A stretch of DNA of 44,541 bases. Origin: Bacteroidota bacterium. GTDB taxonomy: Bacteria > Bacteroidota > Bacteroidia > Bacteroidales > PUMT01. Under the pieces are notes generated by a model. That model was not told the DNA's origin. It saw only the letters and a program-made list of their open reading frames with translations, and did not search any database. The stretch is from the NCBI GenBank assembly GCA_003554865.1, contig PWHJ01000189.1, positions 1 to 44,541 on the forward strand, in the 5' to 3' direction. Below are positions 1 to 44,541 of the stretch, in pieces. The translations under genes were made by a program, and so were the position numbers. Position 1 is the stretch's first letter. The number at the start of each line of letters is the position of its first letter.

Positions 1-74
1 ATTAATTTGAGTTTTAAGTTTGTATTTAGTTCGCCTTTAAATCCCCACCTCACAGGCTTATCTCGGCGCTACCC

Positions 75-121
75 ATGTTTATTCATCTTATTTTGTCTGC
101 CAAAGGCTGATGGGGGTTCAT
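75..121 (+). repeat. Interspersed intergenic repeat, copy 1
   Basis: This is the best preserved copy of a roughly 50-base element that recurs between genes. Its core GCTGATGGGGGTTCAT (106-121) is identical to 6007-6022, and the similarity extends leftward through a T-rich stretch to a shared CCATG. It lies just downstream of the end of the dsrK-like gene. Function is unknown. Confidence 0.6.
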
Positions 122-156
122 CTGTATATTTTACCGATCCGTTTATATTATGACAA

Positions 157-1443
157 TTAAAGGGAGTCGGCCACTATTTCGGCCAGTGTTTTAATTTGTA
201 CATTCAACCTGTATGTTGCATTTATCTGCAAAAGCTGATCAATACAATTATGGCAGGGGGCAACAACAATGGCTGCACCTGTTTTGCTTATCTGATCGGC
301 TTTTATTTCAGCAATTTTTATCCTGCGTTCATTATACTCGCTCATAGCCAGCTGGCCTCCCCCTCCTCCGCAACAAAAGTTTTCAATGCCCGAAGGTGTC
401 ATCTCCACAAATTCCTGCACACAACTTTTAATTATATACCTCTGCTCCTTAACTATTCCTCCTCCCCTGACAAGGTTGCAAGGATCATGCAAAGTTACCT
501 TGCCGGCAACCTTTTCCTTTTTCGGACAAATCACCCCATTTTCTATATAAGAAGCTATCAGCTCAACAGAAGAGAGAACTTCAAAAGGCAACTTTTTGCC
601 AATATAATTGGGCGCCTCCCAACGGTTCGACCTCACCCCGTGGCCGCATTCGGCAAGCACAAGCCTTTCGGCTTTAATTTTGACCATCTCATCAAACATC
701 CTTTTGGAAATTACTTCGGCTTCCCCGGGATGGCCTGAAAAGTAAGCATAATTTGTAACATCATACATAGCTGTCGAGAGCGTCCAGCTCTCTTTTGCCA
801 TGTAAAATATTTTTGCCATAGCGGAAATGGAAAGAGGAAAAAATTTAGGCTCTCTTGGATTCAAAGTATACAAAACCTTACTGCCTGGTTCATTCAAAGG
901 TATACGTGCCCCGGTGTCATCTAGTTCATCCCGTAACTCTTCCTCCATCCAGTCAAGAGTATCTGTAAAATCCTCATATAGTATTGCCATATTGTTACCC
1001 GACTCCAGGGCTGCCTTAACGGTCGATTGCAGGGAGCCGGGAACATACCCCATAACGGCAAGCATCTCGCGCCCTTTTCTTACAACATATTCAACATCAA
1101 CCCCCACCGAGCAGTTTTTCACACAACGTCCGCACATGGTACAGGCACCGTAAAGCAAATCGATCATTTCATTTACCGTTGCCTGATCAAGGTTTCGTGC
1201 CCCAATAAGCTTTGGAACCATTTTCCCGGCAAAAGTGAAGTACCTTTTGTATACTGAAGAAACAATATTTACCTTGCTTGCCGGAATAAACCTTTCATCC
1301 TCTCCGGCAAGGTAATAAAGGCAGCTTTTTGCACAAAGCCCGCAACGAACGCAACTGTTAATATGGGTGAACAGCTTGCTGTCTTCGTGTTTTCCCAGGA
1401 TTTCCAGCCCCTTTTCTATTTCTTTGCTACTTATCTGCTTCAT
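157..1443 (-). CDS. dsrK: DsrK/HdrD-like iron-sulfur heterodisulfide reductase subunit
   Basis: Predicted catalytic subunit of a membrane-bound DsrMK-type complex that exchanges electrons between the quinone pool and a cytoplasmic thiol/disulfide partner, most likely the DsrC encoded in the same operon. Two ferredoxin-type 4Fe-4S motifs are visible (Cys31/34/37/41 and Cys101/104/107/111). They are followed by the CCG region typical of HdrB/HdrD/DsrK: Cys266 in AECGHG, Cys322 in HDPCN, the pair Cys357-Cys358 in FCCGGGGG, and Cys397/Cys400 in APCHNC. In this family the CCG cysteines hold the special cluster that cleaves disulfides. At 428 residues it has no membrane segment, as expected for DsrK. 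Its ATG overlaps the stop of the dsrM-like gene (ATGA), indicating translational coupling. The general family is very sure. The name dsrK rather than a generic Hdr-like subunit rests on the adjacent dsrC and dsrM. Confidence 0.85.
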   Translation of the reverse strand: MKQISSKEIEKGLEILGKHEDSKLFTHINSCVRCGLCAKSCLYYLAGEDERFIPASKVNIVSSVYKRYFTFAGKMVPKLIGARNLDQATVNEMIDLLYGACTMCGRCVKNCSVGVDVEYVVRKGREMLAVMGYVPGSLQSTVKAALESGNNMAILYEDFTDTLDWMEEELRDELDDTGARIPLNEPGSKVLYTLNPREPKFFPLSISAMAKIFYMAKESWTLSTAMYDVTNYAYFSGHPGEAEVISKRMFDEMVKIKAERLVLAECGHGVRSNRWEAPNYIGKKLPFEVLSSVELIASYIENGVICPKKEKVAGKVTLHDPCNLVRGGGIVKEQRYIIKSCVQEFVEMTPSGIENFCCGGGGGQLAMSEYNERRIKIAEIKADQISKTGAAIVVAPCHNCIDQLLQINATYRLNVQIKTLAEIVADSL

Positions 1444-2069
1444 TTGCCCTCCCTTGTTTTAACAGGCCAAACATTGCGCCAGCCATAAAAATAACCTAAA
1501 TGGAAACGGGCAGCAAAAAAGTATATCACATGTTTCAGCTTGCCAAAAGGAAGCCAGATAAGCATAAGTGATGCTGTCAGGAAATAAAAGGGCTCTGAAT
1601 GAGGAAACAGCAGGGCCAAACCTGCGGTCACCTGAAATGTGGTAACCAGGATATTGGAAAGGTAATCGTCAAATGTTGAAAGCAATCTTACTTTTTTGTC
1701 ACTTATGCGTTTCAAAAGAATGGCGACTCCACATGCAGCCCCGGTGAATAGTAATACAGCCGATACAGGTTTTACACCTTCATTGATATTAATTTGGGCA
1801 AGAAACAAAATAAACAGCAAAAGTCCCAGGAATGTCCCCAAATGATAGACAACACCGGCAATATAATAAGGAAGGTTCAAGTAAGCCGATTCTTTGAAAG
1901 CAGGGTTCATTGCCCCGGTATAGGAATATAATATAGCCGAAGAGGTATTACCCGATTTTTTTGAATAATCAACAGGCCTGCCCCTTTTTACAAGATATGC
2001 TACACAGTAAAGGCAGACTGACGTGCAAATTGCGGCAGATACTACTGCAACCCAGTAATACCAGCTCAT
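1440..2069 (-). CDS. dsrM: DsrM/NarI-like membrane cytochrome b subunit
   Basis: Predicted quinone-reactive membrane anchor for the DsrK-like subunit. About five hydrophobic helices can be seen (roughly residues 4-27, 65-90, 100-118, 133-152 and 158-176). Candidate haem ligands are His76, His157, His180 and His190. The segment GKLKHVIYFFAARFHLGYFYG resembles the end of NarI/DsrM proteins, where a K-x-x-H motif is followed by a glycine-rich loop. An upstream ATG at 2162 would extend the frame over the dsrC C-terminus. I chose the ATG at 2069 because it starts 16 nt after the dsrC stop and opens directly into the first helix, giving 209 residues. DsrM proteins of sulfate reducers are usually longer, so this is a short version. 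The stop overlaps the next start. Confidence 0.75.
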   Translation of the reverse strand: MSWYYWVAVVSAAICTSVCLYCVAYLVKRGRPVDYSKKSGNTSSAILYSYTGAMNPAFKESAYLNLPYYIAGVVYHLGTFLGLLLFILFLAQININEGVKPVSAVLLFTGAACGVAILLKRISDKKVRLLSTFDDYLSNILVTTFQVTAGLALLFPHSEPFYFLTASLMLIWLPFGKLKHVIYFFAARFHLGYFYGWRNVWPVKTREGK

Positions 2070-2085
2070 ATAAAATATATTTTGG

Positions 2086-2403
2086 TTAAACACACCCGTC
2101 AGGTTTTGGCAATCCGGCAACCCGGCATGCACCACGGGCCGGTCCCAGAGGAAAAAGCTCATATATCTGGCGAAGCTTCAGTCCGGTCTCCTTGCATATA
2201 TGCCTTATCATTGGAGCCATCCCCTTTTCTTCATAATTTTTTCTTATAATATTGATAACAGCCCAGTGTTTTTCAGTAAGCTCCCCGATACCGTCATATT
2301 TGGCTATCAGTTCGGCCACCTCTTCATTCCATATATAGGGATCTGTTAAAAAACCGTCGCCGTCAACTTCAAAAACTTTTCCTTCAATTTCAATATTTGG
2401 CAT
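2086..2403 (-). CDS. dsrC: DsrC sulfur-carrier protein with both redox cysteines
   Basis: DsrC proteins carry sulfur as a persulfide or trisulfide on a flexible C-terminal arm, and DsrMK is proposed to reduce the oxidised arm. This 105-residue protein ends GACRVAGLPKPDGCV, with two cysteines ten residues apart and the second penultimate. That separates DsrC from TusE, which keeps only the last cysteine. The stretch before the arm (LKLRQIYELFPLGPARG) lacks the extra loop I remember from E. coli TusE and Allochromatium DsrC, and looks like the short form of sulfate reducers such as Desulfovibrio; that comparison is from memory. It sits between a small cysteine protein (20-nt gap) and the dsrM-like gene (16-nt gap). 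No dsrAB is nearby, so its sulfur donor is unknown. Confidence 0.9.
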   Translation of the reverse strand: MPNIEIEGKVFEVDGDGFLTDPYIWNEEVAELIAKYDGIGELTEKHWAVINIIRKNYEEKGMAPMIRHICKETGLKLRQIYELFPLGPARGACRVAGLPKPDGCV

Positions 2404-2423
2404 TATTTAAGCTATTTTATTGG

Positions 2424-2663
2424 TTATAAAAATCCTTCTTCATACTTGTCAATTATCTCATCAGTGGTACCTGATGTATCGGGCATAACAAAATCCGGGC
2501 AAAAAAAATAGTCAACCTTTGTCATGTATCTTTTGCATTTTGTCCAGTTAGCCTTGCCTCCAAGGCAGTAAACCCTCATATAGTAATCCCTTTGCTGATC
2601 AGGGGCGAAAGCGGGATTGATGACAAGAGGGCAATTTTTGTAATTGATACACTCTTTCTGCAT
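2424..2663 (-). CDS. Small five-cysteine protein, first gene of the DsrC-DsrMK operon
   Basis: I do not recognise this 79-residue protein. It contains Cys5, Cys11, Cys33, Cys43 and Cys55, with no signal peptide or membrane helix, so it is probably cytoplasmic. The pattern MQKECxxxxxC, then YCLGG, KCKRY and FFCPDF, suggests a small metal- or Fe-S-binding fold. The YC-G...KC-RY part recalls short cysteine motifs attached to some signalling proteins, but this is only a resemblance. Being first in an operon with dsrC, dsrM and dsrK, it could be an electron-transfer partner, a sulfur relay or a redox sensor. The ATG at 2663 is the only sensible start. A TATATTTG element lies about 20 nt upstream. 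Confidence 0.7.
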   Translation of the reverse strand: MQKECINYKNCPLVINPAFAPDQQRDYYMRVYCLGGKANWTKCKRYMTKVDYFFCPDFVMPDTSGTTDEIIDKYEEGFL

Positions 2664-2683
2664 ATTAAATCATTAACACTTGT

Positions 2684-2691
2684 CAAATATA
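2684..2691 (-). promoter_or_regulatory. Possible -7 promoter element of the dsrC-dsrMK operon
   Basis: On the minus strand this reads TATATTTG, a perfect match to the Bacteroidetes -7 consensus TAnnTTTG. It lies 20 nt before the ATG of the first operon gene. I did not find a good -33 TTTG at the expected spacing, so the call is tentative. Confidence 0.4.
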
Positions 2692-2816
2692 ATTGAAAAA
2701 TATGTTTGATTTTTCCTGAATTAAAAATTTTGAATATATACTCTTTACACCTGAGCTTAAAGTGAAGGCTGATATGTCAAATTATTGCTAAATTGCATAA
2801 ATAAAAAACAAAGTAT

Positions 2817-3203
2817 ATGAGCAATTTATCTTTAATTAAAACACATGAAGCTCCGGAACCGGGAGGCCATTATTCACAGGCTGTTGTTTACGGCGGACTT
2901 GTATATGTTTCGGGGCTCCTGCCGGTTACGGTTAAGGGAGAAAAGATAACCGGCAATATAGAAGATCAGTTTAAGCTGGTACTGAAAAATATGGAAAATA
3001 TATTAAAGGCCGCGGGCAGCTCTAAGGATAAAGTTTTAAAAACGGTTATTTATATCTCTGATATTAAATGGTGGGATAGTGTAAACGAAATATATGCCGG
3101 CTTCTTTGAAGAGCATAAACCCGCTCGGGCTATTGTACCGGTTAAAACGCTCCATCACGGCTTTTCGGTTGAGCTGGAGGCAACCGCCGCCGTTATCCAA
3201 TAA
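2817..3203 (+). CDS. ridA: RidA/YjgF-family 2-iminoacid deaminase
   Basis: RidA family members hydrolyse reactive enamine/imine intermediates released by PLP enzymes such as threonine dehydratase, protecting other PLP enzymes. The 128-residue length is normal. Conserved elements are GGHYSQAVVYGGLVYVSG near the N-terminus, the substrate-binding Arg104 in KPARAIV, and Glu121 in the C-terminal VELEA motif. Those residues make deaminase activity likely, although some subfamilies differ in substrate. It is a single gene transcribed divergently from the dsr-like operon and convergent with the RRM gene. Its usual link to branched-chain amino-acid metabolism agrees with the ilv-leu operon elsewhere in the window, but that operon is far away. 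Confidence 0.85.
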   Translation: MSNLSLIKTHEAPEPGGHYSQAVVYGGLVYVSGLLPVTVKGEKITGNIEDQFKLVLKNMENILKAAGSSKDKVLKTVIYISDIKWWDSVNEIYAGFFEEHKPARAIVPVKTLHHGFSVELEATAAVIQ

Positions 3204-3208
3204 AATAA

Positions 3209-3277
3209 GTTTATTGCACAATGCCCTTCCCGGCAATTACAATATCAACACATTTGCTAAAACGCTTTGCAATAAAC
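3209..3277. repeat. Ten-base inverted repeat after ridA
   Basis: GTTTATTGCA at 3209-3218 is the exact reverse complement of TGCAATAAAC at 3268-3277, with 49 nt between. It starts 5 nt after the ridA stop. It may be a long-loop RNA hairpin or a decayed tiny element. No flanking target duplication is visible. Confidence 0.35.
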
Positions 3278-3318
3278 GGATTCACCGCCAAGTTTAAACG
3301 GTCATGCACGTTACACCC

Positions 3319-3353
3319 TTAAAAAATAACCGGAGAATAAGCCTCCGGTTATT
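3319..3353 (-). terminator. Intrinsic terminator overlapping the stop of the RRM gene
   Basis: A perfect 11-bp stem (AATAACCGGAG at 3325-3335 with CTCCGGTTATT at 3343-3353, 7-nt loop) is followed on the minus strand by a run of six U. The stop codon of the RRM gene (3349-3351) lies inside the stem. The A-rich left flank means it may also stop transcripts from ridA. Confidence 0.8.
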
Positions 3354-3603
3354 TAGGTTCTTTCCTTGGATTGGCCTTGCTTACCTTTAGGCTTCTGCCC
3401 TGTACCTCGCTACCGTTCAAGGCATCAATTGCGCTTTGTGCCTGCGAGTCATCTTCCATCTCAACAAAAGCGTATCCCTTGGAACGCTTTGTAAACTTGT
3501 CTGTAATAACTTTCACCGAAACCACATTGCCAAAATCGGAAAACAACTTCTGAATTTCGGTTTCTTTCATGGAGTAGGGAATATTCCCGACATAAATTGT
3601 CAT
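3349..3603 (-). CDS. RRM-domain RNA-binding protein
   Basis: An 84-residue protein consisting of a single RNA recognition motif. The RNP2 motif IYVGNI is at residues 3-8 and the RNP1 motif KGYAFVEM at residues 42-49; the aromatic residues Tyr4, Tyr44 and Phe46 are positioned to stack on RNA bases. A short basic tail (NPRKEPK) follows. Bacteroidetes lack Hfq in many lineages and carry families of such RRM proteins, which are thought to act as post-transcriptional regulators; a role in RNA metabolism here is an inference from the family. It stands alone, with its stop buried in its own terminator hairpin, so 3'-end folding could affect expression. Confidence 0.9.
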   Translation of the reverse strand: MTIYVGNIPYSMKETEIQKLFSDFGNVVSVKVITDKFTKRSKGYAFVEMEDDSQAQSAIDALNGSEVQGRSLKVSKANPRKEPK

Positions 3604-3665
3604 AAACGGTTAAATTAAATTAATACAGACAAGTTAATACATTTAAGGGAAAAATAAAAATTATA

Positions 3666-4667
3666 TTAATCTCCCAATGTGGCCACCATAACTGCCTTAA
3701 TTGTATGAACACGGTTCTCTGCCTGATCAAAAACAACCGAAGCCTCAGATTCAAAAACATCATCGGTAACCTCCATTGCCTCAAGACCGAACTTTTGGAA
3801 AATTTCCTCTCCTACCTTGGTTTCCCGGTTATGAAAAGATGGAAGACAATGAAGAAATTTCACTTTCGGATTGCCGGTTTTTTCCACTACCGAGCTGTTA
3901 ACCTGGTAAGGCCTGAGAAGGTCAATTCGCTTCTCCCAGACAGAATCGGGCTCACCCATTGAAACCCATACATCGGTATAAAGGAAATCAACACCTTTAA
4001 CGGCTTCATCAACATTGTCGGTTACAGTTATTTTTGCACAACTCTCTTTGGCCAGCTCTTTACAACGGTCTACCAGCTTCTCATCAGGCTGGCATTCTCC
4101 TGGGGCTGCCGCCCTGAAATCCATTCCCATTTTGGCTGCCCCAACCAAAAGTGAATTTCCAACATTGTTTCGTGCATCACCCAGGTAGCAGAAAGATATA
4201 TTATCAATTGGTTTGTTGCAATTCTCCAGCATAGTCTGAAAATCTGCAAGTATCTGGGTAGGATGATATTCGTCGGTCAGTCCGTTCCAAACCGGCACCC
4301 CGGAATATTCGGCAAGCTCCTCAACAATTTTCTGACCAAAACCCCGGTATTCAATCCCGTCATACATCCGGCCAAGAACGCGTGCAGTATCTTTCATTGA
4401 CTCCTTATGGCCGATTTGCGACCCACCGGGCCCCAGGTAAGTTACAAGCGCCCCTTGTTCGAAAGCGGCAACTTCAAAGGCGCAACGGGTACGGGTAGAG
4501 GATTTTTCAAAAATAAGCGCAATATTCTTTCCCTTCAGTTTTGGCTGCTCTGTGCCGCAATATTTTGCGGTTTTCAGATCGGCCGAAAGCTTCAGCAAAA
4601 AGGCTATCTCACCGGGTGTAAAATCAAGTAGCTTTAAAAAACTGCGGTTCCTTAAATTGTAAGCCAT
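3666..4667 (-). CDS. arcB: Ornithine carbamoyltransferase
   Basis: Catalyses carbamoyl phosphate + ornithine = citrulline + phosphate in the cytoplasm. The 333-residue length is typical. Visible motifs are the carbamoyl-phosphate loop STRTR (57-61), HPTQ (135-138), the ornithine loop with Asp231 and SMG (236-238), and the catalytic FLHCLP (271-276). It follows arcC in the same direction after 84 nt with no terminator between them. That pairing with carbamate kinase favours the catabolic direction, phosphorolysis of citrulline to make carbamoyl phosphate and then ATP, so I use arcB. ArgF, the biosynthetic form, has the same motifs and cannot be excluded from sequence alone. No arginine deiminase gene is adjacent. 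Confidence 0.85.
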
Positions 4668-4751
4668 AGTAATTTTTTTAATTTACAGGTTGTTAATATT
4701 ATTATTAAAACGCTCTTGCTTTTTTTAACCTTCAGAATAAAAAGGTTCTGT

Positions 4752-5696
4752 TTACTTGGTTATACTGGTTCCAAAAGATGTGTCCTCTAACTTGAAAGCT
4801 TCAGTGATGACACTTCTGCTGCCTCCATTTTCAACAAACTGAAGTGATGCATGTATCTTGGGCGCCATACTCCCCTCTCCGAACATTCCCTGCTCAAGGT
4901 ACCTTTTCGCATCGGCGACTTTTAAATGCTCTATAATCTTTTCACCGGGCTGTTTGTAGTTAATGTAAACATATGGAACATCTGTAAGTATATAAAATTC
5001 ATCTGCCCCGATCTCAGCAGCAAGAAGGGAAGAGGCCAGATCTTTGTCTATCACAGCCTCCGATGGACGAACATTGTTGTTTTCATCTATATATACGGGG
5101 ACACCTCCGCCTCCGGATGCTATTACGATCGTACCTGTTTTGGCCAGTCCTTCAACTACCTTATCGTTCATTACATTGACAGGTTTGGGGGATGCTACAA
5201 CACGCCGCCATCCCCTTGTGGTTTTAACCTCTTCCTTGAAAACCCACCCCTTTTCCTTTGCAAGCCTGTCGGCCTGCTGCTTATCATAAATCCTTCCAAC
5301 CCTTTTTGTTGGATTTTGAAAAGCTTCATCATCCTTGTCAACCTTTACCATTGTGACAAGTGTTACAACCTCACGACTGAGATTGTGTTTGCGCAAAACA
5401 TTGTGAAGGGTTCTCTCTATCATGTACCCAATAGCTCCCTGAGAGTCAGCCACACAAACATCAAGCGGCATGCGGGGTATATCGTACATCTGTTCCCCCG
5501 CCTCATTTTGCATCATAATGTTTCCCACCTGCGGACCGTTACCGTGGCTAAGAACAATGTTGTAACCTTTTTTTACCAGAAAAATAATGCTTTCCAGTGT
5601 TTCGGCTGTATTTTGCTCCTGCTGATCTATAGTACCTTCCTGACCGTCACGCAGCAGCGCATTACCACCAAGTGCAACCACAACTAGTTTACTCAT
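4752..5696 (-). CDS. arcC: Carbamate kinase
   Basis: Transfers phosphate from carbamoyl phosphate to ADP, giving ATP, CO2 and ammonia, the energy-yielding last step of arginine/citrulline fermentation. The 314-residue protein starts with VVALGGNALL, the amino-acid kinase glycine loop, continues with LSHGNGPQVG, and has the IASGGGGVPV loop and the late DKDLASSLLA segment typical of ArcC. It is the first gene of a two-gene unit with arcB. Family assignment is very sure. The physiological input, arginine or citrulline or ureides, cannot be told from here because neither a deiminase nor a transporter is next to it. Confidence 0.92.
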   Translation of the reverse strand: MSKLVVVALGGNALLRDGQEGTIDQQEQNTAETLESIIFLVKKGYNIVLSHGNGPQVGNIMMQNEAGEQMYDIPRMPLDVCVADSQGAIGYMIERTLHNVLRKHNLSREVVTLVTMVKVDKDDEAFQNPTKRVGRIYDKQQADRLAKEKGWVFKEEVKTTRGWRRVVASPKPVNVMNDKVVEGLAKTGTIVIASGGGGVPVYIDENNNVRPSEAVIDKDLASSLLAAEIGADEFYILTDVPYVYINYKQPGEKIIEHLKVADAKRYLEQGMFGEGSMAPKIHASLQFVENGGSRSVITEAFKLEDTSFGTSITK

Positions 5697-5973
5697 ATAT
5701 GAAAATTTTTGAAATTATAATATAATGCGCAAAATATAAATTATTTTATTAAATGAATATATATGCAGCGCTTTCAAAGTGGTTTTTTTTAACTAACCGC
5801 CTTGCCTGGCAAATTTTTGCAAAGCAGGGCTTTTGTTAATTTATTATATTTTGCATAATAAACTCGTTTTTCTGCATCTCCAGAAAATGGTAATCATTTA
5901 TTCGTATATTATTTGATTAAAGTCCACTAAAAAATAATTTGTTTACATGTGAAATCGACCGCAGGTCAAATCT

Positions 5974-6022
5974 CCATGCTTTATACATATTTTTTTGTGA
6001 GCTTTAGCTGATGGGGGTTCAT
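5974..6022 (+). repeat. Interspersed intergenic repeat, copy 2
   Basis: The core GCTGATGGGGGTTCAT (6007-6022) is identical to copy 1. Upstream, a CCATG followed by a TTTAT...TTTTTGT stretch aligns with copy 1 with a few substitutions. The copy ends 15 nt before the predicted -7 element of ftsK, so it could lie in the promoter region. Confidence 0.6.
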
Positions 6023-6036
6023 TACTGTTTTTTGAA

Positions 6037-6044
6037 TATCTTTG
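6037..6044 (+). promoter_or_regulatory. Likely -7 promoter element for ftsK
   Basis: TATCTTTG fits TAnnTTTG exactly. Transcription would start near 6051, leaving a leader of about 83 nt. No clear TTTG is present 20 nt upstream; that place is occupied by the end of repeat copy 2. Confidence 0.45.
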
Positions 6045-6133
6045 TGAAATTGAAAAAAAACAGGGATTTTTGGTAAAAATTTGCAAATTTTGCAATACAC
6101 AAAAGCGGCGCACTTTCTATTAAAGCAACAGGG

Positions 6134-8497
6134 ATGAGTTCAAAAAACAAGCAGCAGACAAAAGAAAAAAGCAGGAAAAAAAGGAAAGGTTTATTAAGCT
6201 TTTTTAAAGACGAGCGCTTCAAGGTTTCAATGGGAGGCTTTCTTCTTATTTTTGCGCTCTTTTTGACCTTGTCTTTCATATCTTATTTTTTTACCTGGAA
6301 AAGTGACCAGAGCTTTTTTGACGAGCAGAAGGTAATTTCCGGAGCTGAAGTGCAGGTTGAAAACTGGGCAGGAAAAGCGGGAGCATATTTTGCCCACAAT
6401 TTCCTTTACAAGGGTTTCGGACTTCCCTCCTTTTCAGTTCCTTTCCTTCTATTTTTGATTGGTTTCCGCTTTCTGAACATCCGCATTCTGCCCCTTGGAA
6501 AAACTTTCCGCATGACAATTACTGCAGCCGTTATATTGTCAGTTATTCTGGGGTACCTTTTCGAAAATTCGGCAAGTATATTGGGATACGGACCCGGGGG
6601 TGTGCACGGCTATGAAATGGCTGCCTGGCTGAACGCATTTATAGGGAAAGCCGGTACAGGTTTTTTCCTTGGCATTGCGGTTTTCATATATCTGATCTTC
6701 TCTTTTGAAAGTATATCAGTCATAATGAAAAGAGAATTAAAACAACTCTTTTACGGGAAAAAACCGGCCACACAAACCACCACTGCTGACCGGGAGGAGT
6801 CTTCACCGGAACCGGCCTCAACAGAGACAGAAGAGGCTCATCCAACCACCGTCTTCAAAACAGACAACAAAGAGGAAAAAACAGCTGCACAAGAAGATGA
6901 GGATATTAAGCTTACCGTACGCCATAAAAAGGAGGATGAGGATATTACAACAGGTCACGGTACGAGTCAGCAGATAAAAGACTATGATCCCACACTGGAT
7001 TTACCCTCATACCAGCTGCCGCCTTTGAACCTTCTGGAAGAACACAGATCCGACTCCTCAAACGTTACAAAAGAGGAGCTGGTAAACAATAAAAACAGGA
7101 TAGTTGAAACTCTTGGCAACTACAAAATCCGGATTGACAAGATAACAGCCACAATAGGACCCACCATCACCCTCTATGAAATTGTTCCCGCACCCGGAAT
7201 AAGAATTTCAAAAATCAAAAACCTTGAGGATGATATTGCTCTCAGCCTGGCTGCGCTGGGAATAAGGATTATAGCACCAATCCCCGGAAGAGGCACAATA
7301 GGCATAGAAGTTCCGAACCTTAATCCGGAGACTGTATCAATGCGCTCAATTATCGGCTCCGCAAAATTCCGGGATACAAAATATGATCTGCCCCTTGCGC
7401 TGGGTAAAACCATTTCAAACGAACCCTATGTGGTTGACCTCACCAGAATGCCCCACTTGCTTGTTGCAGGTGCTACCGGCCAGGGTAAGTCAGTTGGACT
7501 AAATGCAATAATAACCTCGCTGTTATACAAAAAACATCCGGCCCAGCTTAAATTTGTACTTATAGATCCCAAGAAGGTTGAATTAACGGTTTATTCAAAA
7601 ATAGAGAACCATCACCTTGCCAAGCTTCCGGATACTGAAGAGGCCATTATCACTGACACACAAAAGGTGATACACACGCTCAACTCACTTACAATAGAGA
7701 TGGACCAGCGATACACTCTCTTAAAGGAAGCACATGTGAGGAACATTAAGGAATACAACAACAAATTCATCTCTCGGCGGCTCAATCCTCAAAAAGGACA
7801 CCGCTATATGCCCTATATCGTTCTTATAATAGATGAATTTGCCGACCTGATAATGACCGCGGGCAGGGAAATAGAAGCACCTCTTGCCAGACTTGCACAA
7901 CTGGCACGGGCTGTTGGTATTCATCTTGTCATTGCAACACAGCGGCCAACAACCAATATAATAACCGGCATGATAAAGGCCAATTTCCCAAGCAGAATTG
8001 CTTTTCGTGTAACATCGATGATGGATTCGCGCACGATCCTCGACACACCCGGTGCCAATCAGCTTATTGGCAGGGGTGATATGCTTATCACCTCGGGCAG
8101 CGATCTGATCAGGCTGCAATGCGCTTTTATTGACACTGGAGAAATTGATAAAATCACCGGGCATATCAGCTCCCAAAAAGGCTACGACGGCCCCCACCTT
8201 CTTCCCGAATATGTTGATGAAAGCTCTTCAGAGCGGGGTGAGGCTGACCTGAACAAAAGAGATGAAATATTTGAAGAGGCAGCACGACTGGTTGTTCAAA
8301 ATCAACAGGGATCGACCTCACTTATTCAGAGAAAATTCTCAATTGGCTACAACCGGGCCGGAAGGATCGTAGACCAGCTTGAAGCAGCAGGTATTGTCGG
8401 ACCGTTCGAGGGAAGCAAGGCCCGCCAGGTTTTGGTCAACGACGAATATACTTTGGAACAATTATTGAATGAACTCTCTACAACAAACAGACAATAA
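6134..8497 (+). CDS. ftsK: DNA translocase FtsK
   Basis: Hexameric ATP-driven DNA pump at the division septum that clears and orients chromosome ends and activates XerCD at dif. The order of parts is standard: a basic N-terminus, about four membrane helices (roughly residues 35-205), an acidic Glu/Thr/Pro-rich linker (about 215-290), the RecA-like motor with Walker A GATGQGKSVG (446-455) and Walker B LIIDEFADLI with Asp567, and a C-terminal winged-helix gamma domain (about 706-775) that reads polar DNA motifs. At 787 residues it is a short-linker form, usual for Bacteroidetes. The chosen ATG follows AACAGGG, a reasonable ribosome site. The lolA-like gene begins one base after its stop. Confidence 0.95.
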   Translation: MSSKNKQQTKEKSRKKRKGLLSFFKDERFKVSMGGFLLIFALFLTLSFISYFFTWKSDQSFFDEQKVISGAEVQVENWAGKAGAYFAHNFLYKGFGLPSFSVPFLLFLIGFRFLNIRILPLGKTFRMTITAAVILSVILGYLFENSASILGYGPGGVHGYEMAAWLNAFIGKAGTGFFLGIAVFIYLIFSFESISVIMKRELKQLFYGKKPATQTTTADREESSPEPASTETEEAHPTTVFKTDNKEEKTAAQEDEDIKLTVRHKKEDEDITTGHGTSQQIKDYDPTLDLPSYQLPPLNLLEEHRSDSSNVTKEELVNNKNRIVETLGNYKIRIDKITATIGPTITLYEIVPAPGIRISKIKNLEDDIALSLAALGIRIIAPIPGRGTIGIEVPNLNPETVSMRSIIGSAKFRDTKYDLPLALGKTISNEPYVVDLTRMPHLLVAGATGQGKSVGLNAIITSLLYKKHPAQLKFVLIDPKKVELTVYSKIENHHLAKLPDTEEAIITDTQKVIHTLNSLTIEMDQRYTLLKEAHVRNIKEYNNKFISRRLNPQKGHRYMPYIVLIIDEFADLIMTAGREIEAPLARLAQLARAVGIHLVIATQRPTTNIITGMIKANFPSRIAFRVTSMMDSRTILDTPGANQLIGRGDMLITSGSDLIRLQCAFIDTGEIDKITGHISSQKGYDGPHLLPEYVDESSSERGEADLNKRDEIFEEAARLVVQNQQGSTSLIQRKFSIGYNRAGRIVDQLEAAGIVGPFEGSKARQVLVNDEYTLEQLLNELSTTNRQ

Positions 8498-8498
8498 A

Positions 8499-9164
8499 AT
8501 GCGAAAATTACTCAAAACAATACTTATCCCGGCTACACTTCTTACAGTGCTGCCGGCTCTAGCCCAACAGGATCCCCATGCGGAAAGGATCTTAAAACGG
8601 CTCTCTGAGAAAACCGAATCCTATTCCAGCCTTAAAATGGATTTCACCGTCAAGGTAGAAGACAAGCAAAGAGGTACAACCGACAAATTCGGCGGTACCG
8701 TTTTGATAAAAGGAGAAAAGTACAGGCTGGATGTTTTTGACACTAAAACTTATTTTGACGGCGAAGCGGTTTACACTTATTTGACCGATGTAGATGAAGT
8801 AATGATATCCGACCCGGAAGAAGAAGAGGATGAAACCGACATGTTTTCAAATCCGGCAAAAATACTCAGGGTTTATGAGGAAAATTTCAAATACAGGATG
8901 CGGGGTGAAGTTAACCTCAACGGCAAAACCCACTATGAAATAGACCTGCATCCGGAGGAAAGGGAAGTTGAGTTCCACACGATTAAGCTTTTCATTGACA
9001 AAGAGGATACTGTGCTTCATAAAGCTGTTATATCGGGAAAGGACGGTTCAGTATACACTATTGAGATTCAAAATATTGAAACCAATATGGAGGTAAGCAA
9101 GGAGGATTTCACATTTGATCCGGAGGAACATCCCGGAGTTGAGGTTATAGACATGCGCTGGTGA
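8499..9164 (+). CDS. lolA: LolA-like outer-membrane lipoprotein carrier protein
   Basis: Predicted periplasmic chaperone that shuttles lipoproteins from the inner to the outer membrane. The frame is open from 8469, inside ftsK, but the start at 8499 gives a clean signal peptide (MRKLLKTILIPATLLTVLPALAQ) and sits one base after the ftsK stop. The mature part (about 198 residues) has the LolA layout: helical start ILKRLSEKTESYSSLKMDFTV, then alternating beta strands such as KFGGTVLIKGEKYRLDV, FDGEAVYTYL and DVDEVMIS, and a C-terminal ITIE-like strand region ending in FTFDPEEHPGVEVIDMRW. A poly-acidic insert (DPEEEEDETDMF) sits mid-protein. Placement directly after ftsK is a common Bacteroidetes arrangement to my recollection. 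Family assignment is good; carrier activity is inferred. Confidence 0.85.
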   Translation: MRKLLKTILIPATLLTVLPALAQQDPHAERILKRLSEKTESYSSLKMDFTVKVEDKQRGTTDKFGGTVLIKGEKYRLDVFDTKTYFDGEAVYTYLTDVDEVMISDPEEEEDETDMFSNPAKILRVYEENFKYRMRGEVNLNGKTHYEIDLHPEEREVEFHTIKLFIDKEDTVLHKAVISGKDGSVYTIEIQNIETNMEVSKEDFTFDPEEHPGVEVIDMRW

Positions 9165-9214
9165 AAAGCTCCGCGCCTGGCCGGCAAATTGCATAGCCGG
9201 TACCTTTTCTTCAG

Positions 9215-11356
9215 TCATTCGGGATACTCAACACGCGCATGATAAATGTTGCGTAGCTTCTTTTTGAATATCTCCTTTATCTGTGTAATATTCTTAAATG
9301 TTATTTGTGCATCGCACAATTGTTCCTCAACAACCTGATAATTTATTATACTGTCAACAAGATCATTTATCGTTTTGGCATTTATTTCCCTGAGGCTCCT
9401 GGATGCAGCCTCAACGGAATCGGCCATCATCAGAACTGCCGTTTCCTTTGAATAAGGACGCGGGCCAGGATATGTAAACTTTTCCAGGTCGAGCTCTTCT
9501 TCCGGGTACTTTTTCAAAAAAGAACGGTAAAAATACTGAACTTTTGTAGTGCCATGATGTGTACGTATAAAATCTATTATCGCATCGGGCAAATTGTATT
9601 TCTTGGCCATTTCGACGCCTTTGTTAACATGACTTATAATAATTTGAGCACTCTCATCAAATTCCTTAAAATCGTGGGGATTCATCCCTGATGTCTGGTT
9701 TTCTATGAAATATCCGGGATTCGACATTTTCCCAATGTCATGATAAAGAGCACCTGTTCTCACAAGCAACGAATTGCCGCCAATGAGAAAAATTGCATTT
9801 TCAGCCATATTTGCAACCTGTATGGAATGCTGGAATGTACCGGGAGCTTCTTCAGCAAGCTTTCTGAGCAGAGGCTGATTGGTATCGGAAAGCTCCATAA
9901 GGGTGGCATCGGATAAAAAACCGAATGTTTTCTCAAAAATATACTGCAGAGGATAAGCCATTAAGATAAGAAGTCCGTTACCACCGAACCATGCAAAATT
10001 CAGCCAGTCGATCCCGCCTATGCTTCTTTCTTTTATAGCAGCCATGCCAAAATAAAGAACCGAATATGACAAAACGATCACCGCAGATGTTAAAAACAGC
10101 TTACTTCTGCGGTGCAGACCTGACAAAGTGAAAATAGCAGCTATACCGATCATGAAATTTAAAAAAACAAACTCATAGCTGTTGGGCACAAAAAAACCTA
10201 CTATAAGAAGAATTATAATATGCTGGAACAAGGCAAGGCGTTCGTCATAAAACGTTCGTACAATGATGGGAACAATAGCAAAAGGTATTATGTAGCTGCT
10301 CAGGTCACTGAAGCGGATAAGTATTATGGAGCTTCCTACCATAAGCAGGGTAATAAAAAGTATAAACAAGGTTTTGCGGAGGTTTTGAAGTATTTCAGGC
10401 CTGAACCTGAAAAGGAATAAATAGAGTACAAAAACAGATGATAACACAAGAAGGAGCTGGCCTAAAAAAATAATATTAAGATTGGTGCCAAGGTATTTTG
10501 ACTCGTATTCACGTTCCAAAGACTCAAGGATCTGGAAAGTCTCTCCGGTTATAAGATCGCCCTTTGATACAATCCTTTCACCTTCCTGAACCATGCCTCT
10601 TGCAAGAGATATTTCATCCAGCTCGCTCTCAAGCACCTTGTCGGTTGTCTGCTCGTCATAAAATACATTGGGAACAATAAAATCTGAGAAATCAACTGAG
10701 GCAAAGAAAGAGAACACCTCTTCGGCAGCTTCTTTTTCCGTGCCTTCCTGGAATCTGCGGATCTCAGAGGTTATATGTTCATAGGCCGATTTTGGAAAGA
10801 AAAGGTTATCTGCAGGAACTCTCTCGCCGACATTATTTCTCAGCAACACCACTTCATCAATCTCATCCCATGAAATATCATGATCATGAAATCTTTCTGC
10901 TATGCCGACCGAATAAACCTCCTCCAGCAGATCGGCAGTATATTCAAAATATTTGTCCTTATATTCCGATAAAGCAGGATTGTTCCTTTTGAAAGCATCC
11001 AGCTCATCTTCCCCGATATTGTGACGGTCGGCCAAAAAATCATCCCACTGGGTCGAAACATATGATTGAAAATGTTTCATCTGTTGTTCAAACACCGCGC
11101 TGTCATAAACAAAATAGGGAGCCGTATTCTTTATAACGCTGTCGCGTTCCGCGGCAAGCCGGGACTCTGATTTATAAATGGGAAAATCAAAAGGTGCAAT
11201 GAGAGTTTCATGAAGCCAGGGTCTTCCTCTTTGAAACTCATAACGAAAAGTGCCTTCGCGGGGCAAAGCATAAACAATAACCAAAGCCGTAAGCAAAAAC
11301 AAAGCTCCCACCAAAAGGTCGTGGCGGTAATGTTTTAACAATTTCAATATCTTCAT
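9215..11356 (-). CDS. PgpH-like 7TM-HD phosphodiesterase
   Basis: Predicted membrane phosphodiesterase of the 7TMR-HD family; characterised members such as PgpH hydrolyse cyclic di-AMP. The 713-residue protein has one N-terminal helix (about 14-31), a large extracytoplasmic domain (about 35-290), a seven-helix block (about 295-480) and a cytoplasmic HD domain. HD-domain residues include the HSIQVANMAENA helix, the metal pair His539-Asp540 in GALYHDIGK, a downstream IISHVNKG, and RTHHGTTKVQYFY. The next segment MMADSVEAASRSL completes the family signature. It is a single gene convergent with lolA. Regulation of c-di-AMP would affect osmolyte and cell-wall balance; that substrate is known for the family, not shown here. 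Confidence 0.88.
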   Translation of the reverse strand: MKILKLLKHYRHDLLVGALFLLTALVIVYALPREGTFRYEFQRGRPWLHETLIAPFDFPIYKSESRLAAERDSVIKNTAPYFVYDSAVFEQQMKHFQSYVSTQWDDFLADRHNIGEDELDAFKRNNPALSEYKDKYFEYTADLLEEVYSVGIAERFHDHDISWDEIDEVVLLRNNVGERVPADNLFFPKSAYEHITSEIRRFQEGTEKEAAEEVFSFFASVDFSDFIVPNVFYDEQTTDKVLESELDEISLARGMVQEGERIVSKGDLITGETFQILESLEREYESKYLGTNLNIIFLGQLLLVLSSVFVLYLFLFRFRPEILQNLRKTLFILFITLLMVGSSIILIRFSDLSSYIIPFAIVPIIVRTFYDERLALFQHIIILLIVGFFVPNSYEFVFLNFMIGIAAIFTLSGLHRRSKLFLTSAVIVLSYSVLYFGMAAIKERSIGGIDWLNFAWFGGNGLLILMAYPLQYIFEKTFGFLSDATLMELSDTNQPLLRKLAEEAPGTFQHSIQVANMAENAIFLIGGNSLLVRTGALYHDIGKMSNPGYFIENQTSGMNPHDFKEFDESAQIIISHVNKGVEMAKKYNLPDAIIDFIRTHHGTTKVQYFYRSFLKKYPEEELDLEKFTYPGPRPYSKETAVLMMADSVEAASRSLREINAKTINDLVDSIINYQVVEEQLCDAQITFKNITQIKEIFKKKLRNIYHARVEYPE

Positions 11357-11537
11357 TCGTACAAATTAAGTTTCAATACTCTGTCCCAATCTAATGCAAA
11401 AAAACAAATTTTAGTGTATACTGAGGTTAAATATAACATACATTTTTTATAATATTTTCTATTTCTTTGCATAATATTTTTTTAAAAACGGTAAATACAC
11501 TTACAATAATTTGTAAAAACTTAATAACCGGGCCAAA

Positions 11538-11987
11538 ATGCCATACACTTATAATTACCCCCGTCCGGCTTTAACTGCAGATTGCCTGATATTTGCAGGT
11601 GACACCTCTGAAAAATACATACTTCTTATAAGGCGCAAAACTTATCCTTTTGAAAATATGTGGGCTCTTCCGGGAGGTTTCATGGATATGAACGAAACCA
11701 TTGAAGAAACCGCCGAAAGAGAACTGAAGGAAGAAACCGGCCTGTCTGATATAAATCTTAGTCAATTCAGGGTTTACAGCAAGGTTGACAGAGACCCGAG
11801 AGGGAGAACCGTAACTGTGGTATTTTATGGAGATGCCGGGAAAAGTATCCCTGAAGTAAAAGGAAGCTCCGATGCAGAAAATGCCCGCTGGTTTCCTGTT
11901 GACGATTTGCCGGCCCTGGCCTTCGATCACGGTATCATTATTAATGAATTTATTAATTCCCCGTGTTGGAAGAAACTTCAGAAGTAG
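11538..11987 (+). CDS. Nudix hydrolase
   Basis: A 149-residue hydrolase of nucleoside diphosphates linked to another moiety. The Nudix box is perfect at residues 47-69: Gly47, five residues, Glu53, seven residues, Arg61-Glu62-Leu63, Glu65-Glu66, Gly68. It begins TYNYPRPALTADCLIFA, which resembles Bacteroidetes Nudix proteins often labelled as ADP-ribose pyrophosphatase-like or NrtR-like. There is no winged-helix C-terminus, so it is an enzyme rather than an NrtR regulator. The exact substrate cannot be told. The gene is monocistronic and divergent from the PgpH-like gene. Confidence 0.88.
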   Translation: MPYTYNYPRPALTADCLIFAGDTSEKYILLIRRKTYPFENMWALPGGFMDMNETIEETAERELKEETGLSDINLSQFRVYSKVDRDPRGRTVTVVFYGDAGKSIPEVKGSSDAENARWFPVDDLPALAFDHGIIINEFINSPCWKKLQK

Positions 11988-12112
11988 GCGGCAAGTTTGA
12001 TAACAAAAACTTCTGCACTTTTCTTACAACTTCCTTCTCAATACAAACTTTTGCGCTGTGGCTGCCGGTAATCCGGACCGCCCGGTTATCGGCAATGCAC
12101 GGCATATAATTT

Positions 12113-12141
12113 AAAACGGGGATGCATTAAGCACCCCCGTT
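12113..12141 (-). terminator. Intrinsic terminator downstream of the S9 peptidase pair
   Basis: An 11-bp stem with one mismatch (12115-12125 with 12131-12141, loop ATTAA) is followed on the minus strand by a UUUU run. It lies 24 nt after the stop of the second peptidase gene. Confidence 0.7.
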
Positions 12142-12164
12142 AATATATTAAAAGCCTTCAGATG

Positions 12165-14936
12165 TTATTCGGCAGGTTCGTATCCGTCAATTCTTCCTTT
12201 CTTGATTGCCGGAATACCTTCCTCCATCCAAACCGGCGCAGGTTTATCCTTAAGGTAATGATCAAAGAACTGGTTCATGCGTATATCATAATCAATCCTG
12301 TTAGGCCACCTTTGCAGGTTGTGAGCCTCATCATCATAGCTCAGAAGCCATGCCGGCGATCCAAGGCGCCTTAAAGCCATGTAAAGCTCAATACCCTGGT
12401 ACCATGGCACAGCACCATCGGCATCATTGTGCATTATCATCATCGGGGTGTCAATCTTGTCTGCAAAGAAAAGCGGGGAATTCTCAAGATACCTGAGAGG
12501 GTAATCCCACATGGTACCTCCGATACGGCTTTGTGTCTCCTCATACTGGAACTGGCGGCTTCTGCCTGTGGCCCAACGTATACCCCCGTATGCACTAAAC
12601 ATATTGCTTACAGGAGTGCCTGCAACTGCAGCGGTAAACATATCGGTCCGGGTTACAATATAGGCAGCCTGGTATCCTCCCCAGCTCTGACCGCATAGGG
12701 CAATTCTTTCACGGTCAATGAAATCATACTTGTTCAGCATCGCTTTCGTTCCGCTCACAATAGAATTGTATGCAGTCTCACCCGGGTAACCTTCAATGTA
12801 GGGATTGATGTCCGGAACAAAAACGACATATCCGTTACTTACCTGGGGTGTTGTGTATATACGGGCACGGCTCGGCATTGGTATGAAATGGTGGTGCTTC
12901 TCATGAGACTTGCGTTCATAGAAATAGACTATCATTGGGTGCTCCTTGTTGGGATCCAGGTCATCCGGAGTATATAAGAGCCCCTGCAAGGTGTCATTGT
13001 TGAACGAAACCCCCTCCACAAGCTCAACATCACCCCATCGGTATTCATCCTGCTGAGGATTGGTGTTGGATATCTTGCGGGCATTGTCAAATGACATATC
13101 GCTCAGCCACAGATCGGGATACATGCGGAAAGTGCTTTTTCTCCACATCAAAATATCTGCATCCTCCGCCTTTGTGGGTCTTAAATAACGTACATCATCC
13201 ATCACAATTTGAGAAGGAGAGCCCGGACGGTGAACGGCAACCTCATAGAAACCGCTCTGCTTGTTGTCATCATTGAAGGCATCCAGCATTAAGGTTTGCC
13301 TGCGGCCGATGTAATCATTACCCTCAAGATCAACATAACGCAACCTTATATTATTTTCACGGCCATAACCTCCGGTAACATTTACAGGCTGATCATCTCC
13401 GGCGGGATCAACCCTCCATATATCATGATGATCATAAATAAGCACATAACGTTCATCCTCAACCCAGCCAGCAATTCCGTAAGGAGAAGGCTCCTGCGGC
13501 CTGTCGTTCAGCACATTGTAAAATTCATGGGGTATGTCACCTGTGAGATTCTTTTTAGTGCCGTCCTCAACCGATATTGCATACCAGCTGCTGTCAGTAT
13601 ATTCATAATTTAAAAGATAATTCCCGTCAGGGGAAAGGCTTGTGTGGAAAAGATCCCTTTCAAGTATCTGCTCCCTCTCTCCCGTATTTACATCAACCAG
13701 GTAATAGTCACGGTAATTACTAGCCGACCAGGTGGTTTTTTTGCGGTAAGGCAAATGGGATGAGCCCAGTGCAATATCCCCGTCACCATCCTGAATAGTG
13801 CTCAGATCGGGCATATCCTCACGGGCAAGCTGAACCATACGCTCCTCTCCTAAATGGTAAACAGCCCTGTAGGTTCGCCTCATCTCCCTTTCTTTTTCTA
13901 CCAGTTGCTGGGGCTGAATGTGAGGATCTTCATAATGCCATATGTCGACCCTGTATTTTTCATCGCTAAGGAGGGTGTCCTCCGGTTCAGGCTCGGGCTT
14001 GGGGGCGGTGCCGAAATAAAGTCTGGATGCCTCACCGGAAAAACTCAGTGATCCGTGACGGCTTACACTCCAGTCCTCCGGCATCCCTGCAGAAGTTTTT
14101 TCAACAACTCTTTCAGCCTGCTCATTGCCGGCTTCCCAGTGGTAGAGATCAAAGATCCTGGGATCCTCATCATCAAAGGTGAAAACAAAAGCGGTCTGAT
14201 CTCCTTCATCATCAACAGTTAGTTGTGCCGCCTCTCCTTTATCTTCAAATATTGCAGATGACGATTCATCGGAGGTGTTGAAAACCCTTACGGGGGTTTT
14301 TACATCCGATTCCTTAACAGTCTTCACCATAGCTACAAGCTTTCCGTTATCTGAAAACGTATAGCTTTCCACATTTTCAAAAGTGTGTCTTGAGCCGGTT
14401 ACAGGGTTGTAGACAACCAGCCCGGTACCGTCAGATTCCGGTCCATCTTCATTTTCGTTTTCCTGCTCTTCCATGTGGTAAACTATCCAGTCGGAATCCC
14501 TTGAAGGAGTACTGAATGATTTAACCCCTTCAATTTTTTCGATGGCCATGTCGGAAAATGTCCATATAAAAAGGCTGTCTTCGGGAATTGCTTCCTCTTC
14601 AACCCTGGCCTGGCGTACTACATCAGCCTGAGGCTCAACCTTGAAAACAAGGAAGTTCGAATTTGGGGAAAAAGAGGCATCGGTTCCCCTTGCAACAGAA
14701 TCGATCTCATTGGATCCAACCTCTTTGAGATACAACCATCCGTCGCCGCGGTGCTGGGGATTTATCTCATAGGAGACCCATTCACCGTCTTTGCTGAACT
14801 GCTCACTTCCCAAATTTTTCCAGTCGGCATAATCGGTATGGTCAATAGTTTTTTTCGGTTCGCTGCCAAAAACAGGCGGCGCAGCAGCAAACTGTACAAA
14901 TAAAGCAACCAGAAATATTTTTATAATCATAATCAA
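12165..14936 (-). CDS. Secreted S9 (prolyl oligopeptidase-like) peptidase, copy A
   Basis: A 923-residue serine peptidase of the S9 clan with an N-terminal signal peptide (about residues 1-24), a long beta-propeller-like region and a C-terminal alpha/beta-hydrolase domain. The nucleophile motif GQSWGGYQ contains Ser751, the acid is Asp840 in HNDADGAVPW, and the base is His872 in DEAHNLQRW. The propeller part is rich in Glu and Asp, compatible with export into saline surroundings. It is the second gene of a tandem pair, 22 nt after copy B, ends with the same GRIDGYEP motif, and is followed by a terminator. It probably removes short peptides or dipeptides from protein fragments in the periplasm. 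Substrate specificity is unknown. Confidence 0.88.
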   Translation of the reverse strand: MIMIIKIFLVALFVQFAAAPPVFGSEPKKTIDHTDYADWKNLGSEQFSKDGEWVSYEINPQHRGDGWLYLKEVGSNEIDSVARGTDASFSPNSNFLVFKVEPQADVVRQARVEEEAIPEDSLFIWTFSDMAIEKIEGVKSFSTPSRDSDWIVYHMEEQENENEDGPESDGTGLVVYNPVTGSRHTFENVESYTFSDNGKLVAMVKTVKESDVKTPVRVFNTSDESSSAIFEDKGEAAQLTVDDEGDQTAFVFTFDDEDPRIFDLYHWEAGNEQAERVVEKTSAGMPEDWSVSRHGSLSFSGEASRLYFGTAPKPEPEPEDTLLSDEKYRVDIWHYEDPHIQPQQLVEKEREMRRTYRAVYHLGEERMVQLAREDMPDLSTIQDGDGDIALGSSHLPYRKKTTWSASNYRDYYLVDVNTGEREQILERDLFHTSLSPDGNYLLNYEYTDSSWYAISVEDGTKKNLTGDIPHEFYNVLNDRPQEPSPYGIAGWVEDERYVLIYDHHDIWRVDPAGDDQPVNVTGGYGRENNIRLRYVDLEGNDYIGRRQTLMLDAFNDDNKQSGFYEVAVHRPGSPSQIVMDDVRYLRPTKAEDADILMWRKSTFRMYPDLWLSDMSFDNARKISNTNPQQDEYRWGDVELVEGVSFNNDTLQGLLYTPDDLDPNKEHPMIVYFYERKSHEKHHHFIPMPSRARIYTTPQVSNGYVVFVPDINPYIEGYPGETAYNSIVSGTKAMLNKYDFIDRERIALCGQSWGGYQAAYIVTRTDMFTAAVAGTPVSNMFSAYGGIRWATGRSRQFQYEETQSRIGGTMWDYPLRYLENSPLFFADKIDTPMMIMHNDADGAVPWYQGIELYMALRRLGSPAWLLSYDDEAHNLQRWPNRIDYDIRMNQFFDHYLKDKPAPVWMEEGIPAIKKGRIDGYEPAE
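13486..13559. repeat. 74-nt block identical to 16280-16353
   Basis: Seventy-four consecutive bases within copy A of the S9 peptidase are identical to the matching stretch of copy B, followed after one difference by 35 more identical bases. The flanks of the two genes differ much more. This patchiness suggests recent gene conversion. Confidence 0.75.
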
Positions 14937-14958
14937 TAAATTTTAGTGTTTTAAATTC

Positions 14959-17760
14959 TTATTCAACCGGCTCGTAACCATCGATCCTTCCCTTCTCAAC
15001 AGCAGGTATACCTTCTTCCAACCAAACCGGCGCAGGTTTGCCTTTCAGGTAATGATCAAAAAACTGCATCATCCGCTTGTCAAGATCCATCCTGTTAGGC
15101 CATCTTCTTAAGTTATGTGCTTCGTCGTTATAATTAAGCAGCCAAACGGGACTTCCCAGGCGGCGCAAAGCCATATAAAACTCTATACCCTGGTACCACG
15201 GAACTGCACCATCGGCATCATTGTGCATCATAAGCAAAGGAGTTTCCACTTTATCTGCAAAGAATATGGGTGAATTTTCCATGTACCGCATGGGATATTC
15301 CCACATGGTACCGCCGATACGGCTCTGGGTTTCCTCATACTGGAACTGGCGGCTTCTGCCCGACGCCCAGCGTATCCCTCCGTAAGCGCTGAACATATTG
15401 CTCACCGGTGTACCGGCCATTGCTGCAGTGAACATGTTGGTCTCGGTTATAAGATGAGCTATCTGGTAACCACCCCAGCTTTGCCCCTGCAGACCGATAT
15501 TTTCACGGTCAATAAAATCATACCTGTTAAGCATGGCCTTTGTTCCGCTAACTATTGAATTATAGGCCGTATGACCCGGATATCCTTCAATATATGGATT
15601 GATATCGGGGACAAAAATTACATATCCGTTGCTCAGATAATGTGAACGGTTAATTGTTGAACGGCTTGGAGAGGGAGTATGATGAGAATGCAAACCGTTT
15701 GATGACCTCTCATAAAAATAAACTATCATGGGATACTCATCATTGGGATCAAAGTCGTCCGGAGTATAAAACAACCCCTGAAGGGTATCTTCGGTAAAAG
15801 AAACCCATTCGACAAGCTCTACATCCCCCCAGCGATACTCATCCTGCTGAGGATTGGTGTTGGAAACCTTGCGGGCATTGCCAAAAGACATATCGCTCAG
15901 CCACAGGTCGGGATACATACGGAAAGTGCTTTTCCTCCACAAAAGAATATCGGCATCCTCTGCCTTCGATGGTCTGTAATAGCGTACATCGTCCATCACG
16001 ATTTGTGACGGGGTACCCGGTCTGTGAGTCTCGATTTCATAGAAACCGCTTTGCTTGTTGTCATTGTTGAATGCATCAAGCATTATGGTCTCCCTGCTGC
16101 CTATATAATCATTATCTTCCAGGTCTATATAACGGAACCTCATATTGTTTGCCCTTGCGTAACCTCCGGTAAGATTCTCAGGCTCTTCGCCTCCTCTTGG
16201 ATCCACTTTCCATATATCATGATGATCATAAATGAGTACATAACTCTCGTCCTCGACCCATCCGGCAATTCCGTAAGGGGAAGGCTCCTGCGGCCTGTCG
16301 TTCAGCACATTGTAAAATTCATGGGGTATGTCACCTGTGAGATTCTTTTTAGTACCGTCCTCAACCGATATTGCATACCAGCTGCTGTCTGTGTATTCGT
16401 AGTTTAAAAGGTAACTGCCGTCAGGGGAAAGGCTAGTATGGAAAAGGTCCCTTTCAAGGATCTGCTCCCTTTCTCCCGTATTTACATCAACCAGGTAATA
16501 GTCACGGTAATTTTTGGCCGACCAGGTAGTTTTTTTGCGGTAGGGCAAATGAGATGACCCCAGTGCAATGTCCCCGTCGCCATCCTGAATGGTGTTCAGA
16601 TCTGGCATATCCTCACAGGCAAGCTGAACCATGCGCTCCTCTCCTATATGGTAAACTGCCCTGTAAGTGCGCCTCATTTCGTTGTCGCGTTGTACCAGCT
16701 GCTGGGGCTGAATATGAGGGTCTTCATAATGCCATACATCAAGCCTGTATTTTTCATCACTAAGAAGTGTATCTTCAGGCTCCTTCTCAGGTATGGGAGC
16801 GGTCCCGAAATAAAGCCTTTCTGCGTTACCGGAAAATTCAATAAATCCGTTTTCATTTACACTCCATCCTGAAGGCATTCCCCTTGAAGAATGGTCAACA
16901 ACTATCCCGGCCTCGTCTTTTCCGGGTTCCCAGTAGTAAAGATCATAAACCTTCGGGTCATCTTCGTCGGGGGAGAAAATAAAAGCAACCTGTTCACCTT
17001 CATCATCCGTTGTAAGGCGGCCGGAATCACCGGTCTGATCATCAAAGATAACCCTGTCGGTTTTATCAACGGTATTGAATACCCTCACAGTAACATGCTC
17101 CCGGGAATCCTTTTCAACCTGAGTCATTACAACAATCCTGCCGTTAGGTGAGAAAGTATACCTGTCAACATTTTCAAAAGAATACTCCTCGTTTGTCACA
17201 GGATTGTAAACAACCAGCTCGGTGCCGTCAGACTCCCTTTCATTCTCATCTTCATTCTCCTGCTCTTCAGCTTCCTCTTCATCTTCGGGCAACTCCTCTT
17301 CCTTGTGGTAGACAATCCAGTCAGATTCCTCCCTTGCGGTCCTGAAAGACCTCACTCTTTCAATTTTTTCCATAGACATATCGGAAAAGGTCCAGATAAA
17401 AAGGCTGTCCTCAGGCTGAGGTTCATTATCAACCCTTGCCTGGCGAACTACATCCGCCTGCGGTTTTACTGTAAATACAAGGAAATTGGAATTAGGCGAA
17501 AAGTGTGCATTTGTGCCCCTTGCTACAGAATCAATATCTCCGCCTCCCACATCCTTAAGATACAACCATCCGTCACCGCGGTGCTGTGGATTAATCTCAT
17601 ATGAAAGCCAGCCGCCGTCTTTGCTCAGCCGGTGACTTCCCAAAGTCTTCCAGTCAGCATAATCGCTCTGGTCAAGGACTTTTCTGGGCTCTTCCCCTGC
17701 AAAAAGCCGGGGAAGAATAACAATTTGCAGAAGTAATAAAATCAGTGTTGTTTTTTTCAT
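14959..17760 (-). CDS. Secreted S9 (prolyl oligopeptidase-like) peptidase, copy B
   Basis: A 933-residue paralogue of the following gene and the first of the pair. It has a signal peptide (about residues 1-21), the propeller-like part with a strongly acidic insertion (around residues 160-180) that accounts for its extra length, and the hydrolase domain with the triad Ser761 in GQSWGGYQ, Asp850 in HNDADGAVPW and His882 in DEAHNLRRW. The two proteins are alike along their whole length and almost identical in the middle (from EREQILERDLFHTSLSPDG through YDHHDIW), while N-terminal parts and surface loops diverge. Tandem duplication followed by partial divergence is the simple reading, perhaps to widen peptide specificity. 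Confidence 0.88.
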   Translation of the reverse strand: MKKTTLILLLLQIVILPRLFAGEEPRKVLDQSDYADWKTLGSHRLSKDGGWLSYEINPQHRGDGWLYLKDVGGGDIDSVARGTNAHFSPNSNFLVFTVKPQADVVRQARVDNEPQPEDSLFIWTFSDMSMEKIERVRSFRTAREESDWIVYHKEEELPEDEEEAEEQENEDENERESDGTELVVYNPVTNEEYSFENVDRYTFSPNGRIVVMTQVEKDSREHVTVRVFNTVDKTDRVIFDDQTGDSGRLTTDDEGEQVAFIFSPDEDDPKVYDLYYWEPGKDEAGIVVDHSSRGMPSGWSVNENGFIEFSGNAERLYFGTAPIPEKEPEDTLLSDEKYRLDVWHYEDPHIQPQQLVQRDNEMRRTYRAVYHIGEERMVQLACEDMPDLNTIQDGDGDIALGSSHLPYRKKTTWSAKNYRDYYLVDVNTGEREQILERDLFHTSLSPDGSYLLNYEYTDSSWYAISVEDGTKKNLTGDIPHEFYNVLNDRPQEPSPYGIAGWVEDESYVLIYDHHDIWKVDPRGGEEPENLTGGYARANNMRFRYIDLEDNDYIGSRETIMLDAFNNDNKQSGFYEIETHRPGTPSQIVMDDVRYYRPSKAEDADILLWRKSTFRMYPDLWLSDMSFGNARKVSNTNPQQDEYRWGDVELVEWVSFTEDTLQGLFYTPDDFDPNDEYPMIVYFYERSSNGLHSHHTPSPSRSTINRSHYLSNGYVIFVPDINPYIEGYPGHTAYNSIVSGTKAMLNRYDFIDRENIGLQGQSWGGYQIAHLITETNMFTAAMAGTPVSNMFSAYGGIRWASGRSRQFQYEETQSRIGGTMWEYPMRYMENSPIFFADKVETPLLMMHNDADGAVPWYQGIEFYMALRRLGSPVWLLNYNDEAHNLRRWPNRMDLDKRMMQFFDHYLKGKPAPVWLEEGIPAVEKGRIDGYEPVE
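16280..16353. repeat. 74-nt block identical to 13486-13559
   Basis: Partner of the identical block in the other S9 peptidase copy. The two lie in direct orientation about 2.8 kb apart, so recombination between them would delete one gene and leave a chimaera. Confidence 0.75.
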
Positions 17761-17991
17761 AGCGGTATTATTTATTTAAGGCTTAGATAAAATAAAAAAG
17801 TTTGGGTTCGAATATAGCAAACTTTAAAAAAAGTTAACCCTTATTACAAGTATAAATATTCGGCAAGTTATTAAATATGCAAACAAAAGGAAAGTTATGA
17901 GATTAACAAACTTTTACCAATCAGCTCAGCAGCTCGGCGATAGCGGACAAGTTTGTCTCAAATATTTGCCACATAATTGGAAGCTTATTTA

Positions 17992-17999
17992 TACTTTTG
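17992..17999 (+). promoter_or_regulatory. Likely pabB promoter (-7 element)
   Basis: TACTTTTG fits TAnnTTTG, 23 nt after a TTTG at 17965-17968, slightly wider than the usual spacing. The predicted leader before the pabB ATG is only about 17 nt. Confidence 0.45.
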
Positions 18000-18022
18000 C
18001 CTGAAAGTAAAAAAATTGACTT

Positions 18023-19348
18023 ATGCGCAAATCAATTACTTTCAAGATAAAAAACCCGGAAGAATTCAAGTCAAAACTCCTTGTCTGGGGCAGCAGCTTT
18101 GAAAAATTCTGCTTTTTGAACAGTAACAACTACAGCCGGATTGTAAGCTCACCACACACTTATCATAAATATGACTCTATTGCCGGAGCCGGAGTTGCCT
18201 TCCGGTTACCTCATTCCGGCGGTGACGTTTTTGACCGCCTTAAAGAATTCTCAGGAAAGTGCAACGACTGGATCCTGGGGTATTTGACATATGAAGCAAA
18301 AAACGAGTTGGAAGAAAGCACATACTGTTATCCCGACAAGATCATGTTCCCACAAACAGATTTTTTCTCGCCGCGTTACCTTTTCCTCTTGACAGACACC
18401 ACATTGCAAATACTTTTCAGGCCTGAGACAGATGATGAAACCCGGATAAGGGATATTTATGATGAAATATCTGAAACAGTTAGCTGTCAGGAACCCCCGC
18501 CTTCAATAGATACCATAACACCTGTTTTTTCCAGAAATGATTACCTGAAAACGGTAGAAATCCTCATGGGTCACATTAAAAATGGTGATTTGTATGAGCT
18601 TAATTTTTGCCAGGAGTTTTTTAACGATAATGTAAAACTTAACCCTGCAGAAACATACCTGGCCCTGAACAGGGTTTCACCAACACCTTTTTCCTGCTTT
18701 TACAGACACGGTGAGAGTTTTCTCATGTGCGCCAGTCCGGAAAGGTTCCTTAAAAAAATGGGCTCCAAAGTTGTTTCCCAACCCATAAAAGGCACATGCA
18801 AGCGGGGGAATACGCCCAAAGAGGATGAGCGCCTTGCCGGTGAACTAAAAAATGATCCCAAAGAGCGAGCCGAAAATATTATGACAACCGATATAGTTCG
18901 CAACGACCTCTCACTCACGGCAGCCAGCGGAAGTGTCAGAGTACCCGAACTATGCGGTATATACAGATTCCCCCAGGTTCATCAAATGATATCTACCATT
19001 GAGGCAACAATCGGGCAGAATATTCATTTCACCGATATTATAAGAGAGGCATTCCCGATGGGATCGATGACCGGGGCGCCAAAAGCCGCGGCTATGAATC
19101 TTATTGGAAAGTATGAAAGGACAAAGCGCGGTCTTTTTTCAGGAACGGTAGGTTACATTACCCCCGAAAGGGACTTTGACTTCAATGTGGTTATCCGCAG
19201 TATTCAATATAACCGGGAAAACAAGCACCTTTCATTCACAACAGGCGGGGCCATAACCTCCCTTTCGGTACCTGAAAAAGAATACAACGAGTGCCTGTTG
19301 AAAGCCAAAGCCATCATGCATATTTTCAACACAAAGAGGGTTGGCTGA
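18023..19348 (+). CDS. pabB: Aminodeoxychorismate synthase component I
   Basis: Converts chorismate with ammonia from a glutamine amidotransferase subunit to 4-amino-4-deoxychorismate, the first step of p-aminobenzoate and folate synthesis. The 441-residue protein has an N-terminal TrpE/PabB-like domain (about 1-160) and the chorismate-binding domain. Lys256 lies in PIKGT, the motif with the PabB-specific lysine; TrpE has alanine there. Other conserved pieces are GDLYELNFCQEF, ENIMTTDIVRNDLS, GSMTGAPK and the C-terminal FTTGGAIT. No pabA or pabC partner is adjacent: the gene is flanked by the S9 pair and a transporter in opposite orientation. Confidence 0.9.
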   Translation: MRKSITFKIKNPEEFKSKLLVWGSSFEKFCFLNSNNYSRIVSSPHTYHKYDSIAGAGVAFRLPHSGGDVFDRLKEFSGKCNDWILGYLTYEAKNELEESTYCYPDKIMFPQTDFFSPRYLFLLTDTTLQILFRPETDDETRIRDIYDEISETVSCQEPPPSIDTITPVFSRNDYLKTVEILMGHIKNGDLYELNFCQEFFNDNVKLNPAETYLALNRVSPTPFSCFYRHGESFLMCASPERFLKKMGSKVVSQPIKGTCKRGNTPKEDERLAGELKNDPKERAENIMTTDIVRNDLSLTAASGSVRVPELCGIYRFPQVHQMISTIEATIGQNIHFTDIIREAFPMGSMTGAPKAAAMNLIGKYERTKRGLFSGTVGYITPERDFDFNVVIRSIQYNRENKHLSFTTGGAITSLSVPEKEYNECLLKAKAIMHIFNTKRVG

Positions 19349-19369
19349 CCGGAACCGGGGTGGTTCCGG
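19349..19369 (+). other. Stem-loop just after pabB
   Basis: CCGGAACC and GGTTCCGG form a perfect 8-bp stem with a 5-nt loop immediately after the pabB stop. Neither strand has a U run after it, so it may be a 3'-end stabiliser or a weak terminator. Confidence 0.4.
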
Positions 19370-19431
19370 ATGCAGCAGCAAACCTGGCTTTTCAGGACAG
19401 TACCTGTAAAAAGAGAAACAATTTAAAAGCT

Positions 19432-20853
19432 TTACAACACTTCAAGCACTGAAGTAAGAAGATAAAGGTAACCAAAGGCAACCACAAACCCTACTATTCC
19501 TACAACAACTCCCATTTTCATCATAGGCTTGGAACTGACCAGTCCCGATCCGTGAGCAAGGGCATTTGGAGGCGTACTCATCGGCATTGCCATAGCCAGG
19601 GAGCAGGCAAAAGTTGTTATAAGAACAATAAACCTCATACCTCCAACCTCAACCAACCCGGGAATGGATGTTCCCATTGCAACCATTATGGGAATAATCA
19701 GGTTAGCTGTAGCTGTATTGGAAATGAAGTTTGACAGTAACAGCGGAATGATTGCGGCTATAACAATAACCAGCAATGGAGCGTAATGTTCTATAGGAAG
19801 AGCCTCTACTACTGACTCCGACAAGCCCGTTTCGGCAATAGCCATACCCAGTGCCAGTCCACCGGCCATCAACCAGAGAATATCCCAGCGCATCCTTCTC
19901 ATATCATCCCTGTCAACAACCGATGTTACGGAAAAAACAGCTATAGGGACCATTGCCACAACATAAGCGTTCATGCCGTGGAGAAAATCGGTAAGCCACA
20001 ACAATATTGTAAAACCAAAAGTTACATATACAAGAACAGCCTTCCAGTCCTTTCTAAAATTCCCTCCCAGTCTTACCTCCACTTTCTCATATTTTACCGG
20101 ATATGTCTTTATAATAAGAAACCAGAGAAACAATAACATTACTATTACAAAAGGAACAGCAAAGAACATCCATTCACCGTATCCTATCACATCGTCACCT
20201 GTAAGATAACTTACACCGATAGCATTGGGAGGGGTTCCGATAATAGTGCCGATACCTCCTATATTGGCTGCAAAAGCCAGTCCCATTCCGAAGGCTATAC
20301 CATTCTCCTTCTGTCGCCTGAAAGTCGAGACAAAAGGCATCAGTATTGTGATCATCATGGCAACCGTTGCAGTGTTACTCATGAACATGGAAAAAAGAGC
20401 GGTAATGCACATAATGCCCAGCAAAATATTCTCAGGCTTGGATCCGAAGGGTTTAAGCATTACATTAGCAAGATTTATGTCCATGTCAATCTTACTAACT
20501 GCCCTTGCGAGAAAAAATCCCCCCAGGAAAAGCAATATTATGGGTGAAGCAAACACGCCCATAATCTCTTCATAGGGAAGCAATTCTCCGAAATGTGGTG
20601 CCTCTTGTTCAGCACGCAAAAATGAGAGGCTTTGATCAGACAAAAAGAATAAGAGCATTACCATTACCAGTATTGAGACAGAATAAATTGGTATAGGCTC
20701 AAGTACCCACAATAATGCAGCCATAAGAAAAATTGCAATCAGCCGGTGCTCAATAACTGTAATACCTTCAATGGGCATCCACTCCCTGGGAATCAACAAA
20801 ATAATCAAAGGAACTACAATGGAAATAAGCAGTTTCAATCCTTTTTTCAGCAT
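19432..20853 (-). CDS. DASS-family (SLC13) sodium-coupled anion symporter
   Basis: Inner-membrane importer of C4-dicarboxylates, citrate, phosphate or sulfate coupled to sodium. The 473-residue protein has about 11-12 hydrophobic helices. The two SNT motifs that line the sodium and substrate sites in the family are both present: Ser159-Asn160-Thr161 and Ser378-Asn379-Thr380. GTPPNAIG (206-213) and STPPNALA near the end are the paired hairpin loops. The motif pattern fits dicarboxylate carriers such as VcINDY, but substrate is not certain. The gene has its own probable promoter just downstream of the preceding gene's terminator, with a leader of about 180 nt. Confidence 0.88.
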   Translation of the reverse strand: MLKKGLKLLISIVVPLIILLIPREWMPIEGITVIEHRLIAIFLMAALLWVLEPIPIYSVSILVMVMLLFFLSDQSLSFLRAEQEAPHFGELLPYEEIMGVFASPIILLFLGGFFLARAVSKIDMDINLANVMLKPFGSKPENILLGIMCITALFSMFMSNTATVAMMITILMPFVSTFRRQKENGIAFGMGLAFAANIGGIGTIIGTPPNAIGVSYLTGDDVIGYGEWMFFAVPFVIVMLLFLWFLIIKTYPVKYEKVEVRLGGNFRKDWKAVLVYVTFGFTILLWLTDFLHGMNAYVVAMVPIAVFSVTSVVDRDDMRRMRWDILWLMAGGLALGMAIAETGLSESVVEALPIEHYAPLLVIVIAAIIPLLLSNFISNTATANLIIPIMVAMGTSIPGLVEVGGMRFIVLITTFACSLAMAMPMSTPPNALAHGSGLVSSKPMMKMGVVVGIVGFVVAFGYLYLLTSVLEVL

Positions 20854-21041
20854 ATAAAATATTGATTTTTAACAAATAACATAATCAAACCCTGCCCGGA
20901 ACACGCAATAAAAAAGATTTGCTACTGCGAATCACAAACAGTATACAAATGAGGCATAAAGAGCCTTTCAGCCTCAAAATCATCTTAAGCTTTTGATATA
21001 TAAAGAATTACACGAATGAGGGCCTTCTCAAGTGTAAAACG

Positions 21042-21073
21042 CAAATATAGATTTTTTTTTTATTTTATGCAAA
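21042..21073 (-). promoter_or_regulatory. Promoter of the DASS symporter
   Basis: On the minus strand TTTG (21070-21073), 20 nt, then TATATTTG (21042-21049): a full match to the Bacteroidetes housekeeping consensus. Transcription would start near 21035. The TTTG is the last part of the U run of the upstream terminator. Confidence 0.65.
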
Positions 21074-21108
21074 AAAATAGCCGGAACTACTTATTGCTTC
21101 CGGCTATT
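21071..21108 (-). terminator. Intrinsic terminator of the serine hydrolase operon
   Basis: A perfect 11-bp stem (21076-21086 with 21098-21108, 11-nt loop) is followed on the minus strand by seven U residues. Confidence 0.85.
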
Positions 21109-21112
21109 CTCC

Positions 21113-21208
21113 TGAATATTAATGCCTTAATCACCTCACTCCCTTACATTATCTTACATTTTGAATATTACTGCTTTAAGCACCTTACTCCCTTACATAT
21201 TTTACATT
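21113..21208. repeat. Tandem direct repeat, 2 x about 48 bp, overlapping a gene end
   Basis: Copy one is 21113-21160 and copy two 21162-21208, with roughly 85% identity. Copy two holds the last codons and stop of the serine hydrolase (21185). Copy one is a diverged duplicate of that gene end placed before the terminator. Confidence 0.65.
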
Positions 21209-22651
21209 GCGAGCCCGGCCGGTGTCAACCAAAAAGCCGGCAATTTCCCCGTTGTTGTCACGGTAAAACTCCACACGCCAGCCACCAACCGAAAACAATT
21301 TTTCTCCACGGTGATTCATCTCTCCTCTGGGTGAGACGGGCCTTTCCATTTTCAAAGTCCCGTTCTCTTTTTTAATCTCACATTTAGTATCATGATCGGG
21401 GTTAACATATGTTCCTTCATACTTTTCGATTTTTTCTCCAAACAGCTCCTCAAGGTACAGATCAGCCACGCTGGTGCTTATATTACCCGGATTTATATTA
21501 CCCAGGTTGGAGAAAACAACCACAGAAAACTCCTGTTCCGGGAATCTGAGGTAATCGGCCCTGAAACCCATAAACGATCCCCCGTGCCCCACGGTTTTAA
21601 TTCCCCTGTGATCCCCGAAACGTAACCCGAAGGCATAATCCAGCGTATCACCGTTATTGAGCACACCTTTTTTGTGCATAATCTCATTGAAATTGGGTGA
21701 GTGCTCAAGGCGGTTTTCATAAAAGTTTTGATCCCACTTAAGCATATCCCCGACAGTTGTATAAAGTCCGCCGGGCCCGACACCTTCGAAATTGGAAAGA
21801 TAACTGACAACAAATTCCTCGTTACGTTTCCGGTAGCTTAGCGCCCTGTTTGGAACTATTTCATGGCGGTTGTCATGAAAGTGGGTATTTTCCATTCCAA
21901 GCGGCTCAAATATATTCTCCTGTGTAAACTCCCGGAGTGTCTTCCCGGTAACCCGTTCAACAAGCACAGTCATAAGCATATAACCGCCGTTACTGTAGAG
22001 ATATTCATCACCCGGGGTGAAATTCAGGTCACTCTGACTTGCTATAACCTCCAGCTTCTCATCAAGGGAGATAACATTTGCAACATCCATTTCGGCAAAA
22101 TTAAGCACTGAATAAAGGTCACGTACCCCGCTTGTATGATGAACAAGATGTTTTACCTTCACCGGTTCCTCGTACTCGGGCATTTCAGGGATATATTCCC
22201 TGATATCGTCATCCAGGTCTATCATTCCCTTGTCAGCCATTATTGCAACAGCAGCGGCGGCAAACTGTTTTGATACCGAGCCGATGTAAAAAACGGTCTC
22301 CGGGGTGATCGGGATCCCGTGATCCAGGTTGGCCTCCCCGTATCCCTGCTGATACACAAGTTCGCCTTTGTGAATTACTCCCACAACACACCCGGGAGAA
22401 CCGGGCTCATCCCATTCCGAGAATAGCTCGTCAACACGGCTCCAGTCAAAATCATCACGCACAGGCAAACCTGCGGTCTGAACATCTGATCCTGAAGAAC
22501 TCTCCTTTTCTGAGGGTAAGACTTCGTATCTCTCTTCCGCACCGGTATTACTTTGGCCATCTGCACCAAAAGCCGCAAACGGAATGAGTATAACAAACAA
22601 AACCAATATTGTTTTACTCAGAGTTTTAATTAATTCAGGTTTTAGTAACAT
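21185..22651 (-). CDS. Secreted beta-lactamase-fold serine hydrolase
   Basis: A 488-residue exported protein with a signal peptide (about 1-30) and a low-complexity linker (about 31-65), then a class C beta-lactamase/penicillin-binding fold. Catalytic motifs are the SxxK Ser125-Val126-Ser127-Lys128, YSN at 219-221 and HGG at 356-358. This family includes D-aminopeptidases, esterases and D-stereospecific peptidases as well as true beta-lactamases; no motif decides between them. A C-terminal lipocalin-like extension (about 390-488) is common in Bacteroidetes members. It is the second gene of a two-gene unit, 59 nt after the larger hydrolase, and is followed by a strong terminator. Confidence 0.85.
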   Translation of the reverse strand: MLLKPELIKTLSKTILVLFVILIPFAAFGADGQSNTGAEERYEVLPSEKESSSGSDVQTAGLPVRDDFDWSRVDELFSEWDEPGSPGCVVGVIHKGELVYQQGYGEANLDHGIPITPETVFYIGSVSKQFAAAAVAIMADKGMIDLDDDIREYIPEMPEYEEPVKVKHLVHHTSGVRDLYSVLNFAEMDVANVISLDEKLEVIASQSDLNFTPGDEYLYSNGGYMLMTVLVERVTGKTLREFTQENIFEPLGMENTHFHDNRHEIVPNRALSYRKRNEEFVVSYLSNFEGVGPGGLYTTVGDMLKWDQNFYENRLEHSPNFNEIMHKKGVLNNGDTLDYAFGLRFGDHRGIKTVGHGGSFMGFRADYLRFPEQEFSVVVFSNLGNINPGNISTSVADLYLEELFGEKIEKYEGTYVNPDHDTKCEIKKENGTLKMERPVSPRGEMNHRGEKLFSVGGWRVEFYRDNNGEIAGFLVDTGRARNVKYVRE

Positions 22652-22710
22652 ATCTGTCAGTCTTTTTTAAATGATTATATTTTAATTCGGTTACTTTTTT
22701 TTGCTGAAGG

Positions 22711-24591
22711 TTAAAACCTCCATCCCAGCAGGTTCCAGAAGTGGAGCTGCCAGAGGGCAGCGAAAAAAACTATTATTACAATAATACAAAATAGCTTGTT
22801 GCGAATATTTATCTTCCAGTTATTCCACACATAGGTAAACCTCCATATCATAAAAAGCAAAAAGAAAAGAGCGGGAAAAGGCATCATCATTCCTGCCTTC
22901 ATTCCCGCAGGAATATCTATAACCAGCTCCCTGCCGGCCTCGTAGGCAGGATATATTAATATGTAAGAAACGGCTATACATGCGGCACACAACCAGGCCG
23001 GCAATTTCACATCTGCCGGCAGCAGCCTTGACTTTCTTTTTGAGGGCCTGTACCTGAGTCTTGTCAAATAAAGCCCCGGCCAAATTATCAATATATAAAA
23101 AATCGATATAAGGGAAAGCCGTATAATTGTTCGATGAAGCGTTAGGTTGTAAAACCTTGTAATTCTTTCAAAAGCTATAAAAGGAGAATATTCTTTAAAC
23201 ATATAGGAGGCCTCTTCCTCTTCCATTTCAAAAGCTATGCGCTCATTGCTGTCCTCTTTGCGGAAGGTGGTCTCATCAACAGGCAGCCAAAATGTTGTCT
23301 CCCCGTCTGGTTCAACCATTCGCAACTTCCCGTCGGCCGTTGTTATTTCGGTTACCCCGTCCAGTGCTCTTATCTTAAAAAAATCGGAATGGGAACGCCG
23401 GTTTGAAAAATAGCTCCCCGTAAATCTTTCAAGCTCTTCCTGCTGCAAAGTTACGGTTTCAAACAAAGGTCGCGGGTCCGGATAATAGCGCTCTGCAAAT
23501 TTTTCCAGCACTTTTCCCGAAACACCCGAGCCTCCCGAACTGTTAAATGAGACAAAAATACCTGTGTTATGTTCGGGCAAAATGGCCAGTATCGAATGGA
23601 ACCAAAAAGTGGCACCGCCATGGCCGATAATTTCTGTATCATTTCGGCTCATATCGGAAAAACCGTGCCTTGCAGGATTCATCCCTTCGGAATGTATAAC
23701 CACAGGCTCTTTCATCCTGGAGTAAGATGCAGAATCAAGCAGGCAATAATCCCCCGTACACGTGCTATCCAGGAGAAAATTCATAAACTTTGCCATGTCG
23801 CGTGCAGAGGAAGAAGCCCCGCCAACCCCTTTCATGGGGATATATTCAAAATACATCTCATTTAACTTTCCGCCCCCGGAAGCATAACCTTTGGAAAGGT
23901 TACCTTCAAGGCTGTCAGGCAGGGGCTGACGAAAAGTTGTGCCGGTCATCCCAAGCGGTCCGATAATTTTATCGTGTGCATACTCCTCGAAAGACACACC
24001 CGTGATACGCTCCACCACATACTGCGCCACACCGGTACCATGATTACTGTAGGAGGCATACCTTAGAGGAGGCCGAACCCTTTTTGGCAACTGTTCCGGC
24101 AAAATCTCATCCATTGGCAGCATATCACCTGGCTCCCTAGCAAAAAGCCTGTAAAGCCTCTCCTCGAAACCGGGTGTATGGGACATCAGGCTGCGCAATG
24201 TAACAGGCTGCTCATAGGTCTCCGGTATACTGAAATCAAGATATTCATTCACATCCCTGTCAAGGTCAACACTTCCCTCTTCGGCAAGCTGCATAACCGA
24301 AAGCCATGTAAACAACTTCGAAATGGATGCAATACGGAACATTGTAGAAGAAGGGTCAACTTCAATACCTTCCTCCACATCAGCATAACCATACCCTTTT
24401 TCAAGGAAAATTTCTCCCTCATGGACAACTGAAACCACAGCTCCTGCAATATTTTTTTCATCCATGAAGGTTTCTATAACCCCGTCAAGAAAAGACTGCA
24501 GCTCTGTACTGTCGGTTATCCCGCCCCGGGCCGGATTAACAGGCATAAGAAAGAACAGAACAAGGAAAATACTAACGGCAATTTTGTGCAT
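22711..24591 (-). CDS. Membrane-anchored beta-lactamase-fold serine hydrolase
   Basis: A 626-residue protein. After a signal sequence (about 1-23) comes the catalytic domain with Ser89-Ile90-Ser91-Lys92, YSN at 181-183 and the HGG motif in IIGHGGATFWF. A second domain (about 385-475) is followed by four predicted membrane helices (about 482-505, 521-545, 560-585 and 595-620). The catalytic part would face the periplasm, anchored by the C-terminal block. It is the first gene of a pair with the soluble paralogue and is divergent from the racemase-like lipoprotein gene. A role in cleaving D-amino-acid-containing or cell-wall peptides is plausible from the neighbourhood but not shown. Confidence 0.83.
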   Translation of the reverse strand: MHKIAVSIFLVLFFLMPVNPARGGITDSTELQSFLDGVIETFMDEKNIAGAVVSVVHEGEIFLEKGYGYADVEEGIEVDPSSTMFRIASISKLFTWLSVMQLAEEGSVDLDRDVNEYLDFSIPETYEQPVTLRSLMSHTPGFEERLYRLFAREPGDMLPMDEILPEQLPKRVRPPLRYASYSNHGTGVAQYVVERITGVSFEEYAHDKIIGPLGMTGTTFRQPLPDSLEGNLSKGYASGGGKLNEMYFEYIPMKGVGGASSSARDMAKFMNFLLDSTCTGDYCLLDSASYSRMKEPVVIHSEGMNPARHGFSDMSRNDTEIIGHGGATFWFHSILAILPEHNTGIFVSFNSSGGSGVSGKVLEKFAERYYPDPRPLFETVTLQQEELERFTGSYFSNRRSHSDFFKIRALDGVTEITTADGKLRMVEPDGETTFWLPVDETTFRKEDSNERIAFEMEEEEASYMFKEYSPFIAFERITRFYNLTLHRTIIRLSLISIFYILIIWPGLYLTRLRYRPSKRKSRLLPADVKLPAWLCAACIAVSYILIYPAYEAGRELVIDIPAGMKAGMMMPFPALFFLLFMIWRFTYVWNNWKINIRNKLFCIIVIIVFFAALWQLHFWNLLGWRF

Positions 24592-24654
24592 GAGACCGGC
24601 AAGTTTTGGTTTTTGGGTTTTCAGGCAAATTTAACACTTTTTGAAAAACCTGCC

Positions 24655-24686
24655 TTTGTATTTCACCCTAAAATAAGCTATTTTTA
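24655..24686 (+). promoter_or_regulatory. Possible promoter of the racemase-like gene
   Basis: TTTG (24655-24658), 20 nt, then TATTTTTA (24679-24686), one base off the TAnnTTTG consensus. The predicted start is about 55 nt before the ATG. Confidence 0.5.
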
Positions 24687-24746
24687 CATGTTAATTTTCC
24701 CCGCTCAATAAAGATTCTCTTATTTTTTAATTAAAAACCCTGAAAA

Positions 24747-26285
24747 ATGAAAGTATACCTGAAAAATTTAACCGGCCGCATACTTAAAACATTGTTTGTA
24801 ACAGGGGGCGCCGTCATTTTTCTTTTTGGCGCATCGTGCGAGAGACCTGAAGAAAAAACCATAGAGGATGTTATACTCAATGACAAGGAAAGCTATTTCT
24901 ACATTGACTTCGACGATTATCCGGAAGAGAGAGCCCCCCTGCCGATTGGTGTGTTCGATTCCGGTACCGGTGGACTTGCAGTGCTGAACGATATTATTGA
25001 TTATTACCCTGAAGAAAATGAGGATTCCCGCCTTTTTGAAAATGAATCTTTCATTTACCTGGCCGATATGGCAAATATGCCTTACGGCAGTTATGCACTG
25101 GAGGACAATACCGAACTGCTGCAGGAACATATAATTAAAAACGTGCAGTTTTTGCTTGATGAAAAATACTATCTGGAAGCTGACGATCAAGATTATATAA
25201 CCGGTAAAGATCCTGTAAAAGCTATAGTTATTGCCTGCAACACCGCCACTGCTTACGGGCAGGAGGAAATTGAAGAGTTCCTGGAGAAGGCAGGAATGGA
25301 CGATATGATAGTAAAAGGAGTCATTGATGCGGCAACCACAGGTGCTATCAATGAGTTTTCAGATCATGAAGACGGCACCGTGGCTGTTATGGCAACAGAC
25401 GGTACTGTAAGATCGGGCGCCTATGTAACATCCCTTGAGGAGAAAAAAGATGAGCTGGGAAGGGAAGGTGATATAGGCATTTTTCAGCAGGCTGCCATAG
25501 GTATTGCAGAGGCGGTTGATGAAAACAGCGATTTTATAGACAGGTCAGCTACAGAGCCCAGGGAAGGCTATATGGGCCCTTCCGAAGAGGGCGACCCCCC
25601 GCTGTTTATCAATCTTGACATATTGGACCGCTACCATTTCGACATGGAGGACAATGCCATGCTCTTTGACGGCACACCTGAAAACCCGGAAAACATACAA
25701 ATCAATTCGGTTGAAAATTATGTCGCCTTCCACCTGGTATCTCTTATGGAAAAGATAAAAAACAGTGAAGACCCCCAGCCCCTTAAATCAATAATCCTGG
25801 GCTGCACTCATTACCCATATGTGGAAGATGTATTCGTTGAAGTTCTTGACAAATTGCGGAACTACATTGAGGAGGGCCAGTATGTTTATCGCCCCTACAT
25901 GGAGGATGAAATAACACTTGTCAATCCGGCAGTTAAAATTGCGGATCAGCTTCATAAAAGACTTGAAGAAAGGGAGCTGCTGACAGATGAGAACAATTAT
26001 ATGGATAGTGAGTTTTTTATTGCCGTGCCCAACATATTGAACGAAAATTTAGAACTCAGGGAAGACGGCTCTTTCACCTATGAATATAAATACGGGCGTA
26101 CAGCCGGCGAAATACAGGAATATGTGAAACGCGTACCCTTCAGCCGCCGTGCGATACCTGACGACATACTTGAAAGGCTTGCCGAACAGATATCCTCAAC
26201 TTATGAAATTATGGTGCGTTTCAATGAAGAAAATCCCAAAACAGAGCACCTTACTGAAGAGGAAAAAATAAAACTCCCGGAGTAA
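24747..26285 (+). CDS. Exported lipoprotein homologue of glutamate racemase
   Basis: Glutamate racemase (MurI) interconverts L- and D-glutamate in the cytoplasm for peptidoglycan. This 512-residue protein keeps the MurI signature: GVFDSGTGGLAVL (68-80), YLADMANMPYGSY (104-116), first catalytic Cys164 in IACNTAT and second catalytic Cys353 in LGCTHYP, then LVNPAVKIADQL. It differs in two ways. It begins with a hydrophobic export signal ending FGASC, so Cys31 may be lipidated, although Gly rather than Leu at -3 is not canonical. The distance between the two cysteines is 189 residues, against about 110 in MurI, implying an extra segment of roughly 80 residues (about 231-320), plus a C-terminal extension of over 100 residues. 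It stands next to two divergent serine hydrolases. Racemase activity on glutamate or another acidic amino acid outside the cytoplasm is an inference. Confidence 0.8.
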   Translation: MKVYLKNLTGRILKTLFVTGGAVIFLFGASCERPEEKTIEDVILNDKESYFYIDFDDYPEERAPLPIGVFDSGTGGLAVLNDIIDYYPEENEDSRLFENESFIYLADMANMPYGSYALEDNTELLQEHIIKNVQFLLDEKYYLEADDQDYITGKDPVKAIVIACNTATAYGQEEIEEFLEKAGMDDMIVKGVIDAATTGAINEFSDHEDGTVAVMATDGTVRSGAYVTSLEEKKDELGREGDIGIFQQAAIGIAEAVDENSDFIDRSATEPREGYMGPSEEGDPPLFINLDILDRYHFDMEDNAMLFDGTPENPENIQINSVENYVAFHLVSLMEKIKNSEDPQPLKSIILGCTHYPYVEDVFVEVLDKLRNYIEEGQYVYRPYMEDEITLVNPAVKIADQLHKRLEERELLTDENNYMDSEFFIAVPNILNENLELREDGSFTYEYKYGRTAGEIQEYVKRVPFSRRAIPDDILERLAEQISSTYEIMVRFNEENPKTEHLTEEEKIKLPE

Positions 26286-26324
26286 TCGGGCAGGAAAAAC
26301 GGGATTAGCTCCCCTTTCTTCTCT

Positions 26325-26361
26325 AAAAAATAGGTTGCTTAAAACAGCAACCTATTTTTTT
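26325..26361. terminator. Bidirectional terminator between the racemase-like gene and leuB
   Basis: A perfect 14-bp stem (AAAAAATAGGTTGC with GCAACCTATTTTTT, 8-nt loop) has A-rich and U-rich arms on both sides. It serves both convergent genes. Confidence 0.88.
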
Positions 26362-26397
26362 AGCATGCCAAACAAAGTTTTTACAATTATTCACATC

Positions 26398-27465
26398 TCA
26401 GGCTCTATTTATCCATGATGCAATAAAATCACCAACATGAGAAGTCCCCTTTGCCATGTCCGGATCAAGATCCTTTGTAACTACACCTTCCTTTAATGAA
26501 GCCTCTGCTGCCTTCTTGACAATGGTTGCCTCCTGCTTAAGCCCGAAGGCATATTCAAGCATCATCGATGCGGAGAGAATCGCCGCAAGAGGGTTTGCAA
26601 CATTTTTTCCGGCAGCCTCCGGATAAGATCCGTGTATGGGTTCGAAAACAGAAGTGTTATCGCCGACCGATGCCGAAGGTATCAACCCCAAAGAGCCGCT
26701 TATCACAGCAGCCTCATCAGTGAGTATGTCGCCAAACATATTCTCGGTAAGTATAACATCGAAATCACGCGGACTACGTATAATCTGCATAGCAGCATTA
26801 TCAACATACATATAATCAACACTGACCCGGGGATATTCTTTTTCCATCTCTTTAATAGATTCCCGCCACAACCTTGATGTGGCCAGAACATTGGCTTTAT
26901 CGACCATAGTTAGCTTGTTGTCTCTTTTAGTGGCAAAGTCAAAGGCCAGATGTGCAATCCGCTTTATCTCATCACGGCGGTAAACAGAGGTATCAAAAGC
27001 GGTATTACCGTCTTCTGACCTCCCCCTTGGCTCTCCGAAATAAATGCCTCCGGTGAGCTCTCTTATGGTAAGAAACCCGGCACCTTCCACAATTTCTCTT
27101 TTAAGAGGTGACATATGCAAAAGCGGCCTGAATGTCAAAAGAGGCCTTATGTTGGCAAAAAGTCCAAGCTTTTGCCTCATATCCAAAAGACCTTTTTCGG
27201 GCCTGATCTTTGCAGCCGGATCATTGTCAAAGCGCGGATCTCCTATGGCCCCGAAAAGTACAGAATCAGAGCTCATACATATTTTGTGTGTTTTATCAGG
27301 ATAAGGATCGCCTGTTTTTTCAACAGCCACAGCACCTATCAAACCTTCCCTGTACCTGGGTTCATGCCCTTTTTTATTGCACACCGCATCAATAACTTTA
27401 ACCGCCTGCCTGGTTATTTCAGGACCAATGCCGTCACCCGGCAGCAAAGCAATATTTAGTATCAT
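26398..27465 (-). CDS. leuB: 3-isopropylmalate dehydrogenase
   Basis: Oxidises and decarboxylates (2R,3S)-3-isopropylmalate to 4-methyl-2-oxopentanoate with NAD, the third stage of leucine synthesis. The 355-residue protein has LLPGDGIGPE at the start, the substrate arginines within GLFANIRPL and IRELTGGIYFGEPRG, the KANVLATS segment with the catalytic lysine, the FGDILTDEAA metal motif and the cofactor segment EPIHGSYPEAAGKNVANP. It is the last gene of the ilvB-ilvC-leuA-leuC-leuD-leuB operon, 21 nt after leuD, and is closed by a strong terminator. Confidence 0.95.
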   Translation of the reverse strand: MILNIALLPGDGIGPEITRQAVKVIDAVCNKKGHEPRYREGLIGAVAVEKTGDPYPDKTHKICMSSDSVLFGAIGDPRFDNDPAAKIRPEKGLLDMRQKLGLFANIRPLLTFRPLLHMSPLKREIVEGAGFLTIRELTGGIYFGEPRGRSEDGNTAFDTSVYRRDEIKRIAHLAFDFATKRDNKLTMVDKANVLATSRLWRESIKEMEKEYPRVSVDYMYVDNAAMQIIRSPRDFDVILTENMFGDILTDEAAVISGSLGLIPSASVGDNTSVFEPIHGSYPEAAGKNVANPLAAILSASMMLEYAFGLKQEATIVKKAAEASLKEGVVTKDLDPDMAKGTSHVGDFIASWINRA

Positions 27466-27486
27466 ATATTCATTTTTTAAAATATT

Positions 27487-28086
27487 TTACAGCTTGTTGT
27501 TTTGCTTCTCCCATTTTTCTATCAACCAACTGTGACTCACAAGGTAATCGATATCATCGTATCCTTTCAGAAGACACTTTTTTTTATATGGTGGTATTTC
27601 AAATTCTTCGACCAACCCGCCACCTAAAACCTCAAAAAGTTGCCGGGGCAGATCAACTTTGACCTCAGTTGACGGCGCGGACTTTATAATATTAAACAAA
27701 CGTTCAAGAAAGCGCTCCGGCAACTCAATGGTCAGCAATCCGTTATTGAGGGCATTATTGCGAAAAATATCGGCAAAAGAAGAGGAAACCACCACCCTGA
27801 ACCCATAATCAATTATAGCCCAGGCAGCATGCTCCCTGCTGCTTCCACAACCAAAATTCTTTCCAGCAACCAGAACCTCTCCTTTGAACCTGTAATCGTT
27901 CATTACAAAATCCTTCCGGTGGTTTCCCTGCCGGTCATAGCGCCAGTCATAAAAGAGCTTTTCACCAAAACCGAGGCGGGAGACAGATCTTAGAAAACGG
28001 GCCGGTATTATCTGGTCGGTATCCACATTCTCCGCATAAAGAGGAACACAGGTAGAAATAAGCGTTGTAAATTTCTCTATCGGCAT
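27487..28086 (-). CDS. leuD: 3-isopropylmalate dehydratase small subunit
   Basis: Forms the isopropylmalate isomerase with LeuC and supplies the swivelling domain that contacts the substrate. The 199-residue length matches the long bacterial LeuD. Motifs: NVDTDQIIPARFL (about 20-32), GKNFGCGSSREHAAWAI (about 74-90) and the following VVSSSFADIFRNNALNNGLL. It starts 105 nt after leuC, the largest gap in the operon, and that gap contains a diverged copy of the interspersed repeat. Confidence 0.95.
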   Translation of the reverse strand: MPIEKFTTLISTCVPLYAENVDTDQIIPARFLRSVSRLGFGEKLFYDWRYDRQGNHRKDFVMNDYRFKGEVLVAGKNFGCGSSREHAAWAIIDYGFRVVVSSSFADIFRNNALNNGLLTIELPERFLERLFNIIKSAPSTEVKVDLPRQLFEVLGGGLVEEFEIPPYKKKCLLKGYDDIDYLVSHSWLIEKWEKQNNKL

Positions 28087-28153
28087 AGAAAGATGTTTTT
28101 AATAATTATAGTTCCGGCAAACAAGGTTAATCTGAAATAAAAGCCTCACGCTT

Positions 28154-28184
28154 GTCCATGTTGCTTTGTCTGCCAAATAGTGAT
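28154..28184 (+). repeat. Interspersed intergenic repeat, copy 3 (diverged)
   Basis: CCATG, then CTTTGTCTGCCAAA and a TGAT-like tail match copy 1 (CCATG ... TTTTGTCTGCCAAAGGCTGAT). The G-rich end is lost. It lies between leuC and leuD on the strand opposite to transcription. Confidence 0.4.
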
Positions 28185-28191
28185 TAATTTT

Positions 28192-29610
28192 TTACAGTTG
28201 ATTTTGTTGTAACTCCCGCGGATCGGTAATTTTACCAGTTATTGCGGCAGCCGCAGCCGTAAGCGGACCGGCAAGCATTGTCCTTGCCCCGGGCCCCTGC
28301 CTGCCCTCGAAATTCCTGTTTGAGGTTGCAACTGCATACTTGCCCCGCGGTATCTTGTCTTCATTCATTGCAAGGCAGGCCGAACAGCCGGGATAACGCA
28401 TCTCAAAGCCGGCATCTTCAAGTATTTTTGCCACACCTTCATCACATGCCTGCCTTCTAACCTGCATGCTACCGGGAACTATCCAGACCGTAACCCCCTC
28501 AGCCTTTTTTCTTCCTTTAACCAGGGAGGCAAAAGCTCTGAGATCTTCTATTCGTCCATTGGTACAGCTGCCAAGAAAAACGTAATCAACCTTTTTACCT
28601 TTCACTTTTTCTCCCGGAGAAAACCCCATATAGCGAAGGGCCTTATCATGAGCAGCTCGCAATGCCGGCTCCATCCGGTCAATCTCAGGGATCATCCCTC
28701 CTGTTTCAACCGCCATTGCAGGGTTAGTCCCGTATGTTATCATAGGTTCAACCTTGCGGGCATCAAAACTAAGCTCCCTGTCAAAAAAGGCACCGGCATC
28801 CGTAGGTAATTTTTCCCATCGATCAAGGGCTCTATCCCAATCTTCACCAGAGGGAGCATACTCTTTCCCCTTTACATAATCAAAAGTTACATTATCCGGG
28901 GCAACCAATCCACCCCTCGCTCCCATTTCTATGCTCATATTGCACACGGTCATTCTTGAATCCATCGTAAGTTTACTTATTCCCGGACCTGTATATTCAA
29001 CAAAATAACCGGCGGCACATTCGGTAGAAACGGTTGATATAATATGAAGCATCAGGTCTTTGGCAGTTACCCCCTCCTGCAGCTCACCTTCAACATTAAT
29101 ACGCATTTGTCGAGGCTTATGCTGCAAAAGTGCCTGAGAAGCCAGCACCATTTCAACTTCACTTGTCCCTATACCGAAAGCTATACTGCCCAAAGCTCCG
29201 TGAGTTGAAGTGTGGCTGTCACCGCATACAACAGTCATACCCGGCAGAGTAATCCCAAGCTCCGGACCTGTTACATGAACTATCCCGTTTTGCGGATGAT
29301 CAAGAGAGAAAAGCTTTATTCCATGTCTTTGGCAATTCTCACCAAGCATTTCAATCTGCTCCCTCCCACTTTCATCGCTTAAAGACAAATGCCGGTGGCG
29401 GGTGGGAACATTGTGATCGGCAACGGCAAAAGTCCTGCCGGGACGAAAAACTGAAACACCTCTCTTTTTTAGACCCTCAAAAGCTTGCGGACTGGTAACT
29501 TCGTGAATATAATGGCGGTCTATATATAAAATTGACGGACCGGAGGGTATAGTATGAACAATATGGGCATCCCAGATTTTGTCAAATATAGTCTTATCAT
29601 TTAAAGCCAT
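28192..29610 (-). CDS. leuC: 3-isopropylmalate dehydratase large subunit
   Basis: Fe-S hydro-lyase subunit of isopropylmalate isomerase, converting 2- to 3-isopropylmalate. The 472-residue protein carries [22 protein letters not shown], the cluster cysteine in FLGSCTNGR and the pair in GCSACLAMN, all as in aconitase-like LeuC. It is located between leuA (42-nt gap) and leuD (105-nt gap) in the operon. The length is normal and nothing is missing. Confidence 0.95.
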
Positions 29611-29652
29611 TTATGATTTATTTTAATTGAGATAATTTTTTCAAAGTTTCAA

Positions 29653-31149
29653 TCACCTGATTTTTGCAACGGCATCAATAAAAGCTTCAACAGATGCAGT
29701 GACTATATCGGTATTGGCGGAAAAACCGTAATAATTATCTCCTTTGTGCTCTATCTGCACATGCACTTTCCCGGTATCATCACTTCCCCGTGTGATTGCC
29801 TGGATCAAAAACTCCTCCAGCCTGACCCGGCGTTTTACAAGATTTACAACTGCATTGAAGGAAGCGTCTATGGGCCCGTTACCCCCTGCCGTTTCTGTAA
29901 ATACATCCCCTTTAAAGCTGATTTGCACGGTAGCTGTGGGAATGGTTGTCTTGCCCGAGAGGACCTGAAGCGATACCAGCTCGAGTAACGGTTTTTCCTT
30001 CACTTTCCCTTTTCCGGCAAGTATTTGGAGATCCTCATCGCCTACACTCTTTTTCTTATCTGCAAGATCAAGAAAACGGGAATAAACTTGATCAAGTTCC
30101 TCTTCCTCAAAACTGTAACCTAACTGCTTTAGCCTGTGCTTAAGTGCTGCCCGCCCGCTCCGTGCCGTAAGCTCAATAACCGACTTTTTCAAACCGACCT
30201 CGGCCGGATCAATTATTTCGTAATTCTGCCTGTGCTTCAAAACCCCGTCCTGATGAATACCGGAAGAGTGTGCAAATGCATTTCTGCCGACTATTGCTTT
30301 ATTGGGCTGAACCGGCATTCTCATAAGTGTGGATACCAACCTGCTCGTTTTTAAGATCTGGGTAGTATCTATTCCGGTTTCATAGTCAAGTAAATGATGG
30401 GATTTTATGGCCATAACCACCTCTTCAAGTGCTGTGTTACCGGCACGCTCACCTATTCCGTTAACCGTTGCCTCCACCTGACCCGCGCCGTTTGCTATCC
30501 CCGAAAGGGTATTTGCCGTTGCCATTCCAAGGTCATTATGACAATGGGTTGAAATAATGGCTTTATCTATGTTCGGCACATTGTTTACAAGATATGCAAC
30601 CTTTTCCCCGTATTCCGAAGGCAGGCAGTAGCCTGTAGTATCGGGAATGTTTACCGTACCGGCTCCGGCATTTATAACAGTCTCAACCACCCTTGCAAGG
30701 TACTCTTTGGAAGTCCGGCCGGCATCTTCGGCATAAAACTCCACATCGTCAGTAAACTTTCTTGCATATTTAACAGCTTCTTCAGCGCGCTTTAGTATTT
30801 CTTCATGGTCGGATTCAAGCTTATATTTTATGTGATAATCGGAGGTTCCGATTCCCGTATGGATACGTTTTCTTTCGGCATTCTGCAGCGAATTTGCCGC
30901 AACCTCTATGTCTTTCTTAACCGCTCTTGTAAGAGCGCATATAACGGGTGAACGAACCGCTTTTGAAATCTCAGATACAGACTTGAAATCTCCGGGACTT
31001 GAAACCGGAAATCCTGCTTCTATTATATCTGCTCCCAGTTTCTCCAGCTGTTTTGCAACTTCAACTTTTTCAACGGTATTAAGCTGGCAGCCGGGTACCT
31101 GCTCCCCGTCCCTGAGCGTTGTATCGAAAATTTTTATTCTCCTGGTCAT
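29653..31149 (-). CDS. leuA: 2-isopropylmalate synthase
   Basis: Condenses acetyl-CoA with 2-oxoisovalerate, the committed step of leucine synthesis. The 498-residue protein has the DRE-TIM barrel start [14 protein letters not shown] (about 7-20), the metal motif [19 protein letters not shown], and a C-terminal LeuA allosteric dimer domain (about 390-498) through which leucine normally inhibits the enzyme. The sequence [13 protein letters not shown] and the overall form match the standard Bacteroidetes LeuA rather than citramalate or homocitrate synthase. It lies 41 nt after ilvC in the operon. Confidence 0.93.
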
Positions 31150-31190
31150 AAAGCATTCATTTTTAAAAAATTAACCATTATTTCTTCATT

Positions 31191-32258
31191 TTAACTCTCC
31201 TGATCGTCCTTCTCAGGCCTCAGCTTCCTCACCCGGGCACCGGTCTTCCACATTTCAGCTTCACGCAGCTCCCTGAGCTCCTCATCAAGCTTTTCACGAT
31301 AATCAGGGCGGCTGTTTGCATCTATTGCCCGCCGGGCCTCTTCCCCTTTTGCAACACTTGAATAAAGCTCCCTGAATAAAGGTATATTGGCATCCCGGAA
31401 CCTCTTCCACCAGTCCAGCGCCCCTCTTTGGGCAGTTGTAGAACAATTTGCATACATCCAGTCCATTCCGTTTTCAGCCACAAGAGGCATCAGACTTTGT
31501 GTCAGCTCTTCTACGGTTTCGTTAAACGCTTCGGAAGGGGAATGGCCGTTTTCCCTCAAAGTCTGGTACTGTGCTGCAAAAAGTCCCTGAAGAGCGCCCA
31601 TAAGCGTACCCCTCTCCCCGGTCAGGTCTGAAAAAACTTCCTTCTGAAATGTTGTCTCAAACAAGTAACCGCTCCCAATACCTATACCCAAAGCAACAGC
31701 TTTGTCATAAGCTTTACCTGTTGCATCCTGATAAATACCATAGCTGGCATTCAGGCCTCGACCCTCCAGAAACATGCGTCTGAGACTTGTACCGGAACCT
31801 TTTGGAGCAACCATCACCACATCTATGTCATTTGCGGGCACTATGCCGGTTTGGTCACTATAGGTAACGGCAAAACCATGGGAAAAATACAACAGTTTAC
31901 CGGGCTTCAGGTGCTTTTGGACTTCGGGCCACAAAGCTATCTGTCCGGCATCGGAAAGAAGATACATAATAACGGTAGCCATTCCGAGTGCTTCTTCTGG
32001 TTTAAAAAGACTCTCACCAGGCTCCCAGCCGTCATCAACAGCTTTGTTCCATGAGCCGGACCCCTCTCTTTGTCCAACTATAACATTAAACCGGTTATCC
32101 TTCAGGTTGAGTGCCTGTCCGGCACCCTGCACACCGTATCCTATAACTGCTATAGTTTCTTCCCTCATGATATCAAGAGATTTGGAAAGGGAAAATTCAT
32201 TTGCCGTTACAACATTTTCTACTGTACCTCCAAAATTGATTTTAGCCATAATCTTCAT
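31191..32258 (-). CDS. ilvC: Ketol-acid reductoisomerase
   Basis: NADPH-dependent isomeroreductase converting 2-acetolactate to 2,3-dihydroxyisovalerate, and the equivalent isoleucine precursor. The 355-residue protein has the Rossmann motif AVIGYGVQGAGQALNL, the cofactor-selecting loop VGQREGSGSW, APKGSGTSLR, the catalytic Asp/Glu region FSDLTGERGTLMGAL and YANCSTTAQRGALDW. A start three codons later (ATG at 32249, MAKINFGG) is equally possible. It follows ilvB by about 20 nt with no ilvN in between, unlike the usual ilvB-ilvN-ilvC order. Confidence 0.93.
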   Translation of the reverse strand: MKIMAKINFGGTVENVVTANEFSLSKSLDIMREETIAVIGYGVQGAGQALNLKDNRFNVIVGQREGSGSWNKAVDDGWEPGESLFKPEEALGMATVIMYLLSDAGQIALWPEVQKHLKPGKLLYFSHGFAVTYSDQTGIVPANDIDVVMVAPKGSGTSLRRMFLEGRGLNASYGIYQDATGKAYDKAVALGIGIGSGYLFETTFQKEVFSDLTGERGTLMGALQGLFAAQYQTLRENGHSPSEAFNETVEELTQSLMPLVAENGMDWMYANCSTTAQRGALDWWKRFRDANIPLFRELYSSVAKGEEARRAIDANSRPDYREKLDEELRELREAEMWKTGARVRKLRPEKDDQES

Positions 32259-32278
32259 TTTTGTGATTAAATAATTTA

Positions 32279-34012
32279 TTACTCAAGACGTATATCCTCA
32301 ACAGACCCCCCGGGGGGTACCATCGGGAATACGTTCTGCTCCTTTTCAACTGCCACCTCAAGCAGATAAGGCCCTGAGGATTCAGCCATCCTTTTAACTG
32401 CCCCATCCAGCTCACTGCGGCATACAACCTTTTCAGAGGGGATGCCATAGCCGGGGGCGATGGACTGGAAATCGGGATTTGACATAAGTGTAGACGAATA
32501 CCTCTTTTCATAAAACATCTCCTGCCACTGCCTTACCATACCGAGAAAATTGTTGTTGATAAGTACCATTTTTACAGGTACCTTATACTGGCTTAATGTT
32601 GCCAGCTCCTGTAATGTCATTTGAAATCCCCCGTCACCTGCAAAAAGCACAACCGGACGGCAGGGTTTGCCGATTTTGGCGCCAATTGCCGCAGGCAGTC
32701 CGAAGCCCATCGTTCCAAGACCACCACTGGTTACGACAGAACCCGGCTTTCTAAATCCGAAATAACGCCAGGCAATCATCTGATGCTGCCCCACATCCGT
32801 AACCATAACTGCATCCTCTGTAAATGACGAAGATACGTGCCTGACAACCTCCCCCATGGTAACAGGCCCTTCTGCCGGAAAAACCTCTTTTTCAATAACC
32901 CTTTCATACTCAAGGCGATAACAAGCCCTGAACTCCTCCAGCCATTCACTGTGATCATTTTCATGCACCATTGAGGTTAGTATGGGAAGACTGTCTTTAA
33001 TATCACCCAGAACCGGCGCATCTGCATATACACGCTTGTTTATCTGGGAGGGCTCTATTTCCAGATGAACAATCTTTGCCTTTTTTGCATAGCTGCTTAC
33101 ATCAGATGTAACCCTGTCGTCAAACCGCATTCCTGCAGCAATGATAAGGTCGCATTCATTTGTTTTAACATTTGGTCCGTAATTACCATGCATACCAACC
33201 AACCCTACATTAAGCGGATGGTTTGAAGGAAGCGTTGACAAACCCAAAAGTGTTTCCGCAGCCGGGATACCTGTTTTTTCAATAAACCCGAGCAGCGCCT
33301 TTTCTGCTCTGGCAAGCCTTACCCCCTGTCCTACCAGAAACATAGGTTTCACCGAAAGATTAATAAGCCGGACTGCTTCTTCGACCTGTAAAGGGTCGAC
33401 TAAAGAGGAATAATTTATTTTTGGGCTACGGTCAAAAAACTTGTTTTCGAATCTAAAACTTCCCGACTGTGCGTCCTTTGTTATATCTATGAGAACCGGC
33501 CCGGGCCTGCCGCTTCTTGCTATACGAAAACCTTCGGCTATTGCCCCGGGTATCTCCTCCGGACGGGTTACCTGGAAATTCCATTTAGCAATGGGTTTGG
33601 TAATACTGATAATGTCTGTTTCCTGAAAAGCTTCATTACCCAGCATTGCTGACGGAACCTGGCCGGATATAACAACAACCGGAGTTGAATCAGCCTTTGC
33701 ATCTGCAATACCCGTCACAATATTTGTAGCACCCGGTCCTGAAGTTACAAAACAAACTCCTGTCCTGCCGGTAACTCTTGCATAACCCTGGGCTGCGTGA
33801 ACCGCTCCCTGCTCATGCCTGACCTGTATATGCCTTATTTTATCCCTGAAAAAATAAAGAGCGTCATAAACAGGCATAATAGCACCACCCGGATATCCGA
33901 AAACCAAATCAACTCCTTGACCAATAATGAACTTCATAAGGGCCCGGGCACCTGTCGCCGGTACAGCATCACCCGCCTCTCCCCTCTTGGCTGTTTTTTT
34001 GTGTATAACCAT
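32279..34012 (-). CDS. ilvB: Acetolactate synthase large subunit
   Basis: Thiamine-diphosphate enzyme joining two pyruvates, or pyruvate and 2-oxobutyrate, the first common step of branched-chain synthesis. The 577-residue protein has YPGGAIMPVYDAL, the cofactor-activating Glu67 in RHEQGAVHAAQGYAR, the FVTSGPGATN loop, the FAD-region WNFQVTRPEEIP, and the ThDP motif with Asp460 in AGDGGF followed by NNN. A biosynthetic rather than catabolic AlsS-type enzyme is indicated by the FAD-type segments and the operon. No regulatory small subunit gene is present beside it. It is the first structural gene behind the predicted attenuator. Confidence 0.94.
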   Translation of the reverse strand: MVIHKKTAKRGEAGDAVPATGARALMKFIIGQGVDLVFGYPGGAIMPVYDALYFFRDKIRHIQVRHEQGAVHAAQGYARVTGRTGVCFVTSGPGATNIVTGIADAKADSTPVVVISGQVPSAMLGNEAFQETDIISITKPIAKWNFQVTRPEEIPGAIAEGFRIARSGRPGPVLIDITKDAQSGSFRFENKFFDRSPKINYSSLVDPLQVEEAVRLINLSVKPMFLVGQGVRLARAEKALLGFIEKTGIPAAETLLGLSTLPSNHPLNVGLVGMHGNYGPNVKTNECDLIIAAGMRFDDRVTSDVSSYAKKAKIVHLEIEPSQINKRVYADAPVLGDIKDSLPILTSMVHENDHSEWLEEFRACYRLEYERVIEKEVFPAEGPVTMGEVVRHVSSSFTEDAVMVTDVGQHQMIAWRYFGFRKPGSVVTSGGLGTMGFGLPAAIGAKIGKPCRPVVLFAGDGGFQMTLQELATLSQYKVPVKMVLINNNFLGMVRQWQEMFYEKRYSSTLMSNPDFQSIAPGYGIPSEKVVCRSELDGAVKRMAESSGPYLLEVAVEKEQNVFPMVPPGGSVEDIRLE

Positions 34013-34048
34013 AATTTATTTATTTTATAAATCACCTTTGTTTAAACT

Positions 34049-34082
34049 AAAAAACCCCCTCACTTTGAAGTGAGAGGGTTTT
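34049..34082 (-). terminator. Attenuator terminator hairpin of the ilv-leu operon
   Basis: On the minus strand a 13-position stem with one mismatch (34068-34080 with 34053-34065) is followed by six U residues (34049-34054). It ends about 37 nt before ilvB, so stopping here would silence the operon. Its 5' arm (34067-34078) can instead pair with 34110-34122 in the leader. Confidence 0.82.
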
Positions 34083-34102
34083 ATTGAAAAACTTTAAATA
34101 TA

Positions 34103-34174
34103 TCAAACACCCATCTCACTTCCCGGTGGAGTACTGAGAATAATAAAGAGAATGGATGTTAATATACAGTTCAT
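34103..34174 (-). CDS. Ilv-leu operon leader peptide
   Basis: A 23-codon open frame preceded by AAAAGG, between the predicted promoter and the terminator. Codons 4-13 are almost all branched-chain: Ile4, Leu5, Ile8, Leu9, Ile11, Ile12, Leu13, and the final codon is Val23. It begins MNCILTS and ends GSEMGV. Seven of ten codons in the run are Ile or Leu, as expected of a peptide that senses charged tRNA. A ribosome stalled near codons 11-13 would leave the antiterminator segment (codons 18-22) free; one that reaches the stop would cover it. Recognised from codon content and RNA pairing, not from homology. Confidence 0.75.
   Translation of the reverse strand: MNCILTSILFIILSTPPGSEMGV
34110..34122 (-). 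promoter_or_regulatory. Antiterminator segment inside the leader peptide
   Basis: GAAGTGAGATGGG on the minus strand is complementary to CCCTCTCACTTC at 34067-34078: nine pairs, a one-base bulge, then three pairs. Forming this duplex would block the terminator. It overlaps leader codons 18-22, so its availability depends on ribosome position. Confidence 0.72.
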
Positions 34175-34196
34175 ACCTTTTGCCGTTTTAACATTG

Positions 34197-34229
34197 CAAA
34201 TCTATCAAATAATGATTGTGACAAACAAA
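34197..34229 (-). promoter_or_regulatory. Promoter of the ilv-leu operon
   Basis: The minus strand has TAGATTTG at 34197-34204, a perfect TAnnTTTG, with TTTG motifs 17 and 21 nt upstream (34222-34225 and 34226-34229). Transcription would start near 34190, about 16 nt before the leader-peptide ATG. Confidence 0.65.
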
Positions 34230-34298
34230 TTTATTCCATTTTTTTTTATTTTTTTTTGTAAAGAACTGAATAAAAAAGCTTTATAAGCAAACTTCACA

Positions 34299-35171
34299 CT
34301 ATTCGGGCATATCCGCCGGCATCTTCCCGCTTATATACTCACCCAGAACCTGCAGTTGATCAATCAGAGGAGAAATTGCAGAGAGAGCTTTTTTATACAT
34401 AGAATAATCTTCAAAAAGCAGATCAAGATAGAAAAAATATTCCCATTCCTTACCTACAATTGGAAGGGACTGGATCTTGGTAAGGTTAATCCCATAGTAG
34501 GCAAGTACCGAAAGTACCTGCGAGAGGCTGCCCACTTTATGGGGCAGGGAAAAACATATTGATGCTTTGTCGGAGTTTATATTTTTTTCAGCTGCATCGG
34601 CAGGTTCTACAACCAGGAATCTGGTATAGTTGCGGCTGTTGCTTTCAACACTCTCTGCAATCACTTCTAACTGATACATCCCGGCAGCCACCTCACTTGC
34701 AAGAGCAGCCGCCCCTCTGACTTTTTTGTCTCTTATATATTTGGCACTGAGCGCAGTATCTATAGTCTCCACAATCTCAACACCCTTTTCCCGGAGAGGA
34801 TCGAGAAATTTCCGGCATTGAAGAATAGCCATAGGATGAGAATAGATAACTTTTATATCCTTCATGCACTGTCCGGGCAAAGCAATAAGGTTTTGCACAA
34901 TTTTAAGATATACCTCACCGCTGATATTCATCCCGGAATTTTTTACCAGAGCATAATTGGAAAGCAGTGAACCGGCAACAGAATTTTCAATAGCCATAAC
35001 GGCACAATCAGCTTCTTTTTTTGAAATTGCTTCAAACAACTCTTCAAAAGTGTGGCAGTCAACCAACCCAATCTTTTCATTGAAAAAATATTTTCTTGCG
35101 GCAATTTCATGGAAAGAGCCATACCCGCCCTGCACCGCAACTTTTTTCCTGCAACCTCTTTTACACACCAT
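34299..35171 (-). CDS. pheA: Prephenate dehydratase
   Basis: Monofunctional enzyme that converts prephenate to phenylpyruvate, the last shared step before phenylalanine. The 290-residue protein has a catalytic domain (about 10-190) with VAVQGGYGSFHE, MAIENSVAGS, HPMAILQC and the essential TRF motif at 183-185, then an ACT domain (about 204-285) with SLPHKVGSLSQVLS and LTKIQSLPI for phenylalanine feedback. There is no fused chorismate mutase. It is transcribed in the same direction as the ilv-leu operon and ends about 95 nt before that operon's promoter, without an obvious terminator between, so some read-through into the leader is possible. Confidence 0.93.
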   Translation of the reverse strand: MVCKRGCRKKVAVQGGYGSFHEIAARKYFFNEKIGLVDCHTFEELFEAISKKEADCAVMAIENSVAGSLLSNYALVKNSGMNISGEVYLKIVQNLIALPGQCMKDIKVIYSHPMAILQCRKFLDPLREKGVEIVETIDTALSAKYIRDKKVRGAAALASEVAAGMYQLEVIAESVESNSRNYTRFLVVEPADAAEKNINSDKASICFSLPHKVGSLSQVLSVLAYYGINLTKIQSLPIVGKEWEYFFYLDLLFEDYSMYKKALSAISPLIDQLQVLGEYISGKMPADMPE

Positions 35172-35308
35172 TTTTACATTAAATTTTTATCTGCAATATT
35201 AACAATAAAAGCTGCAGGTAAAAAACACACCATACAATATACCTGACCCGGATACCGGCACGGGAAAATAAAATCAGCTACCGAAGGTCATTAATCGGAT
35301 GGGAGGAA

Positions 35309-35346
35309 AATAGAGCAGGAGGAAAACTACTTTGTCTTCCTCCTGC
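35309..35346 (-). terminator. Terminator of the DUF4382 lipoprotein gene
   Basis: A perfect 10-bp stem (GCAGGAGGAA at 35315-35324 with TTCCTCCTGC at 35337-35346) is followed on the minus strand by a short mixed U tract. It lies 45 nt after the gene. Confidence 0.6.
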
Positions 35347-35390
35347 ACGATCATGTTATGAATCTGGCACAACAACCCGGGAACCGGAAC

Positions 35391-36287
35391 TTACAGCTGT
35401 TCAATATCTATCGGGTGACTGGTGTTCTTTCTGCTTTCAACCTCAATCTCTTCAACTATTCCAAGCACCTCCTCAAATTCACCATCTTCGGTTGCAACCA
35501 CAACCAAATCATAAAGGCCGGAGGCAAGAAAAGCAAGATGGTAGGAGTTGTTTTCACAAACTTTGTCGCTTGATACGGCATTGGGAAACCTTGTTTCCAT
35601 TTCATCCGGATCGGGGTCATCGGCTTCGGAAGGCTCATAAGTGCCGTCCTCGTAAGCATATATCACAATTCCCTTACCTTCGGGAATGTTTGAAACCCCG
35701 CCTGTTATCTTACCGGCCTGGTCGTCAACAACAAGACGGATAGTCGGTTTAAGTATATACCTTCCTGCACCGCTTTCCCTGACAGACCTTCTCACATCAA
35801 AGTCGGCCGTTACATCAACCGAACCGTTAACAGGGACCTCGAAAGCCCCCACTGCCTTGTATCCTGTCTGCCATCCACTGGGTACAAACAAAGACTCTTC
35901 ACTGCCGTCTTCAAGCACTACATAACAACCCGGGTTTGTGGGCGGACCACCGCCAAACTCCGGTGCATCCAGCATAAACCTTATTTGAGTATATCTGCCG
36001 GCTTCCATTTCGAAACTACCCAGAAATTCAGTCTCACCTCTTACCAGTTCCAGAAGCTCAATTTTTTTGGGGCCTTCGAACTCTTCAAAGACCTGCCAGT
36101 TGTTGTCCGGTGTATGATAATGTATTTCAGATACCGTTATGTACACCTCTTCAATCCCGTCAGAGTCGAGCGGTGCATCTGTCATGGAAAGGTTCATCAT
36201 ACCTTTATTCTCATCCTCCTTCTCGCATCCGGTATATGCAAGTAACATTATCAAAGCTGCCGGCAACAGAATTAAAATCTTTTTCAT
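35391..36287 (-). CDS. DUF4382-domain lipoprotein
   Basis: A 298-residue predicted lipoprotein: signal sequence ending LLAYTGC (Cys21). The N-terminal half (about 28-185) matches the DUF4382 pattern, with the start LSMTDAPLDSDGIEEVYITVSEI and strands such as AGRYTQIRFML and VDVTADFDVRRSV. The C-terminal part (about 190-298) looks like a carboxypeptidase-regulatory-type beta sandwich with an acidic loop (EADDPDPDEME). The function of DUF4382 proteins is not known to me. They are common surface or periplasmic lipoproteins in Bacteroidetes. Single gene with its own terminator. Confidence 0.82.
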   Translation of the reverse strand: MKKILILLPAALIMLLAYTGCEKEDENKGMMNLSMTDAPLDSDGIEEVYITVSEIHYHTPDNNWQVFEEFEGPKKIELLELVRGETEFLGSFEMEAGRYTQIRFMLDAPEFGGGPPTNPGCYVVLEDGSEESLFVPSGWQTGYKAVGAFEVPVNGSVDVTADFDVRRSVRESGAGRYILKPTIRLVVDDQAGKITGGVSNIPEGKGIVIYAYEDGTYEPSEADDPDPDEMETRFPNAVSSDKVCENNSYHLAFLASGLYDLVVVATEDGEFEEVLGIVEEIEVESRKNTSHPIDIEQL

Positions 36288-36422
36288 TTTTACAAAATTT
36301 AGTGGTTAAATATCTTTTATTATTCTAAAACGACAACGCAGCTCAAATGGTTGGAAACCGGGTGCATTTCCTGCCCCCCCTGCGGACTTCCGCTCTACAG
36401 GGAAAAATGTGCATGGCAAATA

Positions 36423-36454
36423 CAAAACTCCCCGCCTTTATAAAAGACGGGGAG
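36423..36454 (-). terminator. Terminator of the TonB-type barrel gene
   Basis: CTCCCCG...CGGGGAG arms (36428-36454; 12 positions with one mismatch, 3-nt loop) are followed on the minus strand by UUUU. It starts 28 nt after the stop codon. Confidence 0.8.
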
Positions 36455-36481
36455 CTATATGCCGGTATCTGTAATTTTGGC

Positions 36482-39472
36482 TTACATCCGGCCCCTATCC
36501 TCCCTGCTCCGGCCTCTATCCTCCATACTACGGCCACTCTCCTGCAGGTTGAATTGCCTGAGGTTATAAGTAAATGTAAGCATAAAATACCTTGAAATTT
36601 CATTTGTGCGATAATCCTCAATATAGGTGTCGGATACATTACGTCTTACATTGTCGTTTTGCCCGAGCAGGTCAAACACACTTAAAGTCAGCTCCCCCTG
36701 GTTATTCTCAAAAAATCTCCTGCCCAGGTTTATATTCCAGAGAAAATAATCCTGATTGTAATCCTCGCCAAGTCCGGCATACATCCGGTGACTCAAATCA
36801 TTTCTTACAATCCAGTTCTCCAGGAACATTATACTAAAAGTAGCACCACCACGGTGGAAATAGTAGTTGTTGTCCATTTCAGGCCGAATGGAGTTCTCCA
36901 CCATGTTATAGGTTCCTCTGTAGGAGAGGACAAAATCGATATTCGGACCGATATTGCTTGTAAGTGACAATCCACCCGACATGTTGAAATTGTTTGCAAT
37001 GTTCCTGCGATCATTTATCATACTCGGGGTACGCTGATAGCCTACTCCCGCGTTAAGGTTAAGGTTACTTCTTATAAGTCCCACGGGAAAACCGTAATCC
37101 ACATGAGTACGTATATTGGCATGCCCGTCAAGGTTCTCAGGCTGGCTAAACTGCGAACCTCTAGGCAGTTCATAGCCGCTGGTAATTGTGGTATCCCTGC
37201 GTGCAATAATTGTGGAGTTCCCTATGTAATCGTCTGTAAAGTTGGCAAAGAGAAGAGCCACAAAATTTGTTGCTTTTTCGGTATTGGTTGAATTATAACG
37301 GGTCATGAAGAAATGGCTGTAGCTGTGATCCAGATCGGGGTTCCCGGCCGAAAGAAGCATAGGATTGGAATTGTCAACCACATCCTGCAGTTGGGTTACC
37401 GACGGGGCACTTGTACTTGTACGATAAGTAAAACGGAGATTTCTCCTGTCCCCAAGACTGTATCTTAGAGTTGCCCTTGGCAGGAAATTTTGAAAATCCC
37501 TGTCAACTTCGTGTTCATAAGGGTATTGCTGATCCGCGGTAAGGTCTGCATGCTGATATCCCATCTCCAGGGTCAGATTGTAATCCTCTCCTCTAAGGCT
37601 GTACCCTAATGAACCCCTGTGGGTCAAATAGTTACTCTTAAGGCTGCTGGACAGATCGGGTTCAAAACCGGTATAAGATCCTGTCCCTTCCTCAAAACTG
37701 TTGGTTATCCTCTCATTTTCATTAACCGAACGGGAAATATCATAGGTTGCCTGCAATCTTCCTCTTTCCCCGAGCGGTTCCGTATAAGTTACATTTGACG
37801 ATAAAGTGCTGTTTATTGTCTCAGAGTCTGATTTCTGATCCATAAATTCACTTATCACTGTCTCCTCGGGTACATCACCCTCCCCGGTAAAATACTCATT
37901 AATTGCATCAAGGTAATAAAGGCTTTCATTGTTGTTAAAGTTGGCGTTTAACCTTGTTGAAAGCGATCGCCCCTCATCGTCAATACGGTGCCTGTAAACC
38001 AGCCGGCCGCTGTAGTTGTACCCGCTCAGATCCGAATCGTAAACCGTTTCCATCATATTTAAAGGATCTCCCTGCTCAAGTAAGTTCTGAGCGTATGTAT
38101 ATTCATCCGAATCGCTGCTTTGAATTGTAGCCCTAGGTGTAAAAATCAGGGAGTTATCTTCATCAATATCATAAGTTAGTCTCATATTCATCCGGTGGCT
38201 CATCCTGTCACTTTCCGACTCGCTGTCTTCGAAATAGATCTGGTTGTCATACTCATCCACAAGATACTCCCTGTCTGTCAGCTGATCGGTATAATTATCC
38301 GCCAAATTGAAAAAATAGCTGCCTGTTATCTCCATTTTATCGTCAAGCCACACATCACTGTAATTAACCCCGAGAGCATGGGTGGTATTTTCTCCCGGTT
38401 CAGGTCCAACCCTGAAATCGCGTACATGAGTCATCCCCCCTGAAGAGCCACCCATTGGCGGTCTGCCGCCTCCGGAACTGCCTCCGCCCATTCCCCTGTC
38501 TCTGCCTCCTCTTGCTGAACCTGCCGTAAAAGCCATTATATCCTCCCTGGAGAAGTTCTGCTCATTTATATTGTTGCTCATCCCGATAATTGAAATACGC
38601 CTGGTATCGCTGAATATGTTTGTAGTCAGGCCCGCCTGGTATCTGTCCTCACCACCGAATCCAGAATATGCCCTTCCGAATTGGCTGCTGCGGTCATCCA
38701 GCCGTGTAACAATATTGATAGTTTTACTCCTTTCCCCGTCATCAAAGCCGGTAAGCTCGGCCTGATCACTCATACGGTCGTAAACCTCCACACTTTCTAC
38801 CACCTCGGCAGGAAGATTACGTAAGGCAATTGTCGGATCATCTCCGAAAAATTCACGTCCGTCAACCAAAACTCTCTCCACATCTTCACCTTCAGCTGTC
38901 ACCTCTTCATCATCAACCCTTATCCCTGCCATTCTTCTTACAAGGTCTTCGGTTGTTGCATCGGGGTTAAGCCTGTAGGCGGCCGCATCATAGGCAAGAG
39001 TGTCACCTCTCAGTACAGCACCAGGCCGGTGTGCTCTTACATGCACCTCTTCAAGCATTTCCCCTTCAATCATGGCAATCGTACCTACCCCGGTTTCTTC
39101 TTCATCTGCATCGACCTCAACAGGCTTCTCCAGTACCGTCGGCTGATAGCCGACAAAAGTGACTCTCAGCTGATACCTGCCCGGGGTTACCGAAACAGAA
39201 AACTCTCCCCTGCTATCGGCAGCGGCATGGTATACCCTTGTGGTATCGCTGAGATGAGTTAAAGAAATATGTGCTCCCTGTAAAGGCATCCTGTCCTCTC
39301 CATCAATTACAGTACCGGTTACCTCAACCTGTTCCCTGTCTTGCAGGCCATTCCCGGACGGATCTTCCATATCCGGATTTTGCCGGCCAAAGAGTAAGGA
39401 GGGTAAAATAAGAAGTGTTATAAAAAAGAGATGAAGCTTAACTTTAAATTTCTTTTTTGCATTGAATTCCAT
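36482..39472 (-). CDS. TonB-dependent-receptor-like outer-membrane beta-barrel protein
   Basis: A 996-residue outer-membrane protein. Order of parts: signal peptide (about 8-29), carboxypeptidase-regulatory-like domain (about 49-133, VTGTVIDGEDRMPLQGAHISL), a plug-like domain (about 140-258) with VLVDGREFFGDDPTIALRNLP and SDQAELTGFDDGERSKTINI, then a long barrel. This set matches the Bacteroidetes barrel family (CarbopepD_reg_2 plus OMP_b-brl_3) that resembles SusC but has no SusD partner; none is found here. A glycine/serine-rich segment (about 318-348) forms a probable external loop. The C-terminus ends in an unusual charged repeat (RSMEDRGRSREDRGRM) after the last barrel strand instead of an aromatic residue. 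Substrate unknown. Confidence 0.85.
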   Translation of the reverse strand: MEFNAKKKFKVKLHLFFITLLILPSLLFGRQNPDMEDPSGNGLQDREQVEVTGTVIDGEDRMPLQGAHISLTHLSDTTRVYHAAADSRGEFSVSVTPGRYQLRVTFVGYQPTVLEKPVEVDADEEETGVGTIAMIEGEMLEEVHVRAHRPGAVLRGDTLAYDAAAYRLNPDATTEDLVRRMAGIRVDDEEVTAEGEDVERVLVDGREFFGDDPTIALRNLPAEVVESVEVYDRMSDQAELTGFDDGERSKTINIVTRLDDRSSQFGRAYSGFGGEDRYQAGLTTNIFSDTRRISIIGMSNNINEQNFSREDIMAFTAGSARGGRDRGMGGGSSGGGRPPMGGSSGGMTHVRDFRVGPEPGENTTHALGVNYSDVWLDDKMEITGSYFFNLADNYTDQLTDREYLVDEYDNQIYFEDSESESDRMSHRMNMRLTYDIDEDNSLIFTPRATIQSSDSDEYTYAQNLLEQGDPLNMMETVYDSDLSGYNYSGRLVYRHRIDDEGRSLSTRLNANFNNNESLYYLDAINEYFTGEGDVPEETVISEFMDQKSDSETINSTLSSNVTYTEPLGERGRLQATYDISRSVNENERITNSFEEGTGSYTGFEPDLSSSLKSNYLTHRGSLGYSLRGEDYNLTLEMGYQHADLTADQQYPYEHEVDRDFQNFLPRATLRYSLGDRRNLRFTYRTSTSAPSVTQLQDVVDNSNPMLLSAGNPDLDHSYSHFFMTRYNSTNTEKATNFVALLFANFTDDYIGNSTIIARRDTTITSGYELPRGSQFSQPENLDGHANIRTHVDYGFPVGLIRSNLNLNAGVGYQRTPSMINDRRNIANNFNMSGGLSLTSNIGPNIDFVLSYRGTYNMVENSIRPEMDNNYYFHRGGATFSIMFLENWIVRNDLSHRMYAGLGEDYNQDYFLWNINLGRRFFENNQGELTLSVFDLLGQNDNVRRNVSDTYIEDYRTNEISRYFMLTFTYNLRQFNLQESGRSMEDRGRSREDRGRM

Positions 39473-39668
39473 AAGCCTATAATTTCATGTTTTTGTTATG
39501 TATGTAAGAGATTTGCAACTGGCGGAATATGAGATTGCATTATAAATGTAAACCGGACTTTAATTAAATATTTTAAAAGATTTAACGGAGCGGTGTTTCA
39601 ATATTCTGACGAACCTCAAATAAAAAGGTTTAATCCTTTTAAGAATTTTTAACAAATCGAGTGGAGTC

Positions 39669-40208
39669 TTACCGTTCTCTTAAAACCTTGTAACCGTCGG
39701 CATGTATTACGGCTACCGTGTCATTTTCAAATTCGATTCTGCCGAAAAGAAGAGACTTTGTGCCCGATAGTTTTTCTTTCAGGGTGGATCTATCTATACT
39801 CCTGATCTTGTACTTTACTTTATCTTCAGTTATTAAACGGTATCCTTCCCCTGTAAGCTCAATTTTACCAACTATCCAATCAACAGACGGGTCATAACCC
39901 GGATCCAGTATCCTGTATTTTTTCACTTTCAGATCAGCTTCAGTGCGTGGCAGCTCCGGTTCACCAATTCTTGCGGTAACACTTACAACAGTGCCGGCCA
40001 ACCTTTTAAGCTCTCCGGCATATTCTCCTGAAAGTGTATACAAACGATCATCGGCTGTGGTAATAACAGCCCTGGCAAAAGGCTCGGAGCCTCTGACAGA
40101 AATTTCACCTTCGATGGTAACGACTTCATCACAGCCTCCGGCACCGGCCAAAGCCATATACAATAACAGCAATACAAGAGCAGGAAAAAATTTTCTTTTC
40201 AACTTCAT
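39669..40208 (-). CDS. Small hypothetical lipoprotein
   Basis: I do not recognise this 179-residue protein. It has a signal sequence with a run of leucines ending AGAGGC (Cys26 as the likely lipid site). The mature part reads as two beta-rich repeats: VTIEGEISVRGSEPFARAVITT then LAGTVVSVTARIG, and later WIVGKIELTGEGYRLITE then LLFGRIEFENDTVAVIHADGYKVL. The repeat of a GxI-x-x-x-G pattern could be two small barrel domains. The gene follows the metallopeptidase gene by 53 nt in the same direction, so they may be cotranscribed. The spacer holds repeat copy 4. Confidence 0.7.
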   Translation of the reverse strand: MKLKRKFFPALVLLLLYMALAGAGGCDEVVTIEGEISVRGSEPFARAVITTADDRLYTLSGEYAGELKRLAGTVVSVTARIGEPELPRTEADLKVKKYRILDPGYDPSVDWIVGKIELTGEGYRLITEDKVKYKIRSIDRSTLKEKLSGTKSLLFGRIEFENDTVAVIHADGYKVLRER

Positions 40209-40222
40209 ACTTATTTTAAATT

Positions 40223-40249
40223 TTATCTGTCAAAGGCTGATGGTGGTTA
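40223..40249 (+). repeat. Interspersed intergenic repeat, copy 4
   Basis: TTATCTGTCAAAGGCTGATG, then GTGGTTA matches copy 1 (TTGTCTGCCAAAGGCTGATGGGGGTTCA) with a few substitutions. It fills most of the 53-nt spacer between two codirectional lipoprotein genes. Confidence 0.5.
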
Positions 40250-40261
40250 TAAAATCATAAT

Positions 40262-42586
40262 TTAATACCTTAAAACCACTCCCCGGAAGCGCCCTGCAAC
40301 TGAAACATCACTTATCTCAATTAAAAGATCGCTGCCATTGCCGGGGGCAATCTGCGTAAAACCCATTGACCATCCTCTTATGTACCTGTTATCCCAGCCC
40401 TCGCCCGGCTCAAGATCAACTTTAAAAAGAGAGTAACCTTCTATATCGATTTCAAAAAAATAAGGCTCCCCCAGATCTATATCCTGATTGCTGGCAGAAA
40501 GCAGTGCAAGAGAGTAATTCTCGAACAGATTGTAAAAATCGGGTGGAGTAGCCGGGTAGCTTTCAATTGCCTCAACGGCTATATCCGGTGAAATCCGGAT
40601 TGCTTCAAGTATATCCCCCTTATACTGATCATATAAATAGCGGGTAAAAACATAACTGGCCCCGTAGTTTTCAGTTTGCTGCTGCCAGCCTGTTACTGAA
40701 ACATCCTGTACAGCCTCCATATAGCTTTCCACTCTTGATTGCTGATACGGGTTTTCCTGCTCAAAGCCAAAGCCGGCTATATCTTTTGCCAGCTCAGACA
40801 AACCTTCGTTTATCCACGTTTCGGTCTGATCAGCCCCGGCAAGGATTCTTTCATTATAGTGGAGAAGATGCTGAAACTCATGCGCTATAACCCCGGCTGT
40901 GTGGCGGCGTCCGTAATCAAAGTCGGGGTCACTGTAAGCTCCCCTTACATAGATAACCTTATCTTCGTTTGAGTGACGGTATTCCTGCTGCGAATAAAGA
41001 TCGGCCGAATAAAAGTAACCACCGTAGGGCATTTCACTTAAAACTATATTCACCCTCCCGTCGGCATTTTCAAGAACCGGGAAATCATCTGCATCAGGCT
41101 CCCTGCCAAAATAATCCTTAAGGTCACTGTAATACTTTTCAAACTGATCAAGATAATAGCTCACATTACCGGAGGAAACATACTTTTCACTGTCTTCTGT
41201 CACCCATAACATTGCATTTTCATTCTTACCCTTCAACTCTGCTGTTTTTCTCTCAAACCCGTCATCATCATATACCCAGAACTCCCTTTCGTCTCCGACA
41301 TCGAAATCTTTTCGGATATCGAGGCTTCTGGATAACCTGCTGATTTCACGGTGATTTTGAAGAGTTTGGTGCTGTTTTCCAACAATAAAACCTGAGGCAG
41401 TACCACAATGCATGCCATGCAGCTCATCTTTCTCAGATGGTGACACCTTCTTGTCCCCTGCAGCTGAAATATAATCTTGCCCGCCACCTTCCTGGGAAGT
41501 TAATAAGCTTCCTGCCCTGTGAAAACTTCCTGCATCATCTCTTGGAAAAATTGCAACAAACAATTTATCCGACTCGCTGTAAGAGGGAACAACAAAATTC
41601 AAAGAACCATCGGAGAGATCAAAGGTGTTAAAGGGATCTAAAGAAAGTTCTTCATAAACTTTTATATAGTCAGTTTTTGTTTTGGTATCAGAATCTTCTC
41701 CGGCATAAACGGTAAGTTCCACACTGTAGGTGCCTTTGTTTTTGTAAGTATTTGAGGGGTTTTGATCACTGCTTTTATTTCCGTCACCGAAATCCCATTC
41801 CCATTTTTCAACTTCCCCCCACGACTCATCGTTAAAATTCACAGTAGTGCCTGCTTTCACCATAGTATTGTCTGCATTAAAGTCTGCAGCAACAAGATAT
41901 TTGGTTGTAAACTCCACTTTATCACCGTAAGCCTCTCCCTCTTCGTTGATAGCATAAGCCCTGACATAATAGCTTGTTGAAGATGAGAGATCCCCGAGCT
42001 TACTTGTAAATTCCCCCGTGCCTTTTCCGTCACTGGTTATTCCATCGTTTTTATCAATATAGGGAGTTTGCGAACTGCTCCAGACAACACCGCGGGCGGT
42101 AACCTCAGAATCGCCCTCACTGACAACCTCTCCACCCGATAAGGCCGAAACCGGGGTTATATCGGTAACCTCCGCAGTGGAAACAGCCGGGATTTCACCT
42201 TCAGTTGTAAACTCAAATTCATCACCGTATGCGGTACCAACTTTGTTAGTGGCATAGGCGCGGACATAATACCTGGTCGATGAGGAAAGATCTGTAAGCC
42301 TGCTGGTAAACTTTCCTTCCATCTCCCCGTCACTCGTTTTCCCCTCGTTTATTTCATTTGTGGGATCACTGGAGGTGCACCACACAACTCCCCGGTCGGT
42401 AACATGTGAGCCGCCGTCACTGTGAACATTTCCTCCTCCTTCGGCACTGCTTGTTGTAATATCGGTTACCTGTGAAGTGCTGACAATCGGAAGTTCAGGA
42501 TCTTCCTTGCACCCTGAGAAGAGAAGAAAAAAAACCATGAAGGCTGTTAACGGTAATAATTTCCGTGGGAACATCAGACACCTCAA
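40262..42586 (-). CDS. Multidomain lipoprotein zinc metallopeptidase
   Basis: A 774-residue predicted lipoprotein (signal ending LLFSGC, Cys26). It then has two similar fibronectin-III-like modules of about 95 residues (about 36-130 and 131-229, each with RGVVW and SSSTxYYVRAYA), a PKD domain (about 231-312, WEWDFGDGNKSSDQNPSNTY), and a C-terminal peptidase. The zinc site is HEFQHLLHY with His569, Glu570 and His573; Glu594 in WINEGLSE is a likely third ligand. This HEFQH layout resembles the M30 hyicolysin-like peptidases, but I cannot fix the family. The protein is probably surface-exposed and takes part in breakdown of extracellular protein. Confidence 0.8.
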   Translation of the reverse strand: MRCLMFPRKLLPLTAFMVFFLLFSGCKEDPELPIVSTSQVTDITTSSAEGGGNVHSDGGSHVTDRGVVWCTSSDPTNEINEGKTSDGEMEGKFTSRLTDLSSSTRYYVRAYATNKVGTAYGDEFEFTTEGEIPAVSTAEVTDITPVSALSGGEVVSEGDSEVTARGVVWSSSQTPYIDKNDGITSDGKGTGEFTSKLGDLSSSTSYYVRAYAINEEGEAYGDKVEFTTKYLVAADFNADNTMVKAGTTVNFNDESWGEVEKWEWDFGDGNKSSDQNPSNTYKNKGTYSVELTVYAGEDSDTKTKTDYIKVYEELSLDPFNTFDLSDGSLNFVVPSYSESDKLFVAIFPRDDAGSFHRAGSLLTSQEGGGQDYISAAGDKKVSPSEKDELHGMHCGTASGFIVGKQHQTLQNHREISRLSRSLDIRKDFDVGDEREFWVYDDDGFERKTAELKGKNENAMLWVTEDSEKYVSSGNVSYYLDQFEKYYSDLKDYFGREPDADDFPVLENADGRVNIVLSEMPYGGYFYSADLYSQQEYRHSNEDKVIYVRGAYSDPDFDYGRRHTAGVIAHEFQHLLHYNERILAGADQTETWINEGLSELAKDIAGFGFEQENPYQQSRVESYMEAVQDVSVTGWQQQTENYGASYVFTRYLYDQYKGDILEAIRISPDIAVEAIESYPATPPDFYNLFENYSLALLSASNQDIDLGEPYFFEIDIEGYSLFKVDLEPGEGWDNRYIRGWSMGFTQIAPGNGSDLLIEISDVSVAGRFRGVVLRY

Positions 42587-42764
42587 CTAATTAATTTATT
42601 CTACGTAAATATACTCAGAATGATCACAAAAAAAAAGTGGTTATTTTACATGTAAAACTTTTGCCAGAGACAGGGTTTTTTGTATAATTGCCAATTCATC
42701 TTACTTCCGCATCTAATGATTGTGTTATTTTTTATATTTCAAATGAATCAAAAACTGTTTTAAA

Positions 42765-44312
42765 ATGAGGACCTTTAAAATTACTGCAACAATCTTGTTG
42801 CTTCTGCTCCCGCTCACCCTGCAATCACAGACACAAAAAGAACCTGTTGACCTGGAAGCGGTAAATAAGATTAAAAATGAAGCGCTAAACAACTCAAGTA
42901 TCCGCGATCTCTCCTTTTATCTGACAGATGTTATAGGCCCGCGCCTGTCGGGCTCTAGCGGACTGGATGTGGCTTATAAATGGACAAGCGATAAAATGGA
43001 AGAGTGGGGGCTTGAAAATGTTGAAATTGATCCATGGGGGGAATTTGGCCGTGGATGGGATAATGAAAAGTTTTACATAGCAATGACCGAGCCGTATTAT
43101 CAGCACCTTATTGGTGTTCCAAGGGCGTGGACAAAAGGGACCGAAGGACTGGTCGAAACCGAACCGGTGCTGGTGGATATAAGCACCGAGGAAGATATTG
43201 AAAAATACCGCGGTGAACTTGAAGGAAAAGTGGTTGTAAGGCCCGTGCCTCACAGGAACGAACCCGAACTCCCCGAAGGGCCAATGTCACAACGATATGA
43301 TGAAGAAGACCTTAAACGGCTTGAACAACGCCGCAGCATCTCAAACCCTCCTTACGGACACGGCCCGGAAAGCGATGATACAGAGAGGCAAAGGGTGCGC
43401 GAGCTGAACCGCAAAATGAACGAACTCTTTGAAGAAGAGGGCGTTGTGGCCGTTCTAAACCCCGCCGGTACTTTCGGTACGGTGCGCTCACACGGCAGAG
43501 GATACTCAATGGACGATGAGCCTGGTTTAACACAGATAGACATGACCTTTGAGCATTACGGAAGGATTGTTAGACTTCTGGAAGAGGGTAAGAATGTGGG
43601 AATTGAGCTGGAAGTTGAAAACAGCTTTCTTGAAGATGACACCAAAGGGTACAATGTAATTGCAGAAATCCCGGGAACCGATCCCGAATTGGAAGAGGAG
43701 CTGGTAATGCTTGGCGGACACCTCGATTCCTGGCACGGGGGAACCGGCGGCAACGACAATGCAGCAGGCGTAGCAGTTGTAATGGAAGTTATGCGCATAA
43801 TTAACGAGCTTGATCTGCAACCCCGCCGCACAATACGGGTAGCCCTGTGGGGAGCCGAAGAACAGGGCCTGCACGGATCAAGGAATTATGTGGCCGAACA
43901 TTTCTATGACATGGAGGAAGAGGAAAAAAAGGATGATTTTCACAACCTCTCAGCCTATTTCAATATAGACAACGGATCGGGTAAGTTAAGGGGAATCTGG
44001 GCAATGCAAAATGATGCCGCCATCCCTATATTTGAGCAGCTGTTAGAACCTTTGCATGACCTGGGTGCAACCACCGTAACTCCGAGAATGACAGGTGCAA
44101 CGGATCACGTTGCATTTGAAAGGGCGGGGCTTCCGGGATTCAATATGCTGCAGGACCGCCTTGATTACGGAAGAGGATACCACACAAATATGGATACTCT
44201 TGAGCGTATGGAGCTTGGAGACATGAAACAGGCTGCCGCGGTTATGGCAACCATTGTTTACCATGTGGCCCAGCGTGATGAGAGGATGCCAAGAAAACCT
44301 TTTGATCACTGA
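42765..44312 (+). CDS. Secreted M28-family metallopeptidase
   Basis: A 515-residue exported aminopeptidase or carboxypeptidase-like enzyme. A signal peptide (about 1-22) is followed by a split catalytic domain and an inserted PA-like region (about 130-270). Zinc ligands and catalytic residues: His319 and Asp321 in GGHLDSWHGG, Asp331 in GGNDNAAG, Glu365-Glu366 in WGAEEQGLHGS, an aspartate in YFNIDNGSG, and His448 in GATDHVAFE. The bi-zinc arrangement is complete. Divergent from the metallopeptidase lipoprotein gene. With the S9 pair it implies a protein-degrading lifestyle. Exact peptide-end preference is unknown. Confidence 0.88.
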   Translation: MRTFKITATILLLLLPLTLQSQTQKEPVDLEAVNKIKNEALNNSSIRDLSFYLTDVIGPRLSGSSGLDVAYKWTSDKMEEWGLENVEIDPWGEFGRGWDNEKFYIAMTEPYYQHLIGVPRAWTKGTEGLVETEPVLVDISTEEDIEKYRGELEGKVVVRPVPHRNEPELPEGPMSQRYDEEDLKRLEQRRSISNPPYGHGPESDDTERQRVRELNRKMNELFEEEGVVAVLNPAGTFGTVRSHGRGYSMDDEPGLTQIDMTFEHYGRIVRLLEEGKNVGIELEVENSFLEDDTKGYNVIAEIPGTDPELEEELVMLGGHLDSWHGGTGGNDNAAGVAVVMEVMRIINELDLQPRRTIRVALWGAEEQGLHGSRNYVAEHFYDMEEEEKKDDFHNLSAYFNIDNGSGKLRGIWAMQNDAAIPIFEQLLEPLHDLGATTVTPRMTGATDHVAFERAGLPGFNMLQDRLDYGRGYHTNMDTLERMELGDMKQAAAVMATIVYHVAQRDERMPRKPFDH

Positions 44313-44444
44313 TAAATAGTTCACTTTACCGGGCAGGAGAAACTCCTGACTTCCGCGGTTTAAGTTTTCTCTCCGCTCTGTAACCCCTATTTTTATTGAA
44401 ATAAATTTTCAAACTCGTTTGTGGTGCCTAATATGGTATTTATA

Positions 44445-44475
44445 TTGTTTCTTAACAAGCTTCTTCTTATATTTG
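44445..44475 (+). promoter_or_regulatory. Likely transposase promoter
   Basis: TTG (44445-44447), 20 nt, then TATATTTG (44468-44475). It lies directly before the transposase ATG, leaving an extremely short leader or none. Confidence 0.45.
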
Positions 44476-44479
44476 CAGC

Positions 44480-44541
44480 ATGTTTGTACGGGTAAAGACA
44501 ACTCCAAATTCCCCTAAAAAGGCTGTTCAGATCGTTGAAAG
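44480..44541 (+). CDS. IS1634-like transposase, N-terminal fragment at window edge
   Basis: Only about 20 codons are in the window, starting MFVRVKTTPNSPKKAVQIVE. This opening closely resembles that of IS1634/IS4-superfamily transposases common in Bacteroidetes. It implies an insertion sequence whose left end lies between the M28 gene and here. I could not define its terminal inverted repeat or target duplication because the other end is outside the window. Confidence 0.65.
   Translation, partial: MFVRVKTTPNSPKKAVQIVE

Follow-up and report, generated by a model that had tools for sequence, protein, structure and literature searches.

MurI enzymes are regarded as cytoplasmic enzymes of cell-wall synthesis and as a drug target. 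The window analysed here (the whole stretch of DNA, 44,541 nucleotides, from a Bacteroidota bacterium) contains a gene for a MurI homologue that begins with an export signal, and we asked what such a protein would do outside the cytoplasm. The 512-aa product of the ORF at 24747..26285 (+) is called the window protein below, and the features of the locus are collected in Table 1.

Sequence and genomic setting of the window protein

MurI enzymes are about 270 residues long and cytoplasmic, whereas the window protein has 512 residues and an export signal. It matched TIGR00067 with an E-value of 2.7e-25, but its 89.2 bits are under the curated cut-off of 146.65, and its score against PF01177 (17.9 bits) is below the Pfam gathering score of 31. 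The match to MurI in the PDB had an E-value of 4.7e-15. Judged by these comparisons of sequence, homology to MurI is far beyond chance. The initial annotation had described a MurI homologue with both catalytic cysteines and the substrate motifs, and these are present: C164 and C353, and the motifs DSGTGG (71-76), ANMPYG (109-114), CNTAT (164-168), GTVRS (219-223) and GCTHYP (352-357).

The racemase-like gene stands alone between a divergent upstream gene and the convergent downstream leuB. Proteins similar to the divergent serine hydrolase also sit divergently beside orthologues in L006/L054 and L060. Elsewhere in the window, a tandem pair of closely similar S9-family peptidases (923 and 933 aa; 12165-17760, - strand) looks like a duplication.

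Table 1 Features of the racemase-like gene and its surroundings in the window.
Feature	Position	Strand	Basis or remark
MurI-like CDS	24747..26285	+	512 aa, ATG start, stop codon within coordinates; supported by orthologues
Lipoprotein-type export signal through Cys31	24747..24839	+	Sequence; Cys31 invariant in 12/12 rows
IGVFDSGTGGL motif with Asp71/Ser72	24945..24977	+	D71 and S72 invariant in 56/56
CNTAT, first catalytic Cys164	25236..25250	+	56/56 relatives
Asp258, at the place of the invariant MurI Glu	25518..25520	+	Asp in 56/56; profile alignment
Family-specific insertion (about residues 262-328), hairpin about 305-319	25530..25730	+	Spacing, profile gap, model strands
CTHYP, second catalytic Cys353 and His355	25803..25817	+	C353, T354, H355 and P357 in 56/56; Y356 in 55/56
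C-terminal extension, YKYGR...QEYVK.VPF	26034..26282	+	Motifs of the extension served to find the family
Possible Bacteroidota-type promoter (TTTG, spacer, TAttTTT)	24655..24685	+	Relaxed match only; candidate
leuB	26398-27465	-	Converges on the racemase-like gene from downstream
Beta-lactamase-family serine hydrolase, divergent neighbour	22711..24591	-	Signal-like N-terminal segment
Second beta-lactamase-family serine hydrolase	21185..22651	-	Nearest NCBIfam model is D-aminopeptidase, far under its cut-off

A family of relatives in Bacteroidota and other phyla

Strong matches to the window protein were found in 5 of 98 other close genomes, four of them near full length at 47-72% identity. The fifth (L010/L039, 8467-9462, - strand) is an exported racemase-like ORF with a large internal deletion that removes the Cys164 region; the D-aminoacylase-like ORF beside it is shortened. 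Between the window gene and four near relatives dN was 0.21-0.31; dS was saturated for three of the four, and the one usable dS was 3.8. In a sample of the phylum, 8 of 395 genomes, the window's own included, had matches (E up to 1e-20). A scan of genome contigs with the single protein gave no relative. Scanning species-representative genomes with an alignment of the C-terminal part succeeded and revealed 219 relatives, from which the best 80 were kept (L054-L133). These sources overlap, and some genes occur under more than one locus number.

All of the best 80 loci match the window protein, and 72 are full length at a limit of 480 aa; this leaves out six ORFs cut by the end of their contig and the broken ORFs L073 and L083. 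The organisms are mostly Bacteroidota, with additional MAGs from Ignavibacteriota, KSB1, Calditrichota, Neomarinimicrobiota and Planctomycetota. A tree of 113 rows from a fast method has one branch that separates the 73 exported rows from all others (SH-aLRT 96) and another that does so for the 36 canonical MurIs (SH-aLRT 81), with a long-branch warning. A plasmid search returned 28 records, all of them partial matches that span less than 80% of the query; among the matches listed, those with an annotation are named glutamate racemase.

Genome G022 also holds a member of a second MurI-like subfamily (L157, 1246-2241, - strand; TVVITDSGLGGLAV), of about 330 aa and with its own signal-peptide-like N-terminus. 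The relatives of this subfamily elsewhere in the phylum (L147-L149, L156) seem to have no such N-terminus.

The export signal is a family trait

The N-terminus of the window protein (MKVYLKNLTGRILKTLFVTGGAVIFLFGASC, then ERPEE) combines a basic n-region, a hydrophobic stretch and a cysteine at the cleavage site, Cys31, which would be the putative site of lipid attachment. These are the features of a lipoprotein signal. By the classical lipobox consensus, Gly at position -3 is weak, and the lipobox of the window protein is accordingly weak. The export signal with a cysteine at its cleavage point that the initial annotation had read here is nevertheless well conserved: Cys31 is invariant in all 12 orthologues of the first set, the window protein included.

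Whether orthologues share the signal or start near residue 60 was the check that had been proposed for this claim. An export segment was found in 72/72 full-length relatives (73/73 with the window protein) and in 0/36 canonical MurIs, and no full-length relative starts near residue 60. All 73 family proteins have 50-101 residues ahead of the DSG motif region, including a charge-free hydrophobic 10-mer, whereas in the canonical MurIs (n=36) this part is 0-16 residues long and never includes a 10-mer of this kind. A mis-called start is thereby ruled out as the origin of the signal. The broken ORFs show the same trait. L073, with an apparent start near residue 60, follows an assembly gap, and an in-frame lipoprotein-type signal lies just past the gap; for the short ORF of L083, a lipoprotein-type signal was found in another reading frame. 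A script assigned 62 of the 72 full-length relatives to the lipoprotein type and 10 to the ordinary type. Inspection by eye shows two script calls in each direction to be wrong (L108 and L133 are ordinary, L106 and L125 lipoprotein-type), and the totals stay the same.

Cysteines other than the catalytic ones are scarcer in the exported family than in MurI (0.37 versus 1.00 per 100 aa, with kinship ignored). The window protein contains Cys only at positions 31, 164 and 353.

Catalytic residues and predicted fold are kept, with one substitution

We aligned the window protein with 55 of the 72 full-length relatives. Residues D71, S72, D107, P112, Y113, G114, C164, N165, T166, T217, T220, C353, T354, H355 and P357 are invariant in all 56 rows. 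A profile-profile comparison of the family with 28 of the 36 canonical MurIs gave a probability of 100 and an E-value of 4.9e-51. By our reading of the alignments, 24 of the 26 columns that are invariant in canonical MurI are kept in the family (invariant or at least 90%). The exceptions are a change from Pro to Ala195 and one from Glu to Asp258. The latter position is Glu in 28/28 canonical sequences and Asp in 56/56 exported relatives; in MurI, this Glu follows the first domain and belongs to the active site.

The AlphaFold2 model of the mature window protein is confident (pLDDT 94.6, pTM 0.92), and its best Foldseek match is MurI of B. anthracis (E 1.8e-14). Structural re-comparison with 2gzm gave Z 28.7 and an rmsd of 2.4 Å over 258 aligned residues, so the two domains of the window protein are predicted to be placed much as in MurI. 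Comparison with aspartate racemases gave Z of about 12-17, and the fold is common to the PF01177 superfamily. The comparison with MurI that had been suggested thus favours a two-domain MurI fold that is kept.

Insertion, C-terminal extension and hairpin cysteines

Cys164 and Cys353 are 189 residues apart in the window protein. In canonical MurI the median distance is 113 (110-126, measured on 35 of the 36 sequences, with L012 skipped). The insertion between them is therefore about 76 residues, close to the 80 given at first. Across the 72 relatives the spacing is 187-197, and it does not overlap with that of the 35 canonical MurIs, which rules out a chance insertion. The window protein is also longer than MurI by about 30 residues from the DSG motif to Cys164 and by about 77 past Cys353, which bears out the C-terminal extension noted initially. 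Inside or near the insertion, Y275, G277, P278, Y296, Q318, N320, N324, Y325 and E335 are invariant in 56/56 rows.

In 47 of the 73 proteins a pair of Cys residues lies across the insertion hairpin (two of these proteins have a third Cys). The other 26, among them the window protein, have none, and a single Cys occurs in no protein. Such a pair is as expected outside the cytoplasm. The 47 proteins coincide with one clade of the tree, so the pair may have arisen in one event and been well kept.

Canonical murI in the same genomes

A PF01177 search of the window genome gave four other loci. One of them is a canonical murI, with 207.8 bits against TIGR00067 (cut-off 146.65), and the genes beside it are presumably Skp/OmpH-like. 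The normal murI that was to be looked for is thus present, which makes the exported racemase-like gene a paralogue and rules out 24747..26285 as the only MurI of the genome. Of 13 genomes that carry the exported gene (in G022 as a broken copy), 12 have a canonical MurI above the cut-off, so the supply of D-Glu for the wall does not need the exported copy there. In G370 (Litoribacter ruber, L072; a 99% complete genome), no canonical MurI above the TIGR00067 cut-off was found, and D-amino-acid transaminase scores were all under the cut-off (best 136.5 of 277.45 bits). This organism may make D-Glu another way, or the genome may be incompletely covered.

Gene neighbourhood

We clustered the genes of the best 80 of the 219 loci and listed their order, naming SusC/SusD neighbours by eye and the others by Pfam. 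A D-aminoacylase-like gene (Amidohydro_3) is found in 35/80 loci. In 32 of them it is the next gene, on the same strand, and all but one of these 32 pairs overlap or are no more than 150 bases apart. It lies upstream of the racemase-like gene in 26 loci and downstream in 6, depending on lineage; the order has thus changed and the linkage stayed. An N-terminal hydrophobic segment is carried by 35 of the 36 neighbouring D-aminoacylase-like proteins of at least 300 aa. Other neighbours in the 80 loci are SusC-like (28), M14 peptidase (22), SusD-like (18), gamma-glutamyltransferase (15), SDF symporter (11) and C26 peptidase (10) genes, and some lineages have an amidase next door or an acyltransferase-like gene just under the Pfam cut-off. 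Amide hydrolases that carry export signals are, together with uptake genes, the most frequent partners, an indication of scavenging and not of cell-wall synthesis.

Many loci, including that of the window, have none of these genes adjacent. Most loci with the D-aminoacylase link are flavobacterial, and the link is missing in many lineages, e.g., the window, Sphingobacterium and Ignavibacteriota. The window genome has four D-aminoacylase homologues away from the racemase-like gene. In G022, two adjacent genes are shortened, the racemase-like one and the D-aminoacylase-like one beside it, which fits either a shared fate or a local assembly fault. One member of the D-aminoacylase family, OngB, uses an oxidised amino sugar as its substrate and has hardly any activity towards N-acetyl-D-Glu (PMC9537276). 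Given this different substrate, the D-aminoacylase-like neighbours can be assigned a substrate only provisionally.

Two further gene families recur at these loci. Cluster C6 is a conserved exported protein family at 14 loci (e.g., L086 10408-11730 and L112 10411-11649). Its gene often follows that of the racemase directly, its His/Asp/Glu/Cys motifs are invariant, and some members end in a T9SS-like C-terminus. In Foldseek, a model of C6 (pLDDT 73.1) resembled M14 carboxypeptidase (E about 6e-4) and aspartoacylase (E about 8e-4) only weakly and with very poor superposition; it also matched a T9SS-type C-terminal domain. A glucosamine-6-phosphate deaminase-like gene (C30, named by eye) lies near the racemase in L079, L088, L096, L118 and L122.

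Proposed function and alternatives

On the support of the export signals, the conserved catalytic residues, the fold, the family and the neighbourhood, we infer the activity, substrate, direction, membrane side and role of the protein. We see an even chance that it is an exported, membrane-anchored glutamate racemase of a distinct MurI-like family, cofactor-free and catabolic, that helps to scavenge D-Glu amides and peptides. After export, lipid attachment at Cys31 would anchor the protein in the membrane. Outside the cytoplasm, the two-domain MurI core would interconvert D- and L-glutamate, with Cys164 and Cys353 transferring the proton in the usual cofactor-free way that relies on two thiols. 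Exported amide hydrolases, which vary with lineage between D-aminoacylase-like enzymes, gamma-glutamyltransferase and peptidases of the C26 or M14 type, could free D-Glu or gamma-linked Glu from polyglutamate, N-acyl amino acids or fragments of the cell wall. L-Glu made by the racemase from this D-Glu would then be imported by an ordinary glutamate-type symporter. The initial annotation had suggested racemisation of acidic amino acids outside the cytoplasm; the location and the catalytic machinery of that suggestion are well supported, and the activity is a prediction.

Several points count against a scavenging racemase: the invariant Glu of MurI is Asp, the D-aminoacylase link is missing in many lineages, and the relatives are not independent of each other. 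In addition, thiol catalysis in an oxidising compartment needs protection. We hold it plausible, though short of an even chance, that a whole family of cofactor-free glutamate racemases has moved out of the cytoplasm to supply the chiral step in surface or periplasmic loci for the consumption of D-Glu-containing polymers or N-acyl-D-amino acids, its two catalytic thiols still at work in an oxidising compartment. The enzyme may even invert Glu that is amide-linked.

A related alternative, which we consider rather unlikely but serious, is an exported racemase or epimerase with a changed substrate, inverting N-acylated, gamma-linked or peptide-end Glu for the adjacent D-specific hydrolases. The invariant residues of the insertion (Y275 to E335), the change to Asp258 and the tight linkage with D-aminoacylase-like amidohydrolases would all suit it, but the MurI core is kept in 24 of 26 columns. 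The changed activity that the initial annotation also allowed may be real, in view of the invariant Asp and of the insertion's own invariant polar residues. It is improbable that the protein is a producer rather than a consumer, turning L-Glu outside the cytoplasm into D-Glu that serves wall editing or signalling or is released. In favour of this, racemases work in both directions, D-amino acids are known products of periplasmic PLP-dependent racemases, and no canonical MurI above the cut-off was found in G370; against it, hydrolase and uptake genes form the neighbourhood, and a canonical MurI is present in 12 of 13 genomes. We give equally little credence to the loss of racemase function, the MurI scaffold then serving to bind a ligand or to catalyse another reaction. 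The scores under the PF01177 and TIGR00067 cut-offs and the large insertions are compatible with this, but both catalytic Cys and the Asp, Ser, Thr and His do not vary in 56/56 rows from several phyla, and a binder would not need all of them. A misread signal, on a protein that stays in the cytoplasm or is held on the inward side of the inner membrane, is very improbable despite the weak -3 position of the window lipobox, given export segments of two signal types in 73/73 proteins versus 0/36 canonical MurIs, paired cysteines and neighbours that carry signals.

If the scavenging racemase is real, it would add a way of turning over D-amino acids outside the cell without a cofactor. It could also account for the use, by some marine and sediment Bacteroidota, of D-Glu that comes from polyglutamate or from the walls of dead cells. 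It would also offer a test of two-thiol catalysis in an oxidising compartment, and the label 'glutamate racemase' on such genes would not mean wall biosynthesis.

Comparison with known systems

Periplasmic amino acid racemases such as the Pseudomonas taetrolens enzyme and the Bsr type have a different fold and a PLP cofactor. The window family would share with them amino acid racemisation outside the cytoplasm but has a MurI fold and, by analogy with MurI, should need no cofactor.

An exported or periplasmic MurI-type racemase was not found in searches of open PMC full texts. RacX/EcL-DER belongs to the same superfamily of PLP-independent Asp/Glu racemases, and in the text searched, which does not contain the term 'signal peptide', it represents another subfamily and not the exported one (PMC12838360). 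RacX from a Flavobacteriales strain is ~27 kDa and has Ala79 at the place of the first catalytic Cys (PMC12838360). For eukaryotic D-amino acid enzymes, a predicted signal peptide is reported, in the part of the source consulted, only for transferred D-amino acid oxidases (PMC5169069).

The commonest neighbour is a homologue of D-aminoacylase and N-acyl-D-glutamate deacylase (PDB 1m7j and 3gip; E 1.6e-58 and 2.4e-49), a partner gene and not a racemase. The loci resemble the SusC/SusD utilisation loci of Bacteroidota in the SusC-like and SusD-like genes nearby (28/80 and 18/80). Unlike Sus-type loci, they combine peptidases, an amidohydrolase and a racemase, with no glycoside hydrolase recognised among the recurrent clusters.

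Also among the closest known systems is MurI/RacE (TIGR00067; PDB 2gzm, 1zuw and 1b73), with which the window family shares the fold, the two catalytic Cys and the Asp/Ser/Thr/His motif, implying cofactor-free chemistry. It differs from MurI/RacE in being exported, in having about 60 extra N-terminal residues, about 76 between the cysteines and about 77 after the second, in the Asp for the invariant Glu, in a score below the TIGR00067 cut-off and in its separate branch of the tree.

Follow-up and report, generated by a model that had tools for sequence, protein, structure and literature searches.

The ilv-leu operon and its predicted leader peptide

The window, by which we mean the whole stretch of 44,541 nucleotides that was analysed, carries on its minus strand an operon with the gene order ilvB-ilvC-leuA-leuC-leuD-leuB. 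The first gene, ilvB (32279-34012), encodes the large subunit of acetolactate synthase and matches TIGR00118 with 669 bits against a cut-off of 538. The downstream genes, which together span 26398-32258, are ilvC (31191-32258), leuA (29653-31149), leuC (28192-29610), leuD (27487-28086) and leuB (26398-27465), each assigned from a match to an NCBIfam equivalog profile above its cut-off. Directly adjoining ilvB is ilvC, with no ilvN at their junction (32258-32279), and the whole genome (G000, 96% complete) gives no TIGR00119 match for ilvN. In relatives such as L003 there is a small-subunit-like gene between ilvB and ilvC.

The feature under study (34049-34229, minus strand) lies between the prephenate dehydratase gene, pheA (34299-35171), and ilvB. 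It includes a predicted promoter of the Bacteroidota sigma-A type (34197-34225, minus strand), made up of TTTG at 34225-34222, a spacer of 17 nt and the -7 box TAGATTTG (TAnnTTTG) at 34204-34197, from which transcription is predicted to start at about 34191. An earlier, sequence-only reading of this DNA had proposed a consensus Bacteroidetes promoter before the leader peptide; both elements can be read on the minus strand, and the box is enriched across the related leaders described below, where 43 of 70 have a TAnnTTTG no farther than 70 nt ahead of their ATG, compared with 15 of 549 control windows. Its position is mostly about 30 nt before the ATG, matching the 30 nt that separate TAGATTTG from the ATG in the window. 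A generic sigma-70 scan did not detect the promoter of the ilvB leader, as is expected for Bacteroidota.

The leader peptide gene, MNCILTSILFIILSTPPGSEMGV, is a predicted open reading frame (ORF) of 23 codons (72 nt) that runs from ATG to TGA on the minus strand (34103-34174). Isoleucine or leucine is specified by codons 4, 5, 8, 9, 11, 12 and 13, that is by seven of the ten codons 4-13, just as the sequence-only reading had it. The ORF is without a clear Shine-Dalgarno sequence, as are most mRNAs of Bacteroidota. No Phe attenuator is seen before the pheA of the window, where positions 35172-35420 contain no Phe-rich short ORF with a terminator.

Four predicted RNA segments in the leader

Between the leader ORF and ilvB there is an intrinsic terminator, AAAACCCTCTCACTTCAAAGTGAGGGGGTTTT (34082-34051, minus strand), which ends in the six T residues noted earlier and folds with -20.6 kcal/mol (z -7.1 against shuffles); when its stem is drawn at full length, four of the six terminal T are paired. 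The 5' arm of this terminator (segment 3, 34069-34082, minus strand) is common to terminator and antiterminator, and the 3' arm with its U-tract forms segment 4 (34049-34064, minus strand), for which the family alignment has compensatory changes at three stem pairs. Segment 2, the antiterminator sequence GGAAGTGAGATGGGTGTTT (34105-34123, minus strand), extends from codon 18 to the stop codon. It pairs with segment 3 (AAGUGAGAUGGG..:CCCUCUCACUU) through 12-13 base pairs with one bulge, giving a duplex of -20.2 kcal/mol, and so bears out the pairing that had been proposed for codons 18-22.

The leader as a whole (144 nt) folds better than its shuffles, with a z of -4.9, and in its minimum free energy (MFE) structure the antiterminator GGAAGUGAGAUGGGUGUUU is base-paired to UAUAUUAACAUCCAUUCUC (34166-34148), in the region of the control codons. 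This protector, segment 1 (TATATTAACATCCATTCTC, 34148-34166, minus strand), is located inside codons 3-9 and forms a 1:2 duplex of -18.0 kcal/mol that is only moderately better than those of codon shuffles, 28 of 500 being equally good. Since a protector is found in the control-codon region, the leader has four segments, and the three-segment design put forward in the sequence-only reading gives way to the classical one; the 1:2 pairing is, furthermore, conserved with two-sided changes. Judged by comparison of sequences, the assignment of four segments is firm for the family of the window and the order to which it belongs; for the most distant part of the phylum the case is weaker.

The leader thus has the make-up of a trp/his-type attenuator. 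Codons for the amino acids of the operon are clustered in a short ORF, a feature that is conserved across relatives; an intrinsic terminator separates this ORF from ilvB; the antiterminator (2:3) and the terminator (3:4) are competing folds that exclude one another; and, in the window, the protector pairing overlaps the control codons.

Conservation of the module across Bacteroidota

The comparison of upstream regions shows that both the peptide and the alternative pairings are conserved, in a sister species and in ilvD and ilvB leaders across the phylum. In the sister species ilvB is preceded by the same module, whose peptide reads MTYILTSILFIILLGQRDRSENGV; ILTSILFIIL and both alternative pairings are retained there despite the differing sequence. 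A search for ilvB in 60 related genomes and in named genome contigs gave 110 loci, in most of which ilvD precedes ilvB and the module sits before ilvD. Automatic detection of a terminator, short ORF and antiterminator in combination gave, once three artefacts had been removed, 70 distinct leaders from about 60 loci, located before ilvD or ilvB; three leaders with a short T-run (L032, L114 and L119) were missed by the scan and added by hand. The leaders were chosen with a weak 2:3 threshold of -6 kcal/mol and with no information on 1:2, and their numbers are lower bounds, since the scan required a T-tract and an ATG start.

In a separate survey of the phylum, 27 of 100 ilvD upstream regions gave a match, and three of these were set aside as GC-rich artefacts. 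Of the remaining 24 leaders, 13 belong to a single family from a class other than that of the window (with peptides such as MLSTVISLVIIRVIG), and in many genomes of this 100-region sample no such module was found. Comparable leaders before ilvD or ilvB thus number about 94 (70 and 24) across Bacteroidota. Both strands of 1.85 Mb held 299 terminator-like hairpins, and among these a terminator was combined with a short ORF holding six or more Ile, Leu or Val in ten codons and with an antiterminator of -8 kcal/mol or better almost only before ilv genes, two other distinct places being counted.

Outside the pairing arms the sequence is not conserved, and the runs of Ile, Leu and Val codons are. 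The position of the stop codon relative to the antiterminator varies across relatives, from well after it, through within it, to just before it, so that the earlier remark that the antiterminator is inside the coding part of the peptide is true of the window but does not describe a fixed feature. The spacing between the last control codon and the start of the antiterminator is narrow, with a median of 9 nt and quartiles of 7-12 nt, and is 12 nt in the window. This is about the distance at which the leading edge of a stalled ribosome would lie, given its footprint, as if a ribosome held at the control codons served as a ruler. The geometry proposed in the sequence-only reading agrees with this: with a ribosome at codon 13 the antiterminator would begin just beyond the ribosome's leading edge, and one that has reached the stop codon would cover all of segment 2.

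Covariation of the two alternative pairings

The terminator arm differs by lineage (CTCTCAC, TTTCTCA, ATTCTC, GTATCA, CCCTTC, CCCTTT and CTTCC), and the antiterminator changes alongside it. When 2:3 energies are compared type by type, they are lowest on the diagonal, or within about 0.5 kcal/mol of the lowest, for most types. For 37 non-redundant leaders the 2:3 energy averages -13.4 kcal/mol with the leader's own partner and -9.3 +/- 0.42 kcal/mol with swapped partners (0 of 20,000 permutations), a test slightly biased by the selection of leaders partly on 2:3 energy. Within the close family the 2:3 pairs are nearly invariant, and covariation is therefore uninformative there.

The 1:2 pairing behaves in the same way, with -13.6 kcal/mol for own and -9.9 +/- 0.41 kcal/mol for swapped partners among the 37 non-redundant leaders (0 of 20,000 permutations). 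Against codon-order shuffles, which preserve peptide composition and codon usage, the 70 leaders have a mean z of -1.71 +/- 0.15, with 51 below -1 and one above +1. This value was obtained with segment 2 extended by 9 nt downstream, an extension picked after the fold of the window had been inspected; with segment 2 trimmed to the antiterminator core the mean z is only -0.8. The improvement arises because the protector pairs past the antiterminator core. Given this post hoc choice, more neutral checks are offered by the partner swaps and by the out-of-sample set. In the latter, the phylum sample, 1:2 is weaker, with a mean z of -1.0 +/- 0.3 and 12 of 24 leaders below -1. Partner swaps among its eight non-redundant leaders reach the observed 1:2 energy in 2165 of 20,000 permutations.

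For the family of the window, 14 leaders could be aligned, comprising those of the sister species, of the genome's own ilvD and of ilvD in related genomes. Segments 1 and 2 pair in 14 of 14, with differing sequences: the window has AACAUCC:GGGUGUU, L118 has AACAUCGAUC:GAUCGAUGUU, L114 and L032 have AACAAC:GUUGUU, and the genome's own ilvD leader has CCGUCUU:AAGACGG. In the outer six 1:2 pairs of the alignment, 91.7% of cells are standard pairs, compared with 35.7-54.8% when the partner is slid by 1-3 columns, a count that is conservative for L121 and L112, whose rows are probably misaligned in segment 1. The observed 1:2 covariation was reached in 0 of 500 shuffles, and pair 25:80 occurs as AU, UG, UA and GU.

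Proposed mechanism and alternatives

How might such a leader control the operon? We conclude that it is very probably a classical four-segment, ribosome-mediated transcription attenuator of the trp/his type, acting on ilvB-ilvC-leuACDB. A complete ribosome-mediated attenuator had already been suggested for this operon, and conservation of the peptide, recurrence of the architecture, the co-changing pairings and the promoter spacing all argue for it. From these parts, their conservation and their covariation, which come from the sequence and its comparison, we infer that the ORF is translated, that ribosomes stall on it and how the operon responds. Transcription would start at about 34191, and a ribosome would load on the leader ORF without a clear Shine-Dalgarno sequence. 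If charged Ile or Leu tRNA is scarce, the ribosome would stall at codons 4-13 and cover segment 1, leaving segment 2 free to pair with segment 3; no terminator would then form, and ilvB-ilvC-leuACDB would be transcribed. With plentiful Ile and Leu the ribosome would reach the stop codon and cover segment 2, allowing the 3:4 terminator to form, and if the leader is not translated 1:2 would form and termination is again expected. Given the absence of ilvN, attenuation may carry a larger share of control in this genome.

An improbable alternative is a three-segment attenuator, in which there is only antiterminator against terminator, covering of the antiterminator is all that the ribosome does, and transcription reads through a leader that is not translated. 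Such a design would be served by an antiterminator that begins right past the leading edge of a codon-13 ribosome and is covered by a ribosome at the stop codon, and the weakness of 1:2 in some lineages is in keeping with it. We reject it, however, on the 1:2 fold of the window, the two-sided changes in the family and the phylum-wide results of codon-order shuffles and partner swaps.

Much less likely still is a leader in which a riboswitch, a T-box (metabolite- or tRNA-binding RNA) or a bound protein switches the terminator. Such switches, too, combine a terminator with an alternative fold, but a riboswitch or other Rfam family is discounted by the lack of any match at the gathering cut-off in the window, where the sub-threshold matches are far below it and mutually unrelated; moreover, sequence outside the arms is unconserved whereas the codon runs are conserved, becoming His or Trp in his and trp leaders. 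Least likely of all is that the ORF is a chance frame and the hairpin no more than an ordinary terminator for pheA upstream. Although the hairpin lies between two co-directional genes and would also end pheA transcripts, the sister species keeps ILTSILFIIL and both pairings with a different sequence, the module stands before ilvD in most relatives, and a promoter box separates pheA from the leader ORF.

Relationship to known attenuators

Attenuation of ilv genes through leader peptides has long been known in enterobacteria. The four-segment leader described here resembles the enterobacterial trp, his, ilv and leu attenuators in its pathway-rich peptide, its 1:2, 2:3 and 3:4 pairings and its intrinsic terminator before the first gene. 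It differs from them in its short ORF of 72 nt, where segment 1 falls within the control codons and segment 2 overlaps the ORF's end, and in its Bacteroidota promoter, the lack of an obvious Shine-Dalgarno sequence and the lack of similarity by Rfam models. A search of the window against Rfam gave no family at the gathering threshold, including Leu_leader, Phe_leader and the ilvB motifs; the best sub-threshold match of leader type was to Phe_leader, on the opposite strand, with 23.1 bits against 55. Because these leaders fall outside Rfam, annotation pipelines miss them.

In Corynebacterium, upstream ORFs before ilvB are described as common, and the ilvBNC leader (ilvB-II motif) likewise has an Ile/Val/Leu-rich ORF before ilvB, an antiterminator and a terminator, with initiation without a ribosome binding site reported there too (PMC10272879, PMC11857589). 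That leader belongs to another phylum and is unrelated in sequence, with a peptide of 15-17 codons and one copy per genome, compared with two here (ilvB and ilvD). The ilvB-OMG and Leptospira ilvB motifs are also conserved RNAs before ilvB, with upstream ORFs rich in branched-chain amino-acid (BCAA) codons, and are read as attenuators; they are, however, defined by conservation of sequence and structure in other groups, and no match in the window is reported (PMC10272879). Within the Bacteroidota, strong clues to leader-peptide attenuation are reported from the transcriptome of Flavobacterium psychrophilum, where structured, transcribed 5' regions stand before amino-acid biosynthesis operons and the elements of hisG and pheA are described as conserved and as lacking Rfam hits; the main text of that study gives leader attenuation as a summary statement (PMC9723704). 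In Bacteroides thetaiotaomicron, short ORFs in long 5' UTRs are described as reminiscent of leader peptides (PMC7366714).

Attenuation of ilv genes and clues to leader peptides in Bacteroidota are thus already known, and the leader of the window adds a case. The literature that we searched, incomplete in its coverage, yielded no description of a Bacteroidota ilv attenuator with its segments; a prior prediction is possible in Lopatovskaya et al. (2010), reportedly a study on attenuation in bacteria. Nor did it yield, with the same incomplete coverage, a description of the four-segment layout across the phylum or of the serial double attenuators described below. Attenuation requires that a ribosome loads and moves closely behind RNA polymerase, and a conserved attenuator before a major biosynthetic operon offers a simple, testable reporter for transcription-translation coupling in Bacteroidota; within the literature searched, no paper was found that joins Bacteroidota, leader peptides and this coupling. 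It would also make amino-acid control predictable from sequence alone in soil, marine and sediment Bacteroidota.

Further predicted attenuators, some of them in series

The genome's own ilvD, on a separate contig (G000:C11:23280-25097), carries a second attenuator, MRPISVLHILIIIILWGISHGGEDGM. In this genus ilvD is split from the ilvB operon; both keep an attenuator, and the sequences of segments 1 and 2 differ between them. Leaders for other pathways are also present. That of hisG, MYTLAAHTGHFHHHHHTGMK (L230:1340-1474, G000:C222), has seven His in ten codons followed by a terminator with a long T-tract, its predicted 2:3 pairing being weak (-7.6). The trpE leader, MSNIFYIHTWCWHNEHTRFVPGLL (L233, minus strand, about 1019-820, G000:C222), has Trp codons, an antiterminator, a protector and a terminator, with TATATTTG upstream of it. 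The match between codon run and pathway, for His, Trp and Ile/Leu alike, is strong evidence that the ribosome would sense charged tRNA.

A further ORF, MYNFWWWHNGINHCVKHCLPPGDI, at a contig end (L237:1-260, minus strand, G000:C75), contains three Trp codons and is accompanied by a terminator. The 5' end of a group II intron (RF02001, 33.0 bits against 32) comes directly after, truncated where the contig stops.

Before ilvD in ten relatives (L049, L053, L058, L061, L064, L067, L070, L072, L075 and L089), two complete Ile/Leu/Val attenuators stand in series on one strand, separated by 10-117 nt. A TAnnTTTG box lies ahead of the first unit in six of the ten and ahead of the second in none, which suggests that both units would be on one transcript. 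In several serial leaders (for example L064, L049 and L053) each antiterminator prefers its own terminator. We lean, by a little, towards a wider view in which BCAA attenuation is old and widespread in Bacteroidota, operates without Shine-Dalgarno sequences, has been redeployed to His and Trp operons and has in several lineages been doubled in series on one transcript with private 2:3 pairings. If this is true, polymerase on the doubled leaders must pass two independent ribosome checks. At one of the serial loci, in an Aquimarina genome, a Flavo-1 RNA (RF01705, 46.7 bits against 42; L058:5255-5363) lies a few hundred bases past ilvB.
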